Shown: piece by piece, positions 1 to 46,697 of the stretch
Layout of the letters: each line of letters starts with the position of its first letter
Position numbering within the stretch: the first letter of the stretch is position 1
Origin: an uncultured Faecalibacterium sp.
Lineage (GTDB): Bacteria; Bacillota; Clostridia; Oscillospirales; Ruminococcaceae
Assembly (NCBI GenBank): GCA_904394215.1
Contig: CAJFNF010000020.1
Location: 1-46,697, forward strand
DNA length: 46,697 bases
Reading direction: 5' to 3'
The notes under the pieces: generated by a model
The model's database searches: none
Told to the model about the DNA's origin: nothing
What the model saw: the letters and a program-made list of their open reading frames with translations, nothing else
Made by a program: the position numbers and the translations under genes

Positions 1-99
1 GTGTATTTTTGTCTGGACATACGAACACCCCCTGTATAGGTTTATTTTCCTACACAGGGGGCGTTTTGTCTATTGTCCGTTTTTACTGGTTCAGTTCAC
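1..99 (-). mobile_element. 5' end of an insertion sequence, left copy (truncated by window edge)
   Basis: Positions 2-99 are the reverse complement of 46600-46697 with a single mismatch (93 versus 46606). Read on the minus strand, the unit has a 13-bp hairpin (CCCCCTGTGTAGG / CCTATACAGGGGG) and then an ATG at 18-20 that starts a protein beginning MSRQKY, cut off by the window edge. The Gs of the 3' hairpin arm serve as the likely ribosome site, so the hairpin would mask translation initiation. This is a common way for IS elements to limit transposase made from read-through transcripts. The family cannot be named from six residues. The outer boundary, where the two copies stop matching, is at 99/100. 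Confidence 0.75.
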
Positions 100-1018
100 C
101 CTGCGGGGGGCTTTTTGTTTTGGATTTTTTGATCTTCCATGCTGCGGTGCCCTGTTTTTGCAGCGCGAGCGGGATGTGATTTTTTATTGTTTGATCCAAC
201 CCTGCCCACACACCCTGTCCCGGAACCGCAGCGCTGCCCGGCGGAGCCAATGGCATAAGCTTTGCCGATCTCTTTTTGGGGATATTTTTACCCACCCTCC
301 CACCCTTTAGCGGTTCCCCCGCGGCTGCGCCGCCGCCCCCATACGGGGGCTCGGTACCATAAGCAGCTTCTTCTGGGTTTGCGCTGTGTGGGCTTTTAGT
401 CGAAGTAATGCCAATATGCCAATAGAGGAAAAGGGGCCTCCGGGCCGGGGAGCTGCTTCTCCTAGGTCTGGGCTGCGGGTGTTGGCGGGTAAGGCAAACC
501 GCGCCTTTTTCCGGGGCTGGGCCGAGACGATCAAGCAGGGGCTTTCAGGTGGTGGAAGTTCTAAAAGAGAGGGCGAAGCGCCTGGTTCAGAGCCCCTGTC
601 AAGGGGCGCAGCCGCAGGCTGGGGGTTACCACTATGGGCGGGTGGGCGGGAATCTAAATCTTACCGGCTGGGCGGCAAAGTTACTGCCACCACATCCGCC
701 GTGGGGCATAACAGAAGCTCCCCCCGCGCAGCGGCCCGCTGCCTCTGCCTCTCGCATCTCGAAGCGCGGGCGCAGCAGGACCGCCCGCGCAGGGAAAGAA
801 AACGCAGTCTGTGCCCAGAGCCCCACTGGGGCAAACACAGCGACCGCGTCCGGTGGACGAAACAGGGAGCTGTGTTTGGCGCAGCGGTCTGAATATGCAA
901 GCATCATCCCTGATGCGCCGCATATTCAGGGCACCGCAAGAGGAGCGGCGCAGCCGCAGGGGAAATGCCCCCGCCTCAGGCGGGCTCGTTAAAATTTATA
1001 CATTCTGCGTTTTCGGTC
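100..1018. other. Long non-coding stretch with dispersed palindromic repeats
   Basis: No convincing gene lies here. The open frames have no good ribosome site, no recognisable domain, and overlap on both strands. Positions 100-117 resemble the 3' arm and T-run of a terminator interrupted by the left IS copy. About 290-370 and 585-640 match two parts of the 12.1-12.3 kb intergenic region. Shared blocks are a CCCACCC..TTTAGCGG..GCTGCGC stretch, and a GTTCAGAGCCCC block followed by a GGGGCG-rich palindrome. A third related block (GGCGCAGCCGCAGGGG) lies at 940-962. These look like a family of intergenic repeats with roughly inverted ends, of unknown function. Confidence 0.55.
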
Positions 1019-1047
1019 TTGTACCTTGGGCCATGGTGTGGTAGAAT
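1019..1047 (+). promoter_or_regulatory. Promoter of enolase gene
   Basis: TTGTAC (1019-1024), a 17-base spacer, and TAGAAT (1042-1047). It lies about 120 bases before the enolase start, giving a leader of roughly 115 nt. Confidence 0.6.
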
Positions 1048-1147
1048 AAAGGTAATCAGGCGCGCATTACGGCGGGGCATGGTCTGTTTGGCTCCTGTCC
1101 CCCCGAAAGGGCGCTGGCGTACCGCCGGGCCCTGCGCAGGATAATGA

Positions 1148-2470
<1,323 letters not shown>

Positions 2471-2493
2471 TCGGGTTTTTTCCCAGAACCTTC

Positions 2494-2528
2494 GGGCAGT
2501 ACAGCTTCCGGGCTGTACTGCCCTTTTG
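2494..2528 (+). terminator. Rho-independent terminator of eno
   Basis: An 11-bp stem (GGGCAGTACAG / CTGTACTGCCC) with an 8-base loop, followed by TTTTG, 23 bases after the eno stop. Confidence 0.9.
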
Positions 2529-2542
2529 TATCCCCGAAACCA

Positions 2543-2583
2543 GCAAAAAAAGCGCCGCACCCCTTTGGCCGGGTGCGGCGCTT
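2543..2583 (-). terminator. Terminator of the ricin-domain gene (bidirectional shape)
   Basis: A 12-bp stem (AGCGCCGCACCC / GGGTGCGGCGCT) with an 8-base loop. Read on the minus strand it is followed by six or more Ts. On the plus strand it ends in TTT, so it can also back up the eno terminator. Confidence 0.85.
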
Positions 2584-2596
2584 TTGGTTTCAGGTT

Positions 2597-3460
2597 TTAC
2601 TTTTTGCGGGAAGCACGCTTTTTGGGGGCGGGTTTTGCCTCGGCGGGCGCAGCCTCAGCAGCGGGCTCGGCCTTTGCCTGGGCCGGTGCGGCCTCGGCGG
2701 GGGCTGCCTTCTTGCGGGTGGTCCGCTTCTTGGGGGCGGGCTTTGCCTCAGCGGCAGGGGCCTCTTCCTTTTCCTCGGCGGCCTTGGTCTTTCTGGTGCG
2801 GCAGGCCCGCTTCTTGGGGGCGGGCTTCTCCTCCGCAGGAGCAGCCTCGGCCTTCACTTCGGCGGGTGCAGCCTCAGCAACCGGCTCGGCCTTTGCTTCG
2901 ACAGGTGCAGCCTCAGGGGCGGGCTCGGCCTTTGCCTCAGCGGGCGCAGCCTCCACAGGGGCGGCCTCCGCAGCAGCCGCATCCTCTTCGGCAGGCTTCT
3001 TGTCCTTGACAGCCCGGATGGTCCACAGCTGGTCGCCGCCCTGGGTTTCCTGCCAGATCTGCAGGACAGCCCCCACCGGGCTGCCCATGCCCACGGTATC
3101 GACGCACTTGCCGCTGGCCCAGGGGCTCACAATCCGCACGGTGCCGTCGTTGCCCGGCACCAGCGTCCACATCTGGCTGCTGCCCAGGACGTCGTCCCAC
3201 AGGTGGAGCCAGGTGCCGTTGTCGGTGCCGGCCATCATCAGGTCGATGACCTTGTCGTTGGCGCGGCAGTGGATGCGGTAGCTGTTCTCTCCCACCCGGT
3301 CAAAGGACCATTCCTGTTCCGGCTTGTGATCGTACTTGCCCAGCTGCAGCTCAGCGCCGCCCTCGGACTTGCCCACATACTCAATGACATTGCCGGTGAC
3401 GGCAGATGCAATGGTATAATAACGGCCCGGCTCGATCAGGGTCTGTTCCACAGTTCTCAT
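2597..3460 (-). CDS. Ricin-type beta-trefoil protein with histone-H1-like tail
   Basis: 287 residues with no signal peptide, so probably cytoplasmic. Residues 1-151 look like a beta-trefoil (RICIN fold). Three internal repeats can be seen, with W/QxW-type positions (EWSF, QMWTL, QLWTI) and GTYYTIAS-like blade starts. Residues 152-287 are a low-complexity Ala/Glu/Pro/Lys tail. Three basic repeats (KPAPKKR at 212, 240 and 276, each followed by Thr/Ser-Arg-Lys residues) alternate with acidic AEAAPAE stretches, and the protein ends RASRKK. Such tails resemble histone H1 and other bacterial nucleic-acid-binding tails. Trefoils usually bind sugars, but no ligand can be read here. GGAGGG precedes the ATG by 7 bases. 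A cell-surface lectin is less likely without an export signal. Confidence 0.75.
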   Translation of the reverse strand: MRTVEQTLIEPGRYYTIASAVTGNVIEYVGKSEGGAELQLGKYDHKPEQEWSFDRVGENSYRIHCRANDKVIDLMMAGTDNGTWLHLWDDVLGSSQMWTLVPGNDGTVRIVSPWASGKCVDTVGMGSPVGAVLQIWQETQGGDQLWTIRAVKDKKPAEEDAAAAEAAPVEAAPAEAKAEPAPEAAPVEAKAEPVAEAAPAEVKAEAAPAEEKPAPKKRACRTRKTKAAEEKEEAPAAEAKPAPKKRTTRKKAAPAEAAPAQAKAEPAAEAAPAEAKPAPKKRASRKK

Positions 3461-3747
3461 GGTCTTATCCCTCCATTTTCAGATTCATACCAAAACGTAC
3501 CTGTAGGTACGGGTTGCCCTTATTTTTCTAAATTATACCACCTATCGTTGTTTATCACAAGTGCGGCCGGGGCCTTTTGGCATCTTGCACAAAACGCCTC
3601 TGGATCCATCAATCTTTTTAGGGTTTTATTGTAGTAAAGCGGCTCCCTCTTTCGGCTTCCTCATCCCTTTGGTTGGCTGCAGGCGCAGCGTAAGCCGGAG
3701 CAGGGAATGGTACAATGTGAAAAGTAGGACTTTCCTGTAAAAAGTGG
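3461..3747. other. Divergent intergenic region between ricin-domain gene and zinc operon
   Basis: Holds the minus-strand promoter at 3532-3560. A small perfect dyad (CGTACC, 4 bases, GGTACG; 3496-3511) lies in the leader of the ricin-domain gene and could be an operator or a short hairpin. Nothing recognisable lies between 3561 and 3747. Confidence 0.5.
3532..3560 (-). promoter_or_regulatory. Promoter of ricin-domain gene
   Basis: On the minus strand, TTGTGA (3555-3560), a 17-base spacer and a perfect TATAAT (3532-3537), about 72 bases before the start codon. Confidence 0.75.
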
Positions 3748-3776
3748 TTGACAGGGGGTGGTTAGCTGTGTATAAT
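3748..3776 (+). promoter_or_regulatory. Consensus promoter of the zinc-uptake operon
   Basis: A perfect TTGACA (3748-3753), a 17-base spacer and a perfect TATAAT (3771-3776). Such a strong promoter in front of a metal-uptake operon implies repression. Confidence 0.9.
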
Positions 3777-3777
3777 C

Positions 3778-3800
3778 ATTTCGCAAACAAGTTGCAAATT
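3778..3800. promoter_or_regulatory. Candidate metal-repressor operator at the transcription start
   Basis: An imperfect palindrome, TTCGCAA, five bases, TTGCAAA, lies directly after the -10 box, where a bound repressor would block transcription. The position fits a Zur-like site. The sequence does not match the published Bacillus Zur or streptococcal AdcR consensus, so the regulator is inferred only from context. Confidence 0.4.
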
Positions 3801-3837
3801 CAGAGCAGGGGGTTATTTCCCTGTCCCGGAGGTTATC

Positions 3838-4860
3838 ATGAGAAAGAAATTCCGCATCCTGGCCGCCCTGATGGCCCTTTGCCTGGGGGCTGCAATCCTG
3901 TCCGGCTGCGCCGGCAACGCGTCCAGCGCCCCCGGCGCCTCTTCCGGAAGCACTTCCGGGGAGGAAAAATCCCTGCGGGTGGTGGCCACCATCTTCCCGG
4001 TCTATGACTGGGCCCGGCAGGTGGTGGGAGACCTGCCCGGCGTGGAGCTGGTCTGGCTCCAGGACACCGGGGTGGATCTCCACAGCTACCAGCCCTCGGC
4101 CGCCGACCTGCTGAACCTGTCCTCCTGTGACCTGTTCCTGTATGTGGGGGGCGAGTCGGACAGCTGGGTGGCCGGCGCCCTGGAAGAGGCGATGAACCCC
4201 GACCTGCAGGCCCTGAACCTGCTGGAGGCCCTGGGGGACAAAGCCCGCCCCGAGACCCTCACCGAGGGGATGCAGGCCGAGGAGGACCACGACGGCCACG
4301 ACCACGACCACGAGGAGGAGGAAACCGCCGACGAGCACATCTGGCTCTCCCTGCGGAACGCCTCCCTGCTGACCGGCGCCCTGGCCGACGCCCTGGGCCG
4401 GCTGGACCCGGACAACGCTGACGCCTACGCCGCCAATGCTGCCGCCTACCAGGCGCAGCTGGCCGGTCTGGACGCCGAATACCAGGCGGCGGTGGAGGGG
4501 GCTTCGGCCTCCGCCCTGCTGTTCGGGGACCGGTTCCCCTTCCGGTACCTGGCCGATGACTACGGGCTGGAGGTCTACGCCGCCTTCCCCGGCTGCTCGG
4601 CCGAGACCGAGGCCAGCTTCGAGACGGTGGCCTTCCTGGCAGGCAAGGTGGACCAGCTTGGCCTGCCGGCGGTGCTGACCATCGAGGGTTCCGACCAGCG
4701 GGTGGCCCAGACCATCATCCAGAACACCGCCGCCCAAAACGCCGCCCTGCTGCGGCTGGATTCGATGCAGGGCACCACCGCCCGGGACGCCGCCGACGGC
4801 GCCAGCTACCTGTCCATCATGGAATCCAACCTGGCGGTCCTGAAAACCGCCCTGGCATAA
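3838..4860 (+). CDS. znuA: Zinc/metal ABC transporter substrate-binding lipoprotein (ZnuA/AdcA type)
   Basis: Captures zinc (or possibly manganese) outside the membrane and hands it to the permease. The 340 residues start with a lipoprotein signal peptide ending LSGC (Cys24). The mature part is a metal-binding cluster A-I fold, with RVVATIFPVYDWARQVVGDLPGVE-type opening sequence and metal ligands expected at His (DLHSYQPSAADL), His (DEHIWLS), Glu and Asp (TIEGSDQ). A His/Asp-rich loop (about residues 145-157, HDGHDHDHEEE) between the first two ligands is typical of zinc-specific members. It is the first gene of a four-gene operon; the ATPase gene starts 10 bases after its stop. Confidence 0.93.
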   Translation: MRKKFRILAALMALCLGAAILSGCAGNASSAPGASSGSTSGEEKSLRVVATIFPVYDWARQVVGDLPGVELVWLQDTGVDLHSYQPSAADLLNLSSCDLFLYVGGESDSWVAGALEEAMNPDLQALNLLEALGDKARPETLTEGMQAEEDHDGHDHDHEEEETADEHIWLSLRNASLLTGALADALGRLDPDNADAYAANAAAYQAQLAGLDAEYQAAVEGASASALLFGDRFPFRYLADDYGLEVYAAFPGCSAETEASFETVAFLAGKVDQLGLPAVLTIEGSDQRVAQTIIQNTAAQNAALLRLDSMQGTTARDAADGASYLSIMESNLAVLKTALA

Positions 4861-4870
4861 AGGAGACACT

Positions 4871-5602
4871 ATGGCATTGATCACCTGCAGCGACCTGACC
4901 CTGGGGTACGAGAACATCCCGGTGGCGCAGCACCTGTCCTTCACGGTGGAGGAGGGGGACTACCTCTGCATCGTGGGGGAAAACGGCTCGGGCAAATCCA
5001 CCCTGATGAAAACCCTGCTGGGGCTCAAAGCCCCGCTGTCCGGGTCGGTGGCCTTCGGCGACGGCCTGCGGCCAACCGAAATCGGCTACCTGCCCCAGCA
5101 GACCCCCCTCCAGCGGGATTTCCCCGCCTCGGTGCAGGAGGTGGTGCTGTCCGGCTGCCTGGGCCGGTGCGGCTGGCGGCCCTTCTATTCCCGGGCCGAA
5201 AAGGCCCTGGCCGCCCAAAACATGGACCGGCTGGGGATCACCGGCCTGGCCCGCCGGTGCTACCGGGAGCTGTCGGGGGGCCAGCAGCAGCGGGTGCTGC
5301 TGGCCCGGGCCCTGTGCGCCACCCAGAAGCTGCTTTTGCTGGACGAGCCGGCGGCGGGGCTGGACCCCAAAGTCACCGCCGGGCTGTACGACCTGGTTGC
5401 CCGGCTGAACCGCCAGGACGGCATCACCATCCTGATGATCTCCCACGACATGGCCGCGGCGGTGGAGTACGCCAGCCGGATCCTCCATCTGGGGGAGGGC
5501 CGCCAGCTCTTCCTTGGGACGGCGGCGGAATACCGCACCAGCCCGGCGGGCCGGCTCTTTGCCAACGTCCACAACACCTGGAAAGGCGGTGAAGGCGCAT
5601 GA
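4871..5602 (+). CDS. znuC: Zinc ABC transporter ATP-binding protein (ZnuC type)
   Basis: The cytoplasmic ATPase that powers zinc import by the adjacent permease. The 243 residues carry Walker A GENGSGKST (about 38-46), a Q-loop (YLPQQ), the ABC signature LSGGQQQR (about 136), Walker B LLLLDEPAAGLD, and the switch His in ISHD. AAGGAG lies before the ATG. The stop codon overlaps the permease start (ATGA), which indicates translational coupling. Confidence 0.95.
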   Translation: MALITCSDLTLGYENIPVAQHLSFTVEEGDYLCIVGENGSGKSTLMKTLLGLKAPLSGSVAFGDGLRPTEIGYLPQQTPLQRDFPASVQEVVLSGCLGRCGWRPFYSRAEKALAAQNMDRLGITGLARRCYRELSGGQQQRVLLARALCATQKLLLLDEPAAGLDPKVTAGLYDLVARLNRQDGITILMISHDMAAAVEYASRILHLGEGRQLFLGTAAEYRTSPAGRLFANVHNTWKGGEGA

Positions 5603-6450
5603 ATCCCCTGGAAACATTGATCTATTACTTCAGCTTCCCCTTTGTGCGGTACGCCCTGATTGTGGGTGTGCTGATCGCCCTGTGCGCCTCCCTGTTCGGG
5701 GTGACCCTGGTGCTCAAGCGGTTTTCCTTCATCGGGGACGGCCTGTCCCATGTGGCCTTCGGGGCCCTGGCGGTGGCGTCGGTGTGCAACCTCACCGACG
5801 AGATGCTGCTGGTGCTGCCGGTGACGGTGAGTGCCGCCATCCTGCTGCTGCGCAGCAGCCGCAGCGCCAAGCTCCAGGGGGACGCCGCCATCGCGGTCCT
5901 TTCGGTGGGGACCCTGGCCCTGGGCTACCTGCTGATGAACCTCTTTTCCACCAGCACCAACCTGTCGGGGGATGTGTGCAGCACCCTCTTTGGCTCCACC
6001 TCCATCCTCACATTGACCCGGGCCGAGGTCTGGCTCTGCGTGGTGCTGTCGGCGGCGGTGATCGCCCTGTTTTTCCTGTTCTACCACCGGATTTTCGCCG
6101 TCACCTTTGACGAGGCCTTCGCCTCTGCCACCGGCCTGCCCGCCAGCCGCTACAGCCTGCTGATTGCGGTGGTGGTGGCAGTGATCATTGTGCTGGCCAT
6201 GAACCTGGTGGGCTCTTTGCTGATCTCGGCCCTGATCGTCTTCCCGGCCCTGTCGGCCATGCGGCTGTTCAAGAGCTTCCGGGCGGTCACCCTCTGCGCC
6301 GCCGTGGTGTCGGTGGCCTGCGCCGTGGCCGGCATCCTGGTTTCCATCCTGGCAGGCACCCCGGTGGGCTCCACCATTGTGGCGGTGGACCTGGCAGTCT
6401 TTGCCCTCTTTGCCCTGCTGGGGATGGTGAAAGGCGGTGCCGCCGCATGA
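5599..6450 (+). CDS. znuB: Zinc ABC transporter permease (ZnuB type)
   Basis: A 283-residue integral membrane subunit of the zinc importer, with about eight hydrophobic segments. It has the family's conserved N-terminal stretch (GVTLVLKRFSFIGDGLSHVAFG) and the NLVGSLLISALIVFPALSA segment. It overlaps the ATPase gene by 4 bases and the following lipoprotein gene by 4 bases, so the four genes are expected to be made together. Confidence 0.95.
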   Translation: MNPLETLIYYFSFPFVRYALIVGVLIALCASLFGVTLVLKRFSFIGDGLSHVAFGALAVASVCNLTDEMLLVLPVTVSAAILLLRSSRSAKLQGDAAIAVLSVGTLALGYLLMNLFSTSTNLSGDVCSTLFGSTSILTLTRAEVWLCVVLSAAVIALFFLFYHRIFAVTFDEAFASATGLPASRYSLLIAVVVAVIIVLAMNLVGSLLISALIVFPALSAMRLFKSFRAVTLCAAVVSVACAVAGILVSILAGTPVGSTIVAVDLAVFALFALLGMVKGGAAA

Positions 6451-6980
6451 GAAAACCTTTTCTTCGCCTGGCCGCCGCCCTGGCTGCCGTCCTGCTGCTG
6501 GCCGGCTGCGGCGGCAAAGCGTCTGCCCCCTCTTCCAGCGCTGCCCCCAGCACCGCCCCTTCCGGCACTGTTGCCCAGCCCGAGCCATCCCAGCCCCAGG
6601 CGGGCGCCGGGGATGTGGATGTGGATTTGACCACCCTCAGCAGCACCATGGTGTTCGCCGAGGTGAGCAGCCTGGTGTATGACCCCATCCCCTACCTGGG
6701 CCAGCGGGTGCGGATGGAGGGGATCTTCTCGGTGGACCACGCCTACACCATGGAGGGGGAAGTGGACCTGAGCCAGAACTATTTCTACTGCATCATCGAG
6801 GATGCCCTGGCCTGCTGCGCCCAGGGCCTGGAATTCAGCCTGGCCGGGGACTACGCCTACCCTGAGGACTACCCCGCCGAGGGGGACACCATCCGGGTGG
6901 TGGGGACGGTGGAATTCTTTGAGGTAAACGGCTTCCGCCATCTCCGCCTGGGAGACGCCGTCCTGGAACCTGTGACATAA
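6447..6980 (+). CDS. Zinc-operon lipoprotein with Cys-Cys motif
   Basis: A 177-residue lipoprotein. The signal peptide ends LAGC (Cys21), a Ser/Ala/Pro linker runs to about residue 55, and the remaining 120 residues form a small beta-rich domain. That domain contains LGQRVRMEGIF, EDALACCAQGLEF and GDTIRVVGTVEFFEV. The pattern of a strand, two adjacent cysteines (123-124) before Gly, then IRVVGTVE resembles the C-terminal part of the YcgQ/TIGR03943 family, which accompanies Zur-regulated permeases in Firmicutes. That resemblance is from memory and not a confirmed match. The ATGA overlap with the permease gene ties it to zinc uptake. A role as a surface metal chaperone is a plausible guess. Confidence 0.7.
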   Translation: MRKPFLRLAAALAAVLLLAGCGGKASAPSSSAAPSTAPSGTVAQPEPSQPQAGAGDVDVDLTTLSSTMVFAEVSSLVYDPIPYLGQRVRMEGIFSVDHAYTMEGEVDLSQNYFYCIIEDALACCAQGLEFSLAGDYAYPEDYPAEGDTIRVVGTVEFFEVNGFRHLRLGDAVLEPVT

Positions 6981-6983
6981 ACA

Positions 6984-7025
6984 AAGCCCGCCCCGGGGTC
7001 CTTTCCCCCGGCAGCGGGCTTTTTG
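6984..7025. terminator. Bidirectional terminator between zinc operon and ZIP gene
   Basis: Stem AGCCCGC / GCGGGCT with extra inner pairing (CCCCGGGG), then TTTTTG on the plus strand. A-rich sequence on the other side provides Ts for the convergent ZIP gene. Confidence 0.8.
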
Positions 7026-7038
7026 TCTTGGTTGTATG

Positions 7039-7827
7039 TTATCCCAGGGCCACGTCCAGGGCCATCATCAGGGTGAAGCCCAGGGCGAAGGCCACCGGCC
7101 CGATGTCGGAATGCCCCCCCTCGGTGAGCTCGGGGACCAGTTCCTCCACCACCACATACAGCATGGCGCCGGCGGCAAAGCTCAGCAGCCAGGGCAGGGC
7201 GGGCACCACCAGGCTGGCCGCCAGGATGGTGAACAGGGCGGCGATGGGCTCCACCGCCCCCGACAGCACCCCGTCCAGGAAGGCCCGGGGCCGGCTGGCC
7301 CCCTCGGCCCGCAGGGGCATGGATACGATGGCCCCCTCGGGGAAGTTCTGGATGGCGATGCCCAGGGACAGGGCCAGGGCCGCAGCCAGGGTCACCTCCC
7401 CCTCTCCGGCCAGCCAGGCGGCGTAGACCACACCCACCGCCATCCCCTCGGGGATGTTGTGGATGGTCACCGCCAGCAGCATCATGGTGATGCGGGGCAG
7501 CCGGGCCGGCGGGCCCTCGGGGTCATGGGCGTTCTGGTGCAGATGGGGCACCAGATGGTCCAGCGCCAGCAGGAACAGCACCCCCAGCCAGAAGCCGCCC
7601 GCCGCCGGCACAAAGGACCAGACCCCCATCCCGGCGGACTCGGCGTCCTCCAGGGCCGGGATCAGCAGGCTCCACACCGATGCCGCCACCATCACGCCGG
7701 CAGCAAAGCCGATCAGCACCCGGCGCAGCCCCTGCCCCAGCTGCTGGCGCATCAGAAAGACGCACCCGGCTCCCAGCGAGGTGCCTGCAAAGGGGATCAG
7801 GATCCCCAGGATCATCTCTTTTGTCAT
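7039..7827 (-). CDS. ZIP family divalent metal transporter
   Basis: Imports zinc or other divalent metals across the membrane. It has 262 residues from the chosen ATG at 7827, which follows GAGGGTG at 8 bases. An upstream in-frame start 57 bases earlier lacks a ribosome site. There are eight predicted membrane segments. The paired metal motifs of ZIPs are clear: HNIPEGMAVG (fourth segment) and QNFPEGAIVS (fifth segment), with a further Glu in the segment starting DGVLSGAVEP. It is convergent with the zinc ABC operon across a shared terminator, so this locus holds both a high-affinity and a secondary metal importer. Whether both answer to the same repressor is not visible. Confidence 0.93.
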   Translation of the reverse strand: MTKEMILGILIPFAGTSLGAGCVFLMRQQLGQGLRRVLIGFAAGVMVAASVWSLLIPALEDAESAGMGVWSFVPAAGGFWLGVLFLLALDHLVPHLHQNAHDPEGPPARLPRITMMLLAVTIHNIPEGMAVGVVYAAWLAGEGEVTLAAALALSLGIAIQNFPEGAIVSMPLRAEGASRPRAFLDGVLSGAVEPIAALFTILAASLVVPALPWLLSFAAGAMLYVVVEELVPELTEGGHSDIGPVAFALGFTLMMALDVALG

Positions 7828-8033
7828 GGTTTCACCCTCATTTTCCTGGATTTTTGGGGCCCGCGGCCCCCGCAGCTTCCCCATTCTATGCCGCCGGGGC
7901 AGATGGGTTTCCGCTTTCTATGGTTAGTCCTAGCAAACTTCTTGCCTCTGGAACAGGCCGGGTCCTCAGCGGCCCCCGGCCTGTATTTCTGTTTTCAGTA
8001 TACCAGATCCGTCTGTTTTTGTCGGTGAGCGGG

Positions 8034-8237
8034 TCACTTTCGGCCCCCCAGCAGCCACAGCACCAGCCGGATCAGACAGACCACCGCCAGGGCCGCCGCC
8101 AGGGCGGCCATCAGGCCGATGGCCACAATCCCCGCCGGGTTGCCGGGCAAAAACACCAGGCAGGCCAGCCGGGCCGCCGCGGTGAGCAGCACCAGCATCC
8201 CCAGCCACAGGGTCAAATCTTCCAGGATCCGCTTCAT
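8034..8237 (-). CDS. Small two-helix membrane protein
   Basis: 67 residues with two strongly hydrophobic stretches (about 9-30 and 36-63) ending in Gly-Gly-Arg-Lys. No family is recognised. Its ATG lies immediately next to the stop of the methyltransferase/reductase gene, with GAGGTG inside the end of that gene as ribosome site, so it is translationally coupled to one-carbon metabolism. It could be a small accessory membrane protein. Its short length makes the call moderately uncertain, but the frame fits the operon and codon use is normal. Confidence 0.6.
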   Translation of the reverse strand: MKRILEDLTLWLGMLVLLTAAARLACLVFLPGNPAGIVAIGLMAALAAALAVVCLIRLVLWLLGGRK

Positions 8238-8238
8238 C

Positions 8239-10014
8239 TCACAGCACCTCTTGCCGCAGGGCAGCGATCAGGCGCTCCATCAGCCCCACCCGGTTGAAGG
8301 GGGTCATCAGGTAAAAGCCGTCGGCACAGGGGGCGGCGGCCCGGGCCATCTCCAGGGAGATTTCCAGGCCCAGCTCCTCGCCTTTGGCCCGGTCGGCCCC
8401 GGCGTACCGCTGGATGATGGCTTCCTCCACATGGATGCCGTTGATCTCGTTTTCCATATAGAGGGCGTTCCGCTGGCTCACCACCGGCAGGATGCCCGCC
8501 AGGATTTTGGCCCCCGGCAAAGCCTCGCGGGCGGCCTTCAGGTTGTCCACCGCCTGGCCCGAGAGGACCGGCTGGGTCAAAAAGCCCGCCATGCCGCTGT
8601 CCTGCTTTTCTTTGGCCCGGCGCAGCTCCACATCAAAGTTCCGGGCGTTGAGGTTGAGGGCCCCGAACACCGTCATCCCCGGCAGCGCCTCCCCCGGCCC
8701 CGCCAGGGAGTGGATGTACCGGGCCAGCTTCCGGGAGTTGAACTGGTAGACGTTTTTCACCTCGTCCCGCTCGGCGGTGGGGATGGGGTCCCCGGTGATG
8801 GCCAGCACCTCCCGGACCCCCTCGGCGTACAGCCCCAGCAGCAGGGCCTTGGTGGCGTTGAGGTTCCGGTCCCGGCAGGTCATGTGGGGCAGGGCCACCA
8901 CCCCCAGCTCCCGCCGCAGCTTGCAGGCGGTGAGGGAGGAATCCACCCGGGCCCGGGCGATGGGGCAGTCGGCCACCGTCACGGCGTCGGCCCCCGCCGC
9001 CTGGAGCCGCCGGGCCCCCTCCATGTAGCCCGACAGGTCGGCGTCCTTGGGGGAGTCCAGCTCCACCGCGATGACCTTTTCCCCCCGGTCCAGCTTCCGG
9101 AGGAAGGGGTCGGCGGGGGCAAGCACCGGCGAAGCCTCAGGGGCCGGCCTTTCCGGAGCCGCCCCGGCAATGGGCATGGGCTCTGCCTCCAGGGCCTGGC
9201 GGAGGGCGGCGATGTGGGCGGGGGTGGTGCCGCAGCAGCCCCCCAGGATGATCCCGCCCCGGCGGCGGACCCGGCACATCTCCCGGGCAAAATAGTCGGG
9301 GCGGCCCTGGTACACCACCCGGCTTCGGGTCACCAGGGGGTAGCCGCCGTTGGGCATGGCGGCCACCGGCAGCCCGCAGCCGGTGACGGCGGGCAGCACC
9401 GAAACCATGGCGGCGGGGGCCAGCAGGCAGTTGAGGCCCACCGCGTCCACCTGGCCGCACCGGGCCATCTGGGCCGCCAGCTCCCGGCAGGAGCGGCCCT
9501 CGCGGGTGTAGCCGTCGGGCAGGGCAGCAAAGGACACCAGGATAAAGGCCTCCGGCCGCCGCTGCTTGATGTAAGCCGCAGCCTGAGCGATGCCGTCATC
9601 GGTGCTGAGGGTCTCAAACAGGAAATTTTCCGCCCCCAGGTCCAGAAACACCTGGGCCACGGCCTGGTAGGTGCCGGCGGCGGGGGCGTCCTCGGTGGCG
9701 GGGGCGGGGCCAAGGTCTGCAAACACCGCCGCGCCGGTGCCCTCTGCGGCCCGGCAGGCCAGGGCCCAGCCGGCGGCGGCCAGCTCCTGCCAGCCCGGCT
9801 GGCCGGCGGCAGCCATCCGGGGCAGGCCGAAGGTGTTGGTCTTGATGCCCTCGGCCCCGGCTTCCAGATAGGCCCGGTGGACCGCCAAAATCCCCTCGGG
9901 GTCGGCGGTGTTGGCCTGTTCGCATTCCAGCCCGGGGCGGCCCTTGTAATAGGTCCCCATGGCGCCGTCCAGCACCAGGACCCGGTCTCGCAGAATCTCG
10001 CGCGCGTTTTTCAT
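8239..10014 (-). CDS. Bifunctional homocysteine S-methyltransferase / 5,10-methylenetetrahydrofolate reductase
   Basis: A 591-residue fusion. Residues 1 to about 280 are a zinc-dependent homocysteine S-methyltransferase domain (VLDGAMGT start), with zinc ligands Cys196 in VGLNCLL and Cys260/261 in LGGCCGTTP. Residues about 305-591 are a MetF-type flavin reductase domain (VELDSPKDADL, MTCRDRN, AITGDP). The family is known from Bacillus YitJ. It links folate one-carbon units to methionine regeneration, in the cytoplasm. The ATG at 10014 is preferred over a GTG nine bases upstream because AGTGAG sits 8 bases before it. A promoter lies at 10048-10075. No S-box riboswitch was seen in the short leader. 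Confidence 0.93.
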   Translation of the reverse strand: MKNAREILRDRVLVLDGAMGTYYKGRPGLECEQANTADPEGILAVHRAYLEAGAEGIKTNTFGLPRMAAAGQPGWQELAAAGWALACRAAEGTGAAVFADLGPAPATEDAPAAGTYQAVAQVFLDLGAENFLFETLSTDDGIAQAAAYIKQRRPEAFILVSFAALPDGYTREGRSCRELAAQMARCGQVDAVGLNCLLAPAAMVSVLPAVTGCGLPVAAMPNGGYPLVTRSRVVYQGRPDYFAREMCRVRRRGGIILGGCCGTTPAHIAALRQALEAEPMPIAGAAPERPAPEASPVLAPADPFLRKLDRGEKVIAVELDSPKDADLSGYMEGARRLQAAGADAVTVADCPIARARVDSSLTACKLRRELGVVALPHMTCRDRNLNATKALLLGLYAEGVREVLAITGDPIPTAERDEVKNVYQFNSRKLARYIHSLAGPGEALPGMTVFGALNLNARNFDVELRRAKEKQDSGMAGFLTQPVLSGQAVDNLKAAREALPGAKILAGILPVVSQRNALYMENEINGIHVEEAIIQRYAGADRAKGEELGLEISLEMARAAAPCADGFYLMTPFNRVGLMERLIAALRQEVL

Positions 10015-10047
10015 ACTTTGCACTCACTTTCGGTGGTTTATGGTAAC

Positions 10048-10075
10048 AGTGTAACGGTCTGGTGAGAATTGTCAA
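10048..10075 (-). promoter_or_regulatory. Promoter of the methyltransferase/reductase gene
   Basis: On the minus strand, a perfect TTGACA (10070-10075), a 16-base spacer and TACACT (10048-10053). Confidence 0.65.
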
Positions 10076-10082
10076 GCACCGC

Positions 10083-10111
10083 TTGCACAAAAGACGGATT
10101 TCCGTTATACT
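10083..10111 (+). promoter_or_regulatory. Promoter of GNAT-hflX operon
   Basis: TTGCAC (10083-10088), a 17-base spacer and TATACT (10106-10111). It is only 7 bases from the -35 box of the divergent gene, so the two may influence each other. Confidence 0.7.
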
Positions 10112-10145
10112 GGTCTGCACATACAGGAAAGGACGATGATGCCGG

Positions 10146-10766
10146 ATGCGCCATATTGGCACCCAAACCCTGGAAACCCCGCGGCTGGTTCTGCGCCGCC
10201 TTCTGCCCGAGGACGCCCCGGCCATGTACCGCAACTGGGCCAGCAACCCGGCGGTGACCCGGTGGCTCCGGTGGGAGCCCCACAAGAGCCTGGCCGAGAC
10301 CTACGCCCTTCTGACCGCCTGGTCGGTGCTGTACCAGAACCCCGACTACTACCAGTGGGCCATCGAGGTGAAGGCCACCGGCGAGGTGATCGGCGCCATC
10401 AGCCTGACGGTCAGCTGCTGCGCCGAGCCGGAGGCCGCCAAGGCCTGGGAGGACCGGGGCGCTGACCTGTCTCAGGGCATCTGGGAGCCGGGCTACTGCA
10501 TCGGCCAGCCCTGGTGGAACCAGGGCTACACCACCGAGGCCCTGCAGGCGGTGACCGATTACTGGTTTGTGCGGGCGGAGGGCTGCTGGCTGTCCTGCTG
10601 CCACGCGGTGGAAAACCCCGCCAGCGGCGCCGTGATGCGCCACGCCGGCTTTGTCTACGACCATGATGCGGTCTATCATCGGTTTGATGGAACGCCGGTG
10701 GACTGCCACGTCTACCGGCTGACCCGGGCGGACTGGACCGCCCACAAGAGAAAGGAACTGCTTTGA
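10146..10766 (+). CDS. GNAT family N-acetyltransferase (RimJ/RimL type)
   Basis: Transfers acetyl from acetyl-CoA to an amine; the substrate is unknown. The 206 residues open with TLETPRLVLRRLLPEDAPAMYRNW, the typical RimJ/RimL start. The GYCIGQPWWNQGYTTEAL stretch (about 117-134) is the acetyl-CoA-binding motif, and NPASGAVMRHAGF is the conserved C-terminal helix. Its stop overlaps the hflX start (TTGA), so the two are translated in tandem. Ribosomal proteins, tRNA-linked targets or small molecules all remain possible substrates. Confidence 0.88.
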   Translation: MRHIGTQTLETPRLVLRRLLPEDAPAMYRNWASNPAVTRWLRWEPHKSLAETYALLTAWSVLYQNPDYYQWAIEVKATGEVIGAISLTVSCCAEPEAAKAWEDRGADLSQGIWEPGYCIGQPWWNQGYTTEALQAVTDYWFVRAEGCWLSCCHAVENPASGAVMRHAGFVYDHDAVYHRFDGTPVDCHVYRLTRADWTAHKRKELL

Positions 10767-12025
10767 GCGAACTGTACGATGTTTTGGTGGAGACGCCCCC
10801 CACCCCCACCCTGCTGCTGGCTCTGGACCAGGGGGCCTGGGACTGTGAGCGGAGCCTGGGGGAGCTGGCGGCCCTGTGCGAGGCCAACCACATGAAGGCT
10901 GTGGGGGAAGTGGTCCAGAAGCGGGCCACCCCCGAAGCCGGCACCCTGCTGGGCAGCGGCAAGCTGGAGGAAGCCCGGATGGCCGCGGAACAGCTTGGGG
11001 CACAGTGCGCCGTCTTTGACGGGGAGCTGACCGGCAGCCAGATCCGGAACATTTCGGCGGCCATCGGGGTGGAGGTGATCGACCGGACCATGCTGATCCT
11101 GGAGATCTTCCGCAGCCGCGCCGTCACCAATGAAGGCAAGCTCCAGACCGAGCTGGCCCTGCTGAAATACCGCCTGCCCCGGCTCCAGGGGATGGGCGAA
11201 AGCCTGAGCCGCCAGGGCGGCGGCGGCGGGGGCGGCGGCGGCGCCCGGCGCGGCGCCGGCGAGACCAAGCTGGAACTGGACCGCCGCCACATCCACGCCC
11301 GGATCGACACCCTGGCCCAGCGGCTGGCCGAGATGGAAAAGCGCCGCAGCGAGAGCCGGAAAGCCCGGGCCAAGACCGGGATGCCGGTGGTGAGCCTGGT
11401 GGGCTATACCAACGTAGGCAAATCCAGCCTGATGAATGCCCTGTGCGGCCCCAGCGTGGCCGAGGCGGACATGCTGTTCGCCACCCTGGACCCCACCAGC
11501 CGGAAGCTGACCCTCCCCAGCGGGATGTCGGTGCTGCTGGTGGACACGGTTGGCTTTGTGTCCCGGCTGCCCCACAACCTGGTGGAGGCCTTCAAGAGCA
11601 CCCTGGAAGAGGCGGCCTGGTCGGACGTGATCATCCAGGTGGCGGACGCCGCCGACCCCCTGCGGGAAGAGCAGCTGGCGGTGACCCAGCAGGTACTGGA
11701 CAGCCTGGACTGCGGCGACATCCCCCGCCTCACCGTCTACAACAAGTGCGACAAGCCGGGGGCGGCATCCTTTGACCCGGCCATCCTGCTGACCAGCGCC
11801 AAGACAGGCCTGGGGCTGGACCGGCTGCTGCAGCGGCTGGACCAGGTTCTCAGCGACCGGGTGCGGACCATCCATGTGCTGCTGCCCTATGACGCCCTGG
11901 GCCTGGCGGCCCCCATGCGGGAGCGGGGCAGCGTGCTGACCGAGGAATACCGCCCCGAGGGCCTATACCTGGAAGGCATCGTCAAGCGGGAGGACCTGCA
12001 CCTCTTTGAAGGCTACCTGGTGTAA
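10763..12025 (+). CDS. hflX: GTPase HflX
   Basis: A ribosome-associated GTPase that splits or rescues ribosomes, notably under stress. It has 420 residues, normal for the family. The N-terminal HflX domain (about 1-150) includes the conserved TLLGSGKLEE and DRTMLILEIF stretches. A run of nine glycines (152-160) precedes RRGAGETKLELDRR, the usual Gly-rich linker. The GTPase motifs are GYTNVGKSS (214-222), DTVGF (261-265) and NKCD (327-330). The start is TTG, overlapping the upstream stop, with AAAGGAA before it; no ATG in frame fits the family start. Confidence 0.96.
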   Translation: MSELYDVLVETPPTPTLLLALDQGAWDCERSLGELAALCEANHMKAVGEVVQKRATPEAGTLLGSGKLEEARMAAEQLGAQCAVFDGELTGSQIRNISAAIGVEVIDRTMLILEIFRSRAVTNEGKLQTELALLKYRLPRLQGMGESLSRQGGGGGGGGGARRGAGETKLELDRRHIHARIDTLAQRLAEMEKRRSESRKARAKTGMPVVSLVGYTNVGKSSLMNALCGPSVAEADMLFATLDPTSRKLTLPSGMSVLLVDTVGFVSRLPHNLVEAFKSTLEEAAWSDVIIQVADAADPLREEQLAVTQQVLDSLDCGDIPRLTVYNKCDKPGAASFDPAILLTSAKTGLGLDRLLQRLDQVLSDRVRTIHVLLPYDALGLAAPMRERGSVLTEEYRPEGLYLEGIVKREDLHLFEGYLV

Positions 12026-12808
12026 TTTTAAACTTTTACGGCTCTCTCTGTCGAAAACAGGGGGGGCTGTTTTTACTGTTTTGATTTTGATCGAAACCCA
12101 CCCGCCGCCCTTTTAGCGGAGTCCCCTCTGCCGCTGCGCGGCATCCCCCCTTCGGGGGGATCAAACCATAGACTGCTCCTCCTGTTTGCAGGCTGCTTGC
12201 AATCGCAAAACGCCATCCGCATAGCAACGGCACAGCTCCTGGATGAGAAAGCAGCTGCAAGTTCAGAGCCCCGTATGGGGGCGGGCCCGCAGGGCCGGGG
12301 GCAGCTGAGTTGAGCGCTGCCTGCGGCAGATGCAGCGAGGCGAAGCTGGCTGCGGAGCTGAGGCGCTGCGGTTTTGAGGAAGGGACCGGCGCACAGCAAG
12401 GTTCCCGCCAGAAGCAAAACAAAATCCCCGCTCCCGGAAATGGGAACGAGGATTTTGTTGAGATCAGGCAATCCGAGACTTTGCATCGTACCGGGCCGCA
12501 GGCCCAAACGTAGACTAAGATTCAGGGGTCTGCAACCCACCAGCCCTCGCGTGAGTGCGGCCAGAGTGCATGGTACCCAGTGAAAAGTCTTTTGTTTCTT
12601 TTCTTCAGAAAAGAAAAACACAAAAACCCGCCTGGCAGCGGGTTTTTGTGTATAGAGGGGTGGGAAAGTATATAAAGCAGTAAATCTCATGCAATCGGGC
12701 TGCTGTTGTGCGTTGGCGTTGGCGCGCAGCACAGCTCTGTGATTTGTATTATACCCAAATTGTATTTATTGTCAAATTGTAAAATTTCAAAATGCCTTAT
12801 CATTTCAC
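12026..12808. other. Large repeat-rich intergenic region
   Basis: No gene is supported. About 12098-12175 and 12255-12305 match blocks of the 290-640 region, so this is a second copy of the dispersed repeat. A hairpin at 12420-12457 pairs CAAAATCC with GGATTTTG. A perfect 10-bp inverted repeat (TTTCTTTTCT / AGAAAAGAAA) lies near 12590-12613, and a strong terminator at 12618-12651. Beyond 12740 the sequence turns AT-rich up to the regulator gene. An unrecognised structured RNA cannot be excluded. Confidence 0.5.
12618..12651. terminator. Strong bidirectional terminator in the intergenic region
   Basis: A perfect 14-bp stem (ACACAAAAACCCGC / GCGGGTTTTTGTGT) with a 6-base loop. It lies about 590 bases after hflX, suggesting that the region in between is transcribed, or that an independent transcript ends here. 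Confidence 0.8.
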
Positions 12809-12837
12809 TTTACTTTTTGGCCGAAACTTTATATAAT
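12809..12837 (+). promoter_or_regulatory. Candidate promoter of the Lrp/AsnC regulator
   Basis: TTTACT (12809-12814), 17 bases, TATAAT (12832-12837). The 220 bases before the gene are strikingly AT-rich and contain CGAAACTTTAT twice (12822 and 12894 areas), which could be sites for the Lrp-type protein itself. Confidence 0.5.
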
Positions 12838-12960
12838 TAAATCTAGATCTGGAACGTTCCCTGTTTTGGGCTGAGTTTGTGATTTATTACAACTCGAAAC
12901 TTTATTTACAGAAAATTTTATCTATTTCACCAGAAATAGAGTCATGGAGGTAACACAACC

Positions 12961-13359
12961 ATGGATGATTTGGACCGCAAGATCCTCTCTCTTTTGGCGC
13001 ACAACGCGCGGATGCCCGTCAAGGAGATCGCCGAACATGTTTCCCTCACCAGCCCCGCCGTTTCCAGCCGGATTCACAAGCTGGAATCGGACGGCATCAT
13101 CGGCGGCTACACCGTGGTCCTCAACCGCCCCGCCAACCGCCTGTATGTGGACGCGCTGATCAGCCTTTCGGTGGCGCCCTCCGAGCGGGAAGGCCTGCTG
13201 AGCCTGCTGCAGAACAGCAAGGAAGTTCTCCAGTGCTACCACGTCACCGGTGAGTACACCTTCCTGATCAAGGTCAGCCAGAAGCTGGGCAGCACCTGCA
13301 CCCAGATCATCCTGTCCACCCCCGTGGACCATGGCCCCCTGGAAGCTTTGCAGCTGTAA
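12961..13359 (+). CDS. Lrp/AsnC family transcriptional regulator
   Basis: A 132-residue DNA-binding regulator that typically senses amino acids. The N-terminal winged helix (about 1-60) starts MDDLDRKILSLLAHNARMPVKEIAEHVSLTSPAVSSRIHKLE-style. The C-terminal RAM domain (about 62-132) has the usual VTGEYTFLIKV and IILSTPV stretches, but the tail is short compared with the 150 residues usual for the family. GGAGG lies before the ATG. It is alone between a promoter and terminator; no adjacent transporter or biosynthetic gene reveals its ligand. Auto-regulation is likely from family habit. Confidence 0.92.
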   Translation: MDDLDRKILSLLAHNARMPVKEIAEHVSLTSPAVSSRIHKLESDGIIGGYTVVLNRPANRLYVDALISLSVAPSEREGLLSLLQNSKEVLQCYHVTGEYTFLIKVSQKLGSTCTQIILSTPVDHGPLEALQL

Positions 13360-13371
13360 CCATTGCGGACA

Positions 13372-13397
13372 AGCCCTTTCCCCCTCCCGGGGGAAGG
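13372..13397 (+). terminator. Terminator of Lrp/AsnC gene
   Basis: A GC-rich hairpin (AGCCCTTTCCCC / GGGGGAAGGGGCT, one mismatch) followed by six Ts. Confidence 0.85.
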
Positions 13398-13599
13398 GGC
13401 TTTTTTCTGTGCCCCGGGACCAAATGTAAATTGATTTTGAACAGGCGCAATTTTCACCCGGGGCGGTCCGTATAGGTTATGTCAGCGTTTTCCAGGGGCG
13501 GGGCGGGACGTATAAAACGGCCCCCGTCCGCCCATCCTGTGGGAAAGCGCCTCCCTGAAACAGCCAACGCAATTGCAATAAAGGAAAGGAACCAACCCT

Positions 13600-14166
13600 A
13601 TGAAGATGACCAAACGCCTGATCGCCGTCCTGACCGCCTCTGTGGCCCTGTTCGCCCTGGCCGGCTGCGGCATAAACGCTTCCTCTTCCACCTCCGCCCC
13701 CAAGGACTACGCCCAGATCATCCACGACGCCCGCCCCGATGAGGACAACGAAAACCAGATGATCCTGGCCACCGACGGCAAGGGCGGCTTCACCGCCACC
13801 GACGGCTACAGCACCGACATGACCGCCGAGGACTGCAAGAGCCAGGCCGACAACTTCATCCTCCCCATGCTGGGCCTGGCCGAGGGGGACTATGAGAGCT
13901 TTGCCGCCTCGGTGTCCCTGATGAACGTCCGCAGCTATGCGGTGGCCATTGTGAAGCCCGCCGAGGGCAAGACCCAGGATGTCCAGCAGGCCCTGGAAGA
14001 CTACGTCACCGGCCAGCAGATGTCGATGCAGAACTACCTGGCCGACCAGTACGAGATCGCCAAGGCCGCCAAGGTCACCACCGTCCCCTCGGGGGAAGTG
14101 GTGCTGGTGTGCTGTGAAAACTCCGACGCCGTCCTGAGCGCCATCGAGGACGCCCTGGCCGCCTAA
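13600..14166 (+). CDS. DUF4358-like lipoprotein
   Basis: A 188-residue lipoprotein with signal peptide ending LAGC (Cys24). The mature domain has alternating strands and helices, with ILPMLGLAEGDYESFAAS, SYAVAIVKPAEGK and EVVLVCCENSDAVLSAIEDAL. This layout matches DUF4358 lipoproteins of gut Firmicutes, which have no known function. AAAGGAAAGGAACC precedes the ATG. It stands alone, with a terminator directly after it. A role at the cell surface is all that can be inferred. Confidence 0.75.
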   Translation: MKMTKRLIAVLTASVALFALAGCGINASSSTSAPKDYAQIIHDARPDEDNENQMILATDGKGGFTATDGYSTDMTAEDCKSQADNFILPMLGLAEGDYESFAASVSLMNVRSYAVAIVKPAEGKTQDVQQALEDYVTGQQMSMQNYLADQYEIAKAAKVTTVPSGEVVLVCCENSDAVLSAIEDALAA

Positions 14167-14185
14167 AAGACCCCCGCTTTCCCCC

Positions 14186-14220
14186 GGCCCGCAGCAAAAA
14201 GCAGCTGCGGGCTGTTTTTT
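14186..14220 (+). terminator. Terminator of the DUF4358-like gene
   Basis: Stem GGCCCGCAGC / GCTGCGGGCT (one G-T pair), 8-base loop, then GTTTTTT. Confidence 0.88.
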
Positions 14221-14235
14221 ATGGGGAAAATATGC

Positions 14236-14520
14236 TATAATACTGAGCGTGTCGAACGACGACACGCTTTAGGGGGAACCTATTTCTGCGCGCAGCCGCG
14301 CGGCAGAAATTCCTTCCCCCTACCCCCCCTGGGGACAAAATTTGGCTCAGAACCGCGCACTCGGCCTTGCGGCCTCGCACACTCTCTGCGCCAAATTTCC
14401 CTGCAGGTGTCCCAGCCGTACGCACATGTCGTCCGGCCAGGACGTTTTTGACATTTTGGGTGTCTGCATTGTGTGAAAAACAGGGGGCCGCCGGGCGGCC
14501 CCAAGGGACAGGAGCGGCGC
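14236..14520 (+). promoter_or_regulatory. -10 element and structured leader of glycosyltransferase gene
   Basis: TATAAT at 14236-14241 begins a leader of about 275 nt. It holds three inverted repeats. GCGTGTCG, 5 bases, CGACACGC lies at 14247-14267. TTTCTGCGCGC / GCGCGGCAGAAA lies at about 14283-14309. A long stem at 14338-14398 has outer arms AAATTTGGC and GCCAAATTT, with inner GGCC/GGCC pairing. No known riboswitch is recognised. The middle hairpin resembles the dispersed intergenic repeats at 0.3-1.0 and 12.1 kb. It may be a cis-regulatory leader or a repeat insertion. Confidence 0.45.
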
Positions 14521-15519
14521 ATGAAAGCAACCATCATCATTCCCAACATCAACGGCAAGGGCTGGCTGAAGGATTCCATCGAGTCGGTCTACGCCCAGAC
14601 CGAGCAGGACTTTGAGCTGATCGTGGTGGACAACGGCTCCACCGATGAGAGCCTGGACCAGGCCCGCAGCTACTGCAGCCGGCCCAACTTCACCCTGATC
14701 GAGAACGGCCATAACACCGGCTTTTCCCACGCGGTGAACCAGGGGATTGCCATGGCCCAGAGTGAATATGTGGTGCTGTTCAACAACGACGCTTTTGCCG
14801 AGCCCGACTGGCTGGCCCAGCTGATCCGGGCCGCCGACAGCGACCCCAAAATCTTCGCGGTCCAGAGCCTGATGATCCGCCACTTTGACCGGGAGCTGGC
14901 CGACGACGCTGGGGACTATGTGACCTGGATGGGCTTTGCCTGCAAGACCGGCGACGGCCGCCGGGCCAGCCGCTACACCAAACAGAAGCGGATTTTCTCG
15001 GCCTGCGGCGGCGCAGCCCTCTACCGGAAGCGCATCCTGGACGAGATCGGCGCCTTTGACGAGAACTTCTTCGCCTACTTCGAGGACGTGGACCTGAGCT
15101 GGCGGGCCAACAACGCCGGCTACAAAAACGTCCTCTGCCCCGCCGCCAAGTGCTACCACATCTGCGGCGCCAGCACCGGCGCGGTGCGGTACAACGCCTT
15201 CAAGAGCCAGCAGAGCGGCCGCAACAGCATCCTCCTCCCCCTGAAAAACGAGCCGGCCCTGATGCTGCTGGTGAACGCCCTCCCCCTGCTGGCGGGCTAC
15301 CTGCTGAAATGCTACAAGTTCCACAAGCAGGGCTTCGGGGAAGCCTGGGACAAGGGGATGCACGAGGCCTTCGCCATCCTGCGGGAGGGCCGGCTGGGCA
15401 AGCGGCCCTTCCGGCTGCGGGACCTGCCCCACTACCTCCACATGGAACTGTGGATGATCTGGAACATGGTGCCCTATCTGTGGTACCGCCTGGTGGTGGT
15501 CCGCTTCAACCTGAAATAA
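14521..15519 (+). CDS. Family 2 glycosyltransferase (rhamnosyltransferase-like)
   Basis: Transfers a sugar from a nucleotide-sugar to a surface polysaccharide or lipid acceptor. It has 332 residues from the ATG at 14521, chosen for its GGAG site and because the GT-A fold begins there (KATIIIPNINGKGWLKDSIESV). The DxD-like metal motif is FNNDAF (about residue 87), and the acceptor motif is AYFEDVDLSWRANNAGY (about 183-199), typical of dTDP-rhamnosyl and galactofuranosyl-type transferases. It is alone, not in a polysaccharide cluster, so its product cannot be named. Confidence 0.9.
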   Translation: MKATIIIPNINGKGWLKDSIESVYAQTEQDFELIVVDNGSTDESLDQARSYCSRPNFTLIENGHNTGFSHAVNQGIAMAQSEYVVLFNNDAFAEPDWLAQLIRAADSDPKIFAVQSLMIRHFDRELADDAGDYVTWMGFACKTGDGRRASRYTKQKRIFSACGGAALYRKRILDEIGAFDENFFAYFEDVDLSWRANNAGYKNVLCPAAKCYHICGASTGAVRYNAFKSQQSGRNSILLPLKNEPALMLLVNALPLLAGYLLKCYKFHKQGFGEAWDKGMHEAFAILREGRLGKRPFRLRDLPHYLHMELWMIWNMVPYLWYRLVVVRFNLK

Positions 15520-15524
15520 ACCAA

Positions 15525-15566
15525 AAAGACCGCCGCCCCGGCTTGGGGCAGCGGTCTTGCTTTTTG
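15525..15566. terminator. Bidirectional terminator
   Basis: Stem AAGACCGC...CCCC / GGGG..GCGGTCTT with T-rich sequence on the plus side and A-rich on the other. It serves both the glycosyltransferase and the convergent gene. Confidence 0.8.
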
Positions 15567-15577
15567 TCTGCGGTTCC

Positions 15578-16489
15578 TCAGGCGGCGGGGCTGGCAGCCG
15601 TCTCGCTGGAGGCGGCCGGCTCCGCGGCGCTGGAAGCTGCTTCACTGGAAGCGGCTGCGCTGGAAGACGCCTGCTCCGATGCGGCCTGGCTGGAGGCTGC
15701 ACCGGGGTTCACCCCCGACAGGATGGCATCCTGGAGCTGGTCCGGGTCCATCATCACCACCGAGTTGGCCGCCTGGGAGGAGGCGGAGGCCTCGGGCTTG
15801 GTGGCGCTCTCGGTGAGACCGGTGAGGTACCAGCTGCCGCTGGTCCGCTCAAAGAGGTAGTCCATGTACTTGGTGGGGGTGTCGGACTGGGTGCTGATCA
15901 GGTCGCCCTCGGAATTGATGGGGATGTAGCCCACCGTCACATGGAGCTTGCCCCCCTCCTTGAACATCTTGGTGACCTGGGCCCGGTAATAGCCCACCAC
16001 GCCGGTGACCGGGATCTTGTAGCACTGGCTGTTCTCGTCGAACTCGATGGTCATGTCGTCCATCTCAAAGCTCTTGTGGGTCATCTGGAAGGAGGGCCCC
16101 ACCAGGCGGGCCAGATAGGCGTCCACATCCACCGCCGGCAGCAGCAGCTGCTCGGTCTCGGGGTCGTGGGCGTAGTTGCCAAAGTTGCCCTGGGTCTCCT
16201 GGATGCTGTAGATGCAGCCCCAGACGGCGGCCTCCCGGAGGGTCAGGTCGTCGATGTTCTCGACGCCGTCGAAGGGCAGCGGGTCAAACAGCACCAGCCC
16301 TTCCAGCTTGTCCTGGTATTCTTCCATCTGTTTGGTGTTGTCAAACAGGCCGGCCAGCAGCCGGTACCCTGCCCCCAGCACCGTGAAAATCCCGATGACC
16401 AGCAGCACCGCCATCACCAGCCCCAGCGCCTGGCGCCGGCGGCGGCGGTGGATCCGTGCGTGTTCCTCCGGGGTAACGTAACTTCTCAT
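15578..16489 (-). CDS. Membrane-anchored extracytoplasmic protein of unknown function
   Basis: 303 residues. A short basic cytoplasmic start (RIHRRRRRQ) is followed by one membrane helix (about 21-46), then an outside domain to about residue 235, and a Ser/Ala-rich low-complexity tail (about 255-303). The outside domain contains YKIPVTGVVGYYRAQVTKMF and FERTSGSWYLTGL, which suggest a strand-rich fold like that of Firmicute cell-envelope proteins of the NTF2/DUF type. No family is assigned. The tail looks like a wall-spanning linker without an anchor. It has its own promoter at 16566-16594. Confidence 0.75.
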   Translation of the reverse strand: MRSYVTPEEHARIHRRRRRQALGLVMAVLLVIGIFTVLGAGYRLLAGLFDNTKQMEEYQDKLEGLVLFDPLPFDGVENIDDLTLREAAVWGCIYSIQETQGNFGNYAHDPETEQLLLPAVDVDAYLARLVGPSFQMTHKSFEMDDMTIEFDENSQCYKIPVTGVVGYYRAQVTKMFKEGGKLHVTVGYIPINSEGDLISTQSDTPTKYMDYLFERTSGSWYLTGLTESATKPEASASSQAANSVVMMDPDQLQDAILSGVNPGAASSQAASEQASSSAAASSEAASSAAEPAASSETAASPAA

Positions 16490-16565
16490 GATCTGTCGGT
16501 CTCCTGCCTTCCCAAAAATCTATGGTATGGGGCCCTGGGGCCCGGTTGTCCAGTATTCACCGTAT

Positions 16566-16594
16566 AGTATAGCACATTGTGCCCCCGGGCGCAA
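16566..16594 (-). promoter_or_regulatory. Promoter of the membrane-anchored protein gene
   Basis: On the minus strand, TTGCGC (16589-16594), 17 bases, TATACT (16566-16571). Confidence 0.65.
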
Positions 16595-16638
16595 AAGCCT
16601 GGGGATGGTAATTTTGTGAAATGATGGGCCCGCCGCCC

Positions 16639-16668
16639 TTGCCTGGCCCGCCGGATGTGGTATATAAT
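16639..16668 (+). promoter_or_regulatory. Promoter of threonine aldolase gene
   Basis: TTGCCT (16639-16644), 18 bases, TATAAT (16663-16668), 42 bases before the start codon. Confidence 0.7.
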
Positions 16669-16710
16669 AGGGCTGTTGTCCATTTCAGAGAGATAAAAGG
16701 AGTGTTTGGC

Positions 16711-17733
16711 ATGATCCGTTTCACCAACGATTACAGCGAAGGCTGCCATCCGTCCATCCTGGAAGCCATGGCTGCTACCAATACCGAAGGCAACTTCGGC
16801 TATTCCAACGATCCCCACTCGGCCCACGCCCACGAGCTGATCCGCCAGGCCATCGGCCGCCCCGACGCCGACGTCCACCTGCTGGTGGGCGGCACCCAGA
16901 CCAACGCCACCGCCATCGCCGCCTTCCTGCGGCCCTATGAGGCCGCGGTGGCTGCCGCCAGCGGCCACATCTGCGTCCACGAGACCGGCGCCATCGAGGC
17001 CACCGGCCACAAGTGCATCGCCTGCCCCGCCGTCAACGGCAAGCTGACCCCCGACGCCGTCCGGGCCGCCGTGGCCGCCCATCCCGACGAGCACATGGTC
17101 AAGCCCAAGCTGGTGTACATCAGCCAGACCACCGAGATCGGCACCCTCTACAGCCTGGAAGAAGTGGAGGCCCTGCGGGCTGTCTGCGATGAGCTGGGCC
17201 TGTGGCTCTACCTGGATGGCGCCCGCCTGGCCTGCGGCCTGGCCGCCGGCGGCCCCTCCCTCCAGGATCTGGGCCGGCTGTGCGACGCCTTCTACATCGG
17301 CGGCACCAAGAACGGTGCCCTCTTCGGCGAGGCCCTGGTGATCCTGAACGACGCCCTGAAGCCCGACTTCCGCTACAACATCAAGCAGCGGGGCGGCATG
17401 CTGGCCAAGGGCTGGCTGCTGGGCATCCAGTTCGAGCAGCTGTTCCAGGAGGGCCGGTATGTGGCCCTGGGCGCCCACGCCAACGCCATGGCCCTGAAGC
17501 TGAAGGCCGGCATCGCTGCCCTGGGCTACCCCTTCTTCTGCGACAGCATCACCAACCAGCAGTTCCCCATCTTCCCGGATGGGGTGATGGAGGCCCTGAA
17601 GCCTGACTTTGACTTTGAGTTCTCCTCCAAGCCCGACGCCGATCACACCTGTGTCCGGCTGGTGACCAGCTGGGCCACCCCCGAAGCCAACGTGGACGCC
17701 TTCCTGGAGGCCCTGAAAAAGCTCACCGTCTGA
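16711..17733 (+). CDS. ltaE: Low-specificity L-threonine aldolase (PLP enzyme)
   Basis: Splits L-threonine (and allo-threonine) into glycine and acetaldehyde, in the cytoplasm. It has 340 residues from the ATG at 16711, which follows AAAAGGAG; an earlier in-frame ATG at 16621 would lie upstream of the promoter. Family features are FTNDYSEGCHP at the start, GGTQTNATAIAAFLRPYEAA (cofactor phosphate region), HETGAIEATGHK, LYLDGARLACGL (PLP-contacting Asp and Arg) and the Schiff-base Lys in GGTKNGALFGEALV. The convergent ArsC-like gene ends only 3 bases away, with no terminator between them. Confidence 0.93.
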   Translation: MIRFTNDYSEGCHPSILEAMAATNTEGNFGYSNDPHSAHAHELIRQAIGRPDADVHLLVGGTQTNATAIAAFLRPYEAAVAAASGHICVHETGAIEATGHKCIACPAVNGKLTPDAVRAAVAAHPDEHMVKPKLVYISQTTEIGTLYSLEEVEALRAVCDELGLWLYLDGARLACGLAAGGPSLQDLGRLCDAFYIGGTKNGALFGEALVILNDALKPDFRYNIKQRGGMLAKGWLLGIQFEQLFQEGRYVALGAHANAMALKLKAGIAALGYPFFCDSITNQQFPIFPDGVMEALKPDFDFEFSSKPDADHTCVRLVTSWATPEANVDAFLEALKKLTV

Positions 17734-17736
17734 TTT

Positions 17737-18078
17737 TTATTCCCACTTGGCCCACACCTCGGGCTGGTAGCCCACGGTGGCCTGACGGCCGTTGCGGACG
17801 ATGGGGGTTTTCAGCAGCTGCTGGTTTTCAAACAGCTTGTCCTCTTTCTGCCAGTCGATGAGGGCGTCCAGCAGGGCCAGGGTCTGCTTGTCCCTGGCGG
17901 CGGGGTTGACCAGGTTCTGCCAGCCCCCCACTGCCCGGGCCACGTTGTCAAACTCCCCCCGGCTCATCCCTTTTTCCTTCAGGTCGATCATCTGGAAGCG
18001 GATCCCCCGCTCCTTGAAATACCGCTGGGCCTTCTTGGTGTCAAAGCACTTGCTGGTGCCGAAAATCTGGATGTTCAT
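17737..18078 (-). CDS. ArsC/Spx-family thioredoxin-fold protein
   Basis: 113 residues from the ATG at 18078, where the family homology begins (MNIQIFGTSKCFDTKKAQRY). The fold is that of ArsC arsenate reductase and YffB/Spx proteins, with a single N-terminal Cys (Cys11), a KTPIVRNG stretch (about 93-100) that places the cis-Pro, and a C-terminal GYQPEVW segment. True glutaredoxin-linked ArsC needs additional Arg residues that are not clearly seen, and no arsenic genes lie nearby. An uncharacterised thiol protein is therefore the safest reading. Confidence 0.85.
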   Translation of the reverse strand: MNIQIFGTSKCFDTKKAQRYFKERGIRFQMIDLKEKGMSRGEFDNVARAVGGWQNLVNPAARDKQTLALLDALIDWQKEDKLFENQQLLKTPIVRNGRQATVGYQPEVWAKWE

Positions 18079-18211
18079 GGTCTTTCTGTTCCTTTCCTTT
18101 TTGCAGATATTGTAGCATACCGCCCCAGGAAAGTATAGACCGGCGGTTTTGGGGGCAGACTCATGGGGAAGGGCGGACCCTCCGCCCCCAATCCAAAAAG
18201 GAGGACCCGAC

Positions 18212-18400
18212 ATGAAAGCCTCTGTTGATCCCAACCTCTGCATCGGCTGCACCCAGTGCACCGGCATCTGCCCCGAAGTCTTTTCGATGGACGGCACCCT
18301 GGCGGTGGCCATCCCGGGGGAGATCCCGCCCGAGGACGTGCCCCAGGCGGTGAACGCCGCCCAGGCCTGCCCGGTGGGCGCCATCCAGACCGACGCTTAA
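18212..18400 (+). CDS. Small [4Fe-4S] ferredoxin
   Basis: A 62-residue electron carrier. The ATG at 18212 follows AAGGAGG and is preferred over an upstream in-frame start. The cluster motif CIGCTQCTGICP is at about 11-22, and the last ligand is Cys in ACPVGAI near the C-terminus. It is a monocluster type, because the second half carries only one cysteine. It is acidic, as usual for ferredoxins. Its redox partner is not in the window; the radical SAM enzyme at 40571 or hydrogenase and pyruvate oxidoreductases elsewhere are possible users. Confidence 0.93.
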   Translation: MKASVDPNLCIGCTQCTGICPEVFSMDGTLAVAIPGEIPPEDVPQAVNAAQACPVGAIQTDA

Positions 18401-18408
18401 ACCACTTG

Positions 18409-18437
18409 CCCCGTCCCTTTTGGGATGGGGTCTTTTT
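18409..18437 (+). terminator. Terminator of ferredoxin gene
   Basis: A 9-bp stem (CCCCGTCCC / GGGATGGGG, one G-T pair) with a TTTT loop, followed by TCTTTTT. Confidence 0.9.
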
Positions 18438-18452
18438 GTGCCGGGCCCGGCC

Positions 18453-18482
18453 TTGTTCCGGCGGGACCTTTTGTGGTATACT
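18453..18482 (+). promoter_or_regulatory. Promoter of polA-tsaD
   Basis: TTGTTC (18453-18458), 18 bases, TATACT (18477-18482), about 70 bases before polA. Confidence 0.6.
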
Positions 18483-18551
18483 GAGGGGTAAAGTCTACAA
18501 GACCCATCCCCCGCCCCGGCGGGCAGCAGATACAGGGAGGAATTTTTCATC

Positions 18552-21131
18552 ATGTCATTACTGGTCGTTGACGGCAACAGCATCGCCAACCGCGCATTTT
18601 TCGGGATCAAGGTGCTGACCACCAAAACAGGGCAGTTCACCAACGCCATCTATGGGTTCATGAACATCTTGCTCTCCCTGACCCAGAACTACCAGCCCGA
18701 CCACGTGGCCATCGCTTTTGACCTGCCGGCCCCTACCTTCCGCCACAAGATGTACGACGGCTACAAGGCCAACCGCCACGGGATGCCGGAGGAGCTGGCC
18801 AGCCAGATGCCCCTGCTGCGCCAGCTGCTGACCGACCTGGGCTACACCCTGGTGACCGCCGAGGGCTGGGAGGCGGACGACATCCTGGGCACCCTGGCCG
18901 CCGCCTGGACCCGGAAGGGGGACACCTGCTACCTGGCCACCGGGGACCGGGACAGCCTGCAGCTGGTGAGCGACACCACCACCGTCCTGCTGGCCGCCAC
19001 CTCCCGGGGCCACAGCGAGACCAAGGTGATGGACAAGGCCGCCATCCAGGAAGCATACGGCGTGTCGCCCCGGCAGCTGATCGACGTCAAGAGCCTGATG
19101 GGGGACACCTCGGACAACATCCCCGGTGTGAAGGGCATCGGCGAAAAGACTGCCCTGTCCCTGGTCCAGAAGTTCGGCAGCATGGAAGGGGTGTACGAAC
19201 ACATCGACGACCCCGCCATCAAGCCCAAGCAGCGGGAAAACCTGCTGGCCCATCGGGAGGACGCAAAGCTCAGCTACACCCTGGGCACCATCCGCACCGA
19301 CGCCCCCATCTCCACCGACGCCGACAGCTACCTGCCCGGCGAAGGGAACAAGCCCGCAGCGGTGCAGCTGATGCAGGACCTGGAACTCCGGTCCCTGATC
19401 GGCCGCCTGGGGCTGGAGGACGTGGCCCCCGCCGGGGACCAGACCGCCCCCGACGCCCCGCCCCTGCCCGAGGGCACCGTCTCCCCCCTGCCTGAAAAGA
19501 TGGAGGGGACCTATCTGGTGGCGGCCCGGCCGGCGGTCTACGGCAAGAAGGGGAACAAGATCGTGGAGGAGCGCCCCGCCCACTGGTACGCCGTCCAGGG
19601 CACCACCGTCTATCCCCTGTCTGAGGACGACCTGCCCCGGCTGCTGGATGACCCCGCCGTCCAGGCGGAGGTGTTCGACTCGGCCCCCCTCTACGCCGCC
19701 GCCATGGCCAAAGGGGGCTGGGGCAGCTCCATCACCTGGGACGGCAAACTGGCCGCCTACCTGCTGGACGCCTCGGCGGCCAGGTACAGCATCGAGACCC
19801 TGGCCGAGTCCTACCGGATTTCCCCCGCCTTCACCTGTGCCGACTGGCCCGACGCCCCCCGGCTGGCGGGCCTCTTCGCCAAAATGAAAGAGGAGATCAC
19901 CGCCCTGGAAGAGGATGACCTCTACAACAACATCGAGTTTCCCCTGGCCCAGGTGCTGGCCGACATGACCCGCACCGGCGTCCTGGTGGACCGGGAAGGG
20001 ATCGAGACCTTCGGCATCCGGCTGAAGGAAAAGATCGACGGCGCCCTGGCCGCCATCCAGCGGCAGGTGGAGGACCCGGCCTTCAACCCCAACAGCCCCA
20101 AGCAGCTGGGGGAACTGCTGTTTGACAAGATGAACCTGCCCCACGGCCGCAAGACCAGCCGGGGCTGGTCCACCGACAATGCTACCCTTCAGAAGCTGCG
20201 GCCCGACTGCCCCCTCATCGACGACATCCTGGAATACCGCTCCTACCAGAAGCTGTACTCCACCTACGCCGAGGGGCTGCTGAAGGTGATCGGCCCCGAC
20301 GGCCGGATCCACTCCACCTTCAACCAAACCGAGGCCCGCACCGGGCGGCTGTCCTCCGACAACCCCAACTTACAGAACATCCCCATCCGCACCGAGCTGG
20401 GCAGCCAGCTCCGGGGCTTCTTCATCGCAAAGCCGGGGTGCGTCCTGGTGGACGCCGACTACAGCCAGATTGAGCTGCGGATCCTGGCCCACATCACCGG
20501 GGACGAGCACATGCAGGAGGCCTTCCGCAGCGGCCAGGACATCCACCGCAGCACCGCCGCCAAGATCTACGGCATCCCCCTGGAAGAGGTCACCCCCCGG
20601 CTGCGCACCGCCGCCAAAGCCATCAACTTCGGCATCATGTACGGCAAGGGCGCCTTCAGCCTGTCGGAGGACCTGGGGGTCTCCATGCGGGAGGCCGGCG
20701 CCTTCCTGAAAAACTACCTGGACAGCTTCCCCAAGGTGGACAGCTATATGGAAAAGACCATCGCCGACGCCAAGGAGAAGGGCTACGTCAGCACCCTGTT
20801 CGGCCGGCGGCGTGCCCTGCCCGAGCTGTCCAGTTCCAACTTCGCGGTCCGCACCAGCGGGGAGCGGATGGCCCGCAACACCCCCATCCAGGGCACCGCA
20901 GCCGACGTGATCAAGCTGGCCATGGTGCGGGTGTGGCGGCGGCTCCGGGCCGAAAAGCTCCAGAGCCGGCTGATCCTCACCGTCCACGACGAGCTGATCG
21001 TGGAGGCCCCCGAGGCCGAGGCCGAGACTGCGGCCCGGATTTTGAAAGAAGAGATGGAGGGCTGCGTCCACTTTGCAGTCCCCCTGGAAACCGACGTCCA
21101 CCAGGGCAAATCCTGGCTGGAAGCCCACTAA
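18552..21131 (+). CDS. polA: DNA polymerase I
   Basis: Repairs DNA and removes Okazaki primers. The 859 residues have three parts. The 5' nuclease domain (about 1-290) shows VVDGNSIANRAFF, AFDLPAPTFRH, EADDILGT and GDTSDNIPGVKGIGEKTA. A middle domain (about 310-450) lacks the DxE and YxxxD signatures of 3'-5' proofreading, as in Bacillus and Taq enzymes. The polymerase domain has motif A VDADYSQIELR (about 631), motif B RTAAKAINFGIMYG (about 685) and motif C VHDELIVEAP (about 811). GGAGG precedes the ATG. The tsaD gene starts 26 bases after the stop, so the two are probably co-transcribed. Confidence 0.98.
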   Translation: MSLLVVDGNSIANRAFFGIKVLTTKTGQFTNAIYGFMNILLSLTQNYQPDHVAIAFDLPAPTFRHKMYDGYKANRHGMPEELASQMPLLRQLLTDLGYTLVTAEGWEADDILGTLAAAWTRKGDTCYLATGDRDSLQLVSDTTTVLLAATSRGHSETKVMDKAAIQEAYGVSPRQLIDVKSLMGDTSDNIPGVKGIGEKTALSLVQKFGSMEGVYEHIDDPAIKPKQRENLLAHREDAKLSYTLGTIRTDAPISTDADSYLPGEGNKPAAVQLMQDLELRSLIGRLGLEDVAPAGDQTAPDAPPLPEGTVSPLPEKMEGTYLVAARPAVYGKKGNKIVEERPAHWYAVQGTTVYPLSEDDLPRLLDDPAVQAEVFDSAPLYAAAMAKGGWGSSITWDGKLAAYLLDASAARYSIETLAESYRISPAFTCADWPDAPRLAGLFAKMKEEITALEEDDLYNNIEFPLAQVLADMTRTGVLVDREGIETFGIRLKEKIDGALAAIQRQVEDPAFNPNSPKQLGELLFDKMNLPHGRKTSRGWSTDNATLQKLRPDCPLIDDILEYRSYQKLYSTYAEGLLKVIGPDGRIHSTFNQTEARTGRLSSDNPNLQNIPIRTELGSQLRGFFIAKPGCVLVDADYSQIELRILAHITGDEHMQEAFRSGQDIHRSTAAKIYGIPLEEVTPRLRTAAKAINFGIMYGKGAFSLSEDLGVSMREAGAFLKNYLDSFPKVDSYMEKTIADAKEKGYVSTLFGRRRALPELSSSNFAVRTSGERMARNTPIQGTAADVIKLAMVRVWRRLRAEKLQSRLILTVHDELIVEAPEAEAETAARILKEEMEGCVHFAVPLETDVHQGKSWLEAH

Positions 21132-21157
21132 GGATACAGCGGAGGAAACACGCAACC

Positions 21158-22165
21158 ATGGTTATATTGGGAATTGAATCCACCTGTGACGAGACAGCGG
21201 CGTCCCTGGTGGAGGACGGACGGGTGCTACTGAGCAACGTGATTGCCACCAGCGTCAAGGAGCAGGCCCTCTACGGCGGCGTGGTGCCCGAAATCGCCAG
21301 CCGCCGCCACTGTGAATTCATCAGCGCCACGGTGGACAAGGCCCTGGCCGACGCCGGCCGCACCATCGACCAGGTGGACGCGGTGGCGGTCACCTTTGCC
21401 CCGGGGCTGATCGGGGCGGTGCTGGTGGGGGTCAACTTTGCCAAGGGCCTGGCCTATGCCGCCGGCAAGCCCCTGGTGCCGGTGCACCACCTGCGGGGCC
21501 ATATTGCGGCCCTCTACCTGACCCACCCCGAGCTGAAGCCCCCCTTCCTGTGCCTGGTGGCCTCGGGGGGCCACAGCCACATCGTCCAGGTGGAGGACTA
21601 CACCAAATTCCATGTGCTGGGCCGGACGGTAGACGACGCCGCCGGCGAGGCCTTCGACAAGGTGGCCCGGACCCTGGGCCTGCCTTACCCGGGCGGCCCC
21701 AGCATCTCCAACGCCGCCAAGACCGGCAACCCCAAGGCCTACCGGCTGCCGGTGCCCCATGTGGAGGGCAAGTACAACGTCAGCTTCTCGGGCCTCAAGA
21801 CCGCCGTCCTCAACGAGGTGAACCAGGCCCGGATGAAGGGTCAGGAGATCAACGTCCCCGACCTGGCGGCCAGCTTCCAGGAGCGGATCGACGGCATCCT
21901 GGCCGAAAAGCTGCTTCTGGCCGCCGCCGACACCGGCGCAAAGCAGGTGTGCATGGCCGGCGGCGTGGCGGCCAACGGCCGGCTCCGCCAGCTGGTGAAC
22001 GACGGCGCCCAGAAGCTGGGGGCCCAGGTCTACCTGCCCCTGCTGAAGTTCTGCGGGGACAACGGCGCCATGATCGCCTCCCAGGGCTACTACGAGTACA
22101 TGGCGGGCCACACCGCCGGGCTGGACCTGAACGGCCTGCCCACTCTGCCCATCGACTACCAGTAA
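21158..22165 (+). CDS. tsaD: tRNA N6-threonylcarbamoyladenosine transferase TsaD
   Basis: Transfers threonylcarbamoyl to A37 of ANN-decoding tRNAs together with TsaB and TsaE, neither of which is present here. It has 335 residues. Family features are ILGIESTCDETAASL, the metal-binding HHLRGH (His111, His115), VASGGHSH, GEAFDKVARTLGLPYPGGP and FCGDNGAMIA with the metal Asp. The ATG at 21158 follows GGAGGAAAC. It is the second gene after polA. Confidence 0.98.
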   Translation: MVILGIESTCDETAASLVEDGRVLLSNVIATSVKEQALYGGVVPEIASRRHCEFISATVDKALADAGRTIDQVDAVAVTFAPGLIGAVLVGVNFAKGLAYAAGKPLVPVHHLRGHIAALYLTHPELKPPFLCLVASGGHSHIVQVEDYTKFHVLGRTVDDAAGEAFDKVARTLGLPYPGGPSISNAAKTGNPKAYRLPVPHVEGKYNVSFSGLKTAVLNEVNQARMKGQEINVPDLAASFQERIDGILAEKLLLAAADTGAKQVCMAGGVAANGRLRQLVNDGAQKLGAQVYLPLLKFCGDNGAMIASQGYYEYMAGHTAGLDLNGLPTLPIDYQ

Positions 22166-22182
22166 GCACCCATACACAAACA

Positions 22183-22230
22183 AAACCTGCCTCCGCAGCC
22201 TTTGGGGCCCGCGGGGGCAGGTTCTTTTTG
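22183..22230. terminator. Bidirectional terminator after tsaD
   Basis: A long stem, ACCTGCCTCCGC..GCC / GGGC.CGCGGGGGCAGGT, followed by TCTTTTT on the plus strand and T-rich on the minus strand. It serves the convergent protease gene too. Confidence 0.85.
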
Positions 22231-22237
22231 GTTTGGT

Positions 22238-23122
22238 TCAGATTTCGCTCTGGGGCTGGGGTGCGGGCTGGAGCGGCTCCACCTCCGAGAAGATGGCCAC
22301 CTCGGGCAGCCGGCTCTTCCGCAGCAGGATCACGGTGGGGATCAGGTAGAGCGCCACCGCATACAGCATGGTGAAGTCGTAGCTGCTCACCGCCTCTGCA
22401 ATCCCCTGGGTGCCGTCGTACAGGCCCGAGTTGATGAGGGCCGCGGCGTCCTGGTAGGCGTGGAGGAAGACCACCACCCACAGGTTGCCGGTGCGGTAAT
22501 AGATGGCCGCATAGAGGATGCCCAGGGATGCGGTGATGCACATCTGGATCAGCACACCCGTGGGGGAACTTTCCAGGATGTTGATGGCGTGGCCTGCGCC
22601 GAACATCAGGCCCGAGATCACCGCCGCCTTCCAGATGCCGGCGCGGCTGGAACCGCAGTGTTCCAGCAGGGTCCGGGCGATGACCCCCCGGAAGAGGGCT
22701 TCCTCCGCCAGGCCGATCAGAAACATGGTGACCAGGAAGACCACCACCCGCCAGACGGCTTTGGGGACGGCCCCCTCCGGCGGGCCCACAATCCCCACAT
22801 TGAGGCTGAGGGTCAGGCACAGCTGCACAAAGGGGAACATGCCCACCAGCATGCCGTCCAGAAAACCGGTGCCCCGCCGTGTGAACACCCGGAAGGCCCC
22901 GGTCCGCCACAGCAGGAACAGGGGTGCCAGCAGGGCAAACAGCTCGCTGACCGCCTGCAGCAGGTAGGGCTCAGAGTCAAACAGCTGGATCAGCCCAGCC
23001 GGTCCCAGCAGCACCACGGCCACCGAGAACAGGAACTGGCCTGCCATCATCACCGCCATAAACAGGACGACGGCCAGCGCGCAGTAGAGATACGGGTGTT
23101 TTTCCCGCAGACATTTCAGCAT
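22238..23122 (-). CDS. CPBP family intramembrane metalloprotease
   Basis: A 294-residue membrane protein with about eight hydrophobic segments, of the family related to CAAX prenyl proteases and bacteriocin-immunity proteins. The catalytic motifs are present: EEALFRG (about 141-147, paired Glu plus Arg), FGAGHAIN (about 175, His) and HAYQDAAAL (about 218, His and Asp). GGAGG lies before the ATG. It is monocistronic. Members are often self-immunity or peptide-processing proteins, but no bacteriocin precursor is seen nearby. Confidence 0.9.
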   Translation of the reverse strand: MLKCLREKHPYLYCALAVVLFMAVMMAGQFLFSVAVVLLGPAGLIQLFDSEPYLLQAVSELFALLAPLFLLWRTGAFRVFTRRGTGFLDGMLVGMFPFVQLCLTLSLNVGIVGPPEGAVPKAVWRVVVFLVTMFLIGLAEEALFRGVIARTLLEHCGSSRAGIWKAAVISGLMFGAGHAINILESSPTGVLIQMCITASLGILYAAIYYRTGNLWVVVFLHAYQDAAALINSGLYDGTQGIAEAVSSYDFTMLYAVALYLIPTVILLRKSRLPEVAIFSEVEPLQPAPQPQSEI

Positions 23123-23225
23123 TCGGTGTTCCTCCCGGATTATTCAGTCAGGGCCAGGGGCCCCGGATTATTTTACCATAAACCCTGGGGGCAAGTCAGG
23201 GACTTCACAGATTTTTCTCCCTTTC

Positions 23226-25781
23226 TCAAGGTTCCTTGTCCAGCAGGTGTTCCAGGGTATCGCACAGGGCACGGAAGTCGATGGGCTTGGAGATATGGGC
23301 GTTCATCCCCGCCGCGGTGGTGGCGGCGATGTCCTCGGCGAAGGCGTTGGCGGTCACCGCCACAATGGGGATCACCGGCGCGTCGGGCCGGTCGGCCGCC
23401 CGGATCCGCCGGGCCGCCTCGCAGCCGTCCATCTCGGGCATCTGCATATCCATCAGGATGGCGTCGATGCCAAAGGGGGCCGACGCCCGGAACAGTTCCA
23501 CTGCCTCCCGGCCGTTCCAGGCCTGCAGCACCTCCACCCCGTTCATGGACAGGATCTCGCTGGCAATCTCCATGTTCAGCACATTGTCCTCGGCCAGCAG
23601 GATCGTTTTCCCCTTGAGGGAGAAGGCCTCGGGGGCTTTGGCGGGGCCCGCCGGCGCCTTTTCCCGGTGCTCCCGGCGCTCGGCGTCGGCCTCGGCGGTG
23701 ATGAAGGGCAGGGTGATGGTGAAGGTGGTCCCTTCTCCCAGTTTGCTGTCCACATAGACCTGGCCGCTCATCTGGGTCACCAGGCTCTTGACGATGGGCA
23801 TGCCCAGGCCGGTGCCCACCACCTGCCGGGAGAAGAACCGGGTCTCCCGGACATAGGGCTCAAACAGATGGGGCAGGAATTCCTCCGACATGCCGATGCC
23901 GGTGTCCTTCACCACAATCTGGTACTGGGTGGCGGGGGGCCCGCCCATCTGCCGCACCAAGACGGTGATGCTGTCCCCCTCCGAGGTGAACTTGAAGGCG
24001 TTGGACAGGATGTTGTTCAGCATCTGGGTCACCCGGGTGGCGTCCCCCATCACCCGTGCATCCTGGATCTCGCAGTGGAGTTCAAAGTGCTTGCTCTCCC
24101 GCCGGGCCTGGGGGGTGAAGGAATCGGCGCAGGCCCGGATGCAGTTTTCCAGGTCGAAAGCCTGGTGGCTGAGGGTCACCTTGCCCTGTTCCAGCCGGGA
24201 CATTTCCAGGATGTCGTTCACCAGGTCCAGCAGCTGCCGCCCCGAATAGGCAATCTTGTCGGCATAGTCCAGCACCCTGGCCGGCTCGCCGGCGTGCTGC
24301 CGCAGCAGGTCCAGCACCCCCAGGATCGCGTTCAGGGGGGTGCGCATGTCGTGGGACATATTGTTGAAGAAGGCCAGCTTGGACTTCTCGTTCCGGCGGG
24401 AGATGGCCAGGGTCTCTTCCAGCAGCTTCCGCTCCTGGATGGCCCGGCGCTTTTCCTGGTCCACTTCCCGGAAGCAGAGCACCGCCTCGTCCTCCCCCAG
24501 GGCCGCATCAAAGAGGACCCGGATGTTGATCCACCGGTCCCCGCTGGGATACCGGCCCAGGAAGTCCCCGCCGTAATCCCGGATCTGCTGGGCCCTGAGC
24601 TTCTGGAGGCTCTCGGTGGAAAAGCTGTTGCAGAATTCGTTGGCGGTGTCGCTGTCCATCAGCCGGGTCACCGCCTGGATCAGGTCGGCATAGGAGCCCT
24701 CCCGGCCCAGCTGGCTCCTGGCATAGGTGGAGCCCTTGATGACCTCGTAGGTGTCCTCCCGGAAGTTGATCCGGAACAGCCCCGCATAGGAGTTGCTCAG
24801 CACCTGGACCGTCTCGTTGGACCGCTCCACCAGGGAGTCCAGCCGGAGGTTGTGGCCCACCGTCACCCCAAAGCCAATGATCCAGGCGCACATGATGGCG
24901 AAGTAAAAGCCCATGAACTGGGTCAGCTGGGCCAGCATCCGGTCCACCGGCACCGTGATGATGACCTTCCAGCCCTTGCTGGTGTCGGCGTAGTAGATGC
25001 CCCGCCGCACCCCGTCCATCCCCTGGACAAAGGCGTCGTACCGGGCCAGGCGGCCGCTCTCCACCGCCGCCAGGATCCGGTCGATGTAGTTCTGGACCTG
25101 GTCCTCGGTGACGTCCAGGTCGGTGCGGTTGAAGACGGTCTGCCCGCTGGAATCACAGATAAAGATGGAGGTCCCCTCCGAGGGGCTGACCCCCCCGGGC
25201 TGGATGGCCAGGTTTTCGGGGAAGATGTCCATGGCCACCACCGCGTCGCTGCCGGCGCACTTCTGGGCCACCGTCACCACCGCCCGGTTGTAGATCACAT
25301 CGGTGTACACGTCGGTGAACACCACCGCCCCGTCGGCCTGGATGGCCTTCTGGTACCACACCGCCGAGGTGTAGTCATAGGAGGCGTCCCCGTCCCAGGG
25401 GTTGGCGGTGATGATCTGGCCGCCGTACACCACATAGGGGTCCACCTGCTCATCCAGCACCGTCTGGATCCGCAGGCAGTACTGCCGGATCCGCTCCCGC
25501 ATTTCCTCCTCGGTGTCCCCTTCCTGGTCCCGGGCGTCGATCATGTGGGTGCCGTAGGAGATCAGGGTCTCATAGGTGTTGAGGCCCCCCTCCACCTCCA
25601 GGGCATAGCTCTGGGCCAGGTTGGTCTCGGTGTGCTGGTAGCTTTCCAGCAGCACCCGCCGCAGGAACAGGAAAAACACCAGCCCTGCCGCCAGCAGCAC
25701 CAGGGTGGCGAAGAGATAGTACCGCAGCTTTTTCACCAGGTGAAAAAACCGCTCGGACCTGCTGCATGTTTTACACTTCAT
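23226..25781 (-). CDS. Hybrid sensor histidine kinase with extracellular Cache-type domain
   Basis: 851 residues. The first membrane helix is at about 21-43, followed by an outside dCache-like domain (about 45-285, with WYQKAIQADGAVVFTDVYTD and GWKVIITVPVDRML). A second helix is at about 290-312, and a PAS-like domain spans about 320-440. A HisKA domain has phospho-acceptor His477 in NNMSHDMRTPLNAILG. A HATPase domain shows NNILSNAFKFT, DTGIGM and GTGLGMPIV. A C-terminal receiver domain (about 725-848) has phospho-Asp778 and Lys832. Its start overlaps the stop of the Hpt gene (ATGA). It would sense an external small ligand and pass phosphate through its receiver to the Hpt protein. Confidence 0.95.
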   Translation of the reverse strand: MKCKTCSRSERFFHLVKKLRYYLFATLVLLAAGLVFFLFLRRVLLESYQHTETNLAQSYALEVEGGLNTYETLISYGTHMIDARDQEGDTEEEMRERIRQYCLRIQTVLDEQVDPYVVYGGQIITANPWDGDASYDYTSAVWYQKAIQADGAVVFTDVYTDVIYNRAVVTVAQKCAGSDAVVAMDIFPENLAIQPGGVSPSEGTSIFICDSSGQTVFNRTDLDVTEDQVQNYIDRILAAVESGRLARYDAFVQGMDGVRRGIYYADTSKGWKVIITVPVDRMLAQLTQFMGFYFAIMCAWIIGFGVTVGHNLRLDSLVERSNETVQVLSNSYAGLFRINFREDTYEVIKGSTYARSQLGREGSYADLIQAVTRLMDSDTANEFCNSFSTESLQKLRAQQIRDYGGDFLGRYPSGDRWINIRVLFDAALGEDEAVLCFREVDQEKRRAIQERKLLEETLAISRRNEKSKLAFFNNMSHDMRTPLNAILGVLDLLRQHAGEPARVLDYADKIAYSGRQLLDLVNDILEMSRLEQGKVTLSHQAFDLENCIRACADSFTPQARRESKHFELHCEIQDARVMGDATRVTQMLNNILSNAFKFTSEGDSITVLVRQMGGPPATQYQIVVKDTGIGMSEEFLPHLFEPYVRETRFFSRQVVGTGLGMPIVKSLVTQMSGQVYVDSKLGEGTTFTITLPFITAEADAERREHREKAPAGPAKAPEAFSLKGKTILLAEDNVLNMEIASEILSMNGVEVLQAWNGREAVELFRASAPFGIDAILMDMQMPEMDGCEAARRIRAADRPDAPVIPIVAVTANAFAEDIAATTAAGMNAHISKPIDFRALCDTLEHLLDKEP

Positions 25782-26140
25782 ACCCGGCCCAACCGTCCAA
25801 TCGCATCCGCCGCACGGCCGTAAGCCGCCTCAATGGCGGTCATCAGGGCGGCAGCCTCTTCGGTCTGGCCGGCCCGCAGCAGGGCCACCTGCCGGGTGAA
25901 CAAATCGTACAGACCGGTCATGGACAGGTTGCCGCTCATTCCCTTCAGGGTGTGGGAGGCCGCCAGGGCCTTGTCCCAGTCTGCCCCCTCCACCGCCTGG
26001 CGGAGGGCCTGGTAAGTGCCGTCCTCCAGGAACTTGCCCAAAAAACGCACCAGCAGCGCCTCGCTGCCCATCATCCGGTCCAGCGCGTCGGCGGCGTCGA
26101 TGCCGCCGGCCGCCAGGATCTCCATCTTTGCCTGATCCAT
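25778..26140 (-). CDS. Free histidine phosphotransfer (Hpt) protein
   Basis: A 120-residue helical bundle with the Hpt phospho-site His63 in ASHTLKGMSGNL. It would shuttle phosphate between the receiver domain of the hybrid kinase and that of the HD-GYP protein. It is translated between the two: 3 bases separate it from the upstream gene, and its stop overlaps the kinase start. The order regulator, Hpt, kinase in one transcript is good evidence for a self-contained phosphorelay. Confidence 0.9.
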   Translation of the reverse strand: MDQAKMEILAAGGIDAADALDRMMGSEALLVRFLGKFLEDGTYQALRQAVEGADWDKALAASHTLKGMSGNLSMTGLYDLFTRQVALLRAGQTEEAAALMTAIEAAYGRAADAIGRLGRV

Positions 26141-26143
26141 TCC

Positions 26144-27247
26144 TCATTCCTCCTTGCCTGGCTTGTGGTAGAATTTGGCCAGCTCCTCTTCCACCTGGAA
26201 AAAGCATTCCAGCAGCCGGGGATTGAAGACCCCGCAGGCCCCGTCCCGGATCATTTCCAGCACCTTTTCCCGGGGGAAGGCGTCCTTGTACACCCGCTTG
26301 CAGCTGAGGGCATCGTAGACGTCGGCCAGGGACACCACCTGGGCCGCCAGGGAGATTTCCTCCCCCTTCAGCCCGTCGGGGTACCCCCGGCCGTCCCACC
26401 GCTCGTGATGGTGGCGGGCGATGTCCCAGGCATAGGGGTAAGCGCCGTTTTCCCGCAGCTGGGGGATCTGCTCCAGCAGCTTCGCCCCCTGGATGGTATG
26501 GCCCTTCATCACCTCAAATTCCTCGGCCGTCAGCTTGCCGGGCTTGTTCAGGATGGCGTCGGGCACCGCAATCTTGCCCACGTCGTGCATGATGGACCCC
26601 AGGGCGATCTGTTCCACTTCGATTTTGGACAGCCCCTCCCCCAGGGCGGTGTGGGTCAGCATATAAAGTGTGATGTCGTGGATCCGGCGGACATGGTCCC
26701 CCGACTCCTCGCTGCGGAACTCGATGGCCGCCGCCAGGGCCTCGATCATCCCCTTGTTCAGGTCGATGATCTGCTTGGCCTGGGCCAGCAGGTCGGCCTG
26801 CTGCAGCTCCACCACATTGCTCAGCCGCTCCCGGGCCTGGAACAGCTCCACCACCGACTGCACCCGCCGCAGCACCATGTAGGGGATCACCGGCTTGCCG
26901 ATGACATCCATCACCCCCAGGGCGTAGGCCTCCTTCATCATTTCATTGCTGGTCTCGGCGGTGATCAGGAACACCGGGATTTTTTCCAGCACGCCCCGGT
27001 CCTTGAGGCACCGCAAAACCTGGATGCCGTCCATCTCGGGCATCATCACGTCCAGCAGGACGGCGCACAGTTCGTCTTCCAGTTCCATCACCCGTTCCAG
27101 GCCCGCCCGGCCGTTTTCGGCCACAGCGGTCTTGTAATAAGGTGCAAATATGTTTTCCAGAATGGCGCAGTTGATGGCGTCGTCGTCCACAATCAACAGC
27201 AGGCCGCGGTCCTGTCTGGAAACAGGCTGAGGGTTTTGCATCTCCAT
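26144..27247 (-). CDS. Response regulator with HD-GYP phosphodiesterase domain
   Basis: 367 residues. The receiver domain (about 15-135) has an acidic pocket (VDDDAI), phospho-Asp66 in LLDVMMPEMDG and Lys118. The HD-GYP domain (about 165-350) has HDVGKI (His221-Asp222), HHHERWDGRGYP (279-290) and the rest of the metal-binding set, so it should be an active cyclic-di-nucleotide phosphodiesterase. AAGGAATAAGAC precedes the ATG at 27247. It is the first gene of the three-gene signalling operon and divergent from the secreted protein at 27515. The window has no GGDEF cyclase, so c-di-GMP as the substrate is inferred from the family. Confidence 0.94.
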   Translation of the reverse strand: MEMQNPQPVSRQDRGLLLIVDDDAINCAILENIFAPYYKTAVAENGRAGLERVMELEDELCAVLLDVMMPEMDGIQVLRCLKDRGVLEKIPVFLITAETSNEMMKEAYALGVMDVIGKPVIPYMVLRRVQSVVELFQARERLSNVVELQQADLLAQAKQIIDLNKGMIEALAAAIEFRSEESGDHVRRIHDITLYMLTHTALGEGLSKIEVEQIALGSIMHDVGKIAVPDAILNKPGKLTAEEFEVMKGHTIQGAKLLEQIPQLRENGAYPYAWDIARHHHERWDGRGYPDGLKGEEISLAAQVVSLADVYDALSCKRVYKDAFPREKVLEMIRDGACGVFNPRLLECFFQVEEELAKFYHKPGKEE

Positions 27248-27304
27248 GTCTTATTCCTTCCCGGCCTGCAGCAGGCCCTTGTCATCCCATTGGATACCAG
27301 TCCC

Positions 27305-27333
27305 ATTATACCTGTTTTGGTTTCCAATTACAA
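27305..27333 (-). promoter_or_regulatory. Promoter of the phosphorelay operon
   Basis: On the minus strand, TTGTAA (27328-27333), 17 bases, TATAAT (27305-27310), about 57 bases before the HD-GYP start. Confidence 0.8.
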
Positions 27334-27384
27334 TTCAAAAGACCGGTCCCTGCCCTTTGCCGCCGGGCCGGGCGGACAGCCTCC

Positions 27385-27413
27385 TTGACCATTTCCTTCT
27401 TTTTGGCTATTAT
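27385..27413 (+). promoter_or_regulatory. Promoter of the secreted propeller protein
   Basis: TTGACC (27385-27390), 17 bases, TATTAT (27408-27413). Its -35 box is 51 bases from that of the divergent phosphorelay promoter, so one upstream-bound regulator could control both. Confidence 0.75.
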
Positions 27414-27423
27414 GATAAAAAGG

Positions 27424-27490
27424 CCCCCAAAGCGACAGGCTTCGGGGGATTTTGCGGCCCGGGCCGGTGGGAGGATCCCGGCCCTGTTTC
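27424..27490 (+). promoter_or_regulatory. Two hairpins in the leader of the secreted propeller protein
   Basis: CCCCCAAAGC / GCTTCGGGGG around a 5-base loop (about 27424-27449), then GGGCCGG / CCGGCCC (about 27462-27485), both between the promoter and the start at 27515. The first carries an AAAGC that superficially recalls the GEMM c-di-GMP aptamer, but the rest of that motif is absent. They could be an attenuator; the function is unknown. Confidence 0.35.
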
Positions 27491-27514
27491 GATTTGGTTG
27501 TGAGGTATGCAGCA

Positions 27515-29821
27515 ATGAATTTAAAACAATTGACCAGGCGGGGGGCAGTCCTGACCACCGCCGCCCTGCTGGCGGTCTCCACCGCCTTCAGCGTCCTGGC
27601 AGCACCCTTTGCGGCCCGCTATACGTACAGCGGCGCAGGCTATCTGTTCGAGAAGTTTTCCCACCCCGACACCGCCCTCCAGCAGCCCGACGGCCTGGTG
27701 GACTATCTGGGGGACGGCGCCGTGGCCGCCTATGACCAGGGGCAGGGCGCCCGGGGCCAGAGCTATTCCTGGGCCGCCATCGCCTATGGGGGCGCCCTCT
27801 ATGTCTCCACCAACTACGCCTCCCTGGCCCAGACCCTGAACATGATGGACACCATCCTGGGGGAGACCTTTGACAAGGACGTGATGGCCGCCGAGCTGAA
27901 AGCTTTGTACAACGGCTCCTTCTTTTACGGCGAAGAGGACGGTGCCAACACCGGCGGCGTCCTGGTGAAGTTTGACATCAACACCGGGGAGATGAAGGTG
28001 CTGATGTCCCGGGCCACCACCGGCCAGGCCTGCGCCCTGCGCAACGCCGTGGAGTACAACGGCAAGCTGTACTTCTGCGGCGCGGTGGCGGAGGGCACCC
28101 AGCTGGGCTATCCCAGCATCTGGCAGGTGGACCCCGCGACCGACGAATGCCGCCAGGTCTACACCGGCTTTGCCAGCGCCCAGGAATACTACGCCGCCTA
28201 TCAGAAGAACATCTGTGTCAGCATCCGTGGCATCACCGAGTTCAACGGCTATTTGATCATCAGCTGCGTGGGGGCCAACGGGCCCTACATCCTGGCCTCC
28301 AACCATCCCTGGGATGGCCAGGACGCCTTTGTCAAGATCGCCTCGGACGAGGAGAACGCCCCTGAAAAAGACCTGTTCGGCTACACCGCCTACCACTATT
28401 CCGACAGCATCTACGGCGGGTCCATCTGGGAGATGGTGTCCTACAACGGCAGCCTGTATGTAGCCCTGTGCACCGGCACCCCCGACAACCAGCCCGACCC
28501 CTACACCATGCAGTCCTTTGCCCTGATCCGGGGGGACTACGACCCCGCCAAAGGGGCGGTGGACAACCCTGACAGCTGGACCTGGACCCCGGTGGTGGGC
28601 GACAAGGCCGACGGCGCCAAATACACCTTTGGCATCGACCCTGAGCGCACCCGTTCGGGGGCCTGCAACCTGGTGGTCTACGACGGCTATCTCTACATCG
28701 GCGAGTACAACGACGAGGAAATCGCCCTGCAGTCCATCATCTTTGACCTGGACTTCACCTTCCTGGCCCGGAACCTGACCCAGTCGGCCAACCTGTACCG
28801 GATGGGCCCCGACGAAACCATGGAGCTGGTGGTGGGCGACCCCACCGCCATGTTCCCCGAGGGCAGCCTGTCCGGCTACGGCTCGGGCTTTGGGGACCAC
28901 GAAAACCAGTATATCTGGCAGTCCACCGTCTGGCACGACAAGCTGTACCTGGGCACCTTTGACACTTCCAGCCTGCTGGAGCCCCTGGGCCAGTTTGTGA
29001 ACGGGGACCTGCTGCGGATGAGCAAAGAGGAATGGGTCAGCCAGCTGGGCTACATCCGCACCGCCATCCAGGTGGCCACCAGCAAGCTGGCCGACCGGCT
29101 CGCCGGCACCAACGGCGCCGACCCGGCCGCCCTGCCCTCGGAGGACCAGGCCCTGGCCCTGGTCCGGCAGGCCGCAGCCGACGCCGGCCAGCGCTGGTCT
29201 GCCCAGCAGGCCGCCGCCCAGGAAAACGGCCGGGCCGCCGAAACCTGGACCATCTCCCTCACCGCGGACCAGGTGGACAGCCTGGTCCAGGCCATCACCA
29301 GCGGCCAGCTGGTGCCCGGCAGCCTCAGCGAAGCCCAGGCCGGCCAGCTGCTGGACCTCAGCCAGGAGCTGGACCAGTGCACCGCCCTCCTGGACCAGCA
29401 CGCCCCCGAGGCCCTGCTGGAACTGTACCAGGACCTGAACGACAAGGTGGAGGCCTGCAACGGCGTCCTGAAGATGGCCTATCGCAAGCTGGTAAACAAC
29501 AACCTGCTCCAGAACATCCAGTCCTACATCACCTGCGTGAAGTATTTGACCACCGCCGAGCGGGGCTTCGGCATGTACGTCAGCGATGACGGCATCCACT
29601 TTGACCAGATCACCGACAACGGCTTCGGCGACCCCTACAACCACGGCCTGCGGGTCTTTGCCACCACCGACGACTACATGTTCATCGGCACCGCCAACCC
29701 CTTTATGGGCACCCAGATCTGGCGCACCACCCAGCCCTCTGCGGCCCAGAGCGCCGGGGCTGAACCGTCCGGCCCCTCCCGCCCCATCTCTGATTTCCTG
29801 GGGAGCCTGTTCTCCCGCTGA
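27515..29821 (+). CDS. Large secreted beta-propeller-like protein
   Basis: 768 residues from the ATG at 27515 (GTGAGGT upstream), with a Sec signal peptide (about 1-29, ending SVLAAP). The mature protein shows repeated blade-like units, each with an Asn/Asp-Gly-x-Leu-Tyr-hydrophobic strand: NGKLYFCG, NGYLIISC, NGSLYVALCTG, DGYLYIGEYN, HDKLYLGTFD and DDYMFIGTANP. A helical, Gln/Ala-rich insertion (about 515-670) separates the last blade. The C-terminal NHGLRVFATTDDYMFIGTANPFMGTQIWRTT is the best-conserved-looking part. The mature N-terminus lacks a lipobox and the C-terminus lacks a sorting motif, so it is probably released or held by the wall. The function is unknown. It is divergent from a kinase/HD-GYP phosphorelay. 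Confidence 0.8.
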   Translation: MNLKQLTRRGAVLTTAALLAVSTAFSVLAAPFAARYTYSGAGYLFEKFSHPDTALQQPDGLVDYLGDGAVAAYDQGQGARGQSYSWAAIAYGGALYVSTNYASLAQTLNMMDTILGETFDKDVMAAELKALYNGSFFYGEEDGANTGGVLVKFDINTGEMKVLMSRATTGQACALRNAVEYNGKLYFCGAVAEGTQLGYPSIWQVDPATDECRQVYTGFASAQEYYAAYQKNICVSIRGITEFNGYLIISCVGANGPYILASNHPWDGQDAFVKIASDEENAPEKDLFGYTAYHYSDSIYGGSIWEMVSYNGSLYVALCTGTPDNQPDPYTMQSFALIRGDYDPAKGAVDNPDSWTWTPVVGDKADGAKYTFGIDPERTRSGACNLVVYDGYLYIGEYNDEEIALQSIIFDLDFTFLARNLTQSANLYRMGPDETMELVVGDPTAMFPEGSLSGYGSGFGDHENQYIWQSTVWHDKLYLGTFDTSSLLEPLGQFVNGDLLRMSKEEWVSQLGYIRTAIQVATSKLADRLAGTNGADPAALPSEDQALALVRQAAADAGQRWSAQQAAAQENGRAAETWTISLTADQVDSLVQAITSGQLVPGSLSEAQAGQLLDLSQELDQCTALLDQHAPEALLELYQDLNDKVEACNGVLKMAYRKLVNNNLLQNIQSYITCVKYLTTAERGFGMYVSDDGIHFDQITDNGFGDPYNHGLRVFATTDDYMFIGTANPFMGTQIWRTTQPSAAQSAGAEPSGPSRPISDFLGSLFSR

Positions 29822-29837
29822 CCCGCCCCTGCATCTG

Positions 29838-29867
29838 CCCCGCCGGCACCTCCGGCGGGGCTTTTTG
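29838..29867 (+). terminator. Terminator of propeller protein gene
   Basis: A perfect 9-bp stem (CCCCGCCGG / CCGGCGGGG), 5-base loop, then CTTTTTG. Confidence 0.92.
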
Positions 29868-29897
29868 TTGGTTTTGGCCCTCTGTGACTTTCTCACC

Positions 29898-29926
29898 TTG
29901 ACAAGGGCCCGCCGTTCTGGTATCAT
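29898..29926 (+). promoter_or_regulatory. Promoter of dps
   Basis: A perfect TTGACA (29898-29903), 17 bases, TATCAT (29921-29926), with a palindrome directly downstream. Confidence 0.85.
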
Positions 29927-29937
29927 AAGGCCACAAG

Positions 29938-29957
29938 GTTAGTTATGTATAACTAAC
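29938..29957. promoter_or_regulatory. Perfect palindromic operator upstream of dps
   Basis: GTTAGTTAT, 2 bases, ATAACTAAC: a perfect 9+9 inverted repeat 11 bases after the -10 box, covering the likely transcription start. The shape and AT content fit a MarR/OhrR-type dimeric repressor, and the target (Dps) suggests oxidative-stress control. It does not match the PerR box. Confidence 0.75.
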
Positions 29958-29985
29958 TATAAAACCTTTTGAAAGGAGCATCCTT

Positions 29986-30426
29986 ATGAAGAAAGAACTG
30001 TCAACCTCCCTCAACACCTATCTCGCCGACCTGGGCGTTCTGTATATCAAGCTGCACAACCTCCACTGGAACGTGGTGGGCCGGGATTTCAAGCAGGTCC
30101 ACGAGTACCTGGAAACCCTCTATGATGGGGTGTCCGACGTGCTGGACGAGGCGGCCGAGCTGCTGAAGATGCAGGGCGCACAGCCCCTGGCCTCCCTGAA
30201 AGACTATCTGGCCGCAGCCTCCATCCAGGAGCTCCCTTCGGCTGAGCTGCATTCCGGCGAGGTCCTGTCCATCGTCCACGGGGACCTGGCCGCCCTGCGG
30301 GATCAGGCCCAGCAGATCCGCACCGCCGCCGCAGCGGAGGACAACTACGCCGTGGTCTCCATGATGGAGAGCCACCTGGCCCAGTACAACAAGCCCCTGT
30401 GGTTTGTGGAGGCCATGCAGAAGTAA
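29986..30426 (+). CDS. dps: Dps family ferritin-like DNA-protection protein
   Basis: Stores iron by oxidising it with peroxide and shields DNA, forming a 12-subunit shell. The 146 residues show the Dps signature: LHNLHWNVVGRDFKQVHEYLE (ferroxidase His residues) and DGVSDVLDEAAEL (Asp and Glu ligands across the dimer interface). AAAGGAGC lies before the ATG. A strong promoter and perfect palindrome upstream indicate inducible expression, which suits an anaerobe facing oxygen. Confidence 0.93.
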   Translation: MKKELSTSLNTYLADLGVLYIKLHNLHWNVVGRDFKQVHEYLETLYDGVSDVLDEAAELLKMQGAQPLASLKDYLAAASIQELPSAELHSGEVLSIVHGDLAALRDQAQQIRTAAAAEDNYAVVSMMESHLAQYNKPLWFVEAMQK

Positions 30427-30456
30427 GCTTCCCGAACGCTTCCCTTTCCCCCGATT

Positions 30457-30498
30457 GAAAAAACCGCGCATCCCCGGCCGGGGGTGCGCGGTTTTGTT
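30457..30498. terminator. Bidirectional terminator between dps and MATE gene
   Basis: A stem of about 17 bp, AAACCGCGCA(T)CCCCGG / CCGGGGG(T)GCGCGGTTT, with T-runs on both sides. Confidence 0.92.
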
Positions 30499-30505
30499 GT
30501 GGCGG

Positions 30506-31879
30506 TTATTTGAACTCCACCCCGTCCCGGGCGGGCAGGCGGCGGTAGAGGGTCAGCCACATGGCGATGAAGCAGGCCAGGCCGCCGATGGCGTTGGAGA
30601 TGGGCTCAGCCCAGAAGACGCCGGCGGTCCCCAGCCCCCACCGGGGCAGCAGGACGGTCAGCGGGGCCACAATCACCGCCTTGCGCAGCAGAGAGAAGAA
30701 GATGGCCCGCTTGGGGCACCGCAGGGAGGTAAAGCAGGACTGGCCCACAAACTGGAATGCCATGAAGAAGAAGCCGAAGAAGTACTGTTTCAGGGCAACC
30801 TGGCCGACTTCCAGCATGGCGGGGTCGCTGGTGAAGATGGACACCAGCAGATGGGGCATGGCGATCACAAAGAACCAGGCCAGGACGGTGTACCCGGCGC
30901 CCAGCAGGGCGGTGAACCGGATGCCCTCCCGCACCCGGCTGTACCGCTGGGCGCCGAAGTTGTAGCTCAGCACCGGCTGTGCGCCGCTGGTGATGCCGTT
31001 CACCGGCAGGGACAGGATTTCCCGCACCGAGTTCAGGATGGTCATGACCCCCACATACAGGTCGCCGCCCCAGACCCGGAGGGTGGCGTTGCACACCACC
31101 TGTACCAGGCAGTTGGTGGCCGCCATGATAAAGCCGGACATGCCCAGGCCCAGGATGTCCCGCACCAGGGGCAGACGGAGCCGCAGGTTTTCCTTCCGGA
31201 TGCGGCAGACGCTCTGGCGCCCCGCAAAGAACAGCAGCACCCAGACCATCGAGGCCAGCTGGCTGATGACGGTGGCGATGGCAGCCCCCTGGACCCCCAT
31301 GCCCAGCACAAAGATGAACACCGGGTCCAGCACCAGGTTCAGGGCTGCGCCCAGCAGGGTGGTGCCCATCCCCACCCGGGGGTGCCCCTGGGCATTGATG
31401 AAGCCGTTGAGGCCGGTGGCCAGCATGGTGCAGGGAGTGCCCAGCAGGTAGATTTTCAGGTAGGCGTCGGCGTAGACGTAAGAGGCGTCGCTGGCGCCGA
31501 AGAGATACAGCACCGGCCGGCGAAAGACGTAACACACCCCCATCAGCACCAGGGCGCTGGCCACCAGCAATGTCACCACCTGGCCCAGAATCCGCTCGGC
31601 CCGCTTGTCATCCTGGGCCCCCCGGGCAATGGCGAAGAGGGGCGCGCCGCCGTTGCCGTAGAGATAAGTAAAGGCCAAGATCAGGGTGGTCAGGGGGAAG
31701 GCCAGACCGATGCCGGTGAGGGCCATGGCCCCCACGTCGGGCAGGTGGCCGATGTAGATCCGGTCCACCACGTTGTACAGCAGCTGGACCAGCTGGGCCA
31801 CCGTCAGAGGCACCGCCTGGGCCACAATGCTCCACCAGACCTTTCCTTGTGTAAAATCACTGGTGTTTTTTGTTTCCAT
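30506..31879 (-). CDS. MATE family multidrug/organic cation exporter
   Basis: A 457-residue, 12-helix membrane antiporter that expels drugs or metabolites using Na+ or H+. The pattern is typical: VWWSIVAQAVPLTVAQLVQLLYNVVDRIYIGHLPDVGAMALTGIGLAFPL at the start, FINAQGHPRVGM in the first half, and PVLSYNFGAQRYSRV at the start of the second half. The ATG at 31879 is chosen because an in-frame TTG 27 bases earlier lacks a ribosome site, although the AGGAA before the ATG is 11 bases away. The substrate is unknown. Confidence 0.93.
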   Translation of the reverse strand: METKNTSDFTQGKVWWSIVAQAVPLTVAQLVQLLYNVVDRIYIGHLPDVGAMALTGIGLAFPLTTLILAFTYLYGNGGAPLFAIARGAQDDKRAERILGQVVTLLVASALVLMGVCYVFRRPVLYLFGASDASYVYADAYLKIYLLGTPCTMLATGLNGFINAQGHPRVGMGTTLLGAALNLVLDPVFIFVLGMGVQGAAIATVISQLASMVWVLLFFAGRQSVCRIRKENLRLRLPLVRDILGLGMSGFIMAATNCLVQVVCNATLRVWGGDLYVGVMTILNSVREILSLPVNGITSGAQPVLSYNFGAQRYSRVREGIRFTALLGAGYTVLAWFFVIAMPHLLVSIFTSDPAMLEVGQVALKQYFFGFFFMAFQFVGQSCFTSLRCPKRAIFFSLLRKAVIVAPLTVLLPRWGLGTAGVFWAEPISNAIGGLACFIAMWLTLYRRLPARDGVEFK

Positions 31880-31920
31880 CCTCTTTGGGTTCCTTTCCTT
31901 CCGCAATGTTTCTTTTATTT

Positions 31921-31949
31921 ATTGTAACACGGGAAAGGGTTTGGCGCAA
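31921..31949 (-). promoter_or_regulatory. Promoter of MATE gene
   Basis: On the minus strand, TTGCGC (31944-31949), 17 bases, TACAAT (31921-31926). Confidence 0.65.
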
Positions 31950-32048
31950 ATGGTCCCCGACTGCTTGCCAAAAAACGGGAGGGTTGTGCTATCGTAAAAA
32001 ACATCCTGTTCGGGCCGCCCAGGGCAAAGACCCGAAATAAGACACAGC

Positions 32049-32090
32049 AAAAAGCCGCCCCCGCAGCCGAAACTGCAGGGGCGGCTTTTC
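32049..32090 (-). terminator. Terminator of flavin reductase gene
   Basis: A stem of about 16 bp, AAAAGCCGCCCC..CAG / CTG.AGGGGCGGCTTTT, ending in a T-run on the minus strand. Confidence 0.88.
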
Positions 32091-32116
32091 GGTTATGGTT
32101 TAAGCGCTCTCAGCCA

Positions 32117-34159
32117 TCAGACATTGTCGATGCCGGCCATCTGCTTGATGGCCTTGATGGCGAAGGTCATGGTGCGGCCGCAGGCGGTGCCGCCCATGAC
32201 GCAGGGGTAGTTGTTGGCAAAGAAGCTGCCGGACATATCACCGGTGACGTACAGGCCGGGGATGGGATCGTTGTTGTCGTCCTTGGCCTCGCAGTTGGGG
32301 GTGATGGTGATGCCCTGCATGCTGCACAGCAGGGAGGCGCCCAGCCAGCAGCCGTAGAAGGGGGCGGTCTTGATGGCGCTCAGACGGCTGGCGGGCTTGC
32401 CGAAGTCGTCGTCGTGCTGCTTGTCGTACAGCTCGTTGTAGCGCTCGACGGTGGCCAGGAAGGTCTCCTTGTCGGTGCCGGTGAAGCCCAGCTTGTCGGC
32501 CAGCTCATCGATGGTGTCGGCCTTCATGATCAGGCCTTCCTTCTCGTACTCCTCCAGCTGGCTCTCCATCATGCCGGGGAACATACGGGTCATGGCCGAG
32601 CAGCCAATGGTGTGGAACCGGTCCACGTCCTCGCGGAAGTTGGCGTCGTGGATCATGGCGTAGACGTGGCCGGGCTGCTGGAAGGAAGCGTGGGAAGCGT
32701 TGTCGTACTCCTGGCTCTCGTTCATGAACCGCTCGCCGCGGCGGTTAACCTTCAGGAAGGGCTGGCTGCCGGGGTTGTACTGGCCCACGGTGCCGGGGAA
32801 GGCCTTGCCGCCGAAGGAGGAGGCAGACTCCACATAGCCGGAGTCCACGCCGGGAGCCACCAGGCCGCGGTCAAACAGGACCGGGGCGGGTTCTGCATCC
32901 AGGTGTGCGCCGGCCCAGATGGCGGCGCGGATACCGTAGCCCTTGTCGGCGGGGGCATAGGAGCAGGCGGTGGTGACGCTGGTGCCCAGGGGATCCAGCT
33001 GCTCCATCATGTAGGGGTTGCCGGCGTAGCCGCCGCAGGCCAGCAGGACGCCCTTGGAGGCGTTGATCCGGATGAAGTGGCCGTCGTCATTGCTCTGGGC
33101 GATGGCGCCGGTGATGCGGCCGGTGTCATCCTTTTCCAGCTTGGCCAGGGCGGTGTTGAAGTCGATGGAGTAGCCCAGGCCCTCGATGTACTCCTGGAAC
33201 ACCTCATTGCGGGGCTTCTCGGCGGTGCTGTAGTCGATCTGCTGGACCGGGAACATCAGCTTGGTCTGGCTGACCTGGGTGTCATCGGGCCACTTGGCCT
33301 CGTCGCCACTCGTCAGGTTGCAGGTGTAGTTGTAGGGGTCGCTCTCCATGATGCTGGCCACGAAGTCGTGCATGGCAGCAGACTCGTCGATCCAGGTCTT
33401 GACCACCCGCTGGTCGCAGCGGCCGCCCATGGTGCGGGAAATCTCGCTCAGCAGTTCCGCGCGGTCCACCGGGGCCACGCCCTGCTTCTGGGCCTCGCTG
33501 CTGTCGATGGCGCCGTACCAGCCGCGGGTCTCCATGACAGCGCCGTTCTGCTCGATGATCCGGAAGTTCAGGCCGTTCTTGGCTGCGTAGGCAGCAGCGC
33601 ACATACCGCCGTTGCCGGCGCCCACGATCAGGATGTCGGTGTCCCAGGTGTCGGTGATAGCGGCCTCGTCGATGTCGGGCTCGGTGCCCAGCCAGTCGTT
33701 CTCGTCGCCGGTGGGCAGCTGGACGGCGGTGACCACCGTCTCACCCATGGCCTGGGAGATGCAGCTCTTGGCGGCCTTCATGACGGCCTGGGAGGTAATG
33801 GTGGAGCCAGACACGCCGTCGATGTCGGCCGAGCCGGCAGCCAGCAGCTGCTTCTGCAGCTCCTCGGCAGCGGCTGCGCCGTAGGAAGCAGTCTCGCCCG
33901 AGGTGTCCACCACAACGTCGGTGACAGCGCTGTCGCTGAAGGTCATGGTGACCTTGACGGTGGAGGAAATGCCCTCTGCGGTGCCCTCATAGGTGCCGGG
34001 GATGTAGGTAGCCCCTGCTGCCACCGAGCCAGCGCCCGAAGCTGCGCTGGATGCGCCGGTGCTGGCAGCCTGGCAGGCAGCCAGGGCGCCGGCGGTCACG
34101 CCGCCCATGGCGGCAGCCGCAGCGATCTTCAGAAAACCTTTACGGGAAATCTTTTCCAT
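32117..34159 (-). CDS. Exported FMN/FAD-dependent reductase (flavocytochrome c / fumarate-reductase-like)
   Basis: A 680-residue flavoprotein anchored outside the cell. The N-terminus has a Tat-like start (SRKGFLK, second Arg replaced by Lys), a hydrophobic stretch and a lipobox LAAC (Cys29). An FMN-binding domain (about 52-140) carries DGVSGST (114-120), matching the ApbE covalent-flavinylation motif with Thr120 as attachment. The FAD domain starts at ILIVGAGNGG (GxGxxG at 180-185). Such proteins take electrons from the membrane and reduce an external acceptor. The C-terminal segment reads FFANNYPCVMGGTACGR; the catalytic Arg that fumarate reductases have in the matching GANRLGGN loop is not seen, so the substrate is probably not fumarate. 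Codon use is enolase-like (CGT, GCT, GGT), suggesting high expression. It is divergent from a LysR gene. Confidence 0.92.
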   Translation of the reverse strand: MEKISRKGFLKIAAAAAMGGVTAGALAACQAASTGASSAASGAGSVAAGATYIPGTYEGTAEGISSTVKVTMTFSDSAVTDVVVDTSGETASYGAAAAEELQKQLLAAGSADIDGVSGSTITSQAVMKAAKSCISQAMGETVVTAVQLPTGDENDWLGTEPDIDEAAITDTWDTDILIVGAGNGGMCAAAYAAKNGLNFRIIEQNGAVMETRGWYGAIDSSEAQKQGVAPVDRAELLSEISRTMGGRCDQRVVKTWIDESAAMHDFVASIMESDPYNYTCNLTSGDEAKWPDDTQVSQTKLMFPVQQIDYSTAEKPRNEVFQEYIEGLGYSIDFNTALAKLEKDDTGRITGAIAQSNDDGHFIRINASKGVLLACGGYAGNPYMMEQLDPLGTSVTTACSYAPADKGYGIRAAIWAGAHLDAEPAPVLFDRGLVAPGVDSGYVESASSFGGKAFPGTVGQYNPGSQPFLKVNRRGERFMNESQEYDNASHASFQQPGHVYAMIHDANFREDVDRFHTIGCSAMTRMFPGMMESQLEEYEKEGLIMKADTIDELADKLGFTGTDKETFLATVERYNELYDKQHDDDFGKPASRLSAIKTAPFYGCWLGASLLCSMQGITITPNCEAKDDNNDPIPGLYVTGDMSGSFFANNYPCVMGGTACGRTMTFAIKAIKQMAGIDNV

Positions 34160-34234
34160 GATCTGAACTCCTTTTTTGATTTCTTCTCTTGCTTGTCCCG
34201 CAACCCACAGGAAAAGATTGCGGATTTCTTAACA

Positions 34235-34263
34235 ATTCTAACCAATCCCCTGCCAATTTACAA
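34235..34263 (-). promoter_or_regulatory. Promoter of flavin reductase gene
   Basis: On the minus strand, TTGTAA (34258-34263), 17 bases, TAGAAT (34235-34240). Its -35 box overlaps the -35 box of the divergent lysR promoter. Confidence 0.7.
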
Positions 34264-34285
34264 ATCATAGTTTTTATGCTACATT
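34257..34285 (+). promoter_or_regulatory. lysR promoter with LysR-type dyad
   Basis: TTTACA (34257-34262), 17 bases, TACATT (34280-34285). Between the boxes lies CATA, 5 bases, TATG (34266-34278), a T-rich LysR-style dyad. Protein bound there would repress lysR and sit directly upstream of the reductase -35, as in classical auto-regulated LysR pairs. Confidence 0.6.
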
Positions 34286-34319
34286 TTAGGAAAACCTTAT
34301 AAAAAAGGAGGTCTCCCCC

Positions 34320-35225
34320 GTGACCGAACGTTCCCTCACCGGCTTTGTGAAGGTGGTGGAGCTGGGCAGCTTCACCGCCGCCGCAGACGCGTTGTTCATC
34401 TCCCAATCGGCTCTGTCACAGCAGATCCGCACCCTGGAAAGCCACCTCCACTTCGCCCTGTTCCAGCACGGCGCCCGCCAGGTCACCCTGACCCCCGCCG
34501 GCCAGGCCTTTTACCCCAAGGCCAAGCAAATCCTAACCCTGTACCAGTCCGCCGTCAAGGAGGGCATGGCCATCCAGCAGAACTCCCACCCGCCCCAGCG
34601 GCACCTGTTCCTGGCCTGCCAGGACACCGCCCTCATCACCTTTTGCTATGACCTGCTGGGCCTGACCCCCGATTTGTGCCTGGAGTTTGCTCCCCTGGTC
34701 CAGTATTGCGGCAACCGTTCCGAGGTGTGGCGGGCCCTGGACAACGGGGACGCCGACCTGTCCTTCCAGATGGAGACGGCGGAAATCGCGGCCCGGGGCC
34801 TTCGCTTCACCCCCATCCTGAACCTGCCCGAGCTGTGTGTCCCCTTCAATGTGCCCGACACCCTGCCCCCGCAGGTCCTCACCCTGGAGGAGGCCCTCAC
34901 CTGCCGGTGGCTCTTTGCCTTTCCCTTTTCCGAAACCATCTACGAGACCGAGCTGGCCTCCCAGGCCCTGAAACAGGGCGGGGACGTGATCTCCCCCGCC
35001 AATGTGCGCAGCGCCGCCTACGGCCTGCCCACCCTGATGATGTTCCCCTGCATCTACCACCGGCGCCCCTCCTTCGAGACGGTGCGGGTCCTCCGCTGGG
35101 GCACCGGGGGGCGCTTCGGCATAGTCACCACCGCCAACCCCGACGAGGCCGTCTGCCGTTACATGGAGGCCATCCGCCGGGTGATCCTGCTCAAGCAGCA
35201 CCAGCTGTTCGGCCTGCTGGCCTGA
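34320..35225 (+). CDS. LysR family transcriptional regulator
   Basis: 301 residues. The N-terminal winged helix-turn-helix (about 1-62) contains FVKVVELGSFTAAADALFISQSALSQQIRTLE. The rest is a periplasmic-binding-like effector domain, whose ligand cannot be read. The start is GTG at 34320, eight bases after AAGGAGG. It is divergent from the exported reductase with overlapping promoters, so it most likely induces that enzyme when the electron-acceptor substrate, or a related compound, is present. Confidence 0.94.
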   Translation: MTERSLTGFVKVVELGSFTAAADALFISQSALSQQIRTLESHLHFALFQHGARQVTLTPAGQAFYPKAKQILTLYQSAVKEGMAIQQNSHPPQRHLFLACQDTALITFCYDLLGLTPDLCLEFAPLVQYCGNRSEVWRALDNGDADLSFQMETAEIAARGLRFTPILNLPELCVPFNVPDTLPPQVLTLEEALTCRWLFAFPFSETIYETELASQALKQGGDVISPANVRSAAYGLPTLMMFPCIYHRRPSFETVRVLRWGTGGRFGIVTTANPDEAVCRYMEAIRRVILLKQHQLFGLLA

Positions 35226-35238
35226 CCTGTTTTCCGCC

Positions 35239-35267
35239 GCCGGGCCTGTCCAGGGGCCCGGCTTTTT
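35239..35267 (+). terminator. Terminator of lysR
   Basis: Stem GCCGGGCC / GGCCCGGC with an 8-base loop, followed by TTTTT. Confidence 0.9.
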
Positions 35268-35291
35268 GCTGCGGCGGCATCTTGGCGGGCC

Positions 35292-35309
35292 CTGGGGCAC
35301 CTGGGGCAC
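35292..35309 (+). promoter_or_regulatory. Tandem direct repeat upstream of the LytTR promoter
   Basis: CTGGGGCAC occurs twice head to tail (35292-35300, 35301-35309), eight bases upstream of the -35 box. LytTR proteins bind direct repeats and often activate their own operon, so this is a candidate autoregulatory site. The period (9) is shorter than classical LytTR spacing. Confidence 0.4.
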
Positions 35310-35316
35310 CGGGCGG

Positions 35317-35345
35317 TTGTTTGGCCCGGGGGCTTCTGCTATACT
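35317..35345 (+). promoter_or_regulatory. Promoter of the LytTR/DUF3021 pair
   Basis: TTGTTT (35317-35322), 17 bases, TATACT (35340-35345), about 52 bases before the gene. Confidence 0.65.
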
Positions 35346-35396
35346 GGTTTTGCGTCAGGGACCTGCCAGACATCCGGGAAAGGAGTTGCCCTCTTT

Positions 35397-35843
35397 ATGA
35401 AGCTCACCATCCACGAGGACCCGTCGGCCGGCGAGACCGAGATCACCATCCGCTGTCCCTTCCTGGACAGCCGGCTCAAGCGGCTGGTGCATCAGATCCG
35501 ACCGTACGATTCCTGTCTCACCGGCTACCAGGACAGCCGGCAGTTCCAGCTGCCCCTGGAGAGCATCTACTATCTGGAGTCCACCGACGGCACCACCTTT
35601 CTCTATCAGGAGAAGGAGGTCTACGCCTGCCGTGAGACCCTGGCCGCCCTGGAGCCCCAGCTTGCCCGCAGCGGCTTTGCCCGGATCAGCAAGAGCTGCA
35701 TCCTGAACATCTCCTTTCTGGAATATGTGGAACCCCTCTTCAACCACCGGATGAAAGCCACCCTGAAAAATGGCGAAGCCCTCATCATCAGCCGCAGCTA
35801 CATTGCCCCCCTGCGGGAGCTGCTGAAAGGAGATTCGGTATGA
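35397..35843 (+). CDS. LytTR DNA-binding regulator (stand-alone)
   Basis: A 148-residue protein with a short N-terminal part and a LytTR domain (about 48-145). The domain has LPLESIYYLESTDGTTFLY, LARSGFARISKSCILNISFLEYVEPL and LKNGEALIISRSYIAPLRELL. There is no receiver domain, so it is not a classical response regulator. The next gene encodes a DUF3021 membrane protein and overlaps by 4 bases (ATGA). This pairing is the LytTR regulatory system known from streptococci (HdrRM, BrsRM), where the membrane partner holds back the regulator. Confidence 0.93.
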   Translation: MKLTIHEDPSAGETEITIRCPFLDSRLKRLVHQIRPYDSCLTGYQDSRQFQLPLESIYYLESTDGTTFLYQEKEVYACRETLAALEPQLARSGFARISKSCILNISFLEYVEPLFNHRMKATLKNGEALIISRSYIAPLRELLKGDSV

Positions 35844-36277
35844 AAAAGCAGATCTTGACCCGCCTGCCCGCAGCCTGCATGATGTTCACCGCCCTTCTGC
35901 TGGTCTCGGCGGTTCAAAATATCCTGAACGGCTATGCCGAATCCGGGTGGAGCGTGATCCTTGTCTTTCTCTGGATGGTGTTCTTTCAGGCGGTGGACTA
36001 CCTGCTGTCCCTGATCCCCTTCCGCACCTGCCGGCAGTACCGCCTGTGCTACACGGCAGTGGACTACCTGCTGGTGATGGCCTTCTGGTTCTGGCTCCGG
36101 GGGGACTGGACCCGTCCGACCTTCTGGAGCATTGTGACCGCCACCATCTATTATTTGATTGCTGCCCGGATCGTCCTGCGGGTTGTCCAGGCCTGGCGCC
36201 GGGCCACAGCCGACGAAATCAACCGGGAGCTGGCCCGCCGGCGGGCGGCAGAGCAGCAGGATCCCCCCGACCCATAA
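35840..36277 (+). CDS. DUF3021 membrane protein, likely inhibitor of the LytTR regulator
   Basis: 145 residues with four hydrophobic segments (about 10-28, 36-58, 70-88 and 96-118) and a charged C-terminal tail rich in Arg, the layout of DUF3021 proteins. It is translationally coupled to the LytTR gene. In streptococcal pairs of this type the membrane protein antagonises the regulator; the same role is inferred here. The signal it senses is unknown. Confidence 0.88.
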   Translation: MKKQILTRLPAACMMFTALLLVSAVQNILNGYAESGWSVILVFLWMVFFQAVDYLLSLIPFRTCRQYRLCYTAVDYLLVMAFWFWLRGDWTRPTFWSIVTATIYYLIAARIVLRVVQAWRRATADEINRELARRRAAEQQDPPDP

Positions 36278-36282
36278 AACAA

Positions 36283-36318
36283 AGAGGCAGGCGTCCCGGC
36301 GGGCGTCTGCCTCTTTTG
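36283..36318. terminator. Bidirectional terminator
   Basis: Stem AGAGGCAG.GCGTC / GGCGTCTGCCTCT, followed by TTTTG. On the other strand it ends the Tat-signal gene. Confidence 0.85.
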
Positions 36319-36333
36319 CTGTTCAGCTGGTGG

Positions 36334-36966
36334 TTACTGATAGGCCATCTGCAGGTCGTCGGGTCCGCAGGCCTGCCCAAACTTCACCGTGAAGGTGTGG
36401 GTGGAGTCGTGGACGCCGGCGTTGGGCCCCGGCTGTTCCGGCGGGGTAAAGTTGAGGGTCAGGGTGCCTGCCCCGCTGCTGATGGTGCCGGTGGCGCCCA
36501 CGTCAATGGTCTGCCCCGGGTTCACCCCGTAAAAGACGTACTGGCCGTCGCCGTCGGCGGCAGCCTGGGTGGTCTGGGCCATCTTCTCGCTGCGGGTAAT
36601 CTGGGCCTGGAAGGCCTGGCCCTCAAAGGACCCGCCGATGGTCTGGGAGCCGTCCTCATACTGGCCGAAGGCGTTGCTGTGGACATGGTAGATCCACACC
36701 GGCTCCCCGGTGAGGTTGGTGACGGTAAATCCCAGCAGCACCAGACAGGCGGGTTCCTTGTCCCGGTAGACCGAGCGGGACACCGTGTTCAGGGTCACCC
36801 GAAGGTATCCGTCCTCGGCGGTGGACTGAAGTATTTCCACCCCGCCCTGTCCGCCGTTTTCCTGGTCGGCAGTCTCGGCCCGGGCGGCCAGGGGGAACGC
36901 CAGGTTCAGGGCGGCAGCCCCCGCCGCGGCGCTGTATTTCAAAAAAGATCTGCGGGAAATCATCAT
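36334..36966 (-). CDS. Tat-signal secreted protein of unknown function
   Basis: 210 residues. The N-terminus is a clear twin-arginine signal (MISRRSFLKYSAAAGAAAL) with an Ala-x-Ala cleavage site (AARAE, about residue 30). The mature domain of about 175 residues is strand-rich: LVLLGFTVTNLTGEPVWIYHVHSNAFGQYEDGSQ, later YVFYGVNPGQTIDVGATGTI and GTLTLNFTPPEQPG. This outline (N-rich Ig-like domain handling folded cargo) resembles DUF4352/DUF5067-type domains, but no confident family assignment is possible. GAGGAG precedes the first ATG by 9 bases. Export through Tat would imply folding or cofactor loading in the cytoplasm. Confidence 0.75.
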   Translation of the reverse strand: MMISRRSFLKYSAAAGAAALNLAFPLAARAETADQENGGQGGVEILQSTAEDGYLRVTLNTVSRSVYRDKEPACLVLLGFTVTNLTGEPVWIYHVHSNAFGQYEDGSQTIGGSFEGQAFQAQITRSEKMAQTTQAAADGDGQYVFYGVNPGQTIDVGATGTISSGAGTLTLNFTPPEQPGPNAGVHDSTHTFTVKFGQACGPDDLQMAYQ

Positions 36967-37272
36967 GGTACAATCTCCTCCTCGCTGCCGGATGATGGAC
37001 TGGTCTGTTCCTCATCTGAGAAAAAAGCAGATCGTCAGCCCTAGTATAGCACGCCCGGCGCCCTTTGGCAGGAATTCGGGACCCTATTTCACACAAATCC
37101 TTAAATTCATTGAACTATACAATTTCCTAACCTTTGCTTTGTGCGGTTTGACAAGGGCCCCCATCCCAAAAAGGGGGCGGCCCGGGGCCGGCCGCCCTTT
37201 GGTTTTGGTCAGAACGTCACCGCCTGGCGGCCATCGAAGCAATTCTTTCGGTCTCCGAAAGAAAGTTTCCAA
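36967..37272. other. Intergenic region with Tat-gene promoter and hairpins
   Basis: Contains a candidate minus-strand promoter (37043-37071), a GC-rich hairpin (GGGCGGCC / GGCCGGCCGCCC, about 37174-37198) and a hairpin TTCTTTCGG, 3 bases, CCGAAAGAA (37243-37263) at the edge of the AT-rich island. No gene was found. Confidence 0.5.
37043..37071 (-). promoter_or_regulatory. Candidate promoter of Tat-signal gene
   Basis: On the minus strand, CTGCCA (37066-37071), 17 bases, TATACT (37043-37048). The -35 box is weak. Confidence 0.5.
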
Positions 37273-38373
37273 TCACCTGACAGTGTAGCTATAAGAGTTA
37301 CTGTCAACAACAAACGATACAACCACACTTTCCGTCGAATCAGCAACTTCCTGAGGCACTTCAAATAAATAATGGATATATTCTGTAGTCAAAGGTGCAA
37401 TGCCGGTAATATTAGCATATGTAAAATCGCCTCTGTTATCTTCCTCAACTATAGGAAAGCCCTTGTAATCATATTTTCCAGCATACTTTAAATTTGCAGA
37501 AAGGATTTCATCAGCCATAACATCACTTTCTGAAGTATTTTTATATTTAAAGCAAATATTTACATAAGTCATCCCTGAATCAGCTTCATAGTAGGAATAA
37601 TATCCCGACAGATTCGGAGGCGTAACTTTATTAGAAATGTCTGCAGATTCTATACTAAATTCAGAGTTCGTGGTTACAACGGTTTCATTTAATGCCACTT
37701 CTCCAGATTGCTTGCCTCCTTGCACTCCGCTATTAGAAGTAGACACGGAGCTTGACGTACCAGATTCAGATTCTCGAACAAAAATGCTATACTCTGTACC
37801 TCCAATATTAATTTCTGCCCGGACTTCACCAGAAGCATTCTGAACTTCTTCCGGAACCTCAAACAGATAATGTACATATTCCGTAGTCAATGGAGAAATA
37901 TCCTTCGAATAGGTAAATGTGCTTCTATTTTCATCCTCGCTCACAACAAAGCCGGAATATTCATACTTATCTGCATAGATTGCTTTTCCAGACATAATAT
38001 CATCGGAAGAAACTGCTGATGTCGACAAGTTTTTATATGCAATGCATATATTTACATAAGCCTTTCCTGCATCTGCTTCATAATACCGATAATACGAAGC
38101 AGGAGAGGGAGGCGTAACTTTAGTTACAATATTTGCATCTTCAATTGTAAATTCACACACATCCGGAATTTCAACTACCTGTCCTACTGTTATCGCTGGA
38201 ATCGAATTATCCTCTTTTTCTTCCGGTATTGTTTCTGACGTTGCGGAAGAAGAAATCGAAGAGGATTCAGAAGATATTGATGATGCAATAGAAGAAGTTT
38301 CTTTACTTGTCCCACATGCTACTAAAGATAGTACCAAAAACAGAACAGCTATAGATCTGATATATTTTTTCAT
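37273..38373 (-). CDS. Two-repeat lipoprotein in an AT-rich island
   Basis: 366 residues from the ATG at 38373 (GGGGG upstream). The signal peptide ends LVAC, followed by a Ser/Glu-rich linker (about 24-60). Two homologous domains follow, about 62-205 and 228-366. Each has (A/N)KVTPP..YY.YYEAD.G..YVNIC..YKN and ends ISPLTTEYVHYLFEVP or IAPLTTEYIHYLFEVP. The repeat unit looks like a DUF4352-type Ig-like extracellular domain. Base composition is much more AT-rich than anything around it, and codon use differs (AAA, ATA, TCA), a strong sign of recent transfer. It has its own promoter at 38447-38475. Confidence 0.85.
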   Translation of the reverse strand: MKKYIRSIAVLFLVLSLVACGTSKETSSIASSISSESSSISSSATSETIPEEKEDNSIPAITVGQVVEIPDVCEFTIEDANIVTKVTPPSPASYYRYYEADAGKAYVNICIAYKNLSTSAVSSDDIMSGKAIYADKYEYSGFVVSEDENRSTFTYSKDISPLTTEYVHYLFEVPEEVQNASGEVRAEINIGGTEYSIFVRESESGTSSSVSTSNSGVQGGKQSGEVALNETVVTTNSEFSIESADISNKVTPPNLSGYYSYYEADSGMTYVNICFKYKNTSESDVMADEILSANLKYAGKYDYKGFPIVEEDNRGDFTYANITGIAPLTTEYIHYLFEVPQEVADSTESVVVSFVVDSNSYSYTVR

Positions 38374-38537
38374 CAAAACGTCCCCCTTATTTTAGTTACC
38401 AATCACAGCATAAATTCATAGCTTTAGCAGATAAAGATTCAGTTATAGTATATCATAAATTATATTCTGTGTCTACCAATCAAAAAACTTATAGATCATC
38501 ATTACAAATATGATCTTGTTCAGTATATTGCCCCGCA
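38374..38537. other. AT-rich flank of the island
   Basis: Carries the lipoprotein promoter (38447-38475) and otherwise AT-rich sequence. GC-rich DNA resumes at about 38525. No repeats or integrase gene mark the boundary. Confidence 0.45.
38447..38475 (-). promoter_or_regulatory. Promoter of the AT-rich lipoprotein gene
   Basis: On the minus strand, TAGACA (38470-38475), 17 bases, TATACT (38447-38452). Confidence 0.65.
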
Positions 38538-38566
38538 TTGACGCCGGGGGCCCGTCATGCTATACT
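38538..38566 (+). promoter_or_regulatory. Promoter of the ProX-AmmeMemoRadiSam operon
   Basis: TTGACG (38538-38543), 17 bases, TATACT (38561-38566). No terminator separates the next three genes. Confidence 0.75.
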
Positions 38567-38659
38567 GCTTTCAAAAGCAAAGCATTTTGCCAAAAAGGGC
38601 GGGGCTGCTTTTCCAAAGGAAAGCCGTCCCGCCGCCCGGCTGACAGGGGGGAAAAGCAA

Positions 38660-39151
38660 ATGAACAAAAACGAAGTCTACCAGTTTCTGGACCAGAAGCA
38701 GATCTGGCATGAGATCACCGAGCATCCCGCAGTGTACAACATGGAGCAGCTGGAACAGGTCACCCTGCCCTACCCTGGCTGCGACGCAAAGAACCTCTTT
38801 GTCCGGGACGACAAGCGGCGGAACTACTACCTGATCACCGTCAAGGGGGACAAGCGGGTCAACCTGAAGGACTTCCGGCGCAAACAGGGCACCAAGCCCC
38901 TGACCTTTGCCTCCCCCGAGGAGCTGGGGGAGATCCTGGGCCTGATTCCCGGGGCGGTGACCCCCCTGGGCCTGCTGAACGACACCGCGTGCCGGGTGCA
39001 GTTTTACATTGACCGGGACTTCTGGCAGGCCCCCGGCCTGATCGGGGTCCACCCCAACGACAACACCGCCACCGTCTGGCTGAAAGCCGACGACCTGGTG
39101 GCCCTGCTGCGGGGCCACGGCAACGCCGTCCAGGCGGTGGACCTGGACTGA
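38660..39151 (+). CDS. Prolyl-tRNA deacylase-like protein (ProX / PrdX, YbaK fold)
   Basis: Hydrolyses mischarged aminoacyl-tRNA in trans, typically alanyl-tRNA(Pro). It has 163 residues from the ATG at 38660 (GGGGGGAAAAG upstream). The YbaK/ProX fold is seen in AVYNMEQLEQ, AKNLFVRDDKRRNYYLITVKGDKRVNLKDFRR (catalytic Lys region), GAVTPLGLLND and VHPNDNTATVWLKADDL. It is the first gene before the AmmeMemo gene, 34 bases apart, so probably co-transcribed. Confidence 0.92.
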   Translation: MNKNEVYQFLDQKQIWHEITEHPAVYNMEQLEQVTLPYPGCDAKNLFVRDDKRRNYYLITVKGDKRVNLKDFRRKQGTKPLTFASPEELGEILGLIPGAVTPLGLLNDTACRVQFYIDRDFWQAPGLIGVHPNDNTATVWLKADDLVALLRGHGNAVQAVDLD

Positions 39152-39185
39152 AGGGCCCCCTCTTTTCTGAAAGGAGTAAATCTGT

Positions 39186-40574
39186 ATGCCCATGCTGGGC
39201 GCCATGTTGACCCCTCACCCGCCGGTGCTGCTGCCCGAGGTGGGCCGGGGCCGGGAGCGGGAGATTGCCGCCACCGGCCGCGCCATGGAGGAAGCGGCCC
39301 GGGCTGTGGCCGGGTGGAACCCGGACGTTTTGATTGTATCCTCCCCCCACACCATCCTGTACGGGGATTACTTCCACATTGCCCCCGGGGCGGGGGCCAG
39401 CGGCTCGATGGCGGCCTTCGGGGCGCCCCAGGTCCAGATGGATGTGGCCTATGACGCCCCCCTGCGGGACGAGGTGATCCGCCGGGCCGGTGCCGCCGGC
39501 CTGGAAGCCGGCACCCTGGGCCAGCGGGACCCCGCCCTTGATCACGGGGTACTGATCCCCCTGTACTTCCTGCGGAAGGCGGGGGTCACCTGCCCCATCC
39601 TGCGGATGGGCCTGTCGGGCTTTTCGGCCCTGGATCACTACCGGCTGGGCCAGTGCGTGGCCGAGGCGGTGGAGGCTTTGGGCCGCCGGGCGGTGTTTGT
39701 GGCCAGCGGCGACCTGTCCCACAAGCTGAAGGCCGACGGCCCCTACGGCTTTGCTCCCGAAGGCCCCGTCTTTGACCAGGCGGTGACCGACACCATGGCT
39801 TCGGGGGATTTCCTGCAATTCCTGACCATGGACGCCGGCCTCTGCGACCGGGCCGCCGAGTGCGGCCTGCGGTCCTTCCAGATGATGGCCGGGGCCCTGG
39901 ACGGGCTGGCCGTTTCCCCCCGGCTTTTGAGCCACGAGGGCACCTTCGGGGTGGGGTATGCGGTGGCCCTGTTCCCGGTCACCGGCCGGGACCCCCGCCG
40001 CTGCTACGCCCCCGCCTGTGAGGCCATCCTGAAAGCCCGGCTGGCAGACCGCCGGGCCAACGAGGACCCCTGGGTCCGGCTGGCCCGCCTGTCCCTGGAA
40101 ACCTATGTCCGCACCGGCTCCACCCTGGACCGGCTGCCCGACGGCCTGCCGGACCAGCTGACAAACCAGGCCGCCGGGGCCTTTGTGTCCCTCCACGAAA
40201 ACGGCCGGCTCCGGGGCTGCATCGGCACCACCGGCCCCACCCAGCCCAGCATGGCCTGGGAGATCGTCCACAACGCGGTGTCGGCGGGCACCCGGGACCC
40301 CCGGTTTCCCGCCCTGCGGCCCGAAGAGCTGGACCAGCTGGAATACAGCGTGGACGTGCTGAGCCAGCCCCAGCCGGTGGACAGCCTCTCCCAGCTGGAC
40401 CCCAAACGGTACGGGGTAATCGTCACCTATGGCCGCAAACGGGGCCTGCTGCTGCCCGACCTGGACGGGGTGGACACGGTGGAACAGCAGGTGGACATCG
40501 CCCGCCAGAAGGGCGGCATCCGCCCCGAGGACCCCTACACCCTCCAGCGGTTTGAGGTGGTGCGGCACACATGA
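39186..40574 (+). CDS. AmmeMemoRadiSam fusion protein (MEMO + AMMECR1)
   Basis: 462 residues. Residues about 1-270 are a MEMO/LigB-like domain related to class III extradiol dioxygenases, with candidate metal residues in TPHPP, SSPHT, LDHGVLIPLYFLR and ASGDLSH. Residues about 280-460 are the AMMECR1 domain (FVSLHENGRLRGCIGT). Fused forms with an adjacent radical SAM protein define the AmmeMemoRadiSam system, whose substrate is unknown; RNA or tRNA modification has been suggested in the literature. The stop overlaps the radical SAM start (ATGA). The ATG at 39186 follows AAAGGAG. Confidence 0.94.
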   Translation: MPMLGAMLTPHPPVLLPEVGRGREREIAATGRAMEEAARAVAGWNPDVLIVSSPHTILYGDYFHIAPGAGASGSMAAFGAPQVQMDVAYDAPLRDEVIRRAGAAGLEAGTLGQRDPALDHGVLIPLYFLRKAGVTCPILRMGLSGFSALDHYRLGQCVAEAVEALGRRAVFVASGDLSHKLKADGPYGFAPEGPVFDQAVTDTMASGDFLQFLTMDAGLCDRAAECGLRSFQMMAGALDGLAVSPRLLSHEGTFGVGYAVALFPVTGRDPRRCYAPACEAILKARLADRRANEDPWVRLARLSLETYVRTGSTLDRLPDGLPDQLTNQAAGAFVSLHENGRLRGCIGTTGPTQPSMAWEIVHNAVSAGTRDPRFPALRPEELDQLEYSVDVLSQPQPVDSLSQLDPKRYGVIVTYGRKRGLLLPDLDGVDTVEQQVDIARQKGGIRPEDPYTLQRFEVVRHT

Positions 40575-41395
40575 AGACAGTCTGTGACCTCTGCTTTCAC
40601 CACTGCGCCCTGGAAGAGGGCCAGACCGGCCTGTGCCGGGCCCGGGCCTGCCGGGGCGGCCGGGTGGTCCCCCTGAACTACGGCCGGCTCACCGCCCTGG
40701 CCCTGGACCCCATCGAGAAAAAGCCCCTGCGGCGGTTCCATCCCGGCAGCCTGGTTTTGTCGGCGGGGAGCTTCGGGTGCAACCTCCGCTGCCCCTTCTG
40801 CCAGAACGCCGAAATTGCGGCGGCGGGCCAGGAGAGCTTCACCCGTGACTGCACCCCCGAGCAGCTGGTCCGGACCGCCCTGAATCTGCGCAGCCGGGGG
40901 AACATCGGGGTGGCCTACACCTACAACGAGCCCCTGGTGGGGTACGAATATGTCCGGGACTGCGCTCGGCTGGTCCGCCGGGCCGGGATGGTGAACGTCC
41001 TGGTGACCAACGGCACCATCCAGCCGGCCCCCTGGGAAGCCCTGCTGCCCCTGCTGGACGCGGTGAACATCGACCTGAAGGGTTTTACTCAGGGCTGGTA
41101 CAGCACCCTGGGGGGTGATTTGGAAACGGTCCGGCGGTCCATCTCGATGGCCGCCCGGGCCTGCCATGTGGAGGTCACCACCCTGGTTGTGCCGGGGGCA
41201 AACGACACGGTCCAGGAGATGGACGCCCTGGCCCGGTGGCTGGCCTCGGTGAGCCCCGATATCCCCCTCCATGTCTCCCGGTTTTTCCCGCGGCACCTGA
41301 TGCAGGACAGGCCCCCCACCCCGGTGGAGACGGTCTACCGCCTGGCGGATGCCGCCCGGCAGCACCTGCGCTGGGTCTACACCGGCAACTGCTGA
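40571..41395 (+). CDS. amrS: AmmeMemoRadiSam system radical SAM enzyme
   Basis: 274 residues. An N-terminal Cys-rich module (CDLCFHHCALEEGQTGLC, Cys5, Cys8, Cys12 and Cys22) probably binds zinc or a cluster. The radical SAM motif CNLRCPFC (about 75-82) follows. SAM-binding stretches are AYTYNEPLVGYEYV and VNVLVTNGTI; DLKGFTQGWY resembles the glycyl-radical activase-like family. Generates a 5'-deoxyadenosyl radical in the cytoplasm. Translational coupling to the MEMO-AMMECR1 fusion implies they form one enzyme system. Confidence 0.95.
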   Translation: MKTVCDLCFHHCALEEGQTGLCRARACRGGRVVPLNYGRLTALALDPIEKKPLRRFHPGSLVLSAGSFGCNLRCPFCQNAEIAAAGQESFTRDCTPEQLVRTALNLRSRGNIGVAYTYNEPLVGYEYVRDCARLVRRAGMVNVLVTNGTIQPAPWEALLPLLDAVNIDLKGFTQGWYSTLGGDLETVRRSISMAARACHVEVTTLVVPGANDTVQEMDALARWLASVSPDIPLHVSRFFPRHLMQDRPPTPVETVYRLADAARQHLRWVYTGNC

Positions 41396-41398
41396 CAA

Positions 41399-41443
41399 CA
41401 AAACAACCGGAACGGCCCCGTCGGGCTGTTCCGGTTTTGTTTT
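41399..41443. terminator. Bidirectional terminator
   Basis: Stem AAAACAACCGGAAC / GTTCCGGTTTTGTTTT with T-runs on both sides. It serves the radical SAM and tspO genes. Confidence 0.9.
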
Positions 41444-41448
41444 GGGGT

Positions 41449-41922
41449 TCAGTTCAGGACCCAGACTCCCAGGTTCAGGTACCCGGCAAAGGCCACCCAT
41501 ACCAGGTAGGGGATCTGCAGCCGGGCCGCTGCTTTGTCCACCCTGGAAAAGGCGGAGGCCATCCAGAGGATGGCGCCCCAGAGGGCGATCAGCCACACCA
41601 GGGCCAGGCCGAAGCGCTGGAACTTGAAAAACAGGATGCTCCACAAAAAGTTCATCCCCAGCTGCAGCCCAAAGACGGCCAGTGCCCGGCTCCGCCGGGG
41701 GCCGTCGGGGGCCAGGGAAACCCGGGCTGCGCCGATGCCCATCAGGGCATACAGGATGGTCCAGGCCACCGGGAACACCAGGGGCGGCGGGGACAGGGGC
41801 GGCTGCGCGATGCTGTCGGTATAGATTTTGACATCCTCCCGGGTCAGCCACCCGGCCAGGCCCCCCACCGCCTCGGCCAGCAGAATCCATAAAAAGTACG
41901 CTTTGATTTTGGTTCGGTTCAT
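41449..41922 (-). CDS. tspO: TspO/MBR (tryptophan-rich sensory) family protein
   Basis: A 157-residue five-helix membrane protein that binds porphyrins, haem or sterol-like ligands. The family pattern is clear: IAQPPLSPPPLVFPVAWTILYALMGI, then LGMNFLWSILFFKFQRFGLALVWLIALW, and AARLQIPYLVWVAFAGYLNLGVWVLN. The ATG at 41922 lies 7 bases after GGAGG; an ATG six bases upstream is too close to that site. It lies 72 bases after the XRE gene on the same strand, so it may share its transcript. Confidence 0.95.
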   Translation of the reverse strand: MNRTKIKAYFLWILLAEAVGGLAGWLTREDVKIYTDSIAQPPLSPPPLVFPVAWTILYALMGIGAARVSLAPDGPRRSRALAVFGLQLGMNFLWSILFFKFQRFGLALVWLIALWGAILWMASAFSRVDKAAARLQIPYLVWVAFAGYLNLGVWVLN

Positions 41923-41994
41923 ACACATTCCTCCCCCACAGGGTATGCAGAAACCGCTGGCCTATCCACTGGAAAAAATGGAAGCCGCCCGGGG

Positions 41995-42387
41995 TCAGTC
42001 CCCTTTCCCCAGGGCGTCGGCGGCCAGGCAGGCAAGCCCCAGCCCCAGCAGGGCCAGCCCGTCTTTGGGGGGCAGGGCGTCCAGGAAGGAAAGGACCGCT
42101 GTGGCCGCCCCCATGGCCAGGGCCACCCCCCGCAGGATGGTGGACACCAGGGCGCCGGCCTCTTTGGGGGCGGGCCGGGACTTTTCCTCTCCCTGCATCA
42201 GCTCTTCCAGGGACAGATCCAGCACCTGGGCCAGCAGGGGCAGGGACTGGATGTCGGGGCAGGACAAATCCCGCTCCCACTTGGAGACGGCCTTGTCGGT
42301 CACCCCCATCTTTTCCGCCAGCTCCAGCTGGGTCATGCCTTTTTCTTTCCGGGTCTGGGCGATCAGGGCGCCGAGGGTCTTTTTCAT
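41995..42387 (-). CDS. XRE-family regulator with C-terminal membrane segment
   Basis: 130 residues from the ATG at 42387 (AAGGAGGAA upstream). A helix-turn-helix domain at about 5-62 (LIAQTRKEKGMTQLELAEKMGVTDKAVSKWERDLSCPD) is followed by a short linker and two hydrophobic stretches (about 82-98 and 106-122), so it may be membrane-tethered. The promoter -35 box lies inside a large inverted repeat, pointing to auto-regulation. tspO follows on the same strand. Confidence 0.9.
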   Translation of the reverse strand: MKKTLGALIAQTRKEKGMTQLELAEKMGVTDKAVSKWERDLSCPDIQSLPLLAQVLDLSLEELMQGEEKSRPAPKEAGALVSTILRGVALAMGAATAVLSFLDALPPKDGLALLGLGLACLAADALGKGD

Positions 42388-42426
42388 GGCAGGTTCCTCC
42401 TTTGGGTGGTCGATTGCTTTGGTCCC

Positions 42427-42455
42427 ATTGTACACCCGTCCCCCTGGGTTCTCAA
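42427..42455 (-). promoter_or_regulatory. Promoter of XRE gene
   Basis: On the minus strand, TTGAGA (42450-42455), 17 bases, TACAAT (42427-42432). The -35 box is inside one arm of the 42451-42492 inverted repeat. Confidence 0.7.
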
Positions 42456-42492
42456 CCGAAGGGAGGTTTCTTTCCCTCGACCATCGGTTGAG
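42451..42492. promoter_or_regulatory. Inverted-repeat operator overlapping XRE promoter
   Basis: CTCAACCGA (42451-42459) and TCGGTTGAG (42484-42492) are perfect inverted arms 24 bases apart. The right arm is part of a second palindrome, TCGACC, 3 bases, GGTTGA (42477-42491). This is a likely binding array for the XRE protein. Confidence 0.6.
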
Positions 42493-42531
42493 GGAAAGTA
42501 GAATCTCGATGCATCGTCTTTTTGCAATCGC

Positions 42532-42572
42532 GCAAAAAAGCCGCCCGGGGCGGCAGGCCTTCCGGGCGGCTT
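42532..42572 (-). terminator. Terminator of the SGNH-rhodanese operon
   Basis: An 11-bp stem (AAGCCGCCCGG / CCGGGCGGCTT) with six Ts on the minus strand. Confidence 0.88.
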
Positions 42573-42581
42573 GCCAGGGTG

Positions 42582-42956
42582 TCAGGTTACAATGTCGTAG
42601 GGCCAGGACATGATCCCGCCGAACTCATAAATGCCGGTGTACCCCAGGCCGGCCAGGGCCTTGGCGGCCCGCTTGCTGCGGCTGCCGCTGCGGCAGTAGA
42701 CCAGGACGGTGGTGTCCTTTTCGGGGATGACGGCGGCGGCGGTGTCCTCGTCAATGGTGCCCACCGGCAGCAGCACCGCCCCGGGGATGTGGCCGCCGGC
42801 GTACTCGCTTTGCTCCCGCACGTCCAGCACCAGCACCTCCTGGGTGTCCATCATCTCTTTGGCCTTCTCCTGGCTGATCTTCTGGTAGCCGTCGGCCCCG
42901 CAGCCGGTGAACATCAGCAAAGCCGAGCACACCAGGGGCAGGATGCGTTTTTTCAT
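42582..42956 (-). CDS. Rhodanese-like lipoprotein
   Basis: 124 residues. The signal peptide ends FTGC (Cys19). A single rhodanese domain (about 26-124) has LDVREQSEYAGGHIPGAVLLPVG, and the active-site loop VYCRSGSRS places the catalytic Cys at about 88. It could move sulfur or act on thiols outside the membrane. It overlaps the SGNH hydrolase gene by 4 bases (ATGA) and is second in the operon. Confidence 0.93.
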   Translation of the reverse strand: MKKRILPLVCSALLMFTGCGADGYQKISQEKAKEMMDTQEVLVLDVREQSEYAGGHIPGAVLLPVGTIDEDTAAAVIPEKDTTVLVYCRSGSRSKRAAKALAGLGYTGIYEFGGIMSWPYDIVT

Positions 42957-43489
42957 GGGAATACCTCCTTGTACAGTCCCGCGGCAAAGGCCCGGTGGCC
43001 TTCCGGGGTGAAATGGACGCCGTCATAGTCCAGGGTGACCCCCCAGGCCCCGGCGTCGGCAAACCGGATGCCCAGCGCCGCCGCCAGCTGCCGGTACAGC
43101 CGGGTCAATTCCGCGGCAGCAGCGGGCAGGCTCTTCTCCTGAACCCAGGCCCCCGGCTCCACCGGCGGCGGGGCGACCAGCAGCAGTTTGTCCCGCCCCA
43201 GGTTCACCCCGGTGAGGAACTGTTCCATCCGCCGGGCCGCGGCGGCAGGGGTGCTGCCCTCCAGCAGGTCGTTGGTGCCCAGCATCACCACCAGCAGGCC
43301 GGTGTCCGCCGGGAAAGCCACCGCCTCCCGGGGGATGCTCCTGCCGTTGAGGCCCCGGTTCTGGATGTCCCAGCCGGTTTTCGCCGCCAGGAGATCCACC
43401 CACCGGCTGTCGGCGGGATACCGGTCCCCCAGCCAGGACCGGGGGTCGTAGCCCCAGGTATTGGAATCTCCATAGCAGATCACCTTCAT
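42953..43489 (-). CDS. SGNH/GDSL family hydrolase
   Basis: An esterase-type enzyme of 178 residues from the ATG at 43489 (AAGGAGG upstream). Conserved blocks are GDSNTWGYDP (nucleophile Ser), NRGLNGRSIP, MLGTNDLL (oxyanion Asn) and DYDGVHFTPEGH (catalytic Asp and His). It has no signal peptide, so it is cytoplasmic, probably acting on an acylated small molecule or sugar. It is first in a two-gene operon with the rhodanese lipoprotein. Confidence 0.93.
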   Translation of the reverse strand: MKVICYGDSNTWGYDPRSWLGDRYPADSRWVDLLAAKTGWDIQNRGLNGRSIPREAVAFPADTGLLVVMLGTNDLLEGSTPAAAARRMEQFLTGVNLGRDKLLLVAPPPVEPGAWVQEKSLPAAAAELTRLYRQLAAALGIRFADAGAWGVTLDYDGVHFTPEGHRAFAAGLYKEVFP

Positions 43490-43534
43490 GGTTTTCCTCC
43501 TTCCGCCGGTGGGCGCGCTGTCTTTGAGGCCATT

Positions 43535-43563
43535 ATTATAACATGGCGCCGCCCGGCCCACAA
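43535..43563 (-). promoter_or_regulatory. Promoter of SGNH-rhodanese operon
   Basis: On the minus strand, TTGTGG (43558-43563), 17 bases, TATAAT (43535-43540). Confidence 0.75.
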
Positions 43564-43655
43564 TGGCCACCGTGACCCGGGCACAGTCTTTCTTTTTCCA
43601 CGGGTTTCTGTTAGAATGGTCAAAAGAGAACTTTTCCCTGAAAGGAGCGCTGTGT

Positions 43656-43934
43656 ATGGGTGAATTTTTGATGGAGCTGGGCTCCTTCCTGCTGAGCGAG
43701 GTGCTGTACGCCCTGGGTGAAAAGCACCCGGTGCTCTACGGCCTGGTGATGGGCTGCATCCTGGCCCTGTTCGGGGGGATGGCCGTCTTTTTCTACGCCG
43801 TGGGCGCCCCGGTGAAGGGCACCGTCATGGCGTTGTTCACCCTGGGGATGGGGGTGCTGTTGGTCCGGGGCCTCCGCAAGGGCCCACGGCCCTCCCGCCC
43901 CGGCTGGAACTCCTGGTTTGCCAAACGCCGGTGA
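43656..43934 (+). CDS. Small two-helix membrane protein
   Basis: 92 residues from the ATG at 43656, eight bases after AAAGGAG. There are two hydrophobic stretches (about 28-48 and 54-70), then a basic tail ending WFAKRR. A weak promoter (TAGAAT at 43612) lies upstream. No family is recognised. The next gene starts 42 bases later on the same strand. Confidence 0.7.
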   Translation: MGEFLMELGSFLLSEVLYALGEKHPVLYGLVMGCILALFGGMAVFFYAVGAPVKGTVMALFTLGMGVLLVRGLRKGPRPSRPGWNSWFAKRR

Positions 43935-43976
43935 ACCGGGTCCGGCATCTGTTTTTGCTGCTGATGGGAGGCAGAC

Positions 43977-44657
43977 ATGGTACACATCCTGTTTGACCGG
44001 CTGGACTTCTTCGCCGATTTCTTATACCAGACGTTTCGGCACTACCTTCACCCTGGGGACACCGTCGTGATCCCCGCCTTTTCCTACCGTGACAGCGATG
44101 TCCACAGCCTGGCAGACTGGAACAGGCTGTACAACCCCCGGGACGGGCTCTACTATCACGCCATGACCGGGCCCTTTCTGCGGTACGGCATCCCCGAATC
44201 CCAAATCCACTGGATCAATGCCTTTACAGATTCCAAAGCCCGGGCCGCAGAACTGATCCGGAACGCCGATATCCTTTATCTGCCGGGCGGCCTGCCCGAC
44301 CGCATGCTGGAACGGATGGACGCCTTTGATCTGCGGGATTCCCTGCTCCGGTTTCAGGGCGTCATGATGGGATACAGCGCCGGCGCCCTGATCCAGCTGG
44401 AAGAATACCACCTGTCCCCCGATTCGGATTACCCGGAATTTTCCTACCATCCGGGTCTGCCCCTCCTGAAGGATTTCTACCTGGAAGTACACTACCAGGG
44501 CGCCCCGGCCCAGGATCAGGCCATCCGGCGGGTTCTGAAAGAGCGGCGCAAAAAAGTCTACGCCACCGTCACCGACCGCTCTGCCATCCTGATCGACGGC
44601 TCCGAAACCAAACTCCTGGGGGACGTCAGGATATTTACGCCTGCATCCTCTGTTTGA
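43977..44657 (+). CDS. Peptidase E-like (S51) / type 1 glutamine amidotransferase-like protein
   Basis: 226 residues of the class I glutamine amidotransferase-like fold. GGLPDRML sits where the oxyanion Gly-Gly lies, and the nucleophile Ser is in GYSAGALIQL (about residue 138). Dipeptidase E cleaves Asp-x dipeptides; whether this member does is unknown. GGGAGG precedes the ATG. Codon use is a little less GC-biased than its neighbours. Confidence 0.85.
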   Translation: MVHILFDRLDFFADFLYQTFRHYLHPGDTVVIPAFSYRDSDVHSLADWNRLYNPRDGLYYHAMTGPFLRYGIPESQIHWINAFTDSKARAAELIRNADILYLPGGLPDRMLERMDAFDLRDSLLRFQGVMMGYSAGALIQLEEYHLSPDSDYPEFSYHPGLPLLKDFYLEVHYQGAPAQDQAIRRVLKERRKKVYATVTDRSAILIDGSETKLLGDVRIFTPASSV

Positions 44658-44670
44658 ATCAGCCCTTTGT

Positions 44671-44700
44671 GCTCCCGCTTCCGGCGGGGGCTTTGTTTTT
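44671..44700 (+). terminator. Terminator of the S51-like gene
   Basis: Stem GCTCCCGC / GCGGGGGC (one G-T pair) followed by TTTGTTTTTT. Confidence 0.8.
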
Positions 44701-44781
44701 TCTCCTCCCCCGCCGGCCCGGCAAATTTCCGCCCCGGGATTCATACATTGAAACGAATCCATCCAAGGGAGGTCTTTGTCC

Positions 44782-45459
44782 ATGCTGCTGCAACTGCTGC
44801 AATTTTTCTCCGCCCGGTTCCTCTACCTGGCCCTCCATCTGGAGTCGGGCAGTTTTCCCCGGCCCCTCACCCCCCGGGAGGAAGCCGCCGCCTTCGAGGC
44901 CCTGCGGGCGGGGGACGCCGCCGCCCGGGAAAAGATCATCCGCCACAACCTGCGGCTGGTGGCCCACATCGCCAAGAAATACTATGCCCTGCCGGGGGAT
45001 CAGGATGACCTGATCAGCATCGGCACCATCGGCCTGATCAAGGCGGTGAACACCTTTGACAGCACCCGCCGGGCCCGGTTTTCCACCTATGCCAGCCGCT
45101 GCATTGAAAACGAAATCCGGATGCAGTTCCGCCGGGACAAAAAGACCGGGCCCACCGTCTCGCTGCAGGAATCCCTGGACACCGGCAAGGACGACTCGGC
45201 CCTGACCCTGTCCGACCTCTTGCAGGACACCGCCTGCATGGAGGAAAACTGCGAAAAGAAGGACGACGCCGCCCGGCTCCGGGGGCTGATCGAGGCCCTG
45301 CCGGCCCGGGAGCGGCAGCTGATTGTGCTGCGGTACGGCCTGGGGGGCCAGCCGCCTTTGACCCAGCTGGAAACCGCCCGGCTGCTGGGCATCAGCCGCA
45401 GCTATGTCTCCCGGCTGGAAACCCACGCCATGGACCTGCTGCGGCAGCAGTGGGGCTGA
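44782..45459 (+). CDS. sigK: SigK-like sporulation-type RNA polymerase sigma factor
   Basis: 225 residues, close to Bacillus SigK/SigE. Region 2 is complete (AAREKIIRHNLRLVAHIAKKYY, DQDDLISIGTIGLIKAVNTFD, RFSTYASRCIENEIRMQFRR), and so is region 4 (LPARERQLIVLRYGLGG, ARLLGISRSYVSRLET). The hydrophobic N-terminal 20 residues resemble the pro-sequence region of these factors. The ATG at 44782 follows GGGAGG; an in-frame TTG six bases earlier is too close to it. No other sporulation gene is in the window. The gene is continuous, with no skin-type interruption. Confidence 0.92.
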   Translation: MLLQLLQFFSARFLYLALHLESGSFPRPLTPREEAAAFEALRAGDAAAREKIIRHNLRLVAHIAKKYYALPGDQDDLISIGTIGLIKAVNTFDSTRRARFSTYASRCIENEIRMQFRRDKKTGPTVSLQESLDTGKDDSALTLSDLLQDTACMEENCEKKDDAARLRGLIEALPARERQLIVLRYGLGGQPPLTQLETARLLGISRSYVSRLETHAMDLLRQQWG

Positions 45460-45493
45460 TGGCCTCCTGCCGCCCCCTGCAGGGCCGGGCGGA

Positions 45494-45522
45494 TTGCCAG
45501 CGGGCCGGGGCCATGGTATACT
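45494..45522 (+). promoter_or_regulatory. Promoter of the Gfo/Idh/MocA gene
   Basis: TTGCCA (45494-45499), 17 bases, TATACT (45517-45522). Confidence 0.75.
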
Positions 45523-45573
45523 GAATCCCAGAGATACAACACAGGCCCCAGGGCCCTATGGGAGGTAACCATC

Positions 45574-46563
45574 ATGAAAACCGGAATTCTGGGCGCCGGG
45601 AACATTGCCGGCACCATGGCCCACACCATCCACCTGCTTCGGGAAAACGGCCACCCCGAGCTGGAACTCTACGCCGTGGGCGCCCGGGACCTGTCCCGGG
45701 CCCAGGCCTTTGCCCAGGCCAACGGGGTTCAGAAAGCCTTCGGCAGCTATGAGGACCTGGTCAGCGACCCCGACCTGGAACTGGTCTACATCGCCACCCC
45801 CCATTCCCACCACTACCGGCACATCAAGCTCTGCGCCGACCACGGCAAGCACATCCTGTGCGAAAAGTCCTTCACTGTCAGCGCCCGCCAGGCGGCGGAT
45901 GCCATCCGCTACGCCCGCAGCAAAGGGGTACTGGTCACCGAGGCCATCTGGACCCGGTACCAGCCCATGCGCCGGATGATCCAGGAGACCCTGGCCTCCA
46001 GCCTGATCGGGGAGCCCCGGCTGCTCACTGCCAACCTGGGCTATTTCATCACCGGCAACCACCGGATTGTGGTGCCCGAGCTGGCCGGCGGCGCCCTGCT
46101 GGACGTGGGGGTCTACACCCTGAACTTTGCCGAGATGGTGTTCGGCCGCCCCGACGCCCTCCACGCCCTGTGCACCAAAAACGAAAACGGCGTGGACCTG
46201 ACCGACAGCATCACCCTCACCTGGCAGGACGGCCGGGTGGCCAACCTGACCGCCGCCGCCAATGCGGTGTCTGACCGGTACGGGGTGATCTACGGCACCG
46301 AGGGCTACATGATGGTGGAAAACATCAACAACCCCCAGGGCCTGCGGGTCTACGACGCCGACAACCACCTGATCCGCAGCCTCACCTGCCCGGCCCAGCT
46401 CACCGGCTACGAGTACGAGGTCCTGGAGACGGTGGAGTGCATCCAGAACGGCCTGCTGGAGTGCCCCTCCATGCCCCACGCCGAGACCATCCACATGATG
46501 GAGCAGATGGACCACCTGCGGGCCCAGATGGGCATCCGGTACCCCTGCGAGGACATCGACTGA
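45574..46563 (+). CDS. Gfo/Idh/MocA family NAD(P)-dependent oxidoreductase
   Basis: 329 residues. An N-terminal Rossmann domain (GILGAGNIAGTMA) is followed by YIATPHSHHYRHIKLCADHGKHILCEK (NAD(P)-binding, EKS in place of the usual EKP, which may affect catalysis), then a C-terminal alpha/beta domain with GGALLDVGVYTLNFAEMVFG. Typical substrates are sugars, inositols or dihydrodiols; none can be assigned. The ATG follows GGAGGT. It is last before the right-end IS copy, and its terminator appears split by that IS. Confidence 0.92.
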   Translation: MKTGILGAGNIAGTMAHTIHLLRENGHPELELYAVGARDLSRAQAFAQANGVQKAFGSYEDLVSDPDLELVYIATPHSHHYRHIKLCADHGKHILCEKSFTVSARQAADAIRYARSKGVLVTEAIWTRYQPMRRMIQETLASSLIGEPRLLTANLGYFITGNHRIVVPELAGGALLDVGVYTLNFAEMVFGRPDALHALCTKNENGVDLTDSITLTWQDGRVANLTAAANAVSDRYGVIYGTEGYMMVENINNPQGLRVYDADNHLIRSLTCPAQLTGYEYEVLETVECIQNGLLECPSMPHAETIHMMEQMDHLRAQMGIRYPCEDID

Positions 46564-46579
46564 AAAAACCTCTGGATAT

Positions 46580-46599
46580 ACCAAAAGCCCCCGGCCTGA
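46580..46599 (+). terminator. 5' half of a terminator split by the IS
   Basis: Shortly after the oxidoreductase stop lies AAAAGCCCCCGGCCTGAG, the shape of a terminator 5' arm. The matching 3' arm is missing because the repeat at 46600 begins here. The left end shows the complementary picture (CCTGCGGGGGGCTTTTT at 100-116), apparently a 3' half from another site. Confidence 0.45.
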
Positions 46600-46697
46600 G
46601 TGAACCGAACCAGTAAAAACGGACAATAGACAAAACGCCCCCTGTGTAGGAAAATAAACCTATACAGGGGGTGTTCGTATGTCCAGACAAAAATACA
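46600..46697 (+). mobile_element. 5' end of an insertion sequence, right copy (truncated by window edge)
   Basis: The exact inverted copy of 2-99 except for one base. It contains the 13-bp hairpin (46638-46650 with 46659-46671) and an ATG at 46679 starting MSRQKY, which runs off the end. The hairpin's 3' arm (AGGGGG) is the only ribosome site for that ATG. Confidence 0.75.

Follow-up and report, generated by a model that had tools for sequence, protein, structure and literature searches.

A predicted exported flavin reductase of Faecalibacterium with a tyrosine pair in place of canonical fumarate-reductase residues, and the divergent LysR-type regulator beside it

The reductase gene, its signal and its surroundings

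The window analysed here (the whole stretch of 46,697 nucleotides) is contig C20 of a Faecalibacterium genome of 2.42 Mb in 88 contigs (~93% complete). On its reverse strand, positions 32117–34159 hold an open reading frame with an ATG start that encodes a 680-residue reductase with two flavin domains, FMN_bind at residues 63–134 (33758–33973, reverse strand; Pfam, E 7.8e-12) and FAD_binding_2 at residues 175–648 (Pfam, E 8.5e-37). The N-terminal signal region (residues 1–29; 34073–34159, reverse strand) comprises SRKGFLK, a Tat-like motif in an RK variant, and a LAAC lipobox ending in Cys29. The Pfam Tat-signal model reported no match for the reductase; relatives of the Lachnospiraceae type have RR at the position of the RK. 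Within the FMN_bind domain, the motif DGVSGSTITS contains Thr120 (33800–33802, reverse strand), the predicted FMN attachment residue of an ApbE-type site, and the corresponding column holds Thr in 28/28 aligned rows. Both flavin domains thus reside in one protein with a predicted export signal, and the reductase is probably exported and lipid-anchored, and would be of the flavinylated type, with covalent FMN predicted from the Thr motif. An exported flavin reductase had been proposed from the sequence alone, and the lipobox cysteine, the FMN_bind domain with Thr120 and the FAD_binding_2 domain are indeed all present. Among the Lachnospiraceae-type relatives, L026, L028, L030 and L033 carry a twin-Arg RR signal within the first 40 residues; the lipobox Cys is present in L033 and absent in the other three, and the C-terminus of L030 is a Glu-rich tail of ~25 residues that is absent from other relatives.

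Divergently oriented to the reductase is lysR (34320–35225, forward strand), encoding a LysR-type regulator of 301 residues in which Pfam recognised only HTH_1 (residues 5–62). The intergenic region contains two opposed and overlapping promoter-like sites, TTGTAA-17-TAGAAT for the reductase (34235–34263, reverse strand) and TTTACA-17-TACATT for lysR (34257–34285, forward strand), and the region as a whole holds three such sites compared to 0.5 ± 0.6 in shuffled sequences. The string TTGTAAA is kept in 13/13 intergenic regions of lysR-linked loci. A simple scan of these regions found no shared LysR T-N11-A box, and a better candidate for the LysR site may be the dyad TTAGG-AAAA-CCTTA at 34286–34299 (no strand assigned), which has one mismatch here and, judged by eye over the 13 lysR-linked loci, is perfect in six and carries one mismatch in five and two mismatches in two. 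Behind the reductase stop lies a terminator-like hairpin of 20 pairs, 12 of them G-C (32048–32091, reverse strand), one of eight terminator-like sites in the region (2.9 ± 1.4 in shuffles). We rejected an operon partner for the reductase in view of this hairpin and of the divergent lysR, and the reductase appears to be a unit of one gene next to a divergent regulator. No RNA element reached the gathering score between 29000 and 37500.

Further out, the forward strand holds a 789-residue ORF at 27452–29821 in which Pfam matched nothing at E 0.001 and, at 35397–36277, a LytTR-type regulator; the sole match of the ORF after it, to DUF7937, is below threshold. The reverse-strand ORF at 36334–36966 encodes 210 residues in which the Tat signal is the only Pfam match, and relatives of this protein lie near two loci (L011, L027) of the reductase type called A below.

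Relatives, paralogs and joint change with the regulator

Close relatives of the reductase were found only in Faecalibacterium and in some Lachnospiraceae-type genomes. At E <= 1e-60 a match was present in 27 of the 61 genomes near the window, all within the genus (27/31 inside, the window's own included; 0/30 outside), and at E <= 1e-50 the window's own genome was the only one of 291 in the class to match. A scan of named genomes yielded 31 loci, of which eight carry the label Lachnospiraceae, Oribacterium or Clostridiales. The Faecalibacterium sequences fall into type A, which includes the window's copy and carries VMGGTACGR (82–92% identity to the window), and type B (68–75% identity to the window). 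An A- or B-type match, in some cases a fragment, occurs in 26 of the 27 matching genomes, the other (G028) having only paralogs of ~45% identity, and a B-type match is also found in 6/10 A genomes, that of G010 only in pieces. One in-frame TAA is marked in each of the B-type copies of G004 and G011; in L035, the G004 counterpart, the frame ends three bases before the match end, so that the G004 copy is probably unbroken. On contig C12 of G023 (L017/L085), an A-type and a B-type reductase flank an OmpR-type response regulator.

The window's genome encodes at least 10 intact ORFs with FMN_bind that also match the FAD part of the reductase (the window's included); their active-site loops differ, and two are canonical. 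It also encodes one ApbE, one TatC, and RnfC with a run of rnfD/G/E/A/B-like genes, as well as an FMN_bind protein of 133 residues (L070:4330–4731), which begins with a hydrophobic stretch and could act as a membrane shuttle. A weak RnfC-type site on contig C13 was discarded as a dedicated donor, as it belongs to an aldo/keto-reductase-like ORF with ferredoxin-type cysteines (by eye). The single ApbE of this genome (G000) compares with 17 FMN_bind stretches, and on its contig C8 a further FMN_bind relative (L064:4381–6654) consists of two ORFs that an in-frame TAG keeps apart.

A divergent LysR of this kind accompanies the reductase at 9 of the 10 distinct full-length A loci (the window and nine others, with a duplicate contig counted once and L041, a fragment of 274 N-terminal residues, excluded); at the A locus L013 there was no such LysR at E 1e-15. 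Regulators counted in the sequence stretches around 18 distinct full-length B loci of Faecalibacterium, a set that excludes the B copy of the window's genome, were a LysR at four and an OmpR-type response regulator at eight. Neither kind was found at the eight Lachnospiraceae-type loci, two of which have little or no upstream sequence.

One locus, consisting of lysR, reductase, an AAA_5 gene and a 584-residue ORF, is common to seven genomes and carries the A type in three (L015, L016, L077) and the B type in four (L019, L024, L079, L080). Between A and B, the DNA-binding part of LysR (residues 1–62) is 89–92% identical, as opposed to 50–52% for the sensor part (residue 91 to the end), which is conserved within each type (98% within A, 84–93% within B). 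The N-terminal part of the reductase with the FMN domain is likewise 92–97% identical between A and B, compared to 61–79% for the catalytic segments (93–100% within type). In 7/7 genomes the sensor and catalytic tracts, on either side of a conserved core, are of the same type, and this joint change speaks for a match between sensor and acceptor. The flanks of L024 (a B locus) are closer to those of the A strains (94–96% upstream, 94% downstream) than to those of the other B strains (89–91% and 83%), a grouping that needs just one switch, so that the joint change was possibly a single event. Outside the shared locus the sensor type does not track the reductase type: identities of the window's LysR sensor are 43% (L015) and 42% (L016) with A strains, and 45% (L019) and 47% (L024) with B strains. 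The suggestion in the sequence-only reading that the LysR may sense the acceptor is thus supported indirectly by the linkage at nine of ten A loci and by the joint change at one locus, and weakened by the lack of tracking elsewhere.

The two domains of the reductase also conflict in their trees, which were built from 28 rows. The FMN part rejects the 13 B rows as one group (AU p 6.4e-6), and the catalytic part rejects a group that joins A to the eight B rows whose FMN part is A-like (p 9.2e-5); both p values are indicative, since the groups were named after identities had been inspected. Electron-input and catalytic domains appear to have been exchanged between copies.

Active-site residues and candidate acceptors

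We compared the active site with that of Fcc3 by profile alignment to 1qjd, counting residues from printed numbers. Tyr485 (32705–32707) takes the place of the general acid R402, Leu611 (32327–32329) and Cys612 (32324–32326) take those of H504 and H505, and Tyr651 (32207–32209), in a YPCVMGG loop, takes that of R544, all on the reverse strand; Fcc3 H365 falls near Phe429, where a nearby gap makes the placement unreliable. The loop FFANNYPCVMGGTACGR is present in the reductase, and the earlier statement that it lacks the Arg of the fumarate-reductase loop is correct for the R544 column. The string quoted there closes with an Arg (R662), which sits in a different alignment column, in which the two canonical paralogs have Asp. 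The loss is in fact wider than had been claimed, as R402 and H504 are also replaced.

Two paralogs from the same genome, L068 (contig C15) and L069 (contig C9), provide an internal control, since they keep the canonical residues (TRD, HHTMGG and NR) and pass the cut-off of the flavocytochrome c model TIGR01813 (495.1 and 445.9 bits; cut-off 285.45). The reductase shares fold and domains with fumarate reductases, but with 121.2 bits in this model and with R402, H504 and R544 all replaced, unlike in L068 and L069, a fumarate reductase is highly improbable. The acceptor is very likely something other than fumarate, and the non-fumarate acceptor originally proposed from the loop alone is now supported by more residues.

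The two tyrosines differ in how widely they are shared. The Tyr651 column holds Tyr in 26/28 rows and Arg in the two canonical rows, whereas the Tyr485 column holds Tyr in 23/28, namely the 20 A/B rows, the paralogs C2 and C8a, and L063:7927–9993, where the Tyr adjoins an insertion. The remaining five have Arg (the canonical two) or G, D and G (three paralogs); as three of the four other non-canonical paralogs are without Tyr at 485, the Tyr pair is not general. Both residues align with catalytic tyrosines of the ketosteroid dehydrogenase AcmB (7p18; Tyr363 and Tyr536, counted from printed numbers), and the C-terminal 81 residues match 7p18 with E 0.00045 compared to 0.023 for the best fumarate reductase, both values being weak. 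Gly657, compared with KstD1 Gly491, is present in 28/28 rows, though loop length differs. In AcmB, protonated Y363 is described as donating a proton in 1,2-hydrogenation of the C=C bond, and Tyr536 is among the tyrosines that stabilise the carbanion (PMC9736390); in KstD1 the keto group is reported to be handled by Tyr487 and Gly491, and C2 by Tyr318 and Tyr119 (PMC5348764). By its entry title, PDB 1jrz is a crystallised R402Y mutant of Fcc3.

An AlphaFold2 model built from 28 sequences (mean pLDDT 81.0, pTM 0.77) had as its top Foldseek match in the PDB the urocanate reductase UrdA (6t86; TM 0.89 by target, 0.61 by query), followed by Shewanella fumarate reductases, ketosteroid dehydrogenases (4c3x, 7p18) and a cyclohexanone dehydrogenase. 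Loop residues 648–650 have pLDDT <50, and the active-site reading rests for this reason on the sequence alignment.

On the best reading, to which we give about an even chance, the protein is an ene-reductase, exported and flavinylated, that acts on a neutral enone-like acceptor. The membrane, possibly through Rnf or another FMN protein, would supply electrons to the FMN on Thr120, and from there they would move on to FAD. The acceptor would be a neutral alpha,beta-unsaturated compound: FADH- would transfer a hydride to its beta carbon, the proton for its alpha carbon would come from Tyr485, and its carbonyl oxygen would be held by Tyr651 and the glycine loop. The chemistry would be that of an AcmB-type ketosteroid dehydrogenase run towards hydrogenation, on a urocanate-reductase-like chassis, and the divergent LysR would sense the acceptor or a relative of it and control the single-gene reductase unit. 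Counting against these roles of the tyrosines is Cgr2, in which the Tyr shared with ketosteroid dehydrogenases was reported to be dispensable and only the Gly mattered (PMC5953540).

The tyrosine pair would also suit the reverse direction, an exported dehydrogenase that desaturates a ketone substrate and sends electrons via FMN to the membrane or an outside acceptor. The habitat of Faecalibacterium is anoxic, which argues against such an enzyme. Dehydrogenation by AcmB is described as much faster than hydrogenation (PMC9736390), but the enzymes of FMN+FAD layout described in PMC8238504 are reductases, and we consider this direction improbable.

Enoates, among the candidates suggested by the sequence-only reading, are a poorer fit than neutral enones, since the residues that usually anchor a carboxylate are gone: neither the acid nor either of the two carboxylate-binding residues of Fcc3 and UrdA is kept, and in UrdA the substitution R411A was reported to abolish the reaction and R560A and H520A to slow it (PMC10882135). 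They are kept in play chiefly by Arg212 (33524–33526) and Arg431 (32867–32869, both reverse strand), candidate alternative acid-binding residues that are conserved together with the Tyr pair in the same 22 rows (all 20 A/B rows and the paralogs C2 and C8a) and absent from both canonical paralogs. An enoate reductase for a cinnamate-like or other aryl-acrylate substrate, in which Arg212 or Arg431 would bind the carboxylate, would also be in keeping with the urocanate and fumarate reductases among the characterised FMN+FAD relatives (PMC8238504); we regard it as rather unlikely.

Curated models point to one further candidate, a vinyl phenol reductase like VprA, which is the top NCBIfam model by score and whose likeness extends to the Tyr at the 651 place in the VprA-like L075 and L076. 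Its score of 166.7 bits lies, however, far under the 600-bit cut-off, and L075 and L076 are without the NESxxY acid motif and are themselves under that cut-off (507.3 and 479.3 bits), so that this assignment appears slightly less probable still than the dehydrogenase. The labels fumarate reductase, UrdA, KSTD and VprA were all dropped in view of residues or curated scores. The gut steroid 5beta-reductases were set aside as a guide, as those described in PMC12238238 are Old Yellow Enzymes, a different family. In the open-licence literature we found no published Faecalibacterium acceptor for such a reductase.

Faecalibacterium is an abundant human gut genus. Ketosteroid-dehydrogenase-type tyrosines combined with an electron-carrying FMN domain would point to neutral gut compounds such as steroids, plant enones and drugs as possible respiratory acceptors. 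More broadly, and as a tentative proposal that we hold less firmly than the neutral-enone reading of this enzyme, Faecalibacterium might carry out extracytosolic respiration of neutral enones (of steroid, plant or lactone type) by means of a Tyr/Tyr site on a flavinylated chassis, with strains swapping sensor and catalytic pairs; the LysR sensor and the catalytic domain would then be replaced jointly around a fixed promoter and FMN electron-input core. Such joint change would offer a route to the acceptor, leading from the inducer of each LysR type to the matching reductase. The FMN+FAD chassis itself is already known (PMC8238504, PMC10979944), and PMC10979944 refers to Little et al. 2023 on a large family whose members differ in acceptor. 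We did not meet the Tyr/Tyr site on this chassis, or the matched sensor and catalytic change, in the open-licence passages, and subscription papers may describe such sites.

Comparison with known systems

Cgr2, the digoxin reductase of Eggerthella lenta, compared here by description only, is also a Tat-type exported PF00890 gut reductase; it too is without the fumarate residues, has a Tyr and a Gly in common with ketosteroid dehydrogenases and is reported to require [4Fe-4S] clusters (PMC5953540). The reductase described here has 13 Cys, six of them invariant among the 20 A/B rows, and might hide an Fe-S cluster like those of Cgr2. The VprA-like L075 and L076 differ from it in being without Tyr at the 485 place in the alignment used. 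Fcc3 is alike in the fold of the FAD domain, but carries heme in place of the FMN domain (PMC8238504), where the reductase has FMN_bind.

The likeness to the ketosteroid dehydrogenases AcmB (7p18) and KstD1 (4c3x) lies in the YP...G loop and in two tyrosines (Tyr363/Tyr536 in AcmB, Tyr318/Tyr487 in KstD1), which correspond to Tyr485 and Tyr651 by the AcmB alignment; the third (Tyr118/119) is outside the reliable alignment. Unlike these enzymes, the reductase carries an FMN domain and is probably exported, and its scores in the curated KSTD models (126.6 and 106.7 bits) are far under the cut-offs of 789 and 788. The best structural match, UrdA (PDB 6t85–6t88), shares with it the FMN domain and the FAD and clamp domains, but keeps R411, H520 and R560 (PMC7921117), the carboxylate residues at whose matching Fcc3 places the reductase has Tyr485, Leu611 and Tyr651.
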